The translations under genes and the position numbers were made by a program. 64,000 nt of DNA from Dechloromonas sp. (GTDB taxonomy: Bacteria > Pseudomonadota > Gammaproteobacteria > Burkholderiales > Rhodocyclaceae). The stretch lies in NCBI GenBank assembly GCA_028689015.1, contig JAQTXC010000003.1:69350-133349 (forward strand), read 5' to 3'. Shown one piece after another: positions 1 through 64,000 of this stretch (its first letter is position 1; the number at the start of each line of letters is the position of its first letter). Under the pieces are notes generated by a model, which saw nothing but the letters and a program-made list of their open reading frames with translations, was not told the origin of the DNA and ran no database searches.

Positions 1-311
1 CGGACATTTTCAGTGAGCTGAATGACCTGACGGGGGACGTCGCCCAGATTGACCACCTCTTCAACACGCTCCAGCATACGCGCCACGCCATCCGACGCCT
101 GCACTTCAGAGCGGTGATAATGCATGGCCCGAGCCAGTAACTGGGTATCGTCAACCCGATAGAGCGAGGTGTCGAGCACGCCCAACAAGGGCCCCAGTGT
201 GCGCAGCAGGCTCTGCTCTAGCAACTCAGTATCGCGAATCGACGTCATGGCACCCAGCTTGCCAAGCAAACCGGGGGCCCTGACCTGGGACGATGGCGTC
301 AACATCCGCAT
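1..311 (-). CDS. N-terminal part of an unrecognised protein (possibly GAF/GGDEF type), cut by the window edge
   Basis: The frame is open on the minus strand from an ATG at 311 to the window edge, giving about 103 codons without a stop. The start could also be the ATG at 305, and no strong ribosome binding site separates them. The visible protein is soluble-looking, rich in Leu, Arg and Glu, and has no signal peptide. After a short polar N-terminus, helical stretches such as TELLEQSLLRTLGPLL and MLERVEEVVNL suggest an alpha-helical or GAF-like sensory region. The style recalls N-termini of Rhodocyclales diguanylate cyclases, but no GGDEF region lies inside the window, so the function is a guess. 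Confidence 0.6.
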   Translation of the reverse strand, partial: MRMLTPSSQVRAPGLLGKLGAMTSIRDTELLEQSLLRTLGPLLGVLDTSLYRVDDTQLLARAMHYHRSEVQASDGVARMLERVEEVVNLGDVPRQVIQLTENV

Positions 312-380
312 ATCAATGTCCGTTCAGTGCCACAAAAAATAAGCTGGTCATAATACCGCTTCCGGGAGGACACATCGCGG

Positions 381-1727
381 TCAACGCCCGGCCGGGGACG
401 ATTTTTTCCTGCCGCCGGGGCGCGCGCCGCTGCCGCGCCGCCGGTCCGGGGCCGGCCCGCTATCGAAGCCCACCCAGTTGCCCGGAGTGCCCTTGCCGCC
501 GACCTTCGCTGCTTTCGGTTTTTTCGGTTTCTTGATCGCCCCGACGGCTAGTTGGGTTTGCGGCACCCGATGCGCCGGTTCGAAACCCGGTTCTTCCTCA
601 CGCGCGATCAACTGACCAATCAGGTTTTCGATGGCGACCAACTGGGTCACCTCGTCGGCACAAACCAGTGAAATTGCCTCGCCTTCGGCGCCAGCTCGTC
701 CGGTGCGGCCAATGCGATGGATGTAATCCTCCGCCACAATCGGCAAATCGAAATTGACCACCTGCGGCAAGGCTTCGATGTCCAAGCCGCGGGCGGCCAC
801 ATCCGTGGCCACCAACACCTGCACCTCACCCGCCTTGAAGCAATCGAGCGCCCGTTGCCGGCTGGCTTGTGCCTTGTCGCCATGAATGGCATCAGCGGCA
901 ATCCGCTTGTCTTGCAACAAGGCCACCAGTTGCTCGGCCCCTTTGCGAGTCTTGACGAACACCAGCACCTGGCCCCAGCGTCGATTTTTCAACAAATGAC
1001 AGAACAGGGCCGCCTTCTTTTTCTTGTCCACCGGCACCAGCCACTGTCGGATCTTGCCGACCGTGCTGTTAGGCCGCGACACCTCGACGCTGAGCGGCTG
1101 CACCAGCAAGGCCGCCGCCATCGTTCGGATGGCCTCGGAGAATGTCGCCGAGAAAAGCAGCGTCTGCAACCGCTTGGGCAGTGCGGCGAATACCGCGTCC
1201 AACTCACGCGAAAACCCAAGATCGAGCATGCGATCCGCTTCATCGAGGACTAAAGTCTGGACCTGACCCAACTTGACGGCGTTCTGGCGATGTAGATCGA
1301 GAAGCCGCCCAGGCGTCGCCACCAGCACGTCGACCCCTTTGCGCAAGGCCATCATCTGCGGATTGATGCTAACCCCGCCGTAAGCTGCATAGGTGCGCAG
1401 GACCAGATACCGGCCATACGCCTGAAAACTGGCATGAACCTGTTCGGCCAGCTCGCGGGTCGGCACCAGAACCAGCACCTTGACGCTATTGGGCTGGACC
1501 TGAATCGGGTCGCCGCTCAGGCGGTGCAACAATGGCAGGGCAAAGCCACCGGTTTTGCCCGTGCCCGTCTGCGCCGCTGCCATCAGGTCACGCCCAGCCA
1601 GCACCGCAGGAATGGCCTCAATCTGGACCGGTGTCGGCACGCTGTAGGCCAATTCGGCCAGGGCCTCGCACAGCGGCTCGTTAAGCCCGAGGTCAGCGAA
1701 ATGAACGGCTTGCCGGGGGTCGCTCAT
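381..1727 (-). CDS. rhlE: DEAD-box ATP-dependent RNA helicase, RhlE type
   Basis: This enzyme unwinds short RNA duplexes at the cost of ATP and probably acts in ribosome assembly or RNA turnover in the cytoplasm. All family motifs are visible in 448 residues: F-x-DLGL and PTPVQ (Q motif, about 10-35), AQTGTGKT (52-59), PTRELA (89-94), DEAD (162-165), SAT (193-195), a VLVATDVAARGLD block (304-316) and HRIGRTGR (337-344). The C-terminal 45 residues are rich in Lys, Arg, Gly and Pro, which is usual for RhlE-like tails that bind RNA. The ATG overlaps the stop of the EF-G-like gene upstream by four bases, so the two are probably translationally coupled. Which RhlE paralogue it is cannot be decided here. 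Confidence 0.92.
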   Translation of the reverse strand: MSDPRQAVHFADLGLNEPLCEALAELAYSVPTPVQIEAIPAVLAGRDLMAAAQTGTGKTGGFALPLLHRLSGDPIQVQPNSVKVLVLVPTRELAEQVHASFQAYGRYLVLRTYAAYGGVSINPQMMALRKGVDVLVATPGRLLDLHRQNAVKLGQVQTLVLDEADRMLDLGFSRELDAVFAALPKRLQTLLFSATFSEAIRTMAAALLVQPLSVEVSRPNSTVGKIRQWLVPVDKKKKAALFCHLLKNRRWGQVLVFVKTRKGAEQLVALLQDKRIAADAIHGDKAQASRQRALDCFKAGEVQVLVATDVAARGLDIEALPQVVNFDLPIVAEDYIHRIGRTGRAGAEGEAISLVCADEVTQLVAIENLIGQLIAREEEPGFEPAHRVPQTQLAVGAIKKPKKPKAAKVGGKGTPGNWVGFDSGPAPDRRRGSGARPGGRKKSSPAGR

Positions 1728-3775
1728 TCGTCGTCTTCGTGCAACTGGAAGCGGCTGGCCAGTTGTTGCTGGACCTGCGGCGGCACTGCCGCATATTGGG
1801 CAAACTCGATCCGGTAACTGCCCTGGCCACCAGTCAGCGACTTGAGGCGCGATTGGTAATCGTTGAGTTCTGCCAGCGGCACCTCGCCACTGATCAAGGC
1901 CATCCCAAAGCCACGGCCATCGGTCCCGGTAATGTGGCCACGTCGCCCGGCCAGATCACCGCTCAAATCGCCAATCGCCGCTTCTGGCACAAGGATTTCG
2001 ATGCGCACGATCGGCTCAAGCACAATCGGCCTGGCCGTGCGAATGGCCTCGACCACCGCCTTGCGCGCAGCCACGGTAAACGCCACTTCCTTGCCGTCGA
2101 CCGCATGCGTCTTGCCGTCGAAAACCGTCACTTTCAGGTCGTCGACCGCGTAACCGGCGATCACACCGGCATCCAAGGCCTGACGGACACCTTTCTCGAC
2201 CGCCGCCATGAACACGCCGGGAATGACCCCGCCCTTGACCGCATCAACAAATTCAAAGCCTTCACCGCGCCCTTTCGGTTCGATCCGCAAGTGCACCTCA
2301 CCAAACTGCCCAGCCCCCCCCGACTGCTTCTTGTGGCGATACATCGCCTCTGCCGGGCCGGTGATTGTTTCGCGATAGGGAATGCGCGGCGGCTGGGTAT
2401 CGACCTCCAGTTTGTACTGGCTTGCCATCCGGGCCAGCTTGGCCTTCAGATGCATTTCGCCCAGGCCGCGAATCACCGTTTCGTTGCTACTCGGGTGACG
2501 CTCGACCACGAAGGTCGGGTCCTCCATGGCCAGCTTGGCCAGCACGTCAAACAGACGCTGCTCATCACCCTTTTTCTTCGTCTCAACCGCCAGACCGGCC
2601 ATCGGCACAGGAAATGCCAGCGGCGTCAGATGAATATGGTCCTCATCATGCGAATCGTGCAGCACGCTGTCAAAGACGATCTCGTCCACCTTGGCAATGG
2701 CGCCCAAATCACCCGGTAGCAGTTGCTCGACCTCAAGGGTGTCCTTGCCTTGCAACTGGTAGAGATGCGCCACCTTGAACGGCCGCTTGCCATCACCAAC
2801 GAAGAGTTGCATGTCTTTCTTGAGCGTTCCCTGATGTACGCGGAAGACGCTGATCTTGCCTAGATAGGGGTCGGCCACCACCTTGAACACATGAGCCAGG
2901 ACATGCTGATCAGGATCCGGTACGGCCTGAAAAACGACCGCCTCATCGCCCGGCGCCCCTTTGTAGAAAGGTGGCGGGTTGCCCTCGGCCGGATTGGGAG
3001 CCAGGGAGGCCAGCACCTGTAGCAATTGCTGAATGCCGGCTCCGGTTTTGGCCGAGGTAAACAGGATGGGGATCAGATGTCCGGCCCGTAAAGCTTTTTC
3101 GAATGGCGCATGCAGATCGGCCACAGCGGGGTCAGCGCCATCCTCAAGGTATTGCGCCAGCAGATTTTCGTCTTCCTCGATGATCTGATCGATCAACGCC
3201 CGGTGGGCCGCCGCCACCGAGGCAAAATCCGCATCGCCGGCGGCTTGCGCCAGCACCTCGACGACCTCGGCGCCCCCGTGCGTCGGCAGATCAAGCAACA
3301 AGCATTGCGGTCCAAAGCGGGCCCGAATATCGGCCACCAGGGCCGGCAGGTCGACATGATCCGCATCGATCCGATTAATGACGATCATCCGGCACAACTG
3401 CCGCTCACCCGCCTGCCGCATCAAGCGCTCGGTCATCAACTCGACCCCGGCCTGGGCATCAATGACCACCAGCGCCGTATCCACAGCCGCCAGCGCCGCC
3501 AGCGCCTGGCCGGCAAAATCCGGCGTTCCCGGGGTGTCGACCGCGTGAATGCGGACGCCATCATGCTCGAAACTGACCAGCGCCGACTGCAGCGAATGGC
3601 CCGCCTCCTTTTCCTGCGGGTCGAAATCGCACACGGTATTGCCACGGTCGACACTGCCCTGCTGCGGAATTTTCCCCACCGCCTGCAACAAAGCCTCGAT
3701 CAGTGTGGTTTTTCCGGCCCCGGCATGACCGACCAGAGCCACGGCACGACGATTTTCCACCGAATGACTGGACAT
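1724..3775 (-). CDS. fusA: EF-G-like translational GTPase (FusA2 type)
   Basis: A 683-residue member of the elongation factor G superfamily. The GTPase domain has the P-loop GHAGAGKTT (16-24), the switch II motif DTPG (80-83) and NRID (134-137) at the place of the usual NKxD. Beta-barrel domain II follows, then the domain IV-like segment KKQSGGAGQFGEVHL and a domain V ending near residue 665. It is slightly shorter than housekeeping EF-G (about 700) and lacks the str-operon neighbours, so I read it as the FusA2/EF-G-II paralogue. Such paralogues bind ribosomes, but their role is not uniform. It lies between a small membrane protein gene and an RNA helicase, all on one strand. Confidence 0.85.
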   Translation of the reverse strand: MSSHSVENRRAVALVGHAGAGKTTLIEALLQAVGKIPQQGSVDRGNTVCDFDPQEKEAGHSLQSALVSFEHDGVRIHAVDTPGTPDFAGQALAALAAVDTALVVIDAQAGVELMTERLMRQAGERQLCRMIVINRIDADHVDLPALVADIRARFGPQCLLLDLPTHGGAEVVEVLAQAAGDADFASVAAAHRALIDQIIEEDENLLAQYLEDGADPAVADLHAPFEKALRAGHLIPILFTSAKTGAGIQQLLQVLASLAPNPAEGNPPPFYKGAPGDEAVVFQAVPDPDQHVLAHVFKVVADPYLGKISVFRVHQGTLKKDMQLFVGDGKRPFKVAHLYQLQGKDTLEVEQLLPGDLGAIAKVDEIVFDSVLHDSHDEDHIHLTPLAFPVPMAGLAVETKKKGDEQRLFDVLAKLAMEDPTFVVERHPSSNETVIRGLGEMHLKAKLARMASQYKLEVDTQPPRIPYRETITGPAEAMYRHKKQSGGAGQFGEVHLRIEPKGRGEGFEFVDAVKGGVIPGVFMAAVEKGVRQALDAGVIAGYAVDDLKVTVFDGKTHAVDGKEVAFTVAARKAVVEAIRTARPIVLEPIVRIEILVPEAAIGDLSGDLAGRRGHITGTDGRGFGMALISGEVPLAELNDYQSRLKSLTGGQGSYRIEFAQYAAVPPQVQQQLASRFQLHEDDE

Positions 3776-3805
3776 ACGTTTCTCCCCGACTATTTTGTTA
3801 AACGA

Positions 3806-4129
3806 CTAGCGCAACTCGGCTGCTCGTTTGGCCTCTTCGAGCAATTGCTGCGCGAAATACGGGCCATAGTGATAAATCAAGGCACTGGCCAGGCCAATCA
3901 AAACGCTGGCCAGCAATAGTTGCCAGAGCGAGCGCCGAAAAATTCCCCCTTGTTGCCAGGCAAACCAACACGGCCCGACGACCGGCAACAGCACCGTTGG
4001 CAACCAGATCCGCCAGCCAAAACTCAACGCCGCCGGCAGGGTGCCGATATAGCCAATCAGCAGCAACAAGCCGCCCCCGGCCAGCATCAAGGTGGTGCTG
4101 ACCGCAAATGCAAAAAACCATCCATCCAT
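3806..4129 (-). CDS. small membrane protein of unknown function
   Basis: 107 residues starting with MDGWFFAFAV. I chose this ATG over one 16 codons upstream because AAGGTGA lies just ahead of it on the minus strand. Three hydrophobic stretches look like membrane helices: about residues 4-30, 40-60 and 67-90. The charged C-terminus (EEAKRAAELR) is probably cytoplasmic. I do not recognise the family. It stops 30 bases before the EF-G-like gene on the same strand, so the two may share a transcript. Confidence 0.7.
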   Translation of the reverse strand: MDGWFFAFAVSTTLMLAGGGLLLLIGYIGTLPAALSFGWRIWLPTVLLPVVGPCWFAWQQGGIFRRSLWQLLLASVLIGLASALIYHYGPYFAQQLLEEAKRAAELR

Positions 4130-4212
4130 TATTTCTTCACCTTCTTGGGATAAAACACGACGGCCTGCCTGTCGCACACCGGCAGACCTTCGTATTCTCG
4201 CGCATCAGCCGT

Positions 4213-7200
4213 CTAGTCGCGAACAATTTCCCGCCAACTGACCCGCCGCGAACCGAAAGGTGGCGTCGTTTGCTGGCCGCTACTGGTCGTCGTCAAACTA
4301 CCATCTGAGCCCGTAACCAGAATCTTGATGGTGCCGCTCGGCAGTTTGATCCGCCGGATACCGACCACCAGACTATTGCCCAGGGCGACGATGCTGCCTT
4401 GTTTGATTTTTGGATAATCATCGGCAACGGTACACGTGGACACGGGCAACTGGTAAAGCTTGCTACGCCCACTGGCCAAGCAGATACCACTTTCCGGGAT
4501 GTTGGAAGCAAACGTCAGGATATTGCCTTCCAGAGCCGGATCGACCAGGGAAATCCGTTCCGCCCCCCCGGCCGTCGGAATATCTGGCAAATCGAGATAC
4601 CAGCCCCGTGTGCTGCCAGAATCGGACGTCCCGGCAACCGTGCCAGACGAACTCGCCAGTTGCTGCAGGCTGGTCTTGGGGCTACTCACCCCACCAAGAT
4701 TCTCGTAATCATCGACCAGCCCGTAAAAAGTTTGCTGTGTCTTGTCGGTCATGTCAGACGCTTCAAGAAACTTGCCGCTGCCGATATAAATAGACGTCTT
4801 GCCATTACATACGGTCAATTCCGGCTCGGTTGTAAATGCCTGCCCACTCGCAGTCATGATTTTCAGGACCGTACCGGTATTAGGGTCAATCCGCCAGAGA
4901 TTTCCCTCCAGGTCACCGCCATAAACCCGGGTCACCGTATGATCCTCACCGCCTTTGATCACTTGCGGCGAGAATCTGGAAAATCCGGTCGCGGTCGTGC
5001 TGATGCTGACATTACGAATCAAGGTGCCGGTGTACGCATCCAGCATGAGCAGGTTGCTGCCGCCATTGGCCGGGTTGATCCCGGAGGAGAGGATGACCGA
5101 CCAACTCAGACCGCCCACCGCATTTTTGACCTTGCCGATCCAGGGTCGCCCCAAGGCATAACCAACGTAGCCCCCAAGGCTGCTATCGGCGCTGGTCAAT
5201 TCCCAGAGCAATGTCGGCGAGGCGGGCGTGGTGATATCCAGAGCGAAATAGCCGGACAACGGGCTGGCATTTTCCGGATCATTGCCTGGCGCGACGCCAG
5301 CACCCAGCGCGCCAACCAGGATCGTTTTCCAGACAGCCGCCGTCGTGTCACAGGCACTGATACAGACGTCCTCGACGGTCACGGCGCCATCGACAAAGAA
5401 GCGGTGATTCTTGACATAGGTCGTATCCGCCAGCCGCCACATTTCGCTCAAAACGGGGGTCGGCACATAGGCCCACAATTCAGCGCCGGTCGTCGCATTG
5501 AAAGCATGCAACATACCGTCATTTCCACCCGCATAAACCACCGGCGTACGGGCACAAGCCGTACCCGTCAACAAACTGGCCGAAAAGGTGTTGTAGCCAA
5601 GATCTGTGAATTTTCCACTCGCCTTGCAAACATATTTTGGTGCAGAGCCGACGAAATCGCCCAGAACCGACTCTCGCTCGCGAAACAGGCGATATTCGTT
5701 GCTGTCCCGCGTATCGAACCCAGTCTGCCCACGCAGAAAATTAATGATTTTTTCAGCATTGGCCTGTGACTTGTAGTCATCCGACCACGTGGTGTACTGA
5801 TTGAGTTTCGTAGCGTCGAACTTGCTCGTATGAGCAGATAGATTGCTCGAGGTGAAATTGGTCAGCGTGCCGCCGCTGTTGAAATAAATTTTCCGGCTAT
5901 CGCTGGTCGCCCCCACCATGCTGGTCATGCTGCCCGTGCAGGCGGTGAGATTACGTGCCGGGTCGGCCGGAATGCTTTCAGCACACCAATAAGCCTGGGT
6001 ACTGACATTACCGGTCAGCACGTCAATCGTCCGCGCCTCGAGATTGCCAGTCCACTTACCGGTGGTGTAGGTCGCCACGTACATATAATTATCGCCATTG
6101 ACCGGCTCGGCAGTACTGGTCGCGGCAGCTGAACCCGCACCATATTGGGCGGAAATACTGGCCAATGCATCTTTCAAACTGGAGACCAGAACCGCTGGAT
6201 CCTGGGCAGAAAAATACTGCCCACGACCGTTGACCGCAGCATGCCAAAGGTCGTCAATCGCTGCGGGCGAATCATTGCTTGGCGCCGGCCAGTTGGCCGA
6301 ACCATTCTTGATATCGAAGTAATCACCACTGGTTGCCGTCTTGTAATCGCGCCGATAACGCAAATTGCCATCGATACCCAAACCAAGGGTGAAGGTGCTC
6401 ATGTGCTGACTACTGTTTTTATCCTCGGCCGAAACCGGCACATTGTTGTCGCAGACATCGGCCCCGGTCAGCGGCGAAGTACAGTTACTCAAAGTACCGT
6501 CACGCAAATCGGTGTTGTAGTAATACATGGCCACATCCGATAGCGATGGCACGGTACCGGCTGAGGACCCTTGGTAATAGGGACGCGGCGTGCTGCCGCC
6601 ATCCTGATCACCAAGGATATTGCCATCCACGTCGGTGACCCCACTTCCGCTCGAGTTGCCGTTCCAGTAACCATCGGTCGTCAGCAAAGCGAAATTTTGT
6701 TGGCAGGAATACTGAACGGGATCGTCCACGCTTTCCCTGCCGGCAAAAACACGCCCGGCAAATGACAAAGCACCGCGCAAAGGTGTTCCGCCACTCGGAC
6801 TAGCCGCCATCAGTTTGCTATACCAGGTTGTCCGCTGCCCCGAATCGAAAGGCCGAACCGAAACGTAGGTCCCACTCGTGGATAACTTGTTGATCTGGGT
6901 ATAACCGACCCGGAAACTACTATCAATATCCTTGAAGGCCTGAGAAGCGGACGACTTCATCATCAGAATTCGCGTCCGATAATAAGCATACCAATTCGCG
7001 AAATTGGTCATTTCCTCTGCGTAAGAACAACCATCGCTATAGGTCGTGCAATCCGTTCTCGCCGTGGGCTTGCCCCCAGCGACCTGATATTTGGCGGTGC
7101 TGGAAACAATATTCACCCGACTGAACAGCGACTGCCCTTCCATCCCTGAGATATCAAGCGTTTTATTACTGATTGTTGCGCTGCTCCCAGCACCCAAGAC

Positions 7201-8208
7201 CAGTTTGCTGGCGTCATTGGCCCACACGCCCGGTTCTTTGGCAGTCAAGGTCACGACGCAGCTTGAATTGGTCAGGGTAAACTTGTTGACCGTGGTGGTG
7301 ATCTGATTATCGACAATGGTCTGCGCCATGGCCCGGCAATTAGTGCTGTTGTTACCCACATCGTTTTGCGTCAATGTCAGGTTTTTCAGCAGTTCAACCC
7401 CATCGAACTTCAATGAAGTCACCGTCTTACTTCCCGAGCGCCATCCGTCAACCGTAAAGCTCAAGACCGCTGCCACGCCCGTCTCTACTTGATTGAAACT
7501 GGGGTATCTATAGGGATATATTTTTTGGGCTTGGCAGGTCGTCAATGCGGAGTTGCTGCACCAAAGGTAGGGAATTTCAACGGTGTAAGCCCCCCCTTTA
7601 GTCAAACTACAATTCGTCCCCGTATCATTAGTGCAGTAATACGGTTTCAAGTTGAAGTAATACGCTGCGGCACTGTTGCTAGTGCTCGACGAGATGTAGT
7701 TCGCATCCGGGTAGCGGTAGGTCGTATTTGTCTTGCAATCGCTGCCGTCGCACCATGAGCGTTCAGGATACTGACTCACCAGATTGCTGGTGCTACTCGA
7801 CGACTTGTAGCCATCATCCGGCACTTTTGTCCAGGCCGTGCTGTTCCCCGAAGTCATGTCGGGATAACTGCTGCCATCTGCCTTGACCCCCGGCGTGTAG
7901 CGAATTTTTGGGTCGTAGTACTGCTTGTTAAACCCGCTGCTGAAATAAGGCGGCATCCCGGCAGCACAACTGCTCAAACTGGTCGTCGATGTATTTTTAC
8001 GGCAATAACTGTCATTCACATAATCTGGCGTGTAATCCCAGGCCATGGACCCGGAGTCATCGAGAATGAACAGCAGATTGGGCGGCACTGGCTGAGTCGA
8101 GGCTTTGGCCAGCGGGATCTGCGACATTTTGACCGTGGCAGCATGCCCGCCAGGAATAGCCAAGGCGGAACAGATCGCCATTGCAACAAACTTCCAGCCT
8201 CGGTTCAT
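4213..8208 (-). CDS. pilY1: type IV pilus tip/assembly protein PilY1
   Basis: About 1331 residues. The ATG at 8208 has AGGAGA six bases upstream, unlike the longer frame that begins seven codons earlier, and gives a typical signal peptide ending near HAA. PilY1 is an exported pilus-associated adhesin that opposes pilus retraction. The N-terminal part carries a von Willebrand A-like MIDAS motif (DDSGSM, 50-55) with a downstream GTPLRGAL segment. The C-terminal third, from about residue 890, has the PilC/PilY1 beta-propeller signature (GGNDGMLHAFNATTGAELW). Many Cys residues in the N-terminal half suggest disulphides in the periplasm. It is the last gene of the minor pilin operon, 23 bases after pilX, the usual position. 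Confidence 0.93.
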   Translation of the reverse strand: MNRGWKFVAMAICSALAIPGGHAATVKMSQIPLAKASTQPVPPNLLFILDDSGSMAWDYTPDYVNDSYCRKNTSTTSLSSCAAGMPPYFSSGFNKQYYDPKIRYTPGVKADGSSYPDMTSGNSTAWTKVPDDGYKSSSSTSNLVSQYPERSWCDGSDCKTNTTYRYPDANYISSSTSNSAAAYYFNLKPYYCTNDTGTNCSLTKGGAYTVEIPYLWCSNSALTTCQAQKIYPYRYPSFNQVETGVAAVLSFTVDGWRSGSKTVTSLKFDGVELLKNLTLTQNDVGNNSTNCRAMAQTIVDNQITTTVNKFTLTNSSCVVTLTAKEPGVWANDASKLVLGAGSSATISNKTLDISGMEGQSLFSRVNIVSSTAKYQVAGGKPTARTDCTTYSDGCSYAEEMTNFANWYAYYRTRILMMKSSASQAFKDIDSSFRVGYTQINKLSTSGTYVSVRPFDSGQRTTWYSKLMAASPSGGTPLRGALSFAGRVFAGRESVDDPVQYSCQQNFALLTTDGYWNGNSSGSGVTDVDGNILGDQDGGSTPRPYYQGSSAGTVPSLSDVAMYYYNTDLRDGTLSNCTSPLTGADVCDNNVPVSAEDKNSSQHMSTFTLGLGIDGNLRYRRDYKTATSGDYFDIKNGSANWPAPSNDSPAAIDDLWHAAVNGRGQYFSAQDPAVLVSSLKDALASISAQYGAGSAAATSTAEPVNGDNYMYVATYTTGKWTGNLEARTIDVLTGNVSTQAYWCAESIPADPARNLTACTGSMTSMVGATSDSRKIYFNSGGTLTNFTSSNLSAHTSKFDATKLNQYTTWSDDYKSQANAEKIINFLRGQTGFDTRDSNEYRLFRERESVLGDFVGSAPKYVCKASGKFTDLGYNTFSASLLTGTACARTPVVYAGGNDGMLHAFNATTGAELWAYVPTPVLSEMWRLADTTYVKNHRFFVDGAVTVEDVCISACDTTAAVWKTILVGALGAGVAPGNDPENASPLSGYFALDITTPASPTLLWELTSADSSLGGYVGYALGRPWIGKVKNAVGGLSWSVILSSGINPANGGSNLLMLDAYTGTLIRNVSISTTATGFSRFSPQVIKGGEDHTVTRVYGGDLEGNLWRIDPNTGTVLKIMTASGQAFTTEPELTVCNGKTSIYIGSGKFLEASDMTDKTQQTFYGLVDDYENLGGVSSPKTSLQQLASSSGTVAGTSDSGSTRGWYLDLPDIPTAGGAERISLVDPALEGNILTFASNIPESGICLASGRSKLYQLPVSTCTVADDYPKIKQGSIVALGNSLVVGIRRIKLPSGTIKILVTGSDGSLTTTSSGQQTTPPFGSRRVSWREIVRD

Positions 8209-8231
8209 GATGTCTCTCCTGTACCGCATGA

Positions 8232-8774
8232 TTAATAACTGATGACTTGGACAATCGACTCGGCGCGGCGCGGTCCCAGCGAGCGGATCGTGATGCGATA
8301 TAACGGCGCCAAGCCCCCTGTGGCCAGTTGCTCGCCGGGCTTGACCGAACCCTGGTTGATTGTGCTGCCGCTATCCGGGCAGCTACCCAGGGTGGGCGGG
8401 CCAATTTCATTACACAATCGATGGATCACCATCCAGAGCTCATAACCATTCTGGTCAGCCAATTTAAGCGCAGCATTCGCCCAGTCGAGCGTCAGGATGT
8501 CGTCGTTAACCAAGCCAAATGAGCGTGTGGCGTAGTACCCCTCCGCCGCTCGGTGCCCCTCCAGATTGCCTGCGGTCGACAACCAGTTGATGCCAAATTC
8601 CACACCCACATCCGCAACCGCCACACCTTGTTGCCGAAAGCCGATGTTGCCGGCTACGCCGGTCGCAGAATCGACACTGCGATACATTGCCAGCACGCCT
8701 AGCATCATCACCACCAGGGCGATGAGGGCGACAAACAATACAGCGCCGCATTGTTTTTTGGAGAAATCGTTCAT
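8232..8774 (-). CDS. pilX: minor pilin-like assembly protein PilX
   Basis: 180 residues with a short charged N-terminus (MNDFSKKQCG) followed by a hydrophobic helix AVLFVALIALVVMMLGVLAM. This is the PilX_N arrangement, in which Gly-Ala replaces the canonical Gly-Phe prepilin peptidase site. PilX helps prime pilus assembly together with PilV, PilW and PilY1 in the inner membrane. It overlaps the end of pilW by four bases and precedes pilY1. The rest of the protein, including an R-S-L-G-P turn near the C-terminus, fits a pseudopilin globular domain. Confidence 0.85.
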   Translation of the reverse strand: MNDFSKKQCGAVLFVALIALVVMMLGVLAMYRSVDSATGVAGNIGFRQQGVAVADVGVEFGINWLSTAGNLEGHRAAEGYYATRSFGLVNDDILTLDWANAALKLADQNGYELWMVIHRLCNEIGPPTLGSCPDSGSTINQGSVKPGEQLATGGLAPLYRITIRSLGPRRAESIVQVISY

Positions 8775-9952
8775 GACGACATCCCCCAGACAATGTTTTT
8801 AAGGGGAATGACCACTTCCGTCGTGTTGTAGCGGTAGCTTTCCCAGTTGGCGACCGTGCCATCGAGTGAAATGGCTGTTTGCCCTCCCCACTGGGGTGCT
8901 ACGGTTGTCGTTCCTGCGCCCGCGAGCTGTTGCGAACGGGCCACCAAGGCAATTCTGATCACCCTGAGGTTTTGCCAGTCTGTGACACTGGGCACGCAGT
9001 TCGCGGCATTACAAACGCCTGTTCGCCAGGTATCCACTGCCGCATTTTGTCCGCCGCTGGCAATCCCGAACTCGGCGCGCATCGACACCACGCCTTCGCT
9101 AACCGGCACCCAAACCTGATTATTCGCCAGATTGGCTGCACTGCTGCAATCACTGGCCTGGTGGTCACAGCGGGTCAGACGCCCCGAACGGATTGCATAA
9201 TAGATTTGCGCCAGACCATCACGACGCCCCAGGTTGAACAAGCGGCCGGCGCTATAAGCAACCGTATTGACGCCCAAGCCCCCCGCTTTGTTCCGGGTAG
9301 GCGCAACAGCCGTGCATGCCTGATGCCGACTGGCATATTGGGCCTGCCCATACATCAATTGGGTCACGGTCCCGGCACCTGAACAATTAACCGCCCCGGG
9401 GCCGTCGGTAATTTCATAGATACTGCACGCCGTCCCCGCCACTGTCGGTACGGCCAAGACCAGGTCCCCAGCACTAAATCCACCCGAATTATTAACAGTG
9501 ATTCCAGTCCCGTTATCCGTACCAATTTGCACACCATCGCCAGATACACCAATGGCACTGTTGCCGAACAACACGCCGATGACATCCGTATTCGCATCAC
9601 CCGCCGGGATCCCCGGCGGATTGATCGCGACCGGTGCAAAAGGCACCGCATTGACCGCCATCAGCAGATCAACCGGCGCACGCTGGCTGTTATAGGCAAC
9701 GACCGAGCCGCCCAAACAGAAATTGATCAAATTGGTGTCATTGCCAAAAACCGCATAACCCGCCATCCGCAAGTCACGCTCAACGATGTAGGTGGCAAAT
9801 GCGCCATTGGACTGCGCATCGACACCCGATGTTGTCCCCCGCCGTTGCCCGTCGAAGAACATCATCGACTGCGTAATCGCCAGTATGGTGACCATGCCAA
9901 TGACCGAGGCCACCATCAACTCGACCAGTGAGAATCCCCGCTCGCGCATCAT
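8771..9952 (-). CDS. pilW: minor pilin PilW
   Basis: 393 residues beginning MMRERG/FSLVELMVAS, a class III prepilin signal with cleavage after Gly and Glu at position +5 of the mature protein. After the N-terminal helix the segment GAFATYIVERDLRMAGY matches the PilW family, and long beta-rich sequence with several Cys pairs follows. PilW is part of the minor pilin complex that initiates pilus polymerisation. The upstream AGGAG is two bases from the first ATG and five from the second, so the true start may be three bases later. Both starts overlap the stop of pilV. Confidence 0.9.
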   Translation of the reverse strand: MMRERGFSLVELMVASVIGMVTILAITQSMMFFDGQRRGTTSGVDAQSNGAFATYIVERDLRMAGYAVFGNDTNLINFCLGGSVVAYNSQRAPVDLLMAVNAVPFAPVAINPPGIPAGDANTDVIGVLFGNSAIGVSGDGVQIGTDNGTGITVNNSGGFSAGDLVLAVPTVAGTACSIYEITDGPGAVNCSGAGTVTQLMYGQAQYASRHQACTAVAPTRNKAGGLGVNTVAYSAGRLFNLGRRDGLAQIYYAIRSGRLTRCDHQASDCSSAANLANNQVWVPVSEGVVSMRAEFGIASGGQNAAVDTWRTGVCNAANCVPSVTDWQNLRVIRIALVARSQQLAGAGTTTVAPQWGGQTAISLDGTVANWESYRYNTTEVVIPLKNIVWGMSS

Positions 9953-10383
9953 TTCTCCTCATTCCGAACGATATTGGCCACGTGCACATAACGATGCTCA
10001 TCGGCCACCCCCGGGGTCTGCCATGTCAAGGTTATGGTCACCTGGGTGTTGTTAACCACAACGACTGCACTGCCGCTGGGCAAACTTTGTTGAATCCGCT
10101 CACCCCAGGGCGCGTTATTACAACCAGTCGATGAAGCATCATAGGTGCCTGCGCATTCAGCGAGTTGATTGGGTGCCAAGGCCCACAGATCGCCTACCAT
10201 TTGATTGGCGACAAAGGCGGCGTCAGCCCGGGCACGCGCTTCACCCTGCGCTTTGACCGCAGCCACCTGGAATCCCGCCAAACCCAGCAAGCCGACTGAA
10301 AAAACAAGCACCGCGATCAAGGCTTCCAGCAAGGCAGCGCCTTTCTGATTGACTGGCACGGCATGGCCTCCTGAGTTTTTCAT
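9949..10383 (-). CDS. pilV: minor pilin PilV
   Basis: About 144 residues from the ATG at 10383, which has GAGG seven bases upstream. A longer frame would need a GTG five codons earlier. The N-terminus KG/AALLEALIAVLVFSVGLLGL is the PilV-type prepilin signal, with the Glu conserved. A GEARARADAAFVANQMVGDLW stretch follows, as in PilV/GspI-like pseudopilins. It acts in the inner membrane minor pilin complex. It starts eight bases after the fimT-like gene and overlaps pilW. Confidence 0.88.
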   Translation of the reverse strand: MKNSGGHAVPVNQKGAALLEALIAVLVFSVGLLGLAGFQVAAVKAQGEARARADAAFVANQMVGDLWALAPNQLAECAGTYDASSTGCNNAPWGERIQQSLPSGSAVVVVNNTQVTITLTWQTPGVADEHRYVHVANIVRNEEK

Positions 10384-10391
10384 CGTTAGCC

Positions 10392-11054
10392 TCAGCACTT
10401 TCTGGGATCTGTCGCACTACTCACATAGGGATCACACATTCGGGCCTGCCCACCGGTATTAATATTGATACGCAGGCAGCGGAGCTGACCACCGCTCGCC
10501 ACACAGCCTTGCTCGGCATGCGTGACATTGATGCTCACCGAGCCATTGCCGGCTGCCGGATCAATCGCATTGGCAGGGCAGTTCAAAGCCGTCGCACTGA
10601 TTCGCCCCAAGCCCGAGTAGCACAGCGCCGAACTATTGGCCAGATCCAGCAGCACGCGGTCATCGACATCGAAAGCGCCTTTGGCCAGAATCACCGGAAC
10701 AGCGCCGTTACAACTGGCCGGAGGCGCCGTTTGCTTATCAATTGCTGCCCCACAGGCAGCGACAGCCGAGCAGTGGCTGACAACCCAAAAGCGCCCGGCC
10801 GTGCTGAGTGAACAACTATTATCCAGACTATCCACCACCTGCAGAACCACCGTGTTGTTGCTACGCACCGCTTCACCACGTGCTGTTTGCAAGGCGGTCA
10901 GCACGCTTTCAGCCACTGTCCGGATCGACAAGCTGTTCAGATAGTTGTTGTAGGACGGTAAAGCAATGGAAGCGATGATTGCCATGATGCTCACCACCAC
11001 CATGGCCTCAACCAGCGTAAACCCCCTCATCCAACGGTGGGGATGATTCAGCAT
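10392..11054 (-). CDS. fimT: pseudopilin of the FimT/GspH family
   Basis: 220 residues from the ATG at 11054, chosen because a GGGGG tract sits six bases ahead. Eight further codons upstream are open. The prepilin motif [25 protein letters not shown] is followed by the FimT/GspH-like helix [21 protein letters not shown]. The beta-rich remainder contains many Cys, so disulphides are likely. FimT-like minor pilins help prime pilus assembly, and some bind DNA during uptake. The start overlaps the end of the pilE-like gene by seven bases, which points to coupled translation. Confidence 0.87.
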
Positions 11055-11476
11055 TCGTCCCCCTTGACCAGCCAGCAAGTTTTGGCAACAGCGCCGCCCT
11101 TGAAGACAGTCGTCCCCTTCTGATTGCCCTCGCGCAGGGTGTAACCCCCTTCGTTGTTAATCTGGGCCGTGGCCGTCAGGGTAAAACCTTGGCCGCCATT
11201 GGTCAGGGCACAGGCCATGGCATAGTCAGCGAGCGTCGGGGCCGCGATGCGGCAGGCTCCCGCCCCATAATTGCGGTTATCAAGATAAGACTGCTCCATC
11301 CGTGCCGCCCAACTGGACAACTCTCCCAAGGCACTGGCCGCCCGCGAACGGCGGACATAATCGGTGTAGGACGGAATGGCGATACTGGTCAGAATGCCGA
11401 TGATGACCACGACAACCATCAATTCGATCAGCGAAAAACCCTGCTCGCTGCCTATCCGTTTGCTTTGGCATTTCAT
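11048..11476 (-). CDS. pilE: type IV pilin, PilE-like
   Basis: 142 residues from the ATG at 11476, with GGAGA upstream. Earlier in-frame starts at 11491 and 11521 lack such a site. The prepilin peptidase site is [20 protein letters not shown], with Glu at +5. The helix runs into the pilin segment [22 protein letters not shown]. The C-terminal region has the two-Cys loop typical of type IVa pilins (CRIAAP...CALTNG and [10 protein letters not shown]). As the first gene of a minor pilin cluster it may be a minor PilE rather than the major pilin, and sequence alone does not settle this. Confidence 0.87.
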
Positions 11477-11650
11477 GACGCGCTTCTCCATTTGACTTAT
11501 GGACAAGCGTGGCCTGATCAAGCCCCAAAATCAAAGGTTCACAGACTAACGGCGGAGGCGAGCCTACGAGCGGTCACCAAGCGCCGAAAACCACGCCAAG
11601 CGCGGACACTGGCCCAGATCAAGCAAACTGCCGCCAGGATCAGGCTGGCG
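11477..11650. other. intergenic region between glmU and the minor pilin operon
   Basis: About 170 bases that must carry the promoter of the minor pilin operon on the minus strand. I saw no convincing sigma-54 (TGGCAC-N5-TTGC) or sigma-70 box, and no structured RNA or additional small gene. Confidence 0.4.
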
Positions 11651-13009
11651 CTATTTCTTCACCTTCTGCGGCCGTTGCCAACCAGTCAATGTCAGCTGTT
11701 TGGCCCGTGACACGGTCAACGCGTCCGGCGGGGCATTTTTAGTCAAGGTTGTCCCGGCCCCCAAGGTCGCCCCCCGCCCAACCGTAACCGGCGCCACCAG
11801 TTGCGTATCCGAACCAATGAACACATCGTCTTCGATGATGGTCTTGAACTTGTTGGCACCGTCGTAATTGCAGGTAATGGTCCCCGCCCCGACATTGACC
11901 CGCTGACCGATTTCAGCATCGCCAATATAGGCCAAGTGATTGGCCTTCGACTGGGCGCCGATCATGCTTTTCTTCACTTCGACGAAATTACCGATATGGA
12001 CTTCTGGGCCGAGCTCCGTACCGGGTCGCAGGCGGGCATAGGGTCCCAGCACGCCGTCCGGGCCGATGATCGCGTCCTCGAAATGGCAAAAGGCGGCAAT
12101 GCGCGTTCCTGCACCGACTTTGACGTTTTTCAGTACACAATACGGGCCCACCTCGACCGCATCCGCCAGGTCGACCGCACCTTCAAAAACACAGCCGACA
12201 TCGATCGCCACATCCCGACCGTGGCGCAGCGTACCGCGTACGTCGATGCGTGCCGGGTCGGCCAGACGAACGCCGGCCAGCAGCAGCCCATCGGCGATAT
12301 TACGTTGATGCTGGCGCTCCAGTTCGGCCAGTTGCACCTTGCTATTCACCCCCAGCACCTCCCATTCACCCTCTGGCTGAGCGGTGCGCACCGGCAAGCC
12401 TTCGTCCACAGCCAACGCCACAATGTCGGTCAGGTAATACTCCCCCTGGGCATTGTTGTTTTTCAAATTTCCCAGCCAATCGGCCAGACGCGCCGTCGGG
12501 ATGACCATGATCCCGGTATTGACTTCACGCACCGCCTTCTCTTCGGCCGTGGCGTCTTTTTCTTCAACGATGCGTTGAACGTGCCCGAGCTCATCGCGCA
12601 CGATGCGACCATAACCAGTCGGACAGGCGAGATCAACGGTGAGAATCGACAAAGCATCCTTGCCGGCTTGTAACAAGCGCTGCAAGGTGGCGGCGCTGGT
12701 CAGCGGCACATCACCGTACAACACCAGGGTCTGCGGCGCTGCCGACAGTAGCGGAATCGCTTGCGCCACGGCGTGACCGGTCCCCAACTGCTGCGCCTGT
12801 TCCGCCCACAGAATATCGTCCGCCGCCAGGGTCGACTGCACGACTGCCCCCCCATGACCATGGACCACAATCAGCTTTTCTGGCTGCAGTGTGCGCGCCG
12901 TATCAATGACATGTTGTGCAAGCGCCTTGCCAGCCACCGGATGGAGAACTTTCGGCAGATTGGAGTGCATGCGCTTGCCCTGGCCGGCAGCGAGAATGAC
13001 GATATTCAT
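11651..13009 (-). CDS. glmU: bifunctional GlmU: glucosamine-1-phosphate acetyltransferase and N-acetylglucosamine-1-phosphate uridyltransferase
   Basis: 452 residues, near the family norm of about 455. The ATG at 13009 is preferred over a TTG eight codons upstream because [14 protein letters not shown] is the usual N-terminus. The uridyltransferase half has LAAGQGKRM (6-14), Lys20 in LPKVLHP and the YGDVPL Mg-binding block. The C-terminal half is a left-handed beta-helix of hexapeptide repeats containing [23 protein letters not shown] and [13 protein letters not shown], which form the acetyltransferase site. It makes UDP-GlcNAc in the cytoplasm for peptidoglycan and lipopolysaccharide. Confidence 0.96.
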
Positions 13010-13091
13010 GGGGTTGGAATCGTAGTTGGGCAAGGTCTGATTTTTACATGATCATCCAGGCCTGTCGAAGACAAAATATGGAAAACCGGCT

Positions 13092-13107
13092 GTTGACCGC
13101 GGTCAAC
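13092..13107. repeat. 16-bp perfect palindrome GTTGACCGCGGTCAAC
   Basis: The sequence reads identically on both strands and lies upstream of glmU, between it and the gltBD terminator. It is a doubled, one-base variant of the GTCGACCGC nonamer that recurs throughout the window. It could be a regulator operator or just one member of that repeated family. Confidence 0.5.
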
Positions 13108-13120
13108 CCGCTGTCACTGT

Positions 13121-13160
13121 CAAAAACGAAAGCCCCGCGCACCTTGCGGTGGGCGGGGCC
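13121..13160 (-). terminator. rho-independent terminator of gltBD
   Basis: Read on the minus strand, a GC-rich hairpin with arms GCCCCGCCCACC and GGTGCGCGGGGC (one mismatch, GCAA loop) is followed by TTTCGTTTTTG. It begins about 22 bases after the gltD stop. Confidence 0.85.
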
Positions 13161-13181
13161 TGGTACCGTACTGCGAGTGCC

Positions 13182-14648
13182 TTAGCGCGGCAGGATCGTC
13201 GCCCCCATCAGGAACTGATCGACCTCCCGGGCGGCCTGGCGGCCTTCGCGAATCGCCCACACCACCAGCGACTGACCACGGCGCACGTCACCAGCCGCAT
13301 AGACCTTGTCGACATTGGTCTTGTAGCAGCCTTCACCATCCGTCGTCGCCTTGGCATTCTGGCGCGCATCCTTCTCGACACCGAAAGCGTCGAGCAATGA
13401 GCCCACCGGATTGGTGAAGCCCATGGCCAGGAAAGCAGCATCGCAGGGGATTTCGAACTCGGAACCGGCGATTTCGCTCATCTTGCCGTCGATCCATTCC
13501 AGGCGAACACCTTTCAGCGCCTTGACATTGCCTTGGTCATCACCAATGAAACCCTTGGTCGCGACGGCAAAATCACGGACACAACCTTCGTCATGCGAAG
13601 AAGAGGTGCGCAGCTTGTACGGCCAGTATGGCCAGGTCAGCGCCTTGTTTTCCTGCTCGGGCGGCATCGGCATCAGTTCGAACTGGGTCACCGAGGCAGC
13701 GCCATGGCGGTTGGAGGTTCCGACGCAGTCAGAACCGGTATCCCCCCCGCCGATAACGACGACGTGCTTGCCCTTGACGTTGACCGGATTGGCCTTGCCT
13801 TGCTGGACTTCCTTGTTTTGTGGAATCAGGAATTCCAGAGCAGCGTAGACGCCCTTGAGTTCACGCCCCGGCACTGGCAAATCGCGCGGAACTTCCGACC
13901 CGGCGGCGAGAATGACAGCGTCGAAATCCTTCTTCAACTGATCGGCAGAAAGCACGTCGCTGGCATCGTTATTGATACCGGCCGGCAGATTTTTGTCACC
14001 GACGACCACCTTGGTCCGGAAAGTAACGCCTTCCGCTTCCATCTGCGCGACGCGACGGTCGACCAAGGTCTTTTCCATCTTGAAGTCCGGGATACCATAG
14101 GCCAGCAAGCCGCCGAGGCGGTCACTCTTTTCGAACACCGTGACATCATGGCCAACCCGCGCCAATTGCTGCGCGGCTGCCAGACCGGCCGGACCGGAAC
14201 CGACGATGGCAACCTTCTTACCCGTCTTGCTCTTGGGCGGTTGCGGCACCACCCAGCCCATATCCCAGCCCTTGTCGATAATCGCATGCTCGATCGACTT
14301 GATGCCGACCGGCGCGGCATTGATGCCAAGCGTACAGGCCGCCTCGCAAGGTGCCGGACAGATGCGGCCGGTGAAGTCGGGGAAGTTATTGGTTGAGTGC
14401 AGCACATCCAGCGCCTGCTTCCAGTTGCCGCGATAAACCAGATCATTCCAGTCGGGAATGATGTTGTTCACCGGGCAACCGTTGTTGCAGAAGGGAATGC
14501 CGCAATCCATGCAGCGTGCGCCCTGGGTCTTGGCATCGTCATCCGCCAGTGTCTGGACGAATTCCTTGTAATGCTTCAGACGCTGTTCAACCGGTTCGTA
14601 GCCTTCGGAAAGGCGCTCGAATTCCATGAATCCAGTCGGTTTGCCCAT
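13182..14648 (-). CDS. gltD: glutamate synthase (NADPH) small subunit
   Basis: 488 residues. It takes electrons from NADPH through FAD and iron-sulphur clusters and passes them to GltB, which makes glutamate from 2-oxoglutarate and glutamine. The N-terminal cluster ligands are visible as [13 protein letters not shown] (Cys46, 49, 54, 58) and CPAPCEAAC (97, 101, 105). An FAD-binding GSGPAG (150-155) and an NADPH-binding [11 protein letters not shown] follow. It begins where gltB ends and is followed by a strong terminator. The C-terminal [16 protein letters not shown] is the usual FAD-binding end of this family. Confidence 0.96.
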
Positions 14649-17600
14649 TATGCGGCCTCCTTCTGTGCAGCAGCGGCCATTTCAGTCAGGGCGCGCTTGT
14701 ATTCGTGCGGATAGATTTTGACAAATTTCTCGCGGTACACATCCCAATTGGCCACAATTTTCTTGGCGATGGCGCTGCCGGTGTATTCAGCATGCCGAGT
14801 CACGATTTCGCGCAATTGTGTTTCATCGGCCAGGCCGCGATGCAGCGGTTCGCCAGTCGCATGACGCCCCGCCGGAATCACCTTCTCCAGCGCCACCTGG
14901 GCCAAGTTGCAGCGCTGTTTGAAGCTGCCATCCTCGTCCAGAACATAGGCAATTCCGCCCGACATGCCCGCCGCGAAATTACGCCCGGTCATCCCCAGAA
15001 CCACTACCGTGCCCCCAGTCATATATTCGCAACCATGGTCACCCACGCCTTCGACGACTGCCGTCGCCCCGGAGTTGCGAACACAGAAACGCTCACCACC
15101 AACGCCCGAGAGGAAAGACTCGCCATCGGTCGCGCCGTACATAACGGTGTTGCCGACGATGATGTTTTCCTGCGTGTCGCCACGGAAATCCGGGCTTGGC
15201 TTGATGATGATGCGACCGCCCGACAGCCCCTTGCCGACGTAGTCATTACCTTCGCCAGTGAGCTCCAGTGTGACGCCCTTGGCCAGGAAGGCACCGAAAG
15301 CCTGGCCGGCAGTACCAGTCAGTTTGACGTGGATGGTATCGTCCGGCAGGCCGGCATTGCCATAGCGCTTGGCGACTTCGCCGGAGAGCATGGTGCCGCA
15401 GGTGCGATTGACGTTGATGATCCTGGTCTCGATCTGGACCTTCTGGCCCTTTTCGAGTGCCGGCTTGGCCGCCTTGATCAACTGGTGATCCAGCGCCTTG
15501 TCGAGACCATGGTCTTGCGTGTCTACGTGGCGACGCGACACTTCCGGCGGCACATTCGGCTGATAGAAGACCTTGCTGAAATCCAGACCCTTGGCCTTCC
15601 AGTGTTCAATTCCCGGGCGGGTGTCGAGCAAATCGGCACGGCCGACCAGATCATCGAACTTGCGGATGCCCAGCTGGGCCATGATTTCGCGGACTTCCTC
15701 GGCGACGAAGAAGAAATAATTGACCACATGTTCGGGTTGACCGCTGAAGCGCTTGCGCAACTCCGGATCTTGCGTGGCGACGCCTACTGGACAAGTATTC
15801 AGATGGCACTTGCGCATCATGATGCAGCCCTCGACAACGAGCGGCGCAGTCGCGAAACCGAATTCGTCGGCACCGAGCAAGGCACCGATGACGACATCGC
15901 GGCCGGTCTTCATCTGGCCATCGACCTGAACGCGGATGCGCGACCGCAACTGGTTGAGCACCAGCGTTTGCTGGGTTTCGGACAGTCCAAGTTCCCACGG
16001 CGTACCGGCATGCTTGATGGAAGAGACCGGAGAGGCACCTGTGCCACCGTCAAAACCAGCGATCACCAGATGATCTGCCTTGGCCTTGGCGACACCGGCA
16101 GCCACCGTGCCGACGCCGACTTCCGAGACCAGCTTGACCGAGATCGATGCCGTCGAATTGGCATTCTTCAGGTCGTGAATCAGTTGAGCCAGATCCTCGA
16201 TGGAGTAGATGTCATGGTGCGGAGGCGGCGAGATCAGCGTGACGCCCGGCACCGAATGACGCAGCTTGCCGATGTACTCGGACACCTTGGCGCCCGGTAA
16301 CTGACCGCCTTCACCCGGCTTGGCACCCTGCGCCATCTTGATCTGGATCTGGTCGGCATTGACCAGGTATTCGGTAGTCACACCGAAACGCCCGGATGCC
16401 ACCTGCTTGATCGCCGAACGCAGGGAATCGCCTTCCTTGAATTCGTAATCACGCTCGATACGCGATGCACCGATCACTTCCGACAACTTCTGGCCAGCCT
16501 TGAGCGGCAGGAAGCGCTTGGCATCCTCACCGCCTTCACCGGTGTTCGACTTGCCGCCGATGCGGTTCATCGCCACAGCCAACGTGGTGTGCGCCTCGGT
16601 CGAGATCGAGCCGAGGGACATGGCGCCGGTAGCAAAGCGTTTGACGATTTCCTTGGCGGATTCGACTTCATCCAGCGGAACGGCCTCACCTTGCGACTTG
16701 AATTCAAACAGGCCGCGCAGAGTCAAGTGACGCTTGGTCTGATCATTGATCAGCTTGGCATACTCCTTGTAGGTCTCGTACTGGTTCGAGCGCGTGGCAT
16801 GCTGCAACTTGGCGATCGAATCCGGCGTCCACATGTGCTCTTCACCACGGATACGGAAGGCGTACTCGCCGCCGGCATCGAGCATGTTGGCCAGCACGGG
16901 ATCTGGCGAGAAAGCATCGCTGTGCAGGCGAATGGCTTCCTCGGCCACTTCGAACACACCGATCCCCTCGATGTTCGACGGCGTACCGGTGAAATACTTT
17001 TCGACAAATTCCTTCTGCAAGCCGATGGCTTCGAAAATCTGAGCACCGGTGTAGGACATGTAGGTCGAGATGCCCATCTTGGACATAACCTTGCACAAAC
17101 CCTTGCCAATCGCCTTGATGAAGTTCTTGACGTACTTCTCGGCCTTTTCGGCATCACCCTTGGCAAAGCCCTCGATGGTTTCCAGTGCCAGATACGGGTG
17201 GACCGCTTCCGCACCAAAACCGCCAAGCAGGGCGAAGTGATGAACTTCACGCGCCGAACCTGTTTCGACCACCAGGCCCGTGCTGGTGCGCAGACCCTGC
17301 TTGACCAGATGCTGGTGAATAGCCGAAGTGGCCAACAAGGCCGGAATGGCGAGATGTTCGGCGTCGACCTTGCGATCGGAGACGATCAGGATGTTGGCCC
17401 CCGAGCGAACCGCATCTTCAGCGTCCGCAGCCAGCGAGGCCAGGCGCGCTTCGATGCCTTCCTTGCCCCAGGCGACCGGATAGCAGATATCCAGTTCGAA
17501 GGAACGGAACTTATTCGAGGTGTACTTCTCGATGTTGCGCAGCTTTTCAATGTCCGTGCAGGTCAGCACCGGCTGCGACACTTCAAGACGGATCGGCGGA

Positions 17601-19285
17601 TTGACGTCGACCGTATTCAGCAGATTGGGCTTCGGCCCGATGAAGGACACCAGCGACATGACCAACTCTTCGCGGATCGGGTCGATCGGCGGATTCGTTA
17701 CCTGCGCAAACAACTGCTTGAAGTAGGTGTAGAGCGTCTTGTTCTTTTTGGACAACACCGGCAGGGCGGAGTCGGTCCCCATGGAGCCAGTCGGCTCCTC
17801 GCCATTCTGTGCCATGGGTTCCAGAACGACCTTGATGTCTTCCTGGGTGTAACCGAAGGCCTGCTGACGATCCAATTGCGAGGCAGGCGGCACGGCGCAC
17901 TTTTCGTCGGCAGCCGGCACTTCGTCGAGCTTGATACGGATTTTTTCAATCCACTCACGATACGGCCGGGCGTTGGCTAACGAATCCTTCAGCTCCTTAT
18001 CGTCGATGATGCGGCCTTGCTCCATGTCGATCAGGAACATCTTGCCCGGCTGCAGGCGCCATTTCTTGACGATCTTCTTTTCCGGAATCGGCAACACACC
18101 AGATTCGGAGGCCATGACCACGAAGTCGTCATCGGTCACCAGGTAGCGGGCTGGGCGCAGGCCATTCCGGTCGAGCGTGGCACCAATCTGACGGCCATCG
18201 GTAAAGGCCACTGCCGCGGGGCCATCCCATGGCTCCATCATCGCCGCATGGTATTCATAGAAAGCACGACGACTTTCATCCATGGTCGTATGTTTTTCCC
18301 AGGCTTCCGGGATCATTAACATGACCGCCTGGGCCAGCGAGTAGCCACCGCCCATGACCAGCAGTTCCAGGGCATTGTCGAAGGCCGCCGAGTCGGACTG
18401 GCCGGGATAATGCAGCGGCCAGACTTTCTTTAGATCGTCACCGAGGATGGGCGAAGAAATCGCCTGCTCACGCGCCTTGAACCAGTTGACGTTGCCACGG
18501 ACGGTATTGATTTCACCGTTGTGGGCAATGTAGCGGAATGGGTGGGCGAGATCCCAGGTCGGGAAAGTGTTGGTCGAGAAACGCTGGTGCACCAGCGCCA
18601 GCGCAGACACCGCCCGCTTGTCTTCCAGATCCTTGTAATAGACGCCGACCTGATCCGCCAGCAACAGACCCTTGTAGTTGATGGTCCGGGCAGAGAAGGA
18701 CGGGACGTAGAATTCCTGACCATGCTTGAGCTTGAGCCCCTTGATGGCGTTCGCGGCACGGCGGCGGATGATGTAAAGCTTGCGTTCGAAGGCATCGGTC
18801 ACAAACACATCCGGCCCGCGCCCCACGAAGACCTGGCGAATGACCGGCTCCGTGGCACGCACCACCGGCGACATCGGCATCTCGGCATTGACCGGCACAT
18901 CACGCCAGCCCAGCAGGCGCTGGCCTTCGGCTTCGATGGAGCGCTCGATCTCTTCCATGCAGGCATGGCGGGAAGCGGCTTCGCGCGGCAGGAAGACCAT
19001 GCCGACGCCGTACTCACCGACCGGCGGCAGTTCGACGCCTTTTTTGGCCATTTCCTCGCGGTAGAGCTGATCCGGAATCTGGATCAGGATACCGGCACCG
19101 TCACCCTGCAGGGGATCGGCACCTACGGCACCGCGGTGATCGATATTTTTCAGGATCAACAAACCCTGCTCGACGATGCTATGACTTTTCTGGCCTTTGA
19201 CATGAGCCACAAAGCCCACGCCGCAAGCGTCGTGCTCGTTGGCGGGGTCGTACAAACCCTGCCGATCAGGTACTGCCGGTTCCAT
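14648..19285 (-). CDS. gltB: glutamate synthase (NADPH) large subunit
   Basis: 1545 residues from the ATG at 19285, which has AAGGA nine bases upstream. A GTG twelve codons earlier is the alternative. GltB hydrolyses glutamine and channels ammonia to 2-oxoglutarate. The class II amidotransferase nucleophile is Cys21 in [10 protein letters not shown], implying removal of a 20-residue propeptide. The central and FMN-binding region contains [18 protein letters not shown] and the cluster motif [13 protein letters not shown]. The C-terminal GXGXG beta-helix has repeated Gly-rich turns such as [12 protein letters not shown]. It is the first gene of the gltBD operon, behind a near-consensus promoter. 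Confidence 0.96.
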
Positions 19286-19391
19286 CACACGCGTTCCTTC
19301 ATATAAGCTGGCCAAAAACACTCGACCACTGATGAAAAAAGCCGAGCATCATAAAAAAGCGCTTCGGCCTGTACGAAAATTTGAGGCAACC

Positions 19392-19419
19392 ATTAAATAT
19401 ACTGGCAAACCCCTGTCAA
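19392..19419 (-). promoter_or_regulatory. sigma-70 promoter of gltBD
   Basis: On the minus strand a consensus -35 box TTGACA (19414-19419) is followed after 16 bases by TTTAAT (19392-19397). This leaves a leader of about 100 bases before gltB. The rest of the 188-base gap back to aroB (19286-19473) shows no gene. Confidence 0.65.
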
Positions 19420-19473
19420 TTCAAGATGCTGCAATGCACCAGAATGGCCAAATAACGGCCATGTCACCACCAA

Positions 19474-20571
19474 TCAGGTGCATCTGGCATCAATTGCGAC
19501 CGCCATCTGCACCTCGCTAGCCAGCTCTGAAACCACGGCCCGCCCCACCGCCTCCAGCAAGACAAGACGCATGCGACCATCAACTACTTTCTTGTCGTGG
19601 CGCATCAATTCAAGGAACCGCGCCGCCGCCATGGCAGGACCACGTACCGGCAAACCCGCCTGGTCAAAGATTGCATCAATGCGGTCAACATCCGCCTGCG
19701 TCAAAAAACCAAGATCACGGGACAATTCGGCAGCAATTAGCGTGCCGACCGCCACCGCCTCACCGTGCAGACAGATGCCATAACCCAAACCGGTTTCAAT
19801 CGCATGCCCGAAGGTGTGCCCCAGATTGAGCAGAGCGCGTTCGCCTTGCTCACGCTCATCCGCTGCCACGACCTCGGCCTTATTGGCACAAGAGCGATAA
19901 ACAGCCTCAATCAAGACGGCTTCGTCACGCGCCAGCAAACGTCCCATGTTCTGTTCCAGCCAGCAGAAAAAGGGCAAGTCGCGGATCAGGCCATATTTGA
20001 TGACCTCAGACAAACCTGCTTTAAATTCACGATCCGGCAAGGTGGTTAGCGTTGATATATCGATCAGCACCCGCTGCGGTTGATAAAAAGCCCCGATCAT
20101 GTTCTTGCCCAACGGATGATTGATCGCTGTTTTTCCCCCGACGGAGGAGTCGACCATGGACAGCAAGGTAGTCGGCACCTGCACAAAAGGCATGCCGCGC
20201 TGATAACACGCCGCAGCAAACCCCCCTATGTCGCCAATCACCCCGCCACCCAGGGCAAACAAGACCGTGCCGCGCTCACAATGCGCCCCAAGCAGGGCGT
20301 CAAAAATCAGATTCAGCGTCTCCCATGTCTTGTAGGCTTCACCATCCGGCAAAATCACAGGCAACACCTTGGCCCCTGCCTCGGCCAAGGTTGCTGAAAA
20401 GGCATCCAGATACAGGGGCGCTACGGTTGTGTTACTGACCACTGCAACCTGTCGTCCAGCCAAACGGGGTGGTAACAAATCCGCCCGCGCCAGCAAACCA
20501 CAGCCAATGTGGATCGGATAAGAACGATCACCCAGACTGACCTGCAAACTATCCACTAAACCTTGTTGCAT
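19474..20571 (-). CDS. aroB: 3-dehydroquinate synthase
   Basis: 365 residues, the standard length. It converts DAHP to 3-dehydroquinate, the second step of the shikimate pathway, using NAD and a divalent metal. Visible motifs are the NAD-binding GGGVIGD (108-114) with DGEAYK (76-81) upstream, the block [19 protein letters not shown], and the metal ligands in [16 protein letters not shown] and CLHGEAV. It overlaps aroK by 16 bases on the same strand, the conserved aroKB pair. Confidence 0.96.
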
Positions 20572-21086
20572 AGACGCCCGTACTCCCTCAACAAATAATG
20601 AACGATACCCGAGGCAATCAAATGCGAGCCGTCGACCACCAAATGCGCCGTTTCCCGATAGAGCGGGTCACGTTGCGCATGCAGTTCTTCAAGCCGGGCC
20701 AGCGGATCATCCACCTGCAGCAGCGGTCGGTTGCGATCATGGCGGGTCCGTTGAAACAGCATGACTGGCGGCACATTCAGATAGACCGCCCAACCGGTGT
20801 CATGCAACCTCTGGCGATTCTCTTCGCGCAAAACCACGCCGCCGCCCGTTGCCAAGACAATCCCATCACCCTCGGTTAACTCGGCAATCGTCTGCGCTTC
20901 GCGGCGGCGAAAACCGTCCTCACCCTCAATTTCGAAGATGGTGGGAATCGGCACCCCGGTTCGCTCAACGATTTCATGATCGGAATCATAGAACGGCCGC
21001 CCTAGGCGTTTGGCCAACTGACGACCCACCGTCGTCTTGCCGGCCCCCATCAGGCCGATCAAATAGATGTTTGTACGATTTTTCAC
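20556..21086 (-). CDS. aroK: shikimate kinase
   Basis: 176 residues. It phosphorylates shikimate with ATP. The P-loop GLMGAGKTT is at 11-19, the shikimate-binding DSD at 34-36, the GGGVV segment near 82-86 and the lid HDRNRPLL near 116. It follows the pilus secretin operon and overlaps aroB. A terminator-like hairpin separates it from pilQ, so expression may need its own promoter or read-through. Confidence 0.95.
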
Positions 21087-21119
21087 GACCGGATTTTAGC
21101 TGAGACACCCATCACCCGA

Positions 21120-21150
21120 CAAAAAACAAGGGCCGGCTAGGCCGGCCCCA
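21120..21150 (-). terminator. rho-independent terminator after pilQ
   Basis: On the minus strand GGGGCCGGCCTAGCCGGCCC forms a nearly perfect hairpin (arms about 21130-21138 and 21141-21149) followed by TTGTTTTTTG. It lies 22 bases after the pilQ stop and before aroK. Confidence 0.85.
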
Positions 21151-21171
21151 CGAAAACCACTCGCCGAAACT

Positions 21172-23370
21172 CTACTCCAGTCGCATCTTTTCGGAAATCA
21201 CTCGTGGCGTGATAAAAATCAGCAACTCACGTCGCGACCCCAGATCGTTCTTGTACTTGAACATCCAGCCCAGTAAGGGCAGATCACCCAGCAAAGGCAC
21301 TTTCTCCACCGAGGTTTGTTGATTGGTGATGTAGACCCCGCCAACAACCACCGTGCCGCCATTTTCGACCACGACATTGGTTTCGACCACCGAACTCTTG
21401 ATCGGCGGATTCCCCAGCACCGCCCGCGTCCAGTCGGCCTCCTCCTTCTTGATCAGCAGCGCCATCTTGACCGTGCCCTCCGGCGTAATCTGCGGCGTCG
21501 CCTCCAAGGAGAGTTTGGCCGGCTTGAAAGCCACCGTCTGTGTCGTCACCCCTCCGCTGTTGGTGGTCGTGACATACGGAATCTCCGTACCGTCCTCGAT
21601 TTTGGCTTTGACGTTATTGGCCGTAATGACACGCGGACTCGAAATCAGCTTGCCAATCCCGTCCGATTGCAGCGCAGCAATTTCCAAATTCAGTATTCGG
21701 GTCAAACTGGAATTGAACAAGGAAAAAGCCAGGCTCCCCCCTTCCGATGTGTATGAGGGCAAATTGACACCCATCATGGGCGTCTGCGTTAAAGAAGGCG
21801 CAGTCCCTGTAACCGTAGCCACACCATCTTTAAAGGTTGCCGCCGCTGTGCCTGGCGAATAACTACCGCCCACAAAACCCACTCCACTGCCGCCCAGCTG
21901 GACCGATCTGGAATTGATAAGCCCAAGCTTCGTCCCCAGACTCTTGTTGAAATCATCGCTGGCCTCAACGACCCGTGCCTCAATCAACACCTGGCGCGCA
22001 CCAACATCAATCGTCTTGATGAAGGCATTGATTTCCTCAAGCTTGCTCGGAATGTCATGGACAAACAGAATATTTGATTGCGGGTCAGCAACCGCACTTC
22101 CCCGCTTGCTGAGAATCCTCTGCGCTGCCGAATTGGCATTCGCCGCCGCCGGTTGCGCTGCGGCACCACCCTGCGCCCCGGTAACCGACAAGCCATTTAA
22201 TAGGCGAGCCACGTCGACCGCCTTCTGATAATTCAGCGTGAACTGCTCCATTTTCAGCGGCTCAAGTTCGCTGATCTGCTGTTTCGATTCGAAATCCTGC
22301 TTCTCGCGGGTGGCAATTTCATCACGCGGGGCAATCATGATGATGTTGCCCTTCTTGCGCATATCCAGCCCCTTTTGCTGGAAAATGATGTCGATCACCT
22401 GATCGGCCGGCACATCCTTAAGTACCAAGGTGGTAAAGCCGCTCACCGTCTCGCTGATCACTGCATTGAGCCCCAATTCCTCAGCCATCAGGCGTAGCAA
22501 GGCACGAACGTCACCGTTCTGATAATTGATACTGACCCGCGGTCCCTGATAGCCGATCTTGCTGCCCTGCACCAGTTTGTTCGGATCTTCAATAATCTGC
22601 CGGACCTCGACCACAAACTGATTGTCACTTTGGTAGGCGTTATGCTCCCACAAACCCTTGGGCGTGATAGTCATGCGGACGTTTTCACCCAGGCTACGCG
22701 TTTCCACCCCCTCAACCGGCGTCGCGAAATCCAGCACATCGAGCTTGCGGGCCAGATGCTGCGGCAAGGCCGTTTTTATGAAATCCACGACCAACGAACT
22801 GCCTTGCTGGCGAATATCGATACCGGTTCCTGCATCACTGAGATCAACCACGACACGCCCTTCGCCGCTCTTGCCGCGGCGAAAGACGACATCGCGAATG
22901 GCGTGTGCATTACCTACGGCGGTTTCTTCTACAAAACGTGTTGCTGCACCGGCAGTCGGTGCCGCCCCCGGCACCAACACTGGGGACAAGGTGACATAGA
23001 GCGACTTGCCCTCAAGACGCGTACGGTAATTCATGCTGTGCAACAGATTGAGGACCAGCCGGGTCCGATCCGAAACTTCCACCACATTTAGGCTGCGCAA
23101 ATCACCTTCATTGACCTGTTGCGAAGTTTTACCCAAGGCATTCGCGGTCAACGGAAAATCAAAGGCAATTTTCGCCGGATTGGCAACGGCAAAACCCGCA
23201 GGCGGCGCACTCAGGGCGTCTTTAAGGTCAATGCGCAAAGTCACGTCGCTGCCTTGCTGTGCCACATTGATCGCCTCGATGGCATTGGCCGCCCAAGCGT
23301 GCGTCGACACGCCCGCCAGCAGTAGCACGCCAGTCAGTGCTCGCAGCAGCACACGATAAATGAATTTCAT
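21172..23370 (-). CDS. pilQ: type IV pilus secretin PilQ
   Basis: 732 residues. PilQ forms the outer membrane channel through which the pilus passes. A signal peptide ends near AWA (28), followed by AMIN-like beta domains (about 30-240) that bind peptidoglycan, then secretin N domains (ISINYQNGDVRALLRLMAEE region) and the C-terminal secretin core with VPLLGDLPLLGWMFK and ELLIFITPRVI. A low-complexity Ala/Gln stretch near residue 390 separates N domains. It overlaps pilP by four bases and ends the pilMNOPQ operon, followed by a terminator. Confidence 0.96.
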   Translation of the reverse strand: MKFIYRVLLRALTGVLLLAGVSTHAWAANAIEAINVAQQGSDVTLRIDLKDALSAPPAGFAVANPAKIAFDFPLTANALGKTSQQVNEGDLRSLNVVEVSDRTRLVLNLLHSMNYRTRLEGKSLYVTLSPVLVPGAAPTAGAATRFVEETAVGNAHAIRDVVFRRGKSGEGRVVVDLSDAGTGIDIRQQGSSLVVDFIKTALPQHLARKLDVLDFATPVEGVETRSLGENVRMTITPKGLWEHNAYQSDNQFVVEVRQIIEDPNKLVQGSKIGYQGPRVSINYQNGDVRALLRLMAEELGLNAVISETVSGFTTLVLKDVPADQVIDIIFQQKGLDMRKKGNIIMIAPRDEIATREKQDFESKQQISELEPLKMEQFTLNYQKAVDVARLLNGLSVTGAQGGAAAQPAAANANSAAQRILSKRGSAVADPQSNILFVHDIPSKLEEINAFIKTIDVGARQVLIEARVVEASDDFNKSLGTKLGLINSRSVQLGGSGVGFVGGSYSPGTAAATFKDGVATVTGTAPSLTQTPMMGVNLPSYTSEGGSLAFSLFNSSLTRILNLEIAALQSDGIGKLISSPRVITANNVKAKIEDGTEIPYVTTTNSGGVTTQTVAFKPAKLSLEATPQITPEGTVKMALLIKKEEADWTRAVLGNPPIKSSVVETNVVVENGGTVVVGGVYITNQQTSVEKVPLLGDLPLLGWMFKYKNDLGSRRELLIFITPRVISEKMRLE

Positions 23371-23912
23371 TGTTGAATTCCCTCCTTGCTCTGCAGCAAC
23401 AGCGAGCTTAAACGCTCACTCCAGTCACCTGCCGAGTCTTGCACCAGTTCCTTGACCTTGACTTCATTTTCGGTGATCGCCGTCACCACCCCGAAGTCCA
23501 GGCCGATATAGCCGCCCACCTTGACCTGACGTACGCGATCTTCGTATTTAATCAGCGCAATCGGTCGACCGTTGATCACCAAACGACCAATCATGGTCAG
23601 CGATTCAAGCGGATATTTTTCGAGCACTTCGTTACGCAAATCCCGAGCTTCGAAATCAGGCTGGAATGCGCCACCCTTGCCGTTACCCTGACGATACTTG
23701 GCATCGGGCTCAATCTTCGACGGCCGGAAGGGGTCGGTCAGCGACTCCACCTCGTAGGGCACCGGCTGATACGGCAGCACTTCCGGTAATTTAGCAATCC
23801 GCCCACGCAGGTCACGCGAATTGTCTTCCATCCAGCGCCGAACATCTTCGTGATCACCATCAGCACAGGCCGCCAGCATGGCGCACAGGGTCAACAGCAA
23901 AATTCGCTTCAC
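23367..23912 (-). CDS. pilP: type IV pilus assembly lipoprotein PilP
   Basis: 181 residues. A lipoprotein signal peptide (MKRILLLTLCAMLAAC) puts the lipidated Cys at residue 16. The family motif DPFRPS lies near residue 63, and the C-terminal beta domain ends with VKVGGYIGLDFGVV and related strands. PilP links the PilN-PilO inner membrane complex to the PilQ secretin. It overlaps both neighbours by four bases. Confidence 0.94.
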   Translation of the reverse strand: MKRILLLTLCAMLAACADGDHEDVRRWMEDNSRDLRGRIAKLPEVLPYQPVPYEVESLTDPFRPSKIEPDAKYRQGNGKGGAFQPDFEARDLRNEVLEKYPLESLTMIGRLVINGRPIALIKYEDRVRQVKVGGYIGLDFGVVTAITENEVKVKELVQDSAGDWSERLSSLLLQSKEGIQQ

Positions 23913-24568
23913 TTCTTGGCTCCCGGACGGGGCTTCTTCTGCCGTGCAATTTCTTCTTCATCCAGGTAGCGGAAGGTTTTGATGGTGGCATCGAGCGACA
24001 GAGTGCCCGCATCCTTCAGCGGCAGGATACTGATGTTGTTCAAAGTCACGATGCGCGGCAATTTCGCAATATCTGCCGCAAAGGCACCAATGTCGTGATA
24101 TGAGCCATTGATTTTCACCGCCACCGGCAACTCGGCATAAAAATCCTTGATTGCCTCACTCCCCGGCCGGAACAATTCAAATTGCAGACCACGGCCCAAA
24201 CCGGCCTGGTTGACTTCAATCAGTAACGCCTCGATTTCCGAACGATTAGGCAATTGTTTGAGCAGAGCACCAAAGGAGCGGTCGATCTCGGCCAGTTGCT
24301 GCGTATAGAGATCAAGATTGACGGCTTGCCGCTTCTTGTCGATGAATTGCTGCTTCAGGGTTTGCTCGTCCTGCTGCTGCCGATCGAGATCAGCCAGTTG
24401 GTCCGACCAGACAAACCACCAGCCGGCCACCAGAACGAATACAAAAAAGCCGAGCAAGATCACCACTTTTGGAATCGTCGGCCATGCCCCCGGATCATTA
24501 GGGTTTATGTAGCGGAAGTCGTCGAGAATTCCCTCGATATCGATCTTCGGCAGATTGAGCGACTTCAT
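23909..24568 (-). CDS. pilO: type IV pilus inner membrane protein PilO
   Basis: 219 residues from the ATG at 24568, which has AAGGA eight bases ahead. A GTG two codons earlier would overlap pilN. One membrane helix (VVILLGFFVFVLVAGWWFVW) follows a short cytoplasmic N-terminus. A coiled coil (about 55-105) and a ferredoxin-like periplasmic domain come next. PilO pairs with PilN to form the alignment complex between PilM and PilP. Confidence 0.94.
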   Translation of the reverse strand: MKSLNLPKIDIEGILDDFRYINPNDPGAWPTIPKVVILLGFFVFVLVAGWWFVWSDQLADLDRQQQDEQTLKQQFIDKKRQAVNLDLYTQQLAEIDRSFGALLKQLPNRSEIEALLIEVNQAGLGRGLQFELFRPGSEAIKDFYAELPVAVKINGSYHDIGAFAADIAKLPRIVTLNNISILPLKDAGTLSLDATIKTFRYLDEEEIARQKKPRPGAKK

Positions 24569-24570
24569 GC

Positions 24571-25134
24571 TCACTTTCCTTCCGTCTCCGATGAATTCCG
24601 GGTTAACTTGAAATTCATCGAAAATTCATTGATTCGCCGCGCATTCAAGACCGATGCCTTGGTTTCAATGAGTTGCGGTTGCTCCAGCCAGGACGAATCG
24701 TCAATATTGCGCATCAACGCCGAAACACGGGCATTCGATTGGGCGTACCCCATCAACCCGACGTCGACACCGTTCTGCTTGATCGATTTCAGATACACCC
24801 CCTCCGGGACCTGCTTGACCAATTCGCTCAGCAAATAAACCGTTTCGCCGCGGTCACGCTGTAAGTCCTCAATCACCCGCTTGCGCGCCAGCAAGGCCTG
24901 GCTCTGCTCCTTGAGGCGTTTAATCTGTTCAAGCTGGGTATCAAGCTGGGCGATTTCCTGTTTTAGATAGGTATTGCGTCCGGACTGGGTGCTGACCCAA
25001 CCATCAATCAAGGTGTATATCGCGAAAATAACCAGCACGGCCAGGACGAAAATCAGACCGGTCAGGACAAAAAACTGCTCGCGACGCTCCTTGCGTGCCG
25101 CTTCACGATGGGGCAGCAGATTGATGCGTATCAT
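24571..25134 (-). CDS. pilN: type IV pilus inner membrane protein PilN
   Basis: 187 residues beginning MIRINLLPHRE, the conserved peptide with which PilN docks into PilM. A membrane helix (FFVLTGLIFVLAVLVIFAIY) and a coiled coil (about 52-85) lead into the periplasmic domain. It overlaps the pilM stop by four bases. Confidence 0.95.
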   Translation of the reverse strand: MIRINLLPHREAARKERREQFFVLTGLIFVLAVLVIFAIYTLIDGWVSTQSGRNTYLKQEIAQLDTQLEQIKRLKEQSQALLARKRVIEDLQRDRGETVYLLSELVKQVPEGVYLKSIKQNGVDVGLMGYAQSNARVSALMRNIDDSSWLEQPQLIETKASVLNARRINEFSMNFKLTRNSSETEGK

Positions 25135-26219
25135 GCCGGGTCAAACCTCCGCAGAGCCAGGCCACAAGCCACCATCAAGGCAGATGAATCGGCCAGCAGA
25201 TTGCGGGCACGGACACGATCAGACAACTCCATGTTGGCAAACGGGTTGGCGATCAGCGTATTGACCTGGGTGCGCGTCGCCACGACTTCATCGACACCGG
25301 GAATCACAGCACAACCACCCGCCAGAACAATGTGGTCTACCTGATTGAACTGCGTCGAGGTAAAGAAAAACTGCAGGGCGCGCGACACTTCCAATGCCAG
25401 GCTCTCGACAAAAGGCGTCAGCAGTTCCAACTCGTAACCATCCGGTAGATTACCAGTGCGCTTGGCTGTCTCGGCCTCCTCGAAAGTCATGCCGTAATGA
25501 CGGGTGATGTCCTGGGTCAACTGACTGCCACCAAAAGCCTGCTCACGAGCATAAACTTGCTGACCGTTGCGCAGCACGGTCAGATTCATCACGCTAGCCC
25601 CAGCATCGATCAGGGCCACGATCTGGTTTCGTCCAGCATCCGGCAACTGCCGTTCGATCAGGGTGTAGGCTGACAACAGGGCAAAATTCTCGATATCGAT
25701 GACCACCGCTTTCAAACCTGACGCATCGGCAATTGCCACCCGATCTTCAACCCGCTCCTTCTTGGAGGCGGCAATCAGAATTTCGGCCTCATCAGGCGAC
25801 GAAGGCGCAGGCCCGATCAACTGATAGTCAAGATTAACCTCATCAATAGCAAAGGGGATATATTGATTGGCCTCAGACTCAACCTGGGCTTCCAGTTCTT
25901 CGTCGCGCAAGCCGGCCTGGACGATAATTTTTTTGGTAATGACGGCTGAGGCTGGCAGTGCCATCGCCACATTCCGGGTCGATGTACCGAGTCGTTTCCA
26001 GGCTCTCCGCACGCAATCGACCACCACTTCGAGATTGGCAATATTGCCATCCGATACGGCATCCTTGGGCAAGGCTTCGATGGTATAGCGCTCGACGCGA
26101 TAGGCATCCTTGCCGTTGGCGGTTAGCTCAACCAGCTTGACAGCAGATGAACTGACATCCAGGCCAAGCAGGGGACGGGCCTTGGGACTGAACAACGCGG
26201 AGATATCAATACCCACCAC
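25131..26219 (-). CDS. pilM: type IV pilus actin-like ATPase PilM
   Basis: 362 residues. PilM is the cytoplasmic actin-fold ATPase that anchors PilN. The phosphate-binding motifs are visible: LLGLDVSSSAVKLVEL (18-33), VIDIENFALLSAY, LIDAGASVMNLTVL and VLAGGCAVIPG. The start is a GTG, with another GTG as the next codon and a GGGGG tract just upstream. It is the first gene of pilMNOPQ and is divergent from mrcA, the arrangement found in most Proteobacteria with type IVa pili. Confidence 0.95.
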   Translation of the reverse strand: MVGIDISALFSPKARPLLGLDVSSSAVKLVELTANGKDAYRVERYTIEALPKDAVSDGNIANLEVVVDCVRRAWKRLGTSTRNVAMALPASAVITKKIIVQAGLRDEELEAQVESEANQYIPFAIDEVNLDYQLIGPAPSSPDEAEILIAASKKERVEDRVAIADASGLKAVVIDIENFALLSAYTLIERQLPDAGRNQIVALIDAGASVMNLTVLRNGQQVYAREQAFGGSQLTQDITRHYGMTFEEAETAKRTGNLPDGYELELLTPFVESLALEVSRALQFFFTSTQFNQVDHIVLAGGCAVIPGVDEVVATRTQVNTLIANPFANMELSDRVRARNLLADSSALMVACGLALRRFDPA

Positions 26220-26373
26220 ACCCCCAAAAAAGTCCTTACGGATTACGAAGTTAGAAGGAAAAGCAATAATTCACTTCAGATGCTAGCAACAAGCCCTTGC
26301 CCTGTAAAGCACTTTAACGGTGCCGCCTGGGGGCAGCGTATAATGCGCCGACCTCAATCAAACACACCGCACC
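26220..26373. promoter_or_regulatory. divergent promoter region of pilMNOPQ and mrcA
   Basis: A perfect TATAAT (26339-26344, plus strand) lies 29 bases before the mrcA GTG, but its -35 region (TTTAAC at 26313-26318, 20 bases away) is weak. For pilM on the minus strand only a poor TTGTTG-17-TTATTG pair can be seen. No hairpin or small gene was found. Confidence 0.5.
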
Positions 26374-28686
26374 GTGGCCTCTCTTCCCTTGGCGCTACGC
26401 CTGTTTCTATACCCGTTGATCGCTCTGCTTGGCCTGATCGCCATGGGGATCGCCCTGGCGGCCATGGTCGTCGCCCTGGCCTACCCCAACCTCCCTTCGC
26501 TGGAAGTTTTGACCGATTATCGGCCCAAGGTGCCGCTGCGCATCTATACCGCCGACGGCTTCCTGATCGGCGAGTTCGGCGAAGAGCGACGCGCCGTGGT
26601 GTCGATTCACGAGGTTCCCGAAGTCATGAAGCAGGCTATTTTAGCGGCTGAGGACGACCGCTTTTACCAGCACGGTGGCATCGACTACCTTGGCATTCTT
26701 CGCGCGGCCAGTTCCAACCTGATGAGTGGTGGCAAACGTCAGGGCGCATCGACCATTACCCAGCAAGTCGCCCGCAATTTTTTCCTGACCACCGAAAAAA
26801 CCTATACCCGCAAACTGTACGAAGCGCTGCTGTCACTGAAAATCGAACACAACCTGAGCAAGGATCAAATTTTCGAGTTGTACATGAACCAGATTTTCCT
26901 CGGCCAACGCGCCTATGGCTTTGCCGCCGCGGCACAGATCTATTTCGGAAAGCCACTATCGCAAATCTCAGTGGCAGAGGCCGCCATGCTGGCTGGATTA
27001 CCCAAGGCGCCGTCGGCCTACAACCCGATCGCCAATCCAAAGCGCGCCCGCCTGCGTCAGCAATATGTACTGCGCCGCATGTTCGAACTGGGCCACATTT
27101 CCGAACAACAACGCGAAGCCGCACTGAAGGAACCGCTGATCATCAAGCGGGAATTGTCCGAGTACGCGGTCCACGCCGAATTTGCCGCAGAAATGGCCCG
27201 CCAGATTGCTGCCGAGCGTTTCCCGGAAGAGATTTATTCTCGCGGCATGAAGATTTACACCACCCTGATCAAGTCTGAACAGGAAGCAGCCTATCGCAGC
27301 CTGCGCCGTGGCGTGATGGATTACGATCGGCGACATGGTTACCGGGGCGCCGAATCCTATATCGACATGCGCACCATTCAGTCCGAGCAGGACGAAGCCA
27401 TCGACGTCGCCCTGCAGGAGATCAGCGATGCCGACGACCTCATCCCGGCCATCGTGCTCGAAGCCGACAGCAAACGCCTCGTTGCCTACCGCAAGGGGGG
27501 CGAATCGGTCACGCTGACCGGCGACGCCCTGAAGTTTGCAGCCCGCATGCTGGATGACAAGGCGCCACCCAACAAACGGCTGAAACGCGGCGCCGTCATC
27601 CGCCTGCAAAAAGATGACCACAACAAATGGCAAATCAGCCAATTGCCAGAAGTCGAGTCCGCCCTGGTCGCCGTCTCGCCACACGATGGCTCAATCCGTG
27701 CTCTGGTCGGTGGTTTCGACTTCAATCGCAACAAGTTCAACCATGTGACCCAGGCCTGGCGCCAACCAGGATCGAGTTTCAAGCCCTTTGTTTATTCTGC
27801 CGCACTGGAAAAAGGCTACTTCCCAGGCAGCATGGTGGATGACGCACCGATCGTCATTTCCGCTGCTGAAACCGGCTCGCAAGCCTGGGAACCGAAAAAT
27901 TACGACGGCAAATACGACGGCCCGATGAGCTTGCGCACCGCGCTCGCCAAGTCGAAAAACATGGTCTCGATCCGCCTGATGCAAACCATCGGCCCCCAGT
28001 ACTCGCAAGACTACGTCACCCGTTTTGGCTTTGAGGCCGACAAGCATCCGCCTTACCTGACCATGGCCCTGGGCGCCGGGTCAGCCACCCCATGGCAGAT
28101 GGTGACCGGCTACGCGGTTTTCGCCAATGGCGGCTACCGGGTCAACCCGCACATCGTGCGCGACATTCGCGACGAACGCGGCCAGATTCTAGCCCAGGCC
28201 GACGAACCTGCGGCTGGTGACGAAGCAAGCCGCATCATCGATCCGCGTAACGCCTTCATGATGGACAGCATGCTGCGCGACGTCACCCTCTACGGCACCG
28301 CCGCCCGGGCTACCGGCCAACTGAAGCGACGTGATCTGGCCGGCAAGACTGGCACGACCAACGAATATGTGGACGCCTGGTTCTGTGGCTACCAGATGAC
28401 CACGGCCAGCTGTGCCTGGATTGGCTTTGACCAGCCCAAAAACCTGGGCAACAAGGAAACCGGCGGCGCGGCGGCGCTGCCGATCTGGATTGGCTACATG
28501 AAAGAAGCCCTGAAAGACACCCCGGAGCAAACACCCGAGCCTCCGGAAGGACTGACCCAGGTCACCATCCGAGGGCAAAGCCAGTGGGTCTATGCCGAGA
28601 ACGTGCCACAAATCATGGCGCAGCAACCCCCCGAAGGGCCGACCGAGCCAGCAGGCGTCGACCTACTGAATTCGGCGGGTTATTAA
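26374..28686 (+). CDS. mrcA: penicillin-binding protein 1A, bifunctional transglycosylase/transpeptidase
   Basis: 770 residues with a single N-terminal membrane helix (about 10-35). The glycosyltransferase domain has EDDRFYQHGG with catalytic Glu93 and GASTITQQVARN (124-135). The transpeptidase domain has the SxxK box at Ser467-Lys470 (GSSFKP), SKN at 527-529 and KTGTT from Lys658. The start is a GTG with no clear ribosome binding site. No better start precedes the membrane helix. It polymerises and cross-links peptidoglycan at the inner membrane and is, as usual, divergent from pilM. Confidence 0.94.
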   Translation: MASLPLALRLFLYPLIALLGLIAMGIALAAMVVALAYPNLPSLEVLTDYRPKVPLRIYTADGFLIGEFGEERRAVVSIHEVPEVMKQAILAAEDDRFYQHGGIDYLGILRAASSNLMSGGKRQGASTITQQVARNFFLTTEKTYTRKLYEALLSLKIEHNLSKDQIFELYMNQIFLGQRAYGFAAAAQIYFGKPLSQISVAEAAMLAGLPKAPSAYNPIANPKRARLRQQYVLRRMFELGHISEQQREAALKEPLIIKRELSEYAVHAEFAAEMARQIAAERFPEEIYSRGMKIYTTLIKSEQEAAYRSLRRGVMDYDRRHGYRGAESYIDMRTIQSEQDEAIDVALQEISDADDLIPAIVLEADSKRLVAYRKGGESVTLTGDALKFAARMLDDKAPPNKRLKRGAVIRLQKDDHNKWQISQLPEVESALVAVSPHDGSIRALVGGFDFNRNKFNHVTQAWRQPGSSFKPFVYSAALEKGYFPGSMVDDAPIVISAAETGSQAWEPKNYDGKYDGPMSLRTALAKSKNMVSIRLMQTIGPQYSQDYVTRFGFEADKHPPYLTMALGAGSATPWQMVTGYAVFANGGYRVNPHIVRDIRDERGQILAQADEPAAGDEASRIIDPRNAFMMDSMLRDVTLYGTAARATGQLKRRDLAGKTGTTNEYVDAWFCGYQMTTASCAWIGFDQPKNLGNKETGGAAALPIWIGYMKEALKDTPEQTPEPPEGLTQVTIRGQSQWVYAENVPQIMAQQPPEGPTEPAGVDLLNSAGY

Positions 28687-28687
28687 C

Positions 28688-29005
28688 TCAGCTGAGTTGT
28701 ATGGTTTCGCCGGCCTGCTGGCTGGCGAGCACCGACAACTTCGCCATCAACTCGGCACCGTCGCGCGTATCGCGCCAGGCCGTGCCATCCCACCGAAAAT
28801 GAAAACCACCGGCTCGGGCTGCCACCCAGATTTCCTTGGCGACGCCATGCCGATTGACGATGATCTTGCTACCGTCGTCGAATTCAATTTCCAGGACGCC
28901 GCCAGGCGCCAGTTCGACATCAAGCTCGGCCCCCGAGGTTTCGCAGGCACGGTCGATCCGGTTCAGAGTCGCTTCGGCCAAGGCGTTGAATTCGCTGTCT
29001 TCCAT
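28688..29005 (-). CDS. cyaY: frataxin-like iron-sulphur assembly protein CyaY
   Basis: 105 residues, the family length. Acidic N-terminal helix (MEDSEFNALAEATLNRID), then the beta sheet strands LEIEFDDGSKIIVNRH, KEIWVAARAGGFHF and the W-R-D turn, ending with a C-terminal helix. CyaY modulates iron supply and IscS activity. It converges on mrcA with one base between the stops and is divergent from lptM-lysA, the classical beta/gamma-proteobacterial order. Confidence 0.94.
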   Translation of the reverse strand: MEDSEFNALAEATLNRIDRACETSGAELDVELAPGGVLEIEFDDGSKIIVNRHGVAKEIWVAARAGGFHFRWDGTAWRDTRDGAELMAKLSVLASQQAGETIQLS

Positions 29006-29046
29006 CGTGTGCTACCATCCCGCTCTTATTTGACAGCCTGCTGAAC

Positions 29047-29211
29047 ATGTCCAGAATCGCTGCCTTGCTGATCACCCTGAGCCTTGCCGCCTGCGGCATG
29101 AAAGGCCCACTCGAACTGCCCCCTGGCCCACACCCAGAGCCTTTGCTCGGTAGTGGCCAGAAGGCGACAGCCAAGAATGTTAGCACGCCCCCTCCCGCCC
29201 GGAATCCATGA
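29047..29211 (+). CDS. lptM: small lipoprotein LptM (YifL family)
   Basis: 54 residues starting MSRIAALLITLSLAAC, a lipoprotein signal with the lipidated Cys at 16, followed by GMKGPLELP. The C-G-x-K-G-P-L start of the mature peptide is the LptM/YifL hallmark. LptM assists maturation of the LPS export complex LptDE at the outer membrane. Its stop overlaps the lysA ATG (ATGA), and the gene lies between cyaY and lysA as in many Proteobacteria. The Pro-rich tail is variable in the family. Confidence 0.9.
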   Translation: MSRIAALLITLSLAACGMKGPLELPPGPHPEPLLGSGQKATAKNVSTPPPARNP

Positions 29212-30470
29212 CTGCCTTTACCCTGAAGAACGGCGTTCTCCACGCCGAAAATGTCGCCCTGCCCGCCATCGCTGAACAATTCGGCACACCGGCCTATGTT
29301 TATTCCCGCGCCGCGCTCAGCGAATCGCTGCAGGAATTCCAGGATGTCCTCGGTGCCCACCCTACCGGCGCTAACGCGCTGGTCTGCTATGCCGTCAAGG
29401 CCAATTCCAACCTGGCCATTCTCAACCTCTTTGCCCGTCTCGGTGCCGGTTTCGACATCGTCTCCGCTGGCGAACTGCAGCGTGTGCTGGCCGCCGGCGC
29501 CGATCCCAAAAAGGTCGTCTTCTCCGGTGTGGGCAAAACCGCCGCTGAAATGAAACAGGCACTCGATGTCGGCATCTTCTGCTTCAACATTGAGTCGGCC
29601 CCCGAGCTTGAGCGACTCAACGAGGTTGCTGGCCAATGTGGCAAAAAAGCACCGATCAGTTTTCGGGTCAATCCCAATGTCGACCCCAAGACGCACCCCT
29701 ACATCTCGACCGGCCTCAAGGAAGCCAAGTTCGGTATCGCCTATGCGCAGTCGCTGGCCCTCTACCGCCGCGCCGCCGCCTTGCCGAATATCGAAGTGAC
29801 CGGCATTGACTGCCACATTGGCTCACAATTGCTCGACCCGGCCCCCTTCGTCGAAGCCCTTGACCGCATTTTGGCTCTGGTCGACCAGTTGACCGCAGAA
29901 GGCATCACACTCCATCACCTCGACATCGGCGGCGGCCTCGGCATCAAGTACAAGGCCGAACAAACGCAGCCAACCGTTGCCGCCTACCTCAACCCGCTGC
30001 TCGACAAGCTGGCCGGGCGTGGTTTGCAGATCGTCATGGAACCTGGTCGCCGCCTGGTCGGCAACGCCGGCCTGCTGCTGACCCACATCGAATTTCTCAA
30101 GGAAGGTGATGGCAAGAATTTTGCCATCATCGACGCGGCGATGAACGACCTGATGCGCCCCGCCCTCTACGAAGCCTGGCACGACATCCACCCGGTCATG
30201 CCGCGTGACGGCGCCCCCCGCGACTACGACGTGGTCGGCCCGGTCTGCGAAACGGGCGATTTCCTTGGCCAGGCCCGTCCGCTATGCGTGCAACCGGGCG
30301 ACCTGCTGGCCGTCATGTCGGCTGGTGCCTACGGCATGGCCATGGCCTCCAACTACAACACCCGGCCGCGCGCGGTGGAAGTCATGGTCGATGGCGATCA
30401 GGTGCACCGCATCCGTCAGCGCGAAACCGTCGAACAGCTTTACGCCGGCGAGCAGATGCTCCCCATCTGA
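29208..30470 (+). CDS. lysA: diaminopimelate decarboxylase
   Basis: 420 residues. The PLP-dependent enzyme makes lysine from meso-diaminopimelate. The PLP lysine is Lys64 in CYAVKANSN. HIGSQL, GGGLGIKY, EPGRRLVGNAG and the C-E-T-G-D substrate motif are all present. It overlaps lptM at the start and the S4-domain gene at its stop (TGATG). Confidence 0.96.
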   Translation: MTAFTLKNGVLHAENVALPAIAEQFGTPAYVYSRAALSESLQEFQDVLGAHPTGANALVCYAVKANSNLAILNLFARLGAGFDIVSAGELQRVLAAGADPKKVVFSGVGKTAAEMKQALDVGIFCFNIESAPELERLNEVAGQCGKKAPISFRVNPNVDPKTHPYISTGLKEAKFGIAYAQSLALYRRAAALPNIEVTGIDCHIGSQLLDPAPFVEALDRILALVDQLTAEGITLHHLDIGGGLGIKYKAEQTQPTVAAYLNPLLDKLAGRGLQIVMEPGRRLVGNAGLLLTHIEFLKEGDGKNFAIIDAAMNDLMRPALYEAWHDIHPVMPRDGAPRDYDVVGPVCETGDFLGQARPLCVQPGDLLAVMSAGAYGMAMASNYNTRPRAVEVMVDGDQVHRIRQRETVEQLYAGEQMLPI

Positions 30471-30841
30471 TGGGCGTTCGTGTCGACAAATGGCTGTGGG
30501 CGGCGCGCTTCTTCAAGACGCGCAGCCTGGCCAGCGATGCGGTCAGTGGCGGCAAGATCAAACTCAATGGCAGCGCCCCCAAGCCAGCGCGTGAGGTCAA
30601 GGTCGGCGACCGACTCGACATCAGCCACGGCGAAATGCGCTGGGAAGTCATCGTTCAGGGCTTGTCGGAAAAGCGTGGCCCGGCGCCAGAAGCCCGCCTG
30701 CTCTATGAAGAAACCGCCGACAGTCTCGCCGCTCGCTTGGCAGCGCAACTGCGCCGCCAGTTCGAACACGAACCCGCCGCGGAAATCCACGGCCGGCCGA
30801 CCAAACGCGACCGCCGGCAAATGGACCGCTTCAGCGGCTGA
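30470..30841 (+). CDS. hslR: S4-domain RNA-binding protein, HslR-like
   Basis: 123 residues beginning MGVRVDKWLWAARFFKTRSLA, which is the S4 RNA-binding fold of Hsp15/HslR. The strand segment KLNGSAPKPAREVKVGD completes it. The C-terminal part is basic (TKRDRRQMDRF). HslR rescues stalled 50S subunits carrying peptidyl-tRNA. The ATG shares its A with the lysA stop. Confidence 0.87.
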   Translation: MGVRVDKWLWAARFFKTRSLASDAVSGGKIKLNGSAPKPAREVKVGDRLDISHGEMRWEVIVQGLSEKRGPAPEARLLYEETADSLAARLAAQLRRQFEHEPAAEIHGRPTKRDRRQMDRFSG

Positions 30842-30877
30842 TTTTCAATTGCCGCGGGTGGTCGACCGTGATCGATT

Positions 30878-31771
30878 TCAATTTTTCAACACCCAGGCCA
30901 AGGCCAGCGGCAGGAAAATCAAGGCGGCCAGGTTGCCGATCAAGACGATCGATGCCACACGCTGCGGCTCCTGCTGATAACGCTCGGCAAAAAGGAAATT
31001 GAGCACCGCCGGCGGCAAGGCACCAAAGACAAACAGCATCGCCGCATCGCGCCCACTCAGCCCCAGCAAGGTGATGACCCCAGCCGCAATGACCATGCCG
31101 GCCAGCGGTCGCAACACGGCACTGCCCACCGCCAGGCGCCACTCGCCAAAACTGACATCGGTCATCCGCACGCCAAGCGAGAACAACAGCAAGGGCACCG
31201 AAACATCGCCCAGCATCTTGATGGCGATGATCAGCGGCGTCCAGACTGCGATATTGAGCAAGGCCACGGTCAACCCAGCGATCGCCGCAAAAACCACCGG
31301 AACACGCCACAAGGTCAACAAACGGGTTTTCGGGTCGAGCAGGCGTGCGCCAAAGGAAAAATGCAGCGTGTTCTCGACCATGAACAGGATCACCGCTGCA
31401 GGCAGTGCGCTCTCGCCCCAGGCCAGCACGGCCAGCGGCAGGCCGATATTGCCGGAATTGTTGAACAGCATCGGCGGCACCAGGGTTTTGGGCGCCACAC
31501 CAATCAAGCGGGCCAGCGGCCAGGCCAGCAAGCCACAACTGGCCAACACCAGGAGTCCCCCCAAGGCCAGCGGCGCATAGGCCGCCAGATCAAAGGACTT
31601 CCCGGCCATGGCCGCAAAGACCAGGGCCGGCACGAAAACATCCATGTTCAGGCGGTTGGCCACCGCCATTTCCGGCTTGTGTTTACGCCCGTAAAAAAAC
31701 CCGGCCGCGACAATGCCAAAAATGGGAAACAGGATGGCGAGCAGGCGAAAACTCAGGCTCGATTCGTCCAC
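30878..31771 (-). CDS. AEC-family (auxin efflux carrier) transporter
   Basis: 297 residues with about ten hydrophobic helices. The family motif around the first broken helix, NNSGNIGLPLAVLAWG, is clear, as is a second half with GALPPAVLNFLFAERY. These permeases move small organic anions across the inner membrane. The substrate cannot be read from sequence. The start is a GTG with GAGG eight bases upstream. It converges with the hslR-like gene. Confidence 0.85.
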   Translation of the reverse strand: MDESSLSFRLLAILFPIFGIVAAGFFYGRKHKPEMAVANRLNMDVFVPALVFAAMAGKSFDLAAYAPLALGGLLVLASCGLLAWPLARLIGVAPKTLVPPMLFNNSGNIGLPLAVLAWGESALPAAVILFMVENTLHFSFGARLLDPKTRLLTLWRVPVVFAAIAGLTVALLNIAVWTPLIIAIKMLGDVSVPLLLFSLGVRMTDVSFGEWRLAVGSAVLRPLAGMVIAAGVITLLGLSGRDAAMLFVFGALPPAVLNFLFAERYQQEPQRVASIVLIGNLAALIFLPLALAWVLKN

Positions 31772-31848
31772 ACGACAATCCTCACAGGCAACTTAGAGCA
31801 AGCCACAGTACGGGCGGCCGGGCCGCCAGCCTAGTCGGGAATACCCGC

Positions 31849-33186
31849 TTACAGCACGTAGCGCGACAAATCCTCGTCGGCGGCCACTTCACCCAGCTTT
31901 TCATTGACGTAGGCCGCGTCGACCGCGACGCCCGTCAATCCCGGCCGCCCAGCGTCGAAGGACACCTCCTCGAGCAACTTCTCCATCACCGTATGCAGAC
32001 GACGCGCCCCGATGTTCTCGGTCTTTTCATTCACTTGAAAAGCAATCTCGGCCATGCGGCGGATACCGTCTGCGGCAAATTCGACACGGACCCCTTCTGT
32101 GTCAAGCAATGCCTGATACTGCTTGGTCAGGCATGCATCCGTCTGGGTCAGGATGCATTCAAAGTCAGCGACCGACAGCGAATCCAACTCAACTCGAATC
32201 GGAAAGCGCCCCTGCAGCTCGGGTATCAGGTCGGAGGGCTTGGCCAGATGGAAGGCACCCGAGGCAATAAATAGAATGTGATCAGTTTTGATCATGCCGT
32301 ACTTGGTCGACACCGTCGTCCCCTCAACCAGCGGCAACAGGTCGCGCTGCACACCCTGACGCGACACATCGGCCCCCTGACTATCGGAGCGGCTAGTCAC
32401 CTTGTCGATTTCGTCAAGGAAGACGATACCGTTCTGCTCCACCGCCCGCACCGCCGCCAGCTTGGTTTCTTCATCATTGACCAGACGGGCCGCCTCTTCA
32501 TCCGTCAGCAACTTGAGCGCTTCCTTGATCTTCAGCTTGCGCGACTTCTTTTTGGCATTGCCCAGGTTCTGAAACATGCCCTGAATCTGCTGGGTCAGTT
32601 CCTCCATACCCGGCGGCGCGAAGATTTCCGCCTGCATGGCCGGAGCGGCGACTTCGATATCGATCTCTTTGTCGTCGAGTTCGCCCTCGCGCAATTTCTT
32701 GCGGAATTTCTGCCGCGTCGCGTTATCCGCGGTCGACGCCGATTCTTCAGCATAAAACCCAGGACTGCGCGCCGGGGGCAACAAGACATCCAGCACCCGC
32801 TCCTCGGCGGCATCCTCGGCCCGCCCGCGCATGGCTTTCATCGCCTGCTCCCGCTGACTCTTGATCGCCATCTCGACCAGATCGCGGATGATGGTCTCAA
32901 CATCGCGGCCAACATAACCCACTTCGGTAAACTTGGTCGCCTCAATCTTGATGAAGGGGGCATTGGCCAGACGGGCCAGACGACGCGCAATCTCGGTCTT
33001 GCCCACGCCGGTCGGGCCGATCATCAGGATGTTCTTGGGGGTAATTTCCTGGCGCAGGGGATCAGCCACCTGCGAGCGTCGCCAGCGATTGCGCAAGGCG
33101 ATGGCCACCGCCTTCTTGGCGGCTTGCTGGCCAACAATATGTTTGTCGAGTTCGGAGACGATCTCCTTGGGGGTCATGGTCGTCAT
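31849..33186 (-). CDS. hslU: ATP-dependent unfoldase HslU
   Basis: 445 residues. HslU is the AAA+ ring that unfolds substrates and feeds them to HslV. Walker A is GPTGVGKT (57-64), Walker [10 protein letters not shown], and the C-terminus ends LSRYVL, the tail that inserts into HslV. The inserted I domain is seen between about 110 and 220. The start overlaps the hslV stop by four bases. Confidence 0.96.
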
Positions 33187-33719
33187 TCGAGGGTTTCCAG
33201 CGTGAAATTACGATTGGTGTAAATGCACAGGTCGCCGGCAATTTCCAGCGACTTGGTGACGATGTCCAGCGGGCTGAGTTCGGTATTTTCCAACAGCGCC
33301 CGAGCCGCACTTTGGGCGTACGCCCCGCCGGAACCGATGGCCACAATGCCATGCTCCGGCTCCAATACATCACCATTGCCGGTAATCACCAGCGAGTGCT
33401 CACGATCAGCCACCGACAGCATGGCTTCGAGGCGACGCAGCGCCCGGTCGCTGCGCCAGTCCTTGGCCAGTTCGACTGCCGAACGCAACAAATTGCCCTG
33501 GTGCTTGTCCAGCTTGGCCTCAAAACGCTCGAACAGTGTGAAGGCATCAGCGGTCCCCCCCGCAAACCCCGCCAGAATCTGTCCCTGATACAGGCGACGA
33601 ACTTTTTTCGCCGTACCCTTGATGACGATATTGCCCAGCGTGACCTGGCCGTCGCCACCCATGCTCACCGACTGGCCCCGACGCACCGACAGGATGGTCG
33701 TACCGTGATATTGCTCCAT
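33183..33719 (-). CDS. hslV: ATP-dependent protease subunit HslV
   Basis: 178 residues. The proteasome-like peptidase has its N-terminal nucleophile at Thr7 in [11 protein letters not shown], exposed after removal of six residues. The [14 protein letters not shown] segment near the C-terminus is characteristic. It is coupled to hslU and starts 14 bases after the STAS-repeat gene, with which it may be cotranscribed. Confidence 0.96.
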
Positions 33720-33733
33720 ATATTTTCCTGAAA

Positions 33734-35062
33734 CTAAGACTTGGGAAGAATGACGCTGGCCTGCTTGTTAACACCCACCACGGCCATCAGGCCAGCCACC
33801 AGATGATTGGGGTTGCGAATGACCACTTCCTTACCAGCCGCCCGGTAGGGCGACAGCCGATTGACCATCTGACCAGCCGAGAAGAAGTCGAGCCGGGCCA
33901 GTTCGCTGCAATCAATGATCGGTGCATCCTGCAACTCCAGCACGGACAACAAGCTATCGAAATGTTCGTTTTTGAGCTCACCGCGCAAATAATGCACCGT
34001 CTCCGCCACCGGCAGGCTGATCTCGAGCGGAGCTGCGTCCTGGCGCGGCTCCCATGAGGGCGGAGAGACTTCGAAGGTAATGGCGTAATCCACCGCCCGC
34101 TCCTCAAAATGCGCCTGCGACCCATGTCGTTGCAGCAATTCAAGCAGCAGCAGCCAACTCGCCTCGTGTGCCGCCTCTCCGGTCACCAGGCGATCATCCA
34201 GGCGCTGCTGCAAGTGATCGACCGCGACCAGGTTCACGACCTGCTCCGCCTGACGTGCCGTGCGCAATGCCGTCGCCAGCAGGCCCGCCACTTCATCATC
34301 ACACCCCAGCAACTGGCCGCAATCGATGAGCACCGGCGACGCAGCCGTCTGCAGCCGTGCCAGTTCAGCCAGCACCGGCCGCGCGATGTCCACGGTCAAC
34401 ACGCCCTTGAGATTCAATTGCCGAACCCCGGACACCGCACACACCGTCGTCGACATCGATTCGCGCCAGGGCGGCGGCGACATTTCGCAAATCTTGGCAT
34501 ACTCAACAGACAAGCGCTCGTAAGCAGCGCGATCACCGGCAATGTGCAAAAAATCGAACAGCATCAGCCAGAAAGGTCGCCCCTTGGGGCATGGATAACT
34601 CTGGATATGCGCTTCAAGCAGCGAGCGCACCAGCGCATCCTGACCGTTGGCGAACATCACCACCACGTGTTCAATATCGGCCTGCATGGGATCGACGCCA
34701 TCGCGGACGTCAATGCCCATGATGGTTGACACGGTGACAAACCCTTCTAGGTCTTCGGAATAATCATCCTCATCGTCGATCGGAGGCAAGGGTTTGAGCA
34801 CAGGACGGGGGGGGGCCAAAGGTGCAGCGGGCTTGATCACCGGCGGCGGTGCGACAGGGCGTGCCGCCGCTGCCAGAGGCTTTGCTGGCATGACGGGCAA
34901 TGGCTTCGACCGGGCGACGGGCGGCGCCAGGCTCGCCGATTTCTGTGGCGCTTGCGGCGGCGCGGCGGTGACAACAGGCGCCGCCGGGGCGATCGGCTTG
35001 GGCCGGGCCGCCGGCCGCTCGGGCATTTTTTCAGGTGCTTTCTTAAAAAACGAGAAAACCAT
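33734..35062 (-). CDS. duplicated helical plus STAS-domain protein with a Pro/Ala-rich linker
   Basis: 442 residues. A short N-terminus is followed by a Pro/Ala/Lys-rich linker (11-100). Two similar units come after it. Each has a helical segment ending in a shared motif ([12 protein letters not shown], 188-199; [12 protein letters not shown], 326-337) and then a STAS-like alpha/beta unit (about 213-290 and 355-440). The conserved strand-helix PVLIDCGQL and PIIDCSEL in the two halves shows the duplication. STAS domains usually mediate regulatory contacts. No catalytic residues or membrane segments are seen. A G9 tract at 34807-34815 encodes part of the linker. The specific role, and any link to HslVU, is unknown. 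Confidence 0.8.
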
Positions 35063-35108
35063 GACAACTCCGCAACTAGGTGCTTGGTTTTAGCACGTCA
35101 GCGCCGCA

Positions 35109-35873
35109 TCACGCAATGAATACAGCACCAATGACCAATAGCAAGGCCAATACCGGGCCAAAGGGTAGATCAAGGCTCAGCGCCAGGGCAAAAGCCAAGC
35201 CATAGGCCAGCACCGCCAGCAGGACGGCATACCCCAGCGCCTGCCGCCAGTTGCGTTGCCGCCGAAAAGCCAGCCACGGAGGAATGAAAGCCAAAGCGAA
35301 AACAGCCATCACGCCCAGCCCCAGCGTGGCCACCGCCAGACAAAGCGCAACCAGCACATCGAATCCGACCTGGCTCGGCCACAGGGCCTGGCCACGCAAG
35401 CGCTGAAGGTCCGGCCACAACTGGGCCAGCAGCAAACCCCGGTGACCACGGTAAAGCCACAGCAAGGCTAGCAACAAGGCCATCAACGCCAAGCCCAGCT
35501 CGCGTTCGCCAGCAAAATACAACTGCCCGTCGAACAAGGAATGCCCCAGCCGTTCCGCCTGCGGCCAATGTGCCACTAACAGGACACTGGCCGCCCAGCC
35601 GGCAAGCAGCAGCAGGACGTCGCCGGCCATGCCACTCAGCCGTCGGGCCGACAGCGGCCGCAACAAACCGGCCAAGCTCGCCGCCAGCAGGCCACCCAGC
35701 AGCGCAGGTAGTGCCACAACAGCGGCCGTCAACGCCCCGGCCGCCGCCATCTGGGCATAAGCCAGCGCAGCCAGCCATTGCTGCCGCAAGCGCAAATAAC
35801 AGCCCAGCAGCGGCAGCAAGACCGCCAGCGCCAGTCCAGTCAGAAAAGGAAGCAGGAAAAGGTCAAAGGCCAT
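35109..35873 (-). CDS. znuB: zinc/manganese-type ABC transporter permease (ZnuB-like)
   Basis: 254 residues from MAFDLFLLPF. The large upstream extension of the frame is antisense overlap with the ATPase gene. Eight or so hydrophobic helices, the family start FLTGLALAVLLPLLGCYLRLR and the ALAYAQMAAAGAL segment match the ABC-3 permease family. It overlaps the ATPase gene by 11 bases. Together with it and ZnuA it should import a divalent metal across the inner membrane. Confidence 0.85.
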   Translation of the reverse strand: MAFDLFLLPFLTGLALAVLLPLLGCYLRLRQQWLAALAYAQMAAAGALTAAVVALPALLGGLLAASLAGLLRPLSARRLSGMAGDVLLLLAGWAASVLLVAHWPQAERLGHSLFDGQLYFAGERELGLALMALLLALLWLYRGHRGLLLAQLWPDLQRLRGQALWPSQVGFDVLVALCLAVATLGLGVMAVFALAFIPPWLAFRRQRNWRQALGYAVLLAVLAYGLAFALALSLDLPFGPVLALLLVIGAVFIA

Positions 35874-36444
35874 CGAAGGCCTCCAGGTGCAACACCCGGT
35901 CACACACCATGGCCACAAAATCGCTGTCGTGGCTGACCAGGAGCAGGCCCGCCCCCAGCGCCACCCGCTCACGCAAGTGAGCCGCCAGGTAAGCCACCCC
36001 GGCGGCATCCAGGTGATTCGTCGGTTCGTCGAGCAACACCAAGTCGCCCGCGGACTGCAGGATGGCCCACAAAGCGAGGAAGTGACGCTGGCCACCGGAC
36101 AATTGATCGAGACGCTCGTCGAGACGACCCGCCAGCCAATCCGGCAGCCCCTGCGCGCTCGCTTCGGTCAGCGCCAGCAGATCGCGACCGGATAAAGGCA
36201 GCCCCTCAAGAGGGGGTGGATTCTGCGTCTGCAGGACGATGGTGGCGCCAGGCGCCACCTTGAGTACGCCAGAAAAAATCCGGGCCCGACCGGCCAGAGC
36301 GGCCAGCAAGGTGCTCTTGCCCGCCCCGTTCGGACCGACCAGGCCGAGCACTTCACCCCGCCCCAGGGTCAGGTTGAGCGGGCCGCAGCAGGGCTGCTGC
36401 CAGCCGAGGACGGCCGCCTGCAACTGCAACAAGGGTGCGCTCAT
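35863..36444 (-). CDS. znuC: zinc-type ABC transporter ATPase (ZnuC-like)
   Basis: 193 residues, shorter than the usual 230-260 of ZnuC. Walker A GPNGAGKST (37-45), the signature LSGGQ, Walker B LVLLDEPTNHLD and the switch His in SHD are all complete, so it should be active. The missing part is the C-terminal extension. The start overlaps the znuA stop by four bases. Confidence 0.87.
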   Translation of the reverse strand: MSAPLLQLQAAVLGWQQPCCGPLNLTLGRGEVLGLVGPNGAGKSTLLAALAGRARIFSGVLKVAPGATIVLQTQNPPPLEGLPLSGRDLLALTEASAQGLPDWLAGRLDERLDQLSGGQRHFLALWAILQSAGDLVLLDEPTNHLDAAGVAYLAAHLRERVALGAGLLLVSHDSDFVAMVCDRVLHLEAFDGL

Positions 36445-37337
36445 CGCAGCGCCGACAACAAACGCGCCAAGCTGTCGTCGAACAAACCGAACAGATCAGT
36501 TGCCGCCGGCGTCCCTCCAACGGTATAGGGCAACATCACGGCCGTAATACCCGCCTTGCCAGCTAGCCAGTCACTGGGTCCGGCCGGCTGATACGGGGTG
36601 CGCAGCACCATCGCCGCCGGGGCCGTCGCCTGCCGAGCCAGCAAACCCGCCAGATGACTGGCGCTGGGCTCAATGCCCGGTTTCGGCTCCAGTGCGCCGC
36701 GCTCGACCAGTCCCAACCAGTGCTCTAGATAGACGAACGCTCGATGATGCACCACCACCCCGACACCCCGCAGGGGTGCAGCCTGCACCGCCCAACGGGT
36801 CATCGCCGCCGTCCATCGGCGAGCAAATTCGGCTTGCCGGGCCTGGTAGTGCGGGGCATGCCCCGGGTCCAGTTGGGCCAGGCGAGCACTCAGGGCCTGC
36901 GCCACCCGCAAGACAAGGCGTGGATCAAGGTGAATATGCGGATTGCCTGCCGGGTGAACATCGCCCTGTGCCCGGTCGACCGTAGCCGGTGTTTCCAGGC
37001 GCGCCACCTGCGCCGCTGCCTCGAAATACGCGGGCTGCCCCGGCTGGATGCGAGCATTGCCGGATTCGCGCAGAACCAGCGGCAACCAGGCCACTTCCAG
37101 GTCGGCGCCGACCGCAACGACCAGATCGGCCCGCCGCGCCTGGGCCATCAACGATGGCCTGGCCTCGATACGATGCGGATCCTGAAAGGCGGTGGTCGCG
37201 GTATACACCCGGACCGCATCGCCCCCCAGTTCCTGGGCTAACGCCCCCCACTCCGGCACGGTTGCCAAAATATTCAAGGCCGCCATGGCCGGTGCGGTGA
37301 CGATAGCGCACAACAAAGCAATCAAATAACGCGACAT
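36441..37337 (-). CDS. znuA: periplasmic metal-binding protein (ZnuA-like)
   Basis: 298 residues from the ATG at 37337. A start two codons earlier would sit directly on the AAGGAG site, so the second ATG, seven bases downstream of it, is preferred. A signal peptide ends near APAMA. Ligand positions of the TroA/ZnuA fold are kept: DPHRIE, NPHIHLDP, VVHHRAFVYLEHWLGL and the final Asp in ATDLFGLFD. PGIEPSASHLAGL is the usual family block. It lacks a long His-rich loop, so zinc is likely but manganese or iron is not excluded. The gene is 10 bases after the barrel gene and overlaps the ATPase gene. Confidence 0.88.
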   Translation of the reverse strand: MSRYLIALLCAIVTAPAMAALNILATVPEWGALAQELGGDAVRVYTATTAFQDPHRIEARPSLMAQARRADLVVAVGADLEVAWLPLVLRESGNARIQPGQPAYFEAAAQVARLETPATVDRAQGDVHPAGNPHIHLDPRLVLRVAQALSARLAQLDPGHAPHYQARQAEFARRWTAAMTRWAVQAAPLRGVGVVVHHRAFVYLEHWLGLVERGALEPKPGIEPSASHLAGLLARQATAPAAMVLRTPYQPAGPSDWLAGKAGITAVMLPYTVGGTPAATDLFGLFDDSLARLLSALR

Positions 37338-37347
37338 GCGCATCTCC

Positions 37348-38742
37348 TTAATAGGTGTGGGCGCCATGCGCGCCAAGGCTCATCACGTATTGCAAGGTCC
37401 ACTGCCGGTCAGTGAAGCCAGGCGTCGCCTGGTCGACGGCATATTGCAAGCGCAGACGCGAAAATTCGCTCCAGCGATAATCCACCATCGCGCTGCTTTT
37501 TTGTGGCCGATAGGCGTCGACCGCGAGAAAAGCCGCATTCGTTCCCAGATCGCGCCGGCCGCTGTCCAGGCGTTCATAACGCAAGCCTGCCCGCCAGGCC
37601 GGGGCAAATTGATAAACAGTCTGGGCATACCAGCCGCGCTGGCGGGTGCTGTAATCGCTAACCACGCCATCACAGGATACCGCCACCCCCGCCGTCGCTT
37701 CGGCACAGGCCAGGTTACCCTGCTCGGCGCGGACGAAATACTCGCCCTGCACTTTCAGGTTGCGCACCGCCGGATTGCCGTTCGGTGCCCATTTCCAAAC
37801 AAAATCCGCCAACCAGGTGCTTGACCGCCCGGAAAAATTACCCAGCGCCTCGACCCCATTGATCACGTCCTCGAAATGCGCCGAACGATCCTGCGCCCGG
37901 GTCTGCAAATAGGACAGCCCCCCCCGCCACGTGTGGGCAACCCCGAGATCGCCGCCGAGATGGGCGAACAGCGCGCTGGCCCCAGCACCATTGACGTTGC
38001 GCTCGCTACCCGGGAAGGCGGCGCCCCGGCCGAGTTCGGCCCCCAACTCGACAAACAACTCGGTCGGTGCCAGCCATTTCAACTGCACGCCATCCTGCAG
38101 ATAACTCCCTTCGTCGCCAAACAAGGCCCGATACATCAACGGCGCATCGGCAAAATCCCACATATGCGGATGCTGGCCGTTCAGATAACCGATACCGGAA
38201 CGCTGCCGGCCGACCTTCAGCCCCAGGCCCTGATCCAGACCCAGCGAACGGAACCAGGCCTCTTCGACCTCGGCCGCCCCATCCTTCATCGCCAGGATGG
38301 CCTGACCGCGCCAGTGCGGATCGACATTGGCCGCCAGCACCAATTCGGTATGGTCCAGCGAGAAACCACGCTGATTGGCTGGATCGATCGCCGTGTCATG
38401 AGCATGAGCGCCCGCCGCAACGAAACCGCCGATGGCACGCTCGGCCAGCGTGCGCTGAGCACGGTAACGCCCCTGCAAGATCAGCGACACCTCGGGATTA
38501 AAAGCATTAGCGGTCGACGCCGCAGCGGGTGGAGGAGCCGCCACTGGCGCGCCAGTCGGTGCGGCATCGAGCGGACGACGCTCGGCGCTGGCCAGTTTCT
38601 GTTCGAGCGCGGCAATACGCGCTTCGTACTGCTGTTTCATCTCATTGATCTGGGTGCGGATGGCCGCCAGATCAGATTCTTCGGCCGCCAGCACGGGCCA
38701 CGAGGCGGCCAGCAAAGCGGCCGCAAGCAAGGATTTGGACAT
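37348..38742 (-). CDS. outer-membrane beta-barrel protein in the zinc operon
   Basis: 464 residues. A signal peptide (ending AAE near 20) is followed by a coiled coil (about 22-52, DLAAIRTQINEMKQQYEARI) and an Ala/Pro linker. The remainder, from about 82, alternates aromatic and polar residues and ends in a run of strands, as in 14-18-strand porins. His residues are frequent (GAHAHDTA, GQHPHMWDF, GAHGAHTY at the C-terminus). AGGAG lies six bases before the ATG. The gene is between a DUF2946-like gene and znuA, 10 bases from the latter. I infer it passes zinc or a zinc chelate across the outer membrane, but family assignment is open. Confidence 0.75.
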   Translation of the reverse strand: MSKSLLAAALLAASWPVLAAEESDLAAIRTQINEMKQQYEARIAALEQKLASAERRPLDAAPTGAPVAAPPPAAASTANAFNPEVSLILQGRYRAQRTLAERAIGGFVAAGAHAHDTAIDPANQRGFSLDHTELVLAANVDPHWRGQAILAMKDGAAEVEEAWFRSLGLDQGLGLKVGRQRSGIGYLNGQHPHMWDFADAPLMYRALFGDEGSYLQDGVQLKWLAPTELFVELGAELGRGAAFPGSERNVNGAGASALFAHLGGDLGVAHTWRGGLSYLQTRAQDRSAHFEDVINGVEALGNFSGRSSTWLADFVWKWAPNGNPAVRNLKVQGEYFVRAEQGNLACAEATAGVAVSCDGVVSDYSTRQRGWYAQTVYQFAPAWRAGLRYERLDSGRRDLGTNAAFLAVDAYRPQKSSAMVDYRWSEFSRLRLQYAVDQATPGFTDRQWTLQYVMSLGAHGAHTY

Positions 38743-38751
38743 TCATTTCTC

Positions 38752-38820
38752 CTGAAAACGCGAAGATGCCGACCACTCGCCAAGGCTGGCGGTCGACGGC
38801 TTTTAAGGGGGCGTTTTCAG
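38752..38820 (-). repeat. 10-bp perfect inverted repeat spanning the leader of the barrel gene
   Basis: CTGAAAACGC (38752-38761) and GCGTTTTCAG (38811-38820) are exact reverse complements separated by 49 bases. On the minus-strand mRNA the first arm contains the stop codon of the DUF2946-like gene, and the second overlaps the start of the AGGAG site (38749-38753) of the barrel gene. A smaller hairpin CGCCA-AGGC-TGGCG is nested inside. Confidence 0.6.
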
Positions 38821-39098
38821 CAGATGGGCGGGCCGCGCTGGGCCGGTTGCGGTGCCGGCAGGGCCAGCCGTCCGCTGGGCTGAGCCAGGATCCAGGGCCG
38901 GCGGCCGGCCAGAATCGCTGGCTGTATCGCCAGACTAGGCAAGGCCGCCGACAAATCATGCGCCACCATGCACAACTCACAGACATGGGTCGGCGCGACC
39001 CCCTCCTTGCTGACCGCATGCTCAAGCGCGTGCGCAGCCCCGGCCAACTGGGCCAGCAGCAGGACGACAACGAGCAGGAGGTGGCGCAGCGGCGACAT
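38817..39098 (-). CDS. small exported Cys protein, DUF2946-like
   Basis: 93 residues with a signal peptide (RHLLLVVVLLLAQLAGAAHA). The mature part has HVCELCMVAH, a CxxC flanked by His, and ends with R-G-P-P-I-C. That pattern of an H-C-x-x-C core and a Pro-Pro tail fits the DUF2946 family, found near metal receptors. It is the first gene of the probable zinc operon. Its ATG is nine bases after the rlmI stop, so its promoter or regulator site would have to lie within rlmI. No ribosome binding site is obvious. Confidence 0.65.
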   Translation of the reverse strand: MSPLRHLLLVVVLLLAQLAGAAHALEHAVSKEGVAPTHVCELCMVAHDLSAALPSLAIQPAILAGRRPWILAQPSGRLALPAPQPAQRGPPIC

Positions 39099-39107
39099 CG
39101 GCGAGAT

Positions 39108-40301
39108 TTAATCGACTTGCAGTAACAAGCCTTTGAGGTATTCCCCCTCGGGGAAGTTCAAAGCTACCGGATGATCGGCCGCCCCAGCCAGCCGCTGAAC
39201 GATGCGCGCTGAGCGCCCGGCATCGTGTGCTGCTGAGGCCACAATTTTCTGGAACAACTCAAGACCAATGCCGCCAGAACAGGAATAGGTCATCAACAGG
39301 CCGCCCGGCTTGAGCAAACGACAGCCGAGAATATTGATGTCCTTGTAGGCCCGCGCTGCCCGCTCGGCATGCGCCGCCGACGGCGCAAACTTGGGCGGAT
39401 CGAGGACAATGACATCGAACAACCGACCGGCCTTGCGAAATTCGCGCAAGGCATCGAAGACATCGGCCTCCAGCCACTCGGCCCGCTCGGCCGGCAACTG
39501 CGGATTGAGGGCCAGATTGGCCTGAGCCTGGGCCAGCGCCGGACCGGATGAATCGATCGACAGCACCGACGCAGCGCCGCCAGCCAGCGCCTGCAGGGAA
39601 AAGCCCCCGGTATAGCAAAAACAATTGAGCACACTGCAGTCTGTCGCCAACTGGCCGAGCAGGGCGCGATTGTCGCGCTGATCCAGATAAAAGCCGGTTT
39701 TATGGCCGCCAGCGATGTCGACCGCGAGACGCACCCCATTTTCCTCAATGACCAGCGCTTCGTCCCGCGCCGCGCCGTGCAGCCAGCCGGTGACCGGTTC
39801 CAGACCTTCCAGGCCGCGCACATCAGAATCAGAGCGTTCAAAGACCCGGGCACAGCCGGTCGCCTGGCACAAACCGGCAACAATCGCCTTGCGCCATTTA
39901 TCAGCCCCGGCCGAGGTCAGCTGGACGACGACCGTATCGCCATACTGATCGGCAATCACGCCGGGCAAGCCATCCGACTCGGCATGAATCAGGCGCAAGC
40001 CGGCCTGACCGCGCAAGGCCGGCAAGCGCTGGCGACGGGCGACGGCCAGGGCAATGCGTCGCTTGAAGAAGGCATCGTCGACCGATTCGTTCGGATCAAA
40101 GGTCCAGAAGCGAGCACGAATCTGCGATTGCGGGCTGTAGGCAGCACGCCCGAGCGGCCGCAGGTTGTCGGCCAGCACCTCGACCGTATCTCCAGGCCGG
40201 GCCCGCCCTTCGAGACGGCCAACCGAACCGGCAAACAGCCAGGGATGCGATTGCTTGAGCGCCGAGCGCTCCTTGCCGGGCATGAGTATCAACTGCGCCA
40301 T
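39108..40301 (-). CDS. rlmI: class I SAM-dependent rRNA methyltransferase, RlmI-like
   Basis: 397 residues from MAQLILMPGKERSAL. The frame stays open for 61 codons upstream, but that overlaps a terminator and a small gene. An N-terminal PUA-like domain (about 1-75) precedes the Rossmann fold with VLNCFCYTGGFSLQALAGG and the catalytic-type motif VLDPPKFAP. RlmI makes m5C at 23S position 1962 in E. coli, and RlmI-like enzymes need not share that site. It is followed by the zinc operon on the same strand. Confidence 0.88.
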   Translation of the reverse strand: MAQLILMPGKERSALKQSHPWLFAGSVGRLEGRARPGDTVEVLADNLRPLGRAAYSPQSQIRARFWTFDPNESVDDAFFKRRIALAVARRQRLPALRGQAGLRLIHAESDGLPGVIADQYGDTVVVQLTSAGADKWRKAIVAGLCQATGCARVFERSDSDVRGLEGLEPVTGWLHGAARDEALVIEENGVRLAVDIAGGHKTGFYLDQRDNRALLGQLATDCSVLNCFCYTGGFSLQALAGGAASVLSIDSSGPALAQAQANLALNPQLPAERAEWLEADVFDALREFRKAGRLFDVIVLDPPKFAPSAAHAERAARAYKDINILGCRLLKPGGLLMTYSCSGGIGLELFQKIVASAAHDAGRSARIVQRLAGAADHPVALNFPEGEYLKGLLLQVD

Positions 40302-40315
40302 GATTTTTTCCGATG

Positions 40316-40356
40316 CCAGAAACGACAAGCCCCGGCGACCTTGCGGCGACCGGGGC
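40316..40356 (-). terminator. terminator of the 50-residue gene
   Basis: Minus-strand hairpin with 7-bp arms GCCCCGG (40350-40356) and CCGGGGC (40330-40336) and a partly paired interior, followed by the moderately U-rich TTGTCGTTTC. It begins 19 bases after the stop of the small gene and lies before rlmI. Confidence 0.6.
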
Positions 40357-40374
40357 CCGAATATGCGGGAAAGC

Positions 40375-40527
40375 TTAGCTACCCAAGGCCTTGCGGTTAC
40401 GCTGCTGGCACTCAACAGCGTACATGGTCTTGAACATGCTCTTGCCAGTGCCCTTGAACAGGCGCTTGACGGACTTGGAAACACAGCGGCGTTCCAGAAT
40501 ATTGCGGCGGGTGCGGTTGATGGCCAT
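40375..40527 (-). CDS. 50-residue, strongly basic small protein of unknown function
   Basis: The 50-residue peptide starts MAINRTRRNILERRCVSKSV and continues with KRLFKGTGKS, MFKTMYAVEC and QQRNRKALGS. It has 14 Lys/Arg, two Cys (15 and 40) and only two acidic residues, so it should bind nucleic acid or ribosomes. AGGAG sits eight bases before the ATG. A near-consensus promoter (TTGACG-17-TATGAT) lies 40 bases upstream, and a hairpin terminator follows. These make a monocistronic, well-expressed gene very likely. It is not S21, L36 or another ribosomal protein I know, and I do not recognise a family. Confidence 0.8.
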   Translation of the reverse strand: MAINRTRRNILERRCVSKSVKRLFKGTGKSMFKTMYAVECQQRNRKALGS

Positions 40528-40567
40528 GGAAAACTCCTAGAATCCGGCGAATTTTTAAAAGAGGCGA

Positions 40568-40596
40568 ATCATAGTCCCTGGCGCGCACAGCGTCAA
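40568..40596 (-). promoter_or_regulatory. strong sigma-70 promoter of the 50-residue gene
   Basis: Minus strand: TTGACG (40591-40596), a 17-base spacer and TATGAT (40568-40573). Both boxes differ from consensus at one position, and the spacing is optimal. The expected transcript starts near 40561, about 33 bases before the ATG. Confidence 0.8.
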
Positions 40597-40645
40597 TTGG
40601 ACCTTGATTTCTTGGCCTTTTTGGCAGTTGACCGCAACAGGCCGC

Positions 40646-41542
40646 TCAACGCGCCTTGGCCCGCGGATGGGCCGCATCATAAACGCTGGCCAGATGCTGA
40701 AAATCAAGATGGGTATAGACCTGGGTCGAAGCGATGCTGCTGTGTCCCAACATCTCCTGCACCGCCCGCAAATCGCCGGAGGACTGCAGAAGGTGCGAAG
40801 CAAAAGAATGGCGCAACATGTGCGGGTGCACATGGGTCGGCAAACCCAGGCGAGTGGCCCGCTGCGCCAGGCGCAACTGTACGCCACGCGCCGACAAGCG
40901 GTGGCCACGCTGATTGACAAACAAGGCAGGCTCCCCAGCGACGGCCAGAAGATCACGCTGCACCAGCCAGTCGGCCAAGGCTTGCTGCGCCTGTTGTCCC
41001 ACCGGTACCCGACGCGCCTTGTTACGCTTGCCCAGCACCTGCACTTCGCCATCATGCGCGATATCGCTGACCGCCGAACGATCCAGCGCCAGCAATTCAC
41101 TCAAGCGCAAGCCGGAGGAATAAAAAAGTTCGAACATCGCCGCATCACGCGCTTCGAGCCGGGGATCGCCGTCTTCAGGCGTTTCCAGCAGCCGGGCCGT
41201 TTCATCGACCGACAAGGCCTTGGGCAAGCGACGCGGCGAGCGCGGTGGCCGGATGCCTGCGCACGGATTGACAGCTAACGCGGTCGACTCGCCCAGCCAG
41301 GCAAAAAAGCCCCGCCAACTGGACAACAGGCGGGCCAGTGAGCGCCCCGACAAACCCTGACCATGTAACTGAGCCGCCCAGCGGCGCACTTCGTGCCCGG
41401 CGATGTCCGGCCATGGCCGCCCAGCCGCCAACTGCAGCAGACGTTGCAGATCACGGCGGTAATTACTGATCGTGTGCGGCGACAGCCGGCGCTGACTGGC
41501 CAGCATCTCCAGCCAGGCATCGACTGCTGCCCGCGGGGTCAT
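40646..41542 (-). CDS. xerC: site-specific tyrosine recombinase XerC
   Basis: 298 residues, the standard length. XerC acts with XerD at dif to resolve chromosome dimers. The catalytic set is complete: Arg146 (SSGLRLSE), Lys172, His241 and Arg244 (HMLRHSFASH), His267 (LGHSSI) and Tyr276 (STQVYTHLD). An N-terminal SAM-like core-binding domain covers about 1-95. It overlaps the DUF484 gene by four bases, the conserved dapF-DUF484-xerC order. Confidence 0.96.
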   Translation of the reverse strand: MTPRAAVDAWLEMLASQRRLSPHTISNYRRDLQRLLQLAAGRPWPDIAGHEVRRWAAQLHGQGLSGRSLARLLSSWRGFFAWLGESTALAVNPCAGIRPPRSPRRLPKALSVDETARLLETPEDGDPRLEARDAAMFELFYSSGLRLSELLALDRSAVSDIAHDGEVQVLGKRNKARRVPVGQQAQQALADWLVQRDLLAVAGEPALFVNQRGHRLSARGVQLRLAQRATRLGLPTHVHPHMLRHSFASHLLQSSGDLRAVQEMLGHSSIASTQVYTHLDFQHLASVYDAAHPRAKAR

Positions 41543-42210
41543 AGCGTGCTTTTCGTCACCCGGGCGAGGGCAGCCGAGACCATTTCGCCAATACGCTCAA
41601 GGTAGAGCGTGCCCATATCGGCATAAAAACGCTGATTTTCTTCGCTACCCAGCGCCACCAGGCCGATGGTGCCGCCGCCATTACGCAAGGCAATCAAGGC
41701 CTGCGAACGGATATGCGATGCCGCTTCGCCAAACCACGAGGCCGTGCCGAATCCCGCGGTCGACCCGCAGTACGGCCGGGAAAGCGTTTCGGCGAAGACC
41801 TGCAACTCCTCGCTGACGGCAGCAAACTCCGGCAAATCCTCGATGTCAGTCGGCTTGTCCCACAAACGCAGGGCGACATGCGGCACCGAGAAATCATCAC
41901 GCAGGTGGAAATTGAGCAGATGGATGACCGCCTGAAAGGTTTCAGCGGCAATCAGGCCCACCGCCAGGCGATGGACCTTCTCGCTGATCTGATCGTTTTC
42001 CTCACCAAAGGCAATCAATTCGGCCAGCTTGCTCTCGGTCTGACGATTTTTCTCACGCAGGGTCAACATCTGCCGCTCAGCCAGCGAAACCGCGCGGCCA
42101 TCGTGCGGATGTGGCACGAAAATCTGCGCCATCAGGTCGGCGTAATGCTCGAAGAAACTGGGATTGTTCTTCAAATATTCGGCAATTTCATCCGGAAACA
42201 GGGCGCTCAT
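41539..42210 (-). CDS. DUF484 (GAF-like) family protein
   Basis: 223 residues starting [27 protein letters not shown], the DUF484 N-terminal helix pair. A coiled coil (about 45-70) and a GAF-like domain with [22 protein letters not shown] follow. The function is unknown despite its constant place between dapF and xerC. It overlaps both by four bases. Confidence 0.9.
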
Positions 42211-43037
42211 AATTCAATTTCTCCAGTAAAGACGGTTTCGGCCGGACCGGTCATCATCACCGGCCGCCCTTCGCCCCCCCAGGCGATGCACAGATCGCCC
42301 CCACGCGTCGTCACCTGCACCGGTGATTCGAGGAGACCGCGGCGGATACCGGCGACAACAGCCGCACAGGCGCCCGTCCCGCAAGCCAGCGTCTCGCCGG
42401 CCCCCCGCTCGTACACCCGCAGGCGGATCGTATGGCGGTCGACAATCTGCATGAAACCGACGTTGACCCGGCGCGGAAAACGATCGTGTCCCTCAATCAA
42501 CGGCCCCTGTTCGGCGACCGGTGCCTGCTCGACATCGGCAACCACCTGCACGGCGTGCGGATTACCCATCGACACAACACTGATTTCCAGCGTTTCATCC
42601 GCCACATCGAGGTTGTAGATCACGACCTCGTCATCATGCAGAAAAGGAATTTCGCTCGGCAAAAAGCGGGGAATCCCCATGTCGACCGTGATCTTGCCAT
42701 CCCCTTCGAGGCGCGGCGAGATGATGCCCATCATGGTTTCGACGCGAATCTGCCGTTGCTCGGTCAGGCCCTGCTCATGGACGAAACGGACAAAACAGCG
42801 CGCACCATTGCCGCATTGCTCAACTTCGCCCCCATCGGCGTTGAAAATCCGGTAGCGAAAATCGACGCCAGGCGTCGCCGCCGGCTCAACCAGCAGGATC
42901 TGGTCGCAACCGACACCGAAGTGTCGGTCCGCCAGATAACGTCGTTGTTCGGGCGACAGCGCGACCACCTGGCGAACGCCGTCGAGGACGACGAAATCGT
43001 TGCCCAGGCCATGCATTTTGGAGAATTTGAGTTTCAC
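42207..43037 (-). CDS. dapF: diaminopimelate epimerase
   Basis: 276 residues. It converts LL- to meso-diaminopimelate for lysine and peptidoglycan. The catalytic Cys pair is Cys75 ([11 protein letters not shown]) and Cys219 (LACGTGAC). The start is a GTG at 43037 with GGAG eight bases upstream, and the N-terminus [15 protein letters not shown] is typical. Confidence 0.96.
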
Positions 43038-43096
43038 GCGCCGCTCCGCATTTGAATTGAAAAAGAATAGCAGAGACAGTGACTTGTCTCAAATTT

Positions 43097-43597
43097 CTAA
43101 AGCTTTTTCTCCATCACGAAATCATCCATCACGTAACCGCGACCGATGTCATCCACCGTCACCGTACGGATTTCGAAACCGTATTTCATGTAGGAGTTGA
43201 TCGCCTTCTCGTTGCGCTTGTTTACCTGCAGGATCACGCACGGGTAACCAATTTTCTTGGCTCGCGCCGCGACATGGGCGATCAACTGGCCACCCACCCC
43301 CTTGCGCTGTACGTCCGGGTGAATGTACAGCTTGTCGAGCTTGAATTCCCCTTGGTAAATCTCGCTAAAGGCAAAACCGACGCGGCGATCCTCTTGGAAA
43401 GCCTGGTCCAGCCATTTGTCGGCCTCTTCCAGATCATCGTACAGCCGCTCATGACCGTAGCGCTGCTCCAGCATGAAGTCGATCTGTTCCTGAGTGATGA
43501 TGCCAGGATAAGTGGCCTGCCAGATTTCGCGGGCCAAGGCCGAGATGGCCGGCACATCGGGCGGCGTCACGGGACGAATTTCAATAGTCAGGCTCAT
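43097..43597 (-). CDS. GNAT-family N-acetyltransferase
   Basis: 166 residues. The acetyl-CoA-binding motif A is seen as LYIHPDVQRKGVGGQLIAHV with the Q/R-x-x-G-x-G/A turn, followed by ILQVNKRNEKAINSYMKYGF, the motif B helix. Substrate unknown. It overlaps the acyltransferase gene upstream by four bases, and its stop is about 60 bases from dapF. Confidence 0.87.
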   Translation of the reverse strand: MSLTIEIRPVTPPDVPAISALAREIWQATYPGIITQEQIDFMLEQRYGHERLYDDLEEADKWLDQAFQEDRRVGFAFSEIYQGEFKLDKLYIHPDVQRKGVGGQLIAHVAARAKKIGYPCVILQVNKRNEKAINSYMKYGFEIRTVTVDDIGRGYVMDDFVMEKKL

Positions 43598-44469
43598 GGG
43601 TAAAACCTCTGTTCTCCGGGTGGCCGGGTTTTGAAACGTTTATGCAACCAGAAATACTGCTCCGGCATCGTCAGTACCTGGCTTTCGATGAAGCGATTCA
43701 TGCGCAGCGTGTCTGCCTCGATGCTGTCGCCAGGGAAATTATCCCATGACGGCAGCACTTCGAGGACATAGCCCTGTGCCGTCAAGCGACTAATGCAGGG
43801 CACAACCCGGGCGCCGGTCAGGCGCACCAGACGCGACAACGCAGGAATGGTCGCCGCCGGCACCCCAAAAAAGGGGACAAAAATCGAATCGTCCGGACCG
43901 AAATCCATGTCGGGCAAATAGTAGAAACGCCGCCCCTCGCGCATCGCCTTGATGATCTTGCGCAAACCGTCCTGACGCGACAGCAGCAAAACATCAGAAA
44001 AACGGCGCCGACCGTTGTACACCAGTCGATCGAACACCGGGTTTTTCTGGCGCGAGTAAATGCTGCACCCCGGCACCCGCATCGAGATGCGGATCGCTCC
44101 GGCATCGAGACCGACAAAATGCGGCGACAACATGATGATCGGCCGCCCCGCCGGGTCGCTCAAATGTTCGGCCCCGCGAATATCGATCAGTGCTTCCAGA
44201 CGCCGCCGGGAAGCCCACCAGACCAGGGTGCGGTCGAGCAAAGCCTGGGCAAAAACGATGAAATGGCGCCGTGCCAGCTGCTCGCGGTCGACCTCGCTCA
44301 TGTGCGGAAAACACAGAGCCAGGTTGGTCAGCGCCACCTGCCGACGCTCCCGGCCGAACCGGAAGAGCAGCCGGCCAAGTCCAGCCCCCAGCGCCCGCAA
44401 CCAGGGCAAGGGCAGAAAATGCAGGCACCACAACAGGCCCAGTAGCGGAAAGCTCAAGAGGTGCTTCAT
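43594..44469 (-). CDS. lpxL: lipid A late acyltransferase-like (LpxL/HtrB family)
   Basis: 291 residues with an N-terminal membrane anchor (about 5-38). The HX4D/E active site is His117 and Asp122 (SPHFVGLD). A YLPDMDFGPDDSIFVPFFG block and the C-terminal PEQYFWLHKRFKTRPPGE are typical of HtrB/LpxL. It adds a secondary acyl chain to lipid A precursors at the inner membrane. It overlaps the second acyltransferase by four bases. Confidence 0.9.
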   Translation of the reverse strand: MKHLLSFPLLGLLWCLHFLPLPWLRALGAGLGRLLFRFGRERRQVALTNLALCFPHMSEVDREQLARRHFIVFAQALLDRTLVWWASRRRLEALIDIRGAEHLSDPAGRPIIMLSPHFVGLDAGAIRISMRVPGCSIYSRQKNPVFDRLVYNGRRRFSDVLLLSRQDGLRKIIKAMREGRRFYYLPDMDFGPDDSIFVPFFGVPAATIPALSRLVRLTGARVVPCISRLTAQGYVLEVLPSWDNFPGDSIEADTLRMNRFIESQVLTMPEQYFWLHKRFKTRPPGEQRFYP

Positions 44470-45317
44470 GCCGTCTCGTCGACGGGTGGCGACTCAGCGC
44501 CACCCGGCCGCTTGTAGCGGTTGTAACCCCACAAATACTGGGTCGGACAATCGGCAATCAGCGCTTCAATCTCACGATTGATCTGTTCGGCCCGGTCGAC
44601 CGTATGACCCAGCAAGGGCGACAACGGCGGCCGAAAATGCAGGCGATACCCAGCGCCCGCCGGCAAGCGCTCCCCCCAGGCAAACAAGGTCGTGGCCCCA
44701 GTTTCGGTCAGCCGGGCCGCCAGCGTCATGGTGTAAGCGTAACGACCAAAAAACTTCAGCCAAACACCCTCTCCGGTTTTAGGCGCCTGATCCGGCAACA
44801 TCCCAACCGCCTGACCCTTTTTCAAGGCCTTGATCAGACTGCGCACGCCCGACAGATCGGCCGGTGCCAGATGGAGTTGCTCCCGCTGCCGACCGCGCAG
44901 GATCAACGCCTGCAGGCCGGCCGATTTGGGTGCGCGGTACAACACGGTAATCGGTGCCGCGGTCGACAGATACTGGGCAACAATTTCGAAACACCCCAGA
45001 TGCGGCGTCATGAAGACAATGCCGTGCCCGTCAGCCCGCGCCGCCTCAACATGCGACCAGCCGCACACCTCGACTACCTGGGCATTGGCCTGCGGCAAAC
45101 TGCGCATCCAGATGCGCGCCAGTTCGAGCATCTGTTTGCCCGCTTCGGCAGCCGCCGGCCACGCCAGATCGCGGGCAAAGCCTGCCTGCTCCAGGTTAGC
45201 CTGCAAGTTGGCCCGATAGGTTGGCGACAGGAGATAGACCAGACGCCCCAACAGCCCTCCCAAGCCATGCAGAATGCGCAAGGGCAGGCAGGCGAGAAGC
45301 CGGAAAAGAAAAACCAT
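44466..45317 (-). CDS. second lipid A acyltransferase-like protein of the LpxL/LpxM family
   Basis: 283 residues with an N-terminal hydrophobic helix. The active site is HX4E with His106 and Glu111 (TPHLGCFE). GMLPDQAPKTGEGVWLKFFG and PTQYLWGYNRYKRP are the later family blocks. Paralogous to the adjacent gene, it may supply the other secondary acylation. It is divergent from metK across 158 bases. Confidence 0.88.
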   Translation of the reverse strand: MVFLFRLLACLPLRILHGLGGLLGRLVYLLSPTYRANLQANLEQAGFARDLAWPAAAEAGKQMLELARIWMRSLPQANAQVVEVCGWSHVEAARADGHGIVFMTPHLGCFEIVAQYLSTAAPITVLYRAPKSAGLQALILRGRQREQLHLAPADLSGVRSLIKALKKGQAVGMLPDQAPKTGEGVWLKFFGRYAYTMTLAARLTETGATTLFAWGERLPAGAGYRLHFRPPLSPLLGHTVDRAEQINREIEALIADCPTQYLWGYNRYKRPGGAESPPVDETA

Positions 45318-45330
45318 GATGGGTACAGGC

Positions 45331-45358
45331 TTGAAATTCAGCAGGAAAGGGCTAACAT
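45331..45358 (+). promoter_or_regulatory. probable metK promoter
   Basis: TTGAAA (45331-45336), a 16-base spacer and TAACAT (45353-45358). The expected transcript start, about 45365, coincides with the 5' edge of the riboswitch candidate. Confidence 0.5.
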
Positions 45359-45365
45359 TATCGTT

Positions 45366-45416
45366 TCGCCGAGTTAAATAGACAACTTGCGGGGCGATTC
45401 ATAAATGCCGCTAAAG
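45366..45416 (+). promoter_or_regulatory. SAM-II riboswitch aptamer candidate upstream of metK
   Basis: The segment has the SAM-II pseudoknot order. P1 is TCGCC (45366-45370) with GGCGA (45393-45397), with GAGTTAAAT in the first loop. P2 is GCGG (45389-45392) with CCGC (45408-45411), extended by CTT with AAG. The 3' part reads CATAAATGCCGCTAAAG, which matches the AUAAAUG-NN-GCUAAA core I remember for SAM-II. Placement before the SAM synthetase gene is the expected context. Recognised from memory, without a covariance search. Confidence 0.72.
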
Positions 45417-45475
45417 CGTCGCCTGCTCGTGGCCCGAAGCCGGTAACGCCGGACCAAGGGCCCCTGGAGCATCGC
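45417..45475 (+). promoter_or_regulatory. metK leader hairpin and ribosome binding site
   Basis: Between the aptamer and metK, GGCCC (45431-45435) can pair with GGGCC (about 45458-45462), enclosing CCGG-TAACG-CCGG. GGAG (45466-45469) is six bases before the ATG. GCCCC (45460-45464), next to the GGAG, could instead pair with GGGGC (45391-45395) inside the aptamer, giving an alternative fold. That switching role is inference. Confidence 0.45.
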
Positions 45476-46639
<1,164 letters not shown>

Positions 46640-46651
46640 GCGCATTAAAGC

Positions 46652-46684
46652 AACACGAGGTATCCGGCGATGCCTCGTGTTTGC
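46652..46684 (+). terminator. rho-independent terminator of metK
   Basis: AACACGAGG (46652-46660) pairs exactly with CCTCGTGTT (46673-46681), extendable by two more pairs to an 8-base loop. TTTGCC follows, a short U run. Confidence 0.7.
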
Positions 46685-46700
46685 CGTTAGAATCCGCCCC

Positions 46701-47897
46701 ATGCTCAAAAAAATCCCTGTTAGCCAGTTGCGCGTCGGCATGCACCTGGAGGCCTTCTGTGGCGCCTGGATCGACCACCCTTTCTGGCGTACACGCTTCG
46801 TCATCAGTGACCCGAACGATATTGCCTTGATCCTCGACAGTGCGATCAAGGAGGTCTGGATCGATTGCGACAAGGGTGACGACATTGAAAGCGACGGCAG
46901 CGAACCGCTGGAGACACGACAGTCGGTCGCTGACCTCCCGCCCGCCGCAACAACCCCTGCAGCCAAAGCCAGTTTTGCTGACGAACTCAAACAAGCCTCC
47001 CGCATTGTCAGCCGTGGCAAGGAGGCGGTCGTCTCGATGTTCCAGGAAGCCCGCATGGGCAAGGCCATCGACGCCGAAGCGGCCGCCCCGCTGGTCGAGG
47101 AGATCTCCAACTCCGTCCTGCGCAATCCTGGCGCCCTGATCAGCCTGGCCCGCTTGAAAACAGCCGACGACTACACCTACATGCACTCGGTCGCGGTCTG
47201 CGCCCTGATGATCGCGCTGGCCCGCCAACTGGGGCTGAACGAAACGCAGACCCGTGAGGCCGGCATGGCCGGCTTGCTGCACGACCTGGGCAAGGCAATG
47301 ATCCCGGCGGCCATTTTGAATAAACCCGGCAAACTGAGCGATGAGGAATTTGCCATCGTCAAGACCCATCCGGCAGAAGGCCACGCCCTGTTGCTCGCAG
47401 GCAAAAGCATCAGCGTCATCACCCAGGACGTCTGTCTGCATCATCACGAAAAAATGGATGGCAGCGGCTACCCGGATGGCCTGAGCGGCGAAGCTATCAG
47501 CCTGCATGCCCGGATGGGTGCCGTTTGCGATGTTTATGACGCCGTTACCTCAAACCGTCCATACAAGGCTGGCTGGGACCCCGCCGAGTCGATCAAGCGC
47601 ATGTCCGAATGGACAGGGCACTTCGATCCGAGCATTTTCCAGGCCTTTGTCAAAAGCTTGGGCATTTACCCGGTCGGCTCACTGGTCCTGCTCAAATCCG
47701 GCAAGCTGGGCGTCGTTGTGGAGCAAGGCGAAAAATCGCTGCTCACCCCAAAAGTGAAAGTGTTCTTCTCCACCCGTTCACAGGCCTACATCCCGCCCGA
47801 GGTCATTGACCTGACCCGCAGCGCGGAAAAAATTTCCGGCCGCGAAGATGCCAAAAAATGGGGCATCAAGAACGTCGACCGCTACTGGGCCGAGTGA
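46701..47897 (+). CDS. HD-GYP domain cyclic di-GMP phosphodiesterase-like protein
   Basis: 398 residues from the ATG at 46701. The longer open frame upstream overlaps metK in another frame. An N-terminal DUF3391-like beta domain (about 1-60) and a helical linker precede the HD-GYP domain. Its motifs are HDLGK (194-198), HHHE (247-250) and DGSGYP (253-258). HD-GYP enzymes hydrolyse c-di-GMP to GMP with two or three metal ions. It is soluble and lacks a receiver domain. Type IV pili and motility are the usual outputs, which fits the many pilus genes nearby, but this link is inference. Confidence 0.9.
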   Translation: MLKKIPVSQLRVGMHLEAFCGAWIDHPFWRTRFVISDPNDIALILDSAIKEVWIDCDKGDDIESDGSEPLETRQSVADLPPAATTPAAKASFADELKQASRIVSRGKEAVVSMFQEARMGKAIDAEAAAPLVEEISNSVLRNPGALISLARLKTADDYTYMHSVAVCALMIALARQLGLNETQTREAGMAGLLHDLGKAMIPAAILNKPGKLSDEEFAIVKTHPAEGHALLLAGKSISVITQDVCLHHHEKMDGSGYPDGLSGEAISLHARMGAVCDVYDAVTSNRPYKAGWDPAESIKRMSEWTGHFDPSIFQAFVKSLGIYPVGSLVLLKSGKLGVVVEQGEKSLLTPKVKVFFSTRSQAYIPPEVIDLTRSAEKISGREDAKKWGIKNVDRYWAE

Positions 47898-47936
47898 GGC
47901 CAAGCCGGCAGCCTGCCCCACCATCCCGCATCCGAT

Positions 47937-48365
47937 CTATTTGCGACCGAAGCGGTCAGCCAGTTCCTGCAGTTTCTGCAAACGCCGTTCTTCCGCCTTG
48001 GCAGCGGCTTCCTGCGCCTTGCGCTGTTCGGCCTGTTTCTTGAAGCGCTCACGCAACAACTCGCTGGCGTGCTGCCGATTCTCATCGGTCACTTCACCAG
48101 CGGGCGAACCATCCAGATTCAAGCGTTGCGCGCCCTTCTCCATTTCCTTCAGGTAACGGGTCGAAATCGTATGGCTGCGCATGGCCAGACGAATACTTTT
48201 CTTGCTCAAATCGGGCAAGGCAGCAAACACCTGCTTGTCAATACCAATCGCCAGCGGGCTGAAATCCCGGAACACGGCATAACGCGTCTGCAAATCCTTC
48301 AACAGGCTACGGGTATCAATCTGGGTTTGGGCAACAGGGGCTTCGGGAGCAGCGGCAGTCGTCAT
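47937..48365 (-). CDS. ProQ/FinO-domain RNA chaperone-like protein
   Basis: 142 residues. The FinO/ProQ core is about 18-75: LLKDLQTRYAVFRDFSPLAIGI, then IRLAMRSHTISTRYLKEM. The rest is a Lys/Glu/Arg-rich helix (RERFKKQAEQRKAQEAAAKA). Such proteins bind structured RNA 3' ends and stabilise small RNAs. It converges on the HD-GYP gene. Minimal ProQ of this kind is known in Betaproteobacteria, e.g. NMB1681 of Neisseria. Confidence 0.87.
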   Translation of the reverse strand: MTTAAAPEAPVAQTQIDTRSLLKDLQTRYAVFRDFSPLAIGIDKQVFAALPDLSKKSIRLAMRSHTISTRYLKEMEKGAQRLNLDGSPAGEVTDENRQHASELLRERFKKQAEQRKAQEAAAKAEERRLQKLQELADRFGRK

Positions 48366-48437
48366 GGCGGAGAGCTAATTCTGAACAAGGGGCGAAGGGT
48401 AGCACGAAGCGTCTGCCTGCGCCCCTGATCACGCAAA

Positions 48438-49313
48438 TCACACTCCGTTCTGGCGGAACCAGGCAAGCATGCGACGCCAGCCATCTTCAGCCTCTTCCTT
48501 GCGGTAGCTCGGTCGATAATCGGCATGGAAAGCATGCGGGGCATTATCGTAAAGCACGATTTCCGAACTTTTCGCCAACGAACCCCCCGCTTTCAGCGCC
48601 GCCTCCATCGCGTCGACCGTTTCCAGCGGAATCCCGCTATCCAAGCCCCCATACAGACCAAGCACCGGCGCCTTCAGCGCATCCACCAATTCGCTGGGAT
48701 GACGCGGCGTGAATTGGTTGGCCGTGCCGACCAAGCGACCATACCAGGCGACCGCCGCCTTCAAACCCGGATTATGCGCGGCGTACAGCCAACTGATCCG
48801 CCCCCCCCAGCAGAAACCGGTAATCGCCAAACGGCCAGTATCCGCCCCCTCGGTTGCGGCCCAGCGCACACTGGCATCGAGATCGCTCATCACTTGGGCA
48901 TCCGGCGTCCGAGCAGTAATTTTTTCGAGGATTTCGGCGACGCTGGCCACAGCCTGCGGATTCCCCTGGCGGGCAAACAATTCAGGCGCCACGACAAAAT
49001 AGCCCAGTTTGGCCAAGCGCCGCGCCGTGTCACGGATGTATTCATGAACACCAAAAATTTCCGAGACCAGCAGCACGACCGGCGGCCGCTCAACCCCGGC
49101 CGGCCGGGCACGATAGGCCACCATCTCGCCATCCACAACAGGCACCCGAACCTCCCCCTCGAGCAGCCCCGTCGCAGCGGTGTGAATTGCCGTCTGCGCC
49201 ATCACCGGCTGCGTCGCCAAGGCAAAACCGGCACCGAGCGTGGTCACCAAGAAACTACGCCGGTCCTGCACATACCGCGGCAGCAAACTATCGAACTCCG
49301 GGCGGGTATTCAT
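48438..49313 (-). CDS. dienelactone hydrolase family protein with Tat-like signal
   Basis: About 291 residues from the ATG at 49313, with GGAG eight bases upstream. A first ATG two codons earlier is too close to that site. The N-terminus has DRRSFLVTTLGAGFAL, a twin-arginine type signal. The nucleophile is Cys in GFCWGG, with Asp in GGLDSG and His in HAFHADY completing the triad. A pocket entry EIFGVHEYI is typical. It probably hydrolyses small lactones or esters in the periplasm. The true substrate is unknown. Confidence 0.85.
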   Translation of the reverse strand: MNTRPEFDSLLPRYVQDRRSFLVTTLGAGFALATQPVMAQTAIHTAATGLLEGEVRVPVVDGEMVAYRARPAGVERPPVVLLVSEIFGVHEYIRDTARRLAKLGYFVVAPELFARQGNPQAVASVAEILEKITARTPDAQVMSDLDASVRWAATEGADTGRLAITGFCWGGRISWLYAAHNPGLKAAVAWYGRLVGTANQFTPRHPSELVDALKAPVLGLYGGLDSGIPLETVDAMEAALKAGGSLAKSSEIVLYDNAPHAFHADYRPSYRKEEAEDGWRRMLAWFRQNGV

Positions 49314-49331
49314 CGGCATTTCTCCAAAAAA

Positions 49332-50795
49332 TCACATCAAAACAATGTCGTATTGCTCAGGGGAATAACTGGGCTCGGATTGCAGCGACACGGGCTTGCC
49401 GATAAAGTCCGACAGCATGGCGAGCGATTGCGACTCCTCGTCGAGGAACAGGTCAACCACCTCCGGTCCGGCCAGGACGCGATATTCGCGGGCATTGAAC
49501 TGGCGGGCCTCGCGCAGGAGTTCGCGCAGGATTTCGTAAGCGACCGTCCGGGCGGTTTTGACTTCGCCGCGCCCGCCGCAGGTCGGACAAGGCTGGCAGA
49601 GCACATGGGCGAGCGACTCGCGCGTCCGCTTGCGGGTCATCTCGACCAAGCCGAGTTGGGTGAAGCCATTCACGGTCAACCGGGTGTGATCGCGTGAAAG
49701 CGCCTTGTTGAATTCTTCCAGCACCGCCTTCTTGTGCTCCCCGTTCTCCATGTCGATGAAGTCGACAATGATGATGCCGCCGAGGTTCCGCAAACGAAGC
49801 TGGCGGGCGATGGTCAGCGCCGCTTCGAGATTGGTCTTGAAAATGGTGTCGTCAAAATTGCGCACCCCGACAAAACCACCGGTATTGACGTCGATGGTCG
49901 TCATCGCCTCGGTCTGGTCGATGATCAGGTAGCCGCCCGACTTCAGATCGACACGACGAGCCAGCGCTTTCTGGATTTCCTCTTCCACACCATGCAGATC
50001 GAACAACGGTCGTTGCCCGGTGTAGTGATCGAGCATGGGCAATACGGCGGGCGTGTATTCCTTGGCAAAGACCGTCAGTTTCTGGAAATTTTCCCGCGAG
50101 TCGATGACGATGCGTCCGGTATCCGGATTGACGAAGTCGCGCAGTACGCGCTGACCAAGCGACAGTTCCTGGTACAGCAAGGTCGGCGGGCCGGATATGC
50201 GGGCCTTGTCGCGGATATCCCCCCAGGTCTTGCGCAGGTAGGCGATATCGGTGACAAATTCCTCGTCGCTGGCATTCTCGGCCATGGTGCGGACGATGAA
50301 GCCGCCCGGCTCATCGTCTGGCAACAGGCGCGTGATTTTCTCGCGCAGCACCTCGCGTTCGGCCTCGGCCTCGATCCGTTGCGAGATGCCGATATGCTTC
50401 TCTTGGGGCAGATAGACCAGCATGCGACCGGCGATGGAAATCTGCGTCGACAAGCGCGCACCCTTGGTTCCGATCGGGTCTTTGATGACCTGGACGACAA
50501 TGCTTTGCCCTTCGGAAAGGATTTTCTCGATCGGACGCTCACTGCCCCGCTCCGGGGCATGTTCGCGGGGTTGCCAGATGTCGGCGACATGCAGGAAGGC
50601 GGTCCGTTCCAGGCCAATCTCGACAAACGCCGACTGCATGCCAGGCAGGATGCGGACGATGCGCCCGAGATAGACATTGCCAACTAAGCCCCGGCTGGCC
50701 GTCCGTTCAATGTGCAGTTCCTGCACGACCCCTTGTTGCATGACGGCAACGCGAGTTTCCTGCGGCGTGAAGTTGATCAGGATTTCTTCGGACAT
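49332..50795 (-). CDS. rng: ribonuclease G
   Basis: 487 residues from MSEEILINFTPQETRV, close to E. coli RNase G (489). The frame stays open upstream for 494 further codons, antisense to trhP, which I discard. An S1 domain (about 35-120) is followed by the catalytic Asp residues in TTIDVNTGGFVG and IIIVDFIDMENG, and the zinc-link motif CQPCPTCGG. It processes 16S rRNA 5' ends. It is divergent from trhP with 48 bases between starts. Confidence 0.95.
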   Translation of the reverse strand: MSEEILINFTPQETRVAVMQQGVVQELHIERTASRGLVGNVYLGRIVRILPGMQSAFVEIGLERTAFLHVADIWQPREHAPERGSERPIEKILSEGQSIVVQVIKDPIGTKGARLSTQISIAGRMLVYLPQEKHIGISQRIEAEAEREVLREKITRLLPDDEPGGFIVRTMAENASDEEFVTDIAYLRKTWGDIRDKARISGPPTLLYQELSLGQRVLRDFVNPDTGRIVIDSRENFQKLTVFAKEYTPAVLPMLDHYTGQRPLFDLHGVEEEIQKALARRVDLKSGGYLIIDQTEAMTTIDVNTGGFVGVRNFDDTIFKTNLEAALTIARQLRLRNLGGIIIVDFIDMENGEHKKAVLEEFNKALSRDHTRLTVNGFTQLGLVEMTRKRTRESLAHVLCQPCPTCGGRGEVKTARTVAYEILRELLREARQFNAREYRVLAGPEVVDLFLDEESQSLAMLSDFIGKPVSLQSEPSYSPEQYDIVLM

Positions 50796-50843
50796 AGTCT
50801 CTACAATGCGCGGTTTTTGCTGGTTATTTTGCTGGATTCTACT

Positions 50844-52118
50844 ATGCGCAAGGCTCCTGAACTGCTCGCCCCCGCCGGATCGCTCACCATGATGCGCACC
50901 GCCTTCGACTTTGGCGCCGACGCGATCTACGCCGGCCAGCCGCGTTACAGCCTGCGTGTACGCAACAACGAGTTCGGCCATCTCGACAAATTGGGAGCGG
51001 CCATCGCCGAGGCGCATGTCCGCCACAAGCAGTTCTTCGTGGTCAGCAACATCTTCCCGCACAACGCCAAGCTCACCACCTATATCGCCGACATGGCGCC
51101 GGTGGTTGCGCTCAAGCCCGACGCACTGATCATGTCCGACCCCGGCCTGATCGACATGGTGCGTACGCAATGGCCGGAGCAGGTGATCCACCTGTCGGTG
51201 CAGGCCAACACGGTCAACTGGGCGGCCGTGCGTTTCTGGAAAAAGATGGGGGTCGACCGCGTCATTCTGTCGCGCGAATTGTCGCTCGACGAAGTCGCCG
51301 AGATCCGCCAGCAATGCCCGGACGTTGAACTGGAAGTCTTCGTTCATGGCGCGCTGTGCATCGCCTACTCCGGCCGTTGCCTGCTTTCCGGCTATTTCAA
51401 CCACCGCGATCCGAACCAGGGCACCTGCACCAATTCCTGCCGCTGGGACTACAAGGTGTCGACCTCTGACGGTCAACCGGTCAATTTCCACAAAAACCCG
51501 GACCAGGAAATCCTGCTTGAAGAACAGCAGCGCCCGGGCGAACTGATGCCGATTGAGGAAGACGAGCACGGCACCTACATCATGAACTCGAAGGACCTGC
51601 GCGCCATCGAACACGTTCATCGCCTGGTCGAGATCGGCATCGATTCGTTGAAAATCGAAGGCCGCACCAAGAGCCCGTATTACGTCGCCCGCACCGCCCA
51701 GGCCTACCGCCAGGCCATCGACGATGCAGTCGCCGGTCGCCCATTCAATCCTGAATTGCTGGCGAATCTGGAAAGTCTGGCGAATCGCGGCTACACCGAC
51801 GGTTTCTACCAGCGACACCATGATGCCGATTACCAGAATTACCTGCGCGGCCACTCGGAATCCGACCGCAGCCAATATGTCGGCGACGCCGTGGCCTTTG
51901 ATGCCGCCCGCGGCCTGATGGAAATCGAGGTCAAAAACCGGTTTACCGCAGGCGATCTGCTCGAAGCGGTCCACCCTGCGGGCAACCTGCACCACCGCCC
52001 ACAGCGGATGGAAAACCAGGCCGGTGAACCGGTGAACGTCGCCCCCGGCAGCGGCCATCGGGTATGGATCGATCTGCCGGAAAGCCGCCTCGGCGCCTAC
52101 GTCGCCCGCTGCTTCTAA
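50844..52118 (+). CDS. trhP: tRNA 5-hydroxyuridine synthesis protein TrhP (YegQ, U32 peptidase family)
   Basis: 424 residues starting MRKAPELLAPAGSLTMM, the U32 family N-terminus. The barrel contains HLSVQANTVNW and the Cys block GRCLLSGYFNHRDPNQGTCTNSC, which is likely an iron-sulphur site. A SLKIEGRTKSPYYVA segment follows. TrhP is involved in 5-hydroxyuridine at tRNA position 34 using prephenate as cofactor source. The start lacks a strong ribosome binding site. Confidence 0.9.
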   Translation: MRKAPELLAPAGSLTMMRTAFDFGADAIYAGQPRYSLRVRNNEFGHLDKLGAAIAEAHVRHKQFFVVSNIFPHNAKLTTYIADMAPVVALKPDALIMSDPGLIDMVRTQWPEQVIHLSVQANTVNWAAVRFWKKMGVDRVILSRELSLDEVAEIRQQCPDVELEVFVHGALCIAYSGRCLLSGYFNHRDPNQGTCTNSCRWDYKVSTSDGQPVNFHKNPDQEILLEEQQRPGELMPIEEDEHGTYIMNSKDLRAIEHVHRLVEIGIDSLKIEGRTKSPYYVARTAQAYRQAIDDAVAGRPFNPELLANLESLANRGYTDGFYQRHHDADYQNYLRGHSESDRSQYVGDAVAFDAARGLMEIEVKNRFTAGDLLEAVHPAGNLHHRPQRMENQAGEPVNVAPGSGHRVWIDLPESRLGAYVARCF

Positions 52119-52153
52119 GCCGGTTACAAATTGACGACAAAATAATAACAATC

Positions 52154-52178
52154 GCTGATATTGCAGTGCAGCATCAGC
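52154..52178. repeat. short hairpin-forming inverted repeat before the acyltransferase gene
   Basis: GCTGAT (52154-52159) and ATCAGC (52173-52178) enclose TTGC-AGT-GCAG, giving a near-continuous stem with a 3-base loop. It could be an operator or the end of the trhP transcript. There is no U tract. Confidence 0.4.
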
Positions 52179-52194
52179 AGTATGATTCGCCCCC

Positions 52195-53337
52195 ATGAAA
52201 TCTGCTGACCGCATGCCCCTGATCGACGCGCTCAAAGCCATCGCGTCGCAAGTGGTCCTGTTGCACCACCTAGCCATCTACGGCCCGCTGGCGGCTGCCC
52301 TGCAACTGGCGCTCCCGAGCAGCAGTGGACTGCTGGCCGATTACGGTCGACTGGCCGTCCAGATCTTTTTGGTCACCGGCGGCTTTCTCGCTGCCCGCGC
52401 CCTGTCCGGCGACGGCGAGCGCTTTCCCGCCCACCCCCTGACACTGATCGGCCGTCGTTACCTGCGGCTGGCACTCCCCTTCCTGGTCGCCATCGCCCTG
52501 GCCATCATTGCTTCCGCCTTGGCCGACCGTTGGCTGGCCGATGACATGATCCCGGCCCGCGCCACGCTGAGTCAGTGGCTGGCCCATGCCCTGCTACTGC
52601 ATGGCGTGCTCGGCCACGCCTCACTGTCGGCCGGCGTCTGGTATGTCGCCATCGATTTCCAACTATTCGCGCTGCTCGCCCTGCTGCTTTGGCTGGGTCG
52701 TGGCCGACTGCTTGGCCTGGTGCTGGTGGTCAGTCTGGCCCTGGCTGCCTTGTTCTGGTTTAACCGCGATGCGCGCTGGGACAACTGGGCGCTCTATTTC
52801 TTCGGTTCGTACGGACTTGGCGCCATCGCCTGGTGGGCTTCCAGCCGTGGCCGCCTGCTGGCCTGGCTAGGCGCCATGCTGACCGTGGTCACCGCCGCCT
52901 TGCTGGTCGATTTTCGCCTGCGCATCGCGCTCGCCCTGGTCATTGCCCTCAGCCTAGGTCTGGCCCGGCGCAGCGGTCTGTTGCAGCGCTGGCCACAAAG
53001 CCTGGCCCTGGCGCACCTGAGCCAGATTTCCTACAGCGTTTTTCTGGTGCACTTTCCGATACTGCTGCTGGCCAACGCTGCCTTCGCCCACTGGCTTCCG
53101 GAAGCGTCCACCACCACCAGCCTGCTGACTTTGGCCGCGACCTGGCTGGTCGCCAACCTGGCCGGGCAATTTTTCCATCGTCACGTCGAAGCGGCGGGCC
53201 TCGATCGCCGCCTGCTCAAGGCCGGGCAAGCGTTGGCCAAGCCACTCGGCCGACCGGCCAGCAGCCTGCTGCGGGCCGGTCGCGACGGGGCTCAGCGCCT
53301 GTTACTGCGCCCACGCCGCATGTACGACCCGCGTTAA
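52195..53337 (+). CDS. acyltransferase-3 family membrane protein (OafA-like)
   Basis: 380 residues with about ten membrane helices. The family start R-x-P-L-I-D-A-L-K-A-I-A and the conserved LLHHLAIYGP His pair are visible, with an R-R-Y-L-R-L-A-L-P block at about 85. These enzymes move acyl groups onto surface polysaccharides or other exported molecules. The 40-residue basic C-terminal tail is unusual. Its stop touches the stop of the converging aacS-type gene (no gap). Confidence 0.83.
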   Translation: MKSADRMPLIDALKAIASQVVLLHHLAIYGPLAAALQLALPSSSGLLADYGRLAVQIFLVTGGFLAARALSGDGERFPAHPLTLIGRRYLRLALPFLVAIALAIIASALADRWLADDMIPARATLSQWLAHALLLHGVLGHASLSAGVWYVAIDFQLFALLALLLWLGRGRLLGLVLVVSLALAALFWFNRDARWDNWALYFFGSYGLGAIAWWASSRGRLLAWLGAMLTVVTAALLVDFRLRIALALVIALSLGLARRSGLLQRWPQSLALAHLSQISYSVFLVHFPILLLANAAFAHWLPEASTTTSLLTLAATWLVANLAGQFFHRHVEAAGLDRRLLKAGQALAKPLGRPASSLLRAGRDGAQRLLLRPRRMYDPR

Positions 53338-55296
<1,959 letters not shown>

Positions 55297-55340
55297 CTTG
55301 TCTCCTCATGGCTGTTGATTTTGCCCGATAGCTTAGCAGG

Positions 55341-55357
55341 GTAACGTTAACGTCAAC
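55341..55357. promoter_or_regulatory. LiuR-like operator between the acetoacetyl-CoA synthetase and enoyl-CoA hydratase genes
   Basis: GTAACGTTAACGTCAAC is close to the TTTACGTNNACGTNAA type palindrome I associate with LiuR, a MerR-family regulator of branched-chain amino acid degradation. It is centred 53 bases from the synthetase start and 87 from the hydratase start. The 139-base gap shows no gene. Confidence 0.5.
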
Positions 55358-55435
55358 TGTCGCCAGCCGGACAAACCCTAATAGATGACCCGCTGCTAAG
55401 ATGTAGAACAAATCAACACCACACAGGAGAAATGC

Positions 55436-56215
55436 ATGAGTACTGTCGTACTGACCGAAATCCACGGCAAGGTCGGCCTGATCCGCATCAATCGTCCCGA
55501 GGCCATGAACGCCCTGAATGACGCCGTCGCTGACGGTATCGCCGCAGCGGTCGACGCCTTCGAAGCCGACGAAAACATCGGGTGCATGGTGCTGACCGGC
55601 AACGACAAGGCTTTTGCCGCCGGCGCCGACATCAGCGTCATGCGCCAGCAAAGCTTTGACTACATGCACGCCTACAAGAGCGATTTCGTCACCCGCAACT
55701 GGGAGCGCATCCGCACTGCCCGCAAGCCGGTGATCGCCGCCGTCGCCGGCTATGCCCTCGGTGGAGGCTGCGAATTTGCCATGATGTGCGACATGATCTA
55801 CGCCGCTGAGAATGCGCGGTTCGGCCAGCCCGAGATCAAGATCGGCACCTTGCCCGGCGCCGGCGGCAGCCAGCGCCTACCACGCGCCATCGGCAAGGCC
55901 AAGGCCATGGACATGTGCCTGACCGGCCGCCTGATGAATGCCGCCGAGGCCGAACAGGCCGGCCTGGTCGCGCGCATCTTTCCAACCGAAAGTCTGCTGG
56001 AGGAAACCCTGAAAATCGCCCAGGACATCGCCAGCTACTCGCTGCCGGTGATCATGATGAACAAGGAGGCCGTCAATCGCGCCTTTGAATCCTCGCTGAC
56101 CGAGGGCCTGCTGTTCGAACGCCGCCTGTTCCACGCCAGCTTTGGCCTGGACGACCAGAAGGAAGGCATGAACGCCTTCGCCGAAAAGCGCAAACCGGTC
56201 TTCACGAACCGCTAA
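55436..56215 (+). CDS. enoyl-CoA hydratase/isomerase (crotonase family)
   Basis: 259 residues. The oxyanion hole is FAAGADI (60-66) and the GYALGGGCEF helix, with catalytic Glu113 and Glu133 (FGQPEIKIG). AGGAG is six bases before the second of two close ATGs. It hydrates enoyl-CoA in short-chain acyl-CoA breakdown. Its partner across the operator is an acetoacetyl-CoA synthetase. Confidence 0.92.
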   Translation: MSTVVLTEIHGKVGLIRINRPEAMNALNDAVADGIAAAVDAFEADENIGCMVLTGNDKAFAAGADISVMRQQSFDYMHAYKSDFVTRNWERIRTARKPVIAAVAGYALGGGCEFAMMCDMIYAAENARFGQPEIKIGTLPGAGGSQRLPRAIGKAKAMDMCLTGRLMNAAEAEQAGLVARIFPTESLLEETLKIAQDIASYSLPVIMMNKEAVNRAFESSLTEGLLFERRLFHASFGLDDQKEGMNAFAEKRKPVFTNR

Positions 56216-56222
56216 GTGGACC

Positions 56223-56274
56223 GCATGCCGGGCGGGTTAAACTGGCGCCTTTGTGTTGCAGGCGCCCGGCATGC
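56223..56274 (+). repeat. 12-bp inverted repeat covering the start codon of the next gene
   Basis: GCATGCCGGGCG (56223-56234) and CGCCCGGCATGC (56263-56274) are perfect reverse complements separated by 28 bases. The ATG at 56271-56273 lies in the second arm. The first arm begins seven bases after the enoyl-CoA hydratase stop. Confidence 0.8.
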
Positions 56275-57329
56275 ATCTTTTCGTCGATATTTCCGGCCAC
56301 GGCTATGGTCATCTGGCCATTACCGCCCCCATTCTCAACCGTCTGGCCGACATTACCCCCGATTGCGCGTTGACCGTACGCAGCCGGCTGCCACAGGATT
56401 TGCTGCGTGAGCGCATCTACCCCACCTTCCGCCACCTGCCAGGGGGCAGCGATTTCGGTTACCTGATGCACGATGCCCTGCGCATCGACCGTCGCGCCAG
56501 TGCTGCCGCCTATCAGCAGGCCCACGCCGATTACCCGGCCCGCCTGGCCGCCGAACTGGCACTCCTCGACGAATTACGACCCGACTGCATCCTGAGCAAC
56601 ATCAGCGACCTGCCACTGGCTGCGGCCGCTCAACGCGGCCTACCGGCCTATGCCCTGTGCTCGCTGAACTGGGCTGATTTGTTCGACCATTTTTTCGGGA
56701 CAGCGCCCTGGGCAGCGCCGATTCATCAAGAATTGCTGAGCGCCTACCAAAGCGCCCGGGCATTCTTGCGCGTCACCCCGGGCATGGCGATGCCTGAGCT
56801 GGGCAACCGGGTCGACCTGGACCCGGTCGCCGCCCTGGGCCAGCGCCATGATCTCGGCCTGCAGGGGGACCGCGCCATCCTGGTCGCTCTCGGCGGCATT
56901 GCCCATCGTCTGCCGATCGAAAACTGGCCGCGCCTGCCCGGCATCCGCTGGCTGGTTGCCGAAGCCTGGCAATGTCGCCATCCTGATGCCTTAGTCAGTG
57001 AATCCTTTGGTCTGTCGTTTACCGACCTGCTCTGCTCAGTCGACGCCGTGCTGACCAAGCCCGGTTACGGCACCTTCACCGAAGCGGCCTGCAACGGTAC
57101 GCCAGTGCTTTACCAACGACGCGACGATTGGCCAGAGCAGGATTGCCTGATCGACTGGCTCCATCAGCACGGAAATTGCCGAGAAATCACGGTCGACCGC
57201 ATCGCGCAGGGAAAAATGGCCGACGACCTCAGCGCGCTGTGGGCGCAAGCCCGGCGCACCCCGCCGGCAGCCAATGGCGCCGCGCAGGCGGCGCAACTGA
57301 TTACAGCGGGCGCAAGCCGAAACGTTTGA
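56271..57329 (+). CDS. GT-B-fold glycosyltransferase-like protein
   Basis: 352 residues from the ATG at 56271. A TTG six codons earlier is the alternative. The N-terminus MHLFVDISGHGYGHLA is a Gly-His-Gly rich Rossmann start as in MurG and related enzymes. Near the C-terminus LTKPGYGTFTEAACNGTPVLY resembles the nucleotide-sugar binding motif. Substrate not recognised. Its stop lies within the end of maf on the other strand (29 bases overlap). Confidence 0.75.
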   Translation: MHLFVDISGHGYGHLAITAPILNRLADITPDCALTVRSRLPQDLLRERIYPTFRHLPGGSDFGYLMHDALRIDRRASAAAYQQAHADYPARLAAELALLDELRPDCILSNISDLPLAAAAQRGLPAYALCSLNWADLFDHFFGTAPWAAPIHQELLSAYQSARAFLRVTPGMAMPELGNRVDLDPVAALGQRHDLGLQGDRAILVALGGIAHRLPIENWPRLPGIRWLVAEAWQCRHPDALVSESFGLSFTDLLCSVDAVLTKPGYGTFTEAACNGTPVLYQRRDDWPEQDCLIDWLHQHGNCREITVDRIAQGKMADDLSALWAQARRTPPAANGAAQAAQLITAGASRNV

Positions 57330-57888
57330 GTAATTCGCCGGTTTCGCACACCGGCAAGCCCATCACACCGCTATAACTTCCCGACATGTAATCGACGAAC
57401 AAGCCCGCCTTGCCTTGAATACCGTAAGCCCCCGCCTTGTCCATCGGCTCGCCGGAGAGCACATAGTGACGAATTTCGTGCTCATCAAGGACGCGAAAGC
57501 GCACTTCGCTGACCGACAGGACAAATTCCGTTCGTTCCAGATGGTGGACCGCGACACCGGTCAGCACCTGATGCGTCTGCCCGGACAAGCGATGCAAGAT
57601 GGCTGTGGCATCGGCCGCGTCACGCGGTTTGCCAATGATCTGGCCGGCGAATTCCAGTGTGGTGTCGGCCGACAGAATGGGGCGTAGCGGCAGATCACGT
57701 TCTTGCAGCAAATGCAGACCAAATTCAGCCTTGGCGCGCGTCACCCGCTCAACATAATGGCGCGGCACCTCGTCGGGCCAAGGGGTTTCATCCACCTCGA
57801 CATCCGACAGCAAGGTATCGAATTCGACCCCGATCTGATGCAGCAACTCACGACGGCGCGGGCTGCGCGAGGCCAGGTAAATCCGCAT
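57301..57888 (-). CDS. maf: Maf-like nucleotide pyrophosphatase
   Basis: 195 residues from [16 protein letters not shown], the Maf signature, with GGGAGGG just upstream. An ATG one codon earlier is possible. The catalytic region has ADTTLEF and the KPRDAADATAIL helix. Maf proteins hydrolyse non-canonical or methylated nucleoside triphosphates. The start overlaps the rlmH stop. Confidence 0.9.
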   Translation of the reverse strand: MRIYLASRSPRRRELLHQIGVEFDTLLSDVEVDETPWPDEVPRHYVERVTRAKAEFGLHLLQERDLPLRPILSADTTLEFAGQIIGKPRDAADATAILHRLSGQTHQVLTGVAVHHLERTEFVLSVSEVRFRVLDEHEIRHYVLSGEPMDKAGAYGIQGKAGLFVDYMSGSYSGVMGLPVCETGELLKRFGLRPL

Positions 57889-58358
57889 CATCCCTCCCGG
57901 TGATAAGGGTGATTTTTCAGGACGCTGACCGCCCGGTACAACTGTTCGCACAGCACCAGGCGCGCCATGCCGTGCGGCAGCGTCAGACTGGAGAGGCGCA
58001 GCTTGTCGCTCGCCAGCTGCTTGAATTCTTCATCCAGGCCATCCGCCCCGCCAATCAGCAGGGCGACGTCGCGCCCGTCCTGCATCCAGACCTCCAGGCG
58101 CCTGGCGAGCTGCAAAGTGGTCAGGTCATCCCCTTTTTCATCAAGCACAACCAGCCGGCAACTACCGGGCAAGGCATCGCGCAAGCGCGCCTTTTCGGCG
58201 GCTAGCAACTGCTCGCGGGTTTTCGAACCGCGGGGCTCGGGCTTGATTTCGGTGACGCTGGCCGACAATTCGCGCGGCATGCGTTTGAGATACTCGCCGC
58301 AGCCAGCGTTGACCCAGTCGGGCTGACGATGGCCAACGGCGAGAATCGCCAGCTTCAT
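57888..58358 (-). CDS. rlmH: 23S rRNA (pseudouridine1915-N3)-methyltransferase RlmH
   Basis: 156 residues, the exact family size. The SPOUT knot motif is [13 protein letters not shown] and the C-terminal [16 protein letters not shown]. It overlaps rsfS by four bases and maf by one. Confidence 0.96.
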
Positions 58359-58720
58359 TCGCCGCTGGCCTGCTCCGCCGACTTGCGCCGCTGGGCGGGT
58401 GTCACCTGCCAGAGTTCCTCAAGGTTGTAATGGGCACGAACGGTCGGCTGCATGACATGGACGACGATGTCGCCAATATCGACCAGCACCCATTCACCAC
58501 CGTCTTCCCCTTCGACTGAGATGATCTCGCCGCCGGCTTCCTTGACCTTGTCGTGAACGTTGCGGGCCAGAGACCTGACCTGACGGTTGGAATCGCCGGT
58601 CGCAATGACCAGACGATCGAACATCGAGGTGAGTTTCGTGGTGTTGATGACTTCGATGTCCTTGCCCTTGATATCTTCGAGGGCGGAAACGATGATTTTT
58701 TGCAGCTTGCGGATGTCCAT
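58355..58720 (-). CDS. rsfS: ribosome silencing factor RsfS
   Basis: 121 residues. RsfS binds L14 and blocks subunit joining in starvation. [18 protein letters not shown] and [14 protein letters not shown] are the core motifs. It overlaps nadD by one base (TGATG). Confidence 0.95.
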
Positions 58721-59421
58721 CAGGGGTTTCTGTAAAGAGAGTGAGCCCGAATATAGTCGAGAACCGTATCTGGCAGCAAATAACGCGCTGACAAGCCGTT
58801 GGCTAATAACTGACGAATCTGGGTGGCCGAGATCGCCAACTGGGTCATGGCAAAGGTAGCAATCGCCCCGGCCGGGCGGCTTTTCAACTGTTCTTCAGCC
58901 GCCGGCCGGCGGCGCCGGAACGCCTCAGCCAGGACGGGCGACAGATTATTGGCGGCAATCGGAAAACCCGGTCGGTGCGACACTGCAATGTGTGCCAACT
59001 CCAGAATATCCGACCAACGGTGCCAGGTCGGCAAGCCGGCAAAGGCATCGGCGCCAAGCAGCAGAACCAGCGAACGCTCAGCGCCCAATTCGCGGCGCAG
59101 GCGCTCCAGGGTATGTACGGTATAACTGGGCGCATCGGCCTCAACCTCGGCGGCATCAACAAAAAATTGCTGATTATCCGCAGTCGACCGCAAAACCATG
59201 GCCAGCCGCTGGGCAGCCGTAACGCCAGGCTGCGCCCGATGAGGCGGCTGGCCGGCGGGAATCCAGCGCACACCCTGCAGACCAAGATGGCTGATCGCCT
59301 CCTCGGCCAAACGCAAATGGCCGTAATGGACGGGATCGAAGGTGCCCCCAAACAGGCCCAGTGGCCCGGCAACCGGATCAGACAATTTCGGAGATGCCAA
59401 AAATGTCGCGATAGCCGACAT
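58720..59421 (-). CDS. nadD: nicotinate-nucleotide adenylyltransferase
   Basis: About 233 residues from the ATG at 59421, which overlaps the upstream gene by 44 bases. A TTG at 59385, closer to the typical distance from GGTFDPVHYGHL, may be the true start. Neither has a clear ribosome binding site. The C-terminal motif is ISATQIRQLL. It makes deamido-NAD from NaMN and ATP. Confidence 0.92.
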   Translation of the reverse strand: MSAIATFLASPKLSDPVAGPLGLFGGTFDPVHYGHLRLAEEAISHLGLQGVRWIPAGQPPHRAQPGVTAAQRLAMVLRSTADNQQFFVDAAEVEADAPSYTVHTLERLRRELGAERSLVLLLGADAFAGLPTWHRWSDILELAHIAVSHRPGFPIAANNLSPVLAEAFRRRRPAAEEQLKSRPAGAIATFAMTQLAISATQIRQLLANGLSARYLLPDTVLDYIRAHSLYRNP

Positions 59422-60151
59422 AAAAACTGGCAAAGATGGTGGGCGCAATGATCAGGGCTATCGCCACCGTAACGATGACGGTGGCGAACTGCTGGGCACC
59501 CGGCAAAAGGATCAGCAATAGACCGAGCAGGATGCCCGGACCAATCACCGCCGCCAGGAGCAAGGCCAGGCCATAGACCAGGAACGGTCGCCAGTTCATC
59601 CAGCAAGCAACGAAACTGAAAAACAGCGCTTTAGCAATTGTCAGTCGATGCCAGGCCACCAGGACCGGCGCGAACCACCAGGCCATCATCAGCGGCGTCA
59701 TCAAGGCAGCGACCAACAGACCCGGCAAGGCGAAGTTGCTTTCTTCAAGCGCTGCCCGCTCCACCGGATTGCTGGCCAGCATGTAGCGCAGCAAGTCGCC
59801 GCCATCGGCCACGGTGGAGACACCGAGCACACCCAAGGTGCACAGCAGATAGAGGGCACCAAGCAACAACAGGCTGCGAGTGCGCTCGCCAAAGGCCGAA
59901 AACAGCGTCTGCATGTTCAGCGGGACACCCCGCTCCAGGTTGCGTGTGGCCTGCATCAAACCAACCGACAAGGCCGGAATAACGGCAGAAGCCGCCAGGG
60001 CGCCAACCACAGGAAAAATATTGAGCAAGACCACGATGAACCAGTAGCTGACCACCAGCATCGACAACATCGGCGGATTGCGCCGGTAAATGGCCAAGCC
60101 ACCGAGGATCCAGCGCCAGCCGGCTGCGGCAGCCAAGGTTTGAGCACGCAC
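59378..60151 (-). CDS. BPSS1780-family membrane protein (second copy)
   Basis: 257 residues from a GTG at 60151 with GGAG eight bases upstream and two bases after the previous stop. Hydrophobic helices alternate with short loops, starting GWRWILGGLAIYRRNPP and ending SFYVGYRDIFGISEIV. The ending repeats that of the neighbour (YASYRDMFTGV), showing the two are related. Function unknown. Confidence 0.8.
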   Translation of the reverse strand: MRAQTLAAAAGWRWILGGLAIYRRNPPMLSMLVVSYWFIVVLLNIFPVVGALAASAVIPALSVGLMQATRNLERGVPLNMQTLFSAFGERTRSLLLLGALYLLCTLGVLGVSTVADGGDLLRYMLASNPVERAALEESNFALPGLLVAALMTPLMMAWWFAPVLVAWHRLTIAKALFFSFVACWMNWRPFLVYGLALLLAAVIGPGILLGLLLILLPGAQQFATVIVTVAIALIIAPTIFASFYVGYRDIFGISEIV

Positions 60152-60153
60152 GG

Positions 60154-60897
60154 TCAGACTCCGGTAAACATGTCGCGGTACGAGGCGTAGACCGCGGCAG
60201 AAAAGACCGGCAAGGCGAGCAACAAGCCCAGACCAAGCGGCAACATGGCAAAGAACACCGCAACAAACAGAAAGACCCCGAAAATCGACATTGCCAGCCA
60301 ATTGCGCAAGCCGGCGGCAAAACTCGCCTTCATCGCCACCAGCGCCGGCAGGTCATGGAAATACACCAGCGCCGGGGCAAACCAGGTGGCCATGATGACT
60401 GGCACCGAGAGCACCATGACCAGCAGGCCGGCAAGCATGATGCCGCCTAGCGCCAGCCCCACCCCGCCGCTACCGCTCGCCGCCGCCCCCAGCACGCCAC
60501 CGCTGATCAACAGAAAGGCGAGAAAGGCAATGCCAAACATGCCCGCCGCGAAGAAAACACCGACCATGACCAGTTGACCGCCTCGATGGCGAAAACCGGC
60601 AAACAAATCAGCAATCTGCGGCTCTCGACCTTCGCCAATATTGCGGCAGATCTGCAGCATGCCCGCACCGAATAGCGGCACCAGCAGATGGGCTGCCACC
60701 TGACCAAAGAAGGGGACGATGGAAATGGCCATCAACATCACCAGCAGCAGTACGGTGCTACCGATCCAGATGCCGGGATGGGCCAGGAACATCGCCCAGC
60801 CTTGGCGCAGCCAGTCGAAACAGGCGCCAGGCTCGACCGGACGGGCCGTCGCATCAAAAGGCGCCGGCACCATGGGAAAAACAGAAGTATCAGTCAT
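60154..60897 (-). CDS. BPSS1780-family membrane protein (first copy)
   Basis: 247 residues. After a soluble N-terminus (MTDTSVFPMVPAPF) with WLRQGWAMFLAHPGIW, about six membrane helices follow, including LVMVGVFFAAGMFGIAFLAFLL. It is the first of a tandem pair of related genes in the nadD neighbourhood. Function unknown. Confidence 0.85.
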   Translation of the reverse strand: MTDTSVFPMVPAPFDATARPVEPGACFDWLRQGWAMFLAHPGIWIGSTVLLLVMLMAISIVPFFGQVAAHLLVPLFGAGMLQICRNIGEGREPQIADLFAGFRHRGGQLVMVGVFFAAGMFGIAFLAFLLISGGVLGAAASGSGGVGLALGGIMLAGLLVMVLSVPVIMATWFAPALVYFHDLPALVAMKASFAAGLRNWLAMSIFGVFLFVAVFFAMLPLGLGLLLALPVFSAAVYASYRDMFTGV

Positions 60898-60906
60898 GCG
60901 GCGATG

Positions 60907-61833
60907 CTAACGGGGGAGCGGCTCGGGGGCAAGGCGAAAGCGCTGCAACAGCTGCTCGAAATGCGCCGGCGCCTTGACTGTAACCACATCGCCCGGCCGG
61001 GGGCAAAGCGCGACATCAAGCCGCAACAGCCAGAAACGCAGCGCTGCTGCCCGCCGCATAGCCGGCCATGCCGCGTGCTCGGCCGGCGTCAAGGCCCGCT
61101 GCTGGCGGTAAGCAGCCAGCAGCGCAGCCAGGCTTGCCGGAGTTGGACACCAGTCATTGGCGACAACCGCCAGGTCGAACAGCCAGGCATCGACCCCGGC
61201 AAAGTAAAAATCGAGCACCCCGGACAGTTGACCGCACTCATCCCACAACACGTTATCGCGGAACAAATCACCGTGAATGACGCCGCCCGGCAAATCATCA
61301 CGCGGCTGCGTCGCCTGCCAGGCCAGCTCGTCGACCAGCAGGGCGGCACTCTTCGGCTGCAGGCGGCTGAGCAAACTTTGCGCGGTCTGCATGCACCACC
61401 CCGCCCCACAGGGATTGGCCGGCGCCTGCGGCCAGTCAGCCGCGAGTTGATGCAACCGGGCCAGCAGCGCCCCAAGTTGCTGGCATTGCGCGACGGACGG
61501 TTCGCTCACCGAGCGACCAGGCAAGCAACTCAACAGTGCGGCCGGTTTGCCACACAAGAGACGCCAGCGCTGCCCGGCGGCATCGGCCAGCGGGCGGGGG
61601 CACGGCAAACCAGCGCCTGCCAGTTCCGCCTGCAGATCAAGATAAAAACGTAGCGCCGGCGGTTCAAGATGCTCAAACAAGGTCAGGACATAACGGCCCT
61701 GACTGGTGTCGACAAAATAATTGGAATTCTGCATGCCGGCGGCAATGCCAACATGCTGACGCAGGACGCCGCAGGCCAGCGGCTGCAGCCAGTCGGCCAG
61801 CGCCTCAGCATCAACCGGGGTATAGACCGACAA
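60907..61833 (-). CDS. thrB: homoserine kinase, ThrB of the aminoglycoside phosphotransferase fold
   Basis: 308 residues. The kinase motif is VIHGDLFRDNVLWD, with the Mg-binding Asp in GVLDFYFAG. The N-terminal sequence MSVYTPVDAEALADWL and M-Q-N-S-N-Y-F match proteobacterial ThrB2. It phosphorylates homoserine in threonine synthesis. Ten bases before the BPSS1780 pair. Confidence 0.9.
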   Translation of the reverse strand: MSVYTPVDAEALADWLQPLACGVLRQHVGIAAGMQNSNYFVDTSQGRYVLTLFEHLEPPALRFYLDLQAELAGAGLPCPRPLADAAGQRWRLLCGKPAALLSCLPGRSVSEPSVAQCQQLGALLARLHQLAADWPQAPANPCGAGWCMQTAQSLLSRLQPKSAALLVDELAWQATQPRDDLPGGVIHGDLFRDNVLWDECGQLSGVLDFYFAGVDAWLFDLAVVANDWCPTPASLAALLAAYRQQRALTPAEHAAWPAMRRAAALRFWLLRLDVALCPRPGDVVTVKAPAHFEQLLQRFRLAPEPLPR

Positions 61834-61836
61834 AAC

Positions 61837-62166
61837 TTACCAGCTGTGGATGACCCACATCGGCGGTTTGACCGGATTGGGTGCGATGTTGGCTTCGACA
61901 AAATTGCCGTCACCCAGACGGTCGACCAGGTAATACGGTTTGCCGATGGCCGGCGTCACCTTGACCATGTACAGCTTGCCCTTGATGCGGTACTCCTCGC
62001 GCAGTTCACTTTCCCGCTTAACGATGGTGACCTGCGGCTCCAGCGCAGCATCAAAAGCCTGCATTTCCGGCGGCGGGGGCGGCACCGCCGGCAAGGGTTG
62101 CAAATCGCCCTGAGCCGCCCAGGCGGGCAGGGCAACGATGAACAGTAAGGGCAATAAGCGGCGCAT
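61837..62166 (-). CDS. DUF2782 family exported protein
   Basis: 109 residues with a signal peptide ending AWA. It has a Pro-rich stretch, then EPQVTIVKRESELREEYRIKG, LYMVKVTPAIGKPYYLVD and a C-terminal KPPMWVIHSW. These are DUF2782 hallmarks. Periplasmic or membrane-attached, function unknown. It stops three bases before thrB, and is often next to polA in Betaproteobacteria. Confidence 0.87.
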   Translation of the reverse strand: MRRLLPLLFIVALPAWAAQGDLQPLPAVPPPPPEMQAFDAALEPQVTIVKRESELREEYRIKGKLYMVKVTPAIGKPYYLVDRLGDGNFVEANIAPNPVKPPMWVIHSW

Positions 62167-62197
62167 GATAAGTCCTCGAAAGATGGCGCTGATTTTA

Positions 62198-62926
62198 TTA
62201 CAGGTTAAGCATCAGCTCGCGCTCGTTCGGCAACGGGCCGAAAGGCCGAGCTTCGTAGTGCTTGAAGATAGCTTCAACCACTTTTTCCGGGTCGTCGATC
62301 AGCTGGATGAGATCGATATCTTCCGCCGCGACCATGCCTTCGCTGACCAGTTTGTCCTTGAACCAGGCAATCATGCCGCCCCAGAACTCGGAACAAACCA
62401 GAATGAGCGGGATTTTCCGCGCCTTGCCGGTCTGGATCAGCGTCAGCGCCTCCATCAACTCATCGAGCGTTCCGAAACCGCCCGGCATGACAACATAAGC
62501 GCTGGCAAAGCGGACAAACATGTACTTGCGGGCAAAGAAGTGGCGAAAGGTCTGCGAGATGTCCTGGTAGGGATTGGATGCCTGCTCATGCGGCAACTGA
62601 ATATTCAGGCCGACCGATGGCGACTTGCCGAAGAAAGCCCCTTTGTTGGCCGCCTCCATGATGCCTGGCCCGCCCCCGGAAATCACCGAAAACCCAGAGT
62701 CGGAGAGCAGACGGGCCGTTTTTTCAGTCAGCGCGTAATAGGGCGAATCCGGCCGCACCCGGGCGCTGCCGAAGATGGTTACAGCGGGCTTGATTGCCGC
62801 CAGGCGTTCGGTCGCTTCGACGAACTCTGACATAATCCCGAAAATCCGCCAGGATTCGCGGGCCGAGGTGTTTTTAATCAAGGCCTCGGTCTCGACCCCC
62901 ATCACCAATTTATCGCTTTCGGTCAC
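62198..62926 (-). CDS. LOG-family protein (TIGR00730, cytokinin-activating enzyme-like)
   Basis: 242 residues from a GTG at 62926 with GAGAGG eight bases upstream. The 95 codons above it are antisense to polA. The LOG motifs VISGGGPGIMEAANKGA and PGGFGTLDELMEA are complete. These enzymes cleave nucleoside 5'-monophosphates to free base. The start is five bases from the polA start on the other strand. Confidence 0.88.
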   Translation of the reverse strand: MTESDKLVMGVETEALIKNTSARESWRIFGIMSEFVEATERLAAIKPAVTIFGSARVRPDSPYYALTEKTARLLSDSGFSVISGGGPGIMEAANKGAFFGKSPSVGLNIQLPHEQASNPYQDISQTFRHFFARKYMFVRFASAYVVMPGGFGTLDELMEALTLIQTGKARKIPLILVCSEFWGGMIAWFKDKLVSEGMVAAEDIDLIQLIDDPEKVVEAIFKHYEARPFGPLPNERELMLNL

Positions 62927-62931
62927 TTCGT

Positions 62932-64000
62932 ATGCCTCTCTTGTTGTTGGTGGACGGCTCGTCCTACCTCTACCGCGCTTTCCACGCCCTGCCCGACCTG
63001 CGCAACCCGGCCGGCGAGCCGACCGGCGCGCTGTATGGCGTGCTGAACATGCTACGTCGTCTGGAAAGCGACCACAAGGCAGACTACAAGGCGGTGATTT
63101 TCGACCCCAAGGGCAAGACCTTCCGCGATGAGTGGTACCCGGAATACAAGGCGCACCGGCCACCCATGCCGGACGACCTGCGCGCCCAGATCGAACCGAT
63201 CCACGCCGCAATCAAGGCCGCGGGCTGGCCGGTCATCATGGTCGATGCCGTTGAGGCCGACGACGTCATTGGCACACTGGCGACCAAAGCCGCGGTCGAC
63301 GGCATCGACACCCTGATTTCCACCGGCGACAAGGACCTGACCCAATTGGTCGGCCCCCGGGTCCGTTGGTACAACACCATGAGCAATGAGTTGCTCGATG
63401 CCGACGGGGTCGAAGGCAAGTTCGGCGTGCGTCCGGAACGCATCGTCGATTACCTGGCACTGGTCGGCGATACCGTCGACGGCGTGCCTGGCGTCGCCAA
63501 ATGCGGCCCCAAAACCGCCATCAAATGGCTGAGCCAGTACGGCTCGCTTGATGCCATTGTCGCTAATGCCGACAAGATCACCGGCGTTGTCGGCCAGAAC
63601 CTGCGCCATCACCTCGATTTCCTGCCGCTCGGCAAAAAGCTCGTCACGGTGGTCTGCGACCTGCCGGATTTGCCCGCCCCCGCGACGTTGACCGCAACCG
63701 CACCTGACAAGGCGCGCTTGCGCGAACTGTACGACCGCTACAACTTTCGTACCTGGCGCCGCGAACTGGACAGCGACCCAATGCCGCTGGCTGACCCGAC
63801 GCCCGACGAGCACGCGGCAGCGGTCATACCTACCGCGCCGAGCGAAGTCCGCTACGAAACCGTGCTCACCTGGGAAGCGTTCGATACCTGGCTGAAAAAG
63901 ATCGAAACCGCGGCGTTGACCGCGGTAGACACCGAAACCACCAGCCTCGACAGCTTCGCCGCGCGCATCGTCGGCGTCTCGCTGTCGGTCGAGCCGGGCG
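62932..64000 (+). CDS. polA: DNA polymerase I, N-terminal part, cut by the window edge
   Basis: 356 residues are visible. The first 290 form the 5'-3' exonuclease (flap) domain: VDGSSYLYRAFHAL, STGDKDLTQL, VGDTVDGVPGV and GPKTAIKWL. The proofreading domain begins at about 305 and keeps the DxE pair (AVDTETTSLD, about residues 326-335), suggesting active 3'-5' exonuclease. The polymerase domain lies outside the window. Confidence 0.95.
   Translation, partial: MPLLLLVDGSSYLYRAFHALPDLRNPAGEPTGALYGVLNMLRRLESDHKADYKAVIFDPKGKTFRDEWYPEYKAHRPPMPDDLRAQIEPIHAAIKAAGWPVIMVDAVEADDVIGTLATKAAVDGIDTLISTGDKDLTQLVGPRVRWYNTMSNELLDADGVEGKFGVRPERIVDYLALVGDTVDGVPGVAKCGPKTAIKWLSQYGSLDAIVANADKITGVVGQNLRHHLDFLPLGKKLVTVVCDLPDLPAPATLTATAPDKARLRELYDRYNFRTWRRELDSDPMPLADPTPDEHAAAVIPTAPSEVRYETVLTWEAFDTWLKKIETAALTAVDTETTSLDSFAARIVGVSLSVEPG

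Follow-up and report, generated by a model that had tools for sequence, protein, structure and literature searches.

A conserved pseudoknot RNA homologous to SAM-II in the metK leaders of Burkholderiales, a probable SAM-responsive switch

How is the gene for S-adenosylmethionine (SAM) synthetase controlled in the Burkholderiales? The metK product is the enzyme that makes SAM, and in Dechloromonas sp. the gene is preceded by a leader that a first-pass annotation had described as a candidate SAM-II riboswitch. The window analyzed here is the whole 64,000-nucleotide stretch of DNA that carries this leader. According to the available text of the 2014 survey of Leyn et al., betaproteobacterial metK had no known regulator and the survey's own search at metK failed (PMC4239095). 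A table footnote in a 2022 paper, in the part of that paper at hand, records a suspicion of regulatory elements in the Burkholderia thailandensis leaders of metK, metX, and metZ and gives unpublished data as its confirmation (PMC8814607), so an element at this place was already suspected there. SAM-II mechanisms in alpha- and betaproteobacteria are mentioned in the accessible portion of Barrick 2007 (PMC2258182). In the literature that we searched, which left most subscription journals and preprints outside, there was no account of a betaproteobacterial metK riboswitch, nor a published structure, family, or ligand for one. We conclude, with a probability of roughly three in four, that the metK leader of the window is a conserved pseudoknot RNA homologous to SAM-II that is likely to bind SAM, with reduced metK translation at high SAM levels as the predicted outcome. 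If so, this would provide a direct, testable answer to the question of metK regulation for a large part of the order.

The first-pass annotation had proposed two helices, P1 (TCGCC/GGCGA) and P2 (GCGG/CCGC), and a SAM-II-like core, all placed between a promoter and the SAM synthetase gene. Direct reading of the window agreed with both pairings and their coordinates, with the position of the core upstream of metK, and with the placement of the whole between a promoter-like sequence and that gene. The features of the leader are as follows.

45331..45358 (+): promoter-like pair TTGAAA - 16 - TAACAT, from the leader sequence
45366..45370 (+): P1 5' strand (T45366-C45370), covarying with 45393-45397
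45371..45377 (+): GAGTTAA, presumed third strand of a putative P2 triplex, from alignment with SAM-II loci and the SAM-V contacts given in the available text of PMC6061858
45381..45383 (+): P2a 5' strand GAC, pairing with the GTC strand
45387..45392 (+): UUGCGG, two U residues for presumed triples and then the P2 pseudoknot 5' strand (45389-45392), from alignment and covariation
45393..45397 (+): P1 3' strand (G45393-A45397), from covariation
45400..45416 (+): core CATAAATGCCGCTAAAG, by direct reading
45403..45405 (+): AAA linker ahead of P2, in the place of the SAM-V A-minor linker, whose role it may share
45408..45411 (+): P2 pseudoknot 3' strand CCGC, pairing with G45389-G45392, from covariation
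45412..45415 (+): UAAA, presumed SAM contacts corresponding to U47, A48, A49, and A50 of SAM-V (PMC6061858, available text)
45418..45420 (+): P2a 3' strand GTC, pairing with 45381-45383
45424..45428 (+): anti-Shine-Dalgarno strand TGCTC, pairing with 45467-45471 in the minimum-energy fold
45431..45462 (+): inner stems of the Shine-Dalgarno hairpin, from the minimum-energy fold
45466..45469 (+): Shine-Dalgarno sequence GGAG, by direct reading and from the fold
45476..46639 (+): metK, methionine adenosyltransferase (SAM synthetase), NCBIfam TIGR01034, 604.7 bits

P2a is a third short helix that was absent from the first-pass annotation, and the element reaches past position 45416, where that annotation had ended it, with P2a extending to 45420 and the Shine-Dalgarno hairpin to 45471. 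The core contains GCTAAA at 45410-45415 by direct reading, and its UAAA columns were invariant across the 46 aligned leaders described below. Many relatives carry a variable insert, often hairpin-like, directly ahead of the AAA linker. P1 starts a few bases after the promoter-like -10 box, and a TANNNT box was found no more than 16 bases upstream of P1 in 61 of the 75 leaders in which the motif was parsed, compared to a mean of 3.7 in control segments further up. On the other side of the promoter-like pair, at 43594-45317 (-), two adjacent genes that were read as lipid A-type acyltransferases are divergent from metK, and in other leaders of the family the element seems, by eye, to be preceded by the start of a similar gene.

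Conservation and distribution of the element

The sample comprised 118 metK leaders, the window's among them, all drawn from whole genomes within the order and enriched for the window's own family. The motif was parsed in 75 of them, from ten families. Three more (L086, L091, and L126), missed by the parser and not counted in the 75, carry the full motif by eye and add two families, one (L118) has only its 3' half, and 39, one of which (L060) is cut off, have no motif. One of the 75 (L064) has a mismatched P1 5' strand and was excluded from the alignments. From the 74 usable motif references, 51 were placed in alignment A1 and 46 in alignment A2, which excludes five short-spacer rows put out of register by MAFFT. 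In A1, 96.7% of the 454 P1 and pseudoknot cells paired, with the misses confined to the five rows out of register. In A2, all of the P1 and pseudoknot cells paired (414/414, 100%), compared to a mean of 92.7% in shuffles and to at most 54.9% when the partner strand was slid. Compensatory P1 and P2 changes in related metK leaders, which the first-pass annotation had called for, were present: changes on both sides occurred in six of the nine pairs of A2 and in 50 cells, versus a shuffled mean of 16.8 cells, although the relatedness of the sequences inflates these pairing tests. The double changes fall in different families and read GCGG/CCGC, GCAG/CTGC, and GCGA/TCGC in P2 and GAC/GTC, AGC/GCT, and AAC/GTT in P2a.

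P2a was evaluated on 125 distinct instances, with the 24 instances from RF00521 loci tallied separately. The P2a and position 8 counts exclude the 118 loci fetched with an exact pattern that requires GAGTTAA. P2a was fully paired in 113 of the 125 (shuffled mean, 86.5; maximum, 95), and among the 35 in which it is not GAC/GTC it paired in 23 (shuffled mean, 13.3; maximum, 21), with a mild bias remaining in these figures from the inclusion of hits to a covariance model, R1, that contains P2a letters. The motif and its pairings exceed chance. We considered and rejected a GTT/AAC hairpin within the loop, formed by GAGTT and AACTT, as it is not conserved in the GATTTAA and AAATTGC rows, and these letters were therefore read as the third strand and the P2 strand.

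R1 was built from the 46 metK leaders of A2. At an E value of 0.01 or less, its matches within the order covered 230 of 349 genomes and 112 of 147 genera, and it added one further family at metK (f20). The first-pass annotation had presented the leader as a Rhodocyclales metK example; it was right that this is a metK leader RNA and understated how far the element extends. Across the phylum, R1 matched 53 of 398 genomes, with 29 of these from the same order (the window included), 16 from one additional family within the class, and another 8 from elsewhere (E, 2e-7 to 9e-3). Within the window's genome, the metK leader was the sole R1 match below an E value of 3 (the next had an E value of 3.2), and its 78.3 bits arise by construction because the window is one of the 46 rows of R1. 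The loci fetched with the exact pattern, among the matches listed (80 of 118), include Burkholderia multivorans, Cupriavidus, Achromobacter, Bordetella genomosp. 1, Roseateles, Thauera, Dechloromonas, Accumulibacter, Sutterella, Chromobacterium, Vogesella, and Aquitalea. Of the best 30 R1 loci, 24 have metK directly downstream of the element, four have another gene, and two were unparsed.

Relation to SAM-II and SAM-V

The window was compared to Rfam, and no match reached gathering level across its 64 kb, RF00521 (SAM-II; gathering score, 36 bits) and RF01826 (SAM-V) included. Within the 401-base leader stretch at 45200-45600, no riboswitch model matched up to an E value of 10, including RF00521, RF01826, and RF01727. 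The sole match of any kind in that stretch up to the same E value was to a snoRNA model; it lay at 45288-45352, ahead of the element, scored far under the cut-off of that model, and was taken as chance. In 16 other motif-bearing loci, the element gave no Rfam match up to an E value of 1, and in two of these loci a riboswitch for S-adenosylhomocysteine (SAH) was found elsewhere in the locus in the same search. The Rfam models do detect known families in the window's genome, where two SAH riboswitches scored over the cut-off. RF01826 had no match in 398 genomes but none in 14 controls either, and that search is uninformative. We conclude that the element is a real, widespread cis-regulatory RNA matched by no Rfam 15 model, and annotation relying on those models would therefore miss it.

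The relation of the element to SAM-II was seen when R1 was run on 24 loci, 18 of which were taken from 30 SAM-II loci retrieved with RF00521. R1 matched the RF00521 site on the correct strand in 9 of these 18, with scores of 8.3 to 14.2 bits and E values of 0.03 to 1.1; a further two weak matches fell off-site, and in genome G043 R1 and RF00521 matched one place. Because R1 lands on SAM-II sites in this way, the element is considered homologous to SAM-II. The SAM-II assignment of the first-pass annotation is thus upheld as to homology and not as to membership in the family that RF00521 defines. Since that annotation had taken a covariance score below threshold as its refutation rule, its family name fails while its prediction of P1 and P2 passes. 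The element also has the general traits of a cis-regulatory riboswitch: the conserved putative aptamer precedes genes related in function (metK and metZ), a promoter-like -10 box is located just upstream, and the Shine-Dalgarno hairpin stands beside it as a candidate expression platform.

A second element in the same genome, more closely related to SAM-II, precedes metX (L001:1501-1574, minus strand; G000:C33:20599-20672). It scored 31.3 bits with RF00521, against the cut-off of 36, and 19.5 bits with R1 (E, 0.001) in the same 24-locus search. It is followed by a terminator-like hairpin with a T run, by metX (667 bits with the NCBIfam model for homoserine O-succinyltransferase MetX), and by a metW-like gene read from the sequence. 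The available text of Leyn et al. describes a metXZ RNA element of Betaproteobacteria in metX and metZ leaders, with a terminator and a predicted pseudoknot, and gives SAM_alpha only from Rhizobiales and Rhodobacterales (PMC4239095). The metX element is probably this metXZ element, an orphan that is suggested here to be a divergent SAM-II. As far as that text describes it, the metXZ element resembles the metK element in being a betaproteobacterial methionine-gene leader with a predicted pseudoknot and differs from it in belonging to metX and metZ with a terminator.

The ligand pocket was predicted from the contacts described for SAM-V. In the available text of PMC6061858, the SAM adenine is paired with U47, which also contacts U8, the triples U20:A48.U9 (beside the sulfonium) and U19:A49.U10 form, and A50 holds the amino acid end. 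By sequence alignment, the equivalents in the window would be T45412 for U47 with G45373 for U8, T45388:A45413.T45374 and T45387:A45414.T45375 for the two triples, and A45415 for A50, so that all of the named contact positions appear to be retained except position 8, which is changed from U to G. Position 8 is G in 90 of 95 metK copies, giving a third strand of GUU as opposed to the UUU of SAM-II with UUGC and GCUAAA retained, and in 7 of 30 other copies. The metK copies with U at this position are L027, L028, L031, L033, and L036. A G at position 8 could alter the predicted pocket, which would then be a natural variant of the SAM-II/SAM-V pocket. The C found at position 18 instead of A is no peculiarity of the metK type, because it also occurs in 19 of the 24 RF00521-locus instances.

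The metK type and SAM-II (RF00521) share the H-type pseudoknot, the core (A/C)UUGC ... GCUAAA, and the spacing of P2a, which lies three bases from UUGC and two from UAAA in both the window and RF00521 loci such as L127. The metK type differs in having no RF00521 match, four continuous P2 pairs (more than in most of the SAM-II loci examined), a three-pair P2a, and G at position 8. P2a has six pairs in SAM-II loci such as L127, with L152 among the shorter ones. The main targets differ as well, being metK for the element and metY, the core target of SAM_alpha in the available text of the 2014 survey (PMC4239095). With the longer spacer, 113 of 115 instances have both of the outer P2 pairs, and the metK type therefore has a continuous P2, as does SAM-V; the first outer pair is missing in 9 of 10 short-spacer instances. 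Judged by the available description of SAM-V (PMC6061858), the likeness to that class comprises the continuous P2, the short P2a, a P3-like optional insert after P1, and Shine-Dalgarno control, and the differences are that the metK-type element has no RF01826 match and has G in place of U8. The same source links a short P2a to translational control. In SAM-V, as described there, the Shine-Dalgarno sequence lies at the aptamer 3' end and is taken up by P2a, whereas in the window it lies about 45 bases after P2a in a separate hairpin. The SAM/SAH riboswitch (RF01727) is likewise a small pseudoknot directly upstream of metK, but in the available texts (PMC2864571 and PMC7367207) it is known from Rhodobacterales only, and the metK leader here has no RF01727 match.

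It is unlikely that the element is simply an ordinary SAM-II RNA whose score is low since the RF00521 model is mainly alphaproteobacterial. Such a reading draws on the core and P2a spacing common to both, on the landing of R1 on SAM-II sites, and on the intermediate look of the short-spacer metK copies and the metX element. Yet RF00521 gave no match to the leader up to an E value of 10 and still scored the metX element of the same genome at 31.3 bits, the outer P2 pairs are continuous in nearly all long-spacer instances but 18 of the 24 RF00521-locus instances lack the first of them, and position 8, predominantly G in metK copies, is U in all 24 of the latter. The element is most aptly described as a metK-type variant within the SAM-II/SAM-V superfamily.

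Expression platform and predicted control of translation

In the window, the base of the downstream hairpin is formed by TGCTC (45424-45428), three bases after P2a, with GAGCA (45467-45471), and it encloses the Shine-Dalgarno sequence. Its folding energy is modestly better than that of shuffles (z, -1.89), 6 of 200 of which fold as well. Over the 72 scorable motif leaders, the mean Shine-Dalgarno pairing probability was 0.79, and it was at least 0.7 in 54. When the part from the aptamer to the Shine-Dalgarno sequence was shuffled, mean pairing of at least 0.7 was obtained in 24 of the 72 leaders, and among the 38 metK leaders without the motif, pairing was at least 0.7 in 8 of the 17 that could be scored. 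Leaders in which the script found no Shine-Dalgarno sequence or start codon were unscorable, and these numbered 3 of the 75 motif leaders and 21 of the 38 no-motif leaders.

By analogy with SAM-V and SAM-II, we infer that ligand binding changes the state of the Shine-Dalgarno sequence. The third strand GAGUU would dock in the P2 groove as it does in those classes, SAM would sit between the third strand and GCUAAA, and the folded aptamer would stabilize P2a and thereby the adjoining Shine-Dalgarno hairpin, giving the OFF state. With SAM as the presumed ligand and OFF as the presumed direction, the element is probably a SAM-responsive OFF switch. Two simple views of the ligand-free state were tried and rejected. 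In pseudoknot-free ensembles of the 72 leaders, the Shine-Dalgarno sequence was paired both with the aptamer present (0.775) and in the downstream part alone (0.794), and a simple ligand-free state that opens it is absent from these ensembles. A competition model, in which the free third-strand GAG captures the anti-Shine-Dalgarno CTC, was set aside as well, with the complement missing, by eye, in G-type leaders of several other families. In the minimum-energy fold of the window without the pseudoknot, the P1 3' strand pairs with UCGCC at 45419-45423 instead of forming P1, and the mean probability of P1 over the 72 leaders was 0.543 in the pseudoknot-free calculation.

Transcription termination, as opposed to translation, has a low probability of being the means of control in the metK leader. 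T runs lie downstream of the aptamer in 26 of the 75 leaders, so that termination may matter in some lineages, and terminator-like hairpins follow the metX element and the first elements of the tandem pairs described below. In the window, however, no terminator-like site was found in 45250-45500, no T run follows the hairpin, and the hairpin encloses the Shine-Dalgarno sequence, all of which argue for the preferred reading of translational control.

Tandem pairs and downstream genes

We identified 17 distinct tandem pairs, in each of which a SAM-II-like element is followed by a hairpin with a T run and then by a metK-type element (L197, L204, L207, L168, L169, L182, L252, L267, L275, L280, L293, L298, L302, L307, L313, L333, and L345). 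The third strand of the first element is ATTTGA or ATTTGT, and the T run has four T or more by eye. SAM-II/SAM-V tandems of Pelagibacter are proposed, in the available text of PMC11508383, to control both transcription and translation. With two SAM-type pseudoknots in a row, the betaproteobacterial pairs resemble this two-tier design and by that analogy may be further examples of it from another lineage; they differ from the Pelagibacter tandems in that the second element is of the metK type, and the window has a single element.

Several genes other than metK lie behind the element. One is metZ (L212). A conserved protein of about 100 residues starting with M[YF]DC lies behind the element or a tandem in L168, L179, L182, L193 to L195, L197, L198, L206, L208, and L209, and in 12 of the 17 tandems its start lies no more than 90 bases from the second element. 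It matched no Pfam or NCBIfam family over the cut-off where tested, and a homologue search gave one near-identical, nameless match. A MATE-type exporter, read from the sequence only, is located further downstream in several of these loci. Other elements precede an HD/RelA-like protein (L201 and L203; weak match of a fragment to SpoT/RelA), an AAA-type ATPase (L185 and L210; weak Pfam matches), or unnamed proteins (L169, L204, and L207). If the element responds to SAM as predicted, the uncharacterized genes behind it would be marked as belonging to SAM metabolism, and the small M[YF]DC protein and the neighboring exporter would be candidates for SAM-linked functions.

These genes also bear on the ligand. 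The same fold might bind SAH or a related metabolite through a changed adenine plane, a reading that we regard as quite improbable. It would account for the change of U8 to G in most metK copies and for the several downstream genes of unknown function, but the remaining named SAM-V contacts are kept, including both U residues close to the sulfonium, metK and metZ belong to the SAM pathway, and the tandem partners are SAM-II-like. The two separate SAH riboswitches of the window's genome (L355 and L356, on C48 and C83; 62 and 53.9 bits) also argue against it, as with these the genome would sense SAH and SAM by separate RNAs. Very unlikely is a structured leader that binds no ligand, serving as a protein or ribosomal standby site with a constitutive Shine-Dalgarno hairpin: folding does keep the Shine-Dalgarno sequence paired regardless of the aptamer and some downstream genes have no known SAM link, but the homology to a validated SAM aptamer, almost all of whose contacts are retained, the association with metK and metZ, and the tandems with SAM-II-like elements all speak against it.

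Beyond the preferred reading of a SAM-binding OFF switch at metK, we consider the odds to be about even that the element constitutes a new class of the SAM-II/SAM-V superfamily and the missing betaproteobacterial regulator of SAM synthetase, in which the U-to-G change remodels the adenine end of the pocket and two-tier switches, with a SAM-II-like terminator followed by the element at the ribosome site, also govern uncharacterized genes.

In another family of the class (f55), two loci (L227 and L230) have the element ahead of a 106-residue protein that begins with MTCPNPHVR and has no NCBIfam match.
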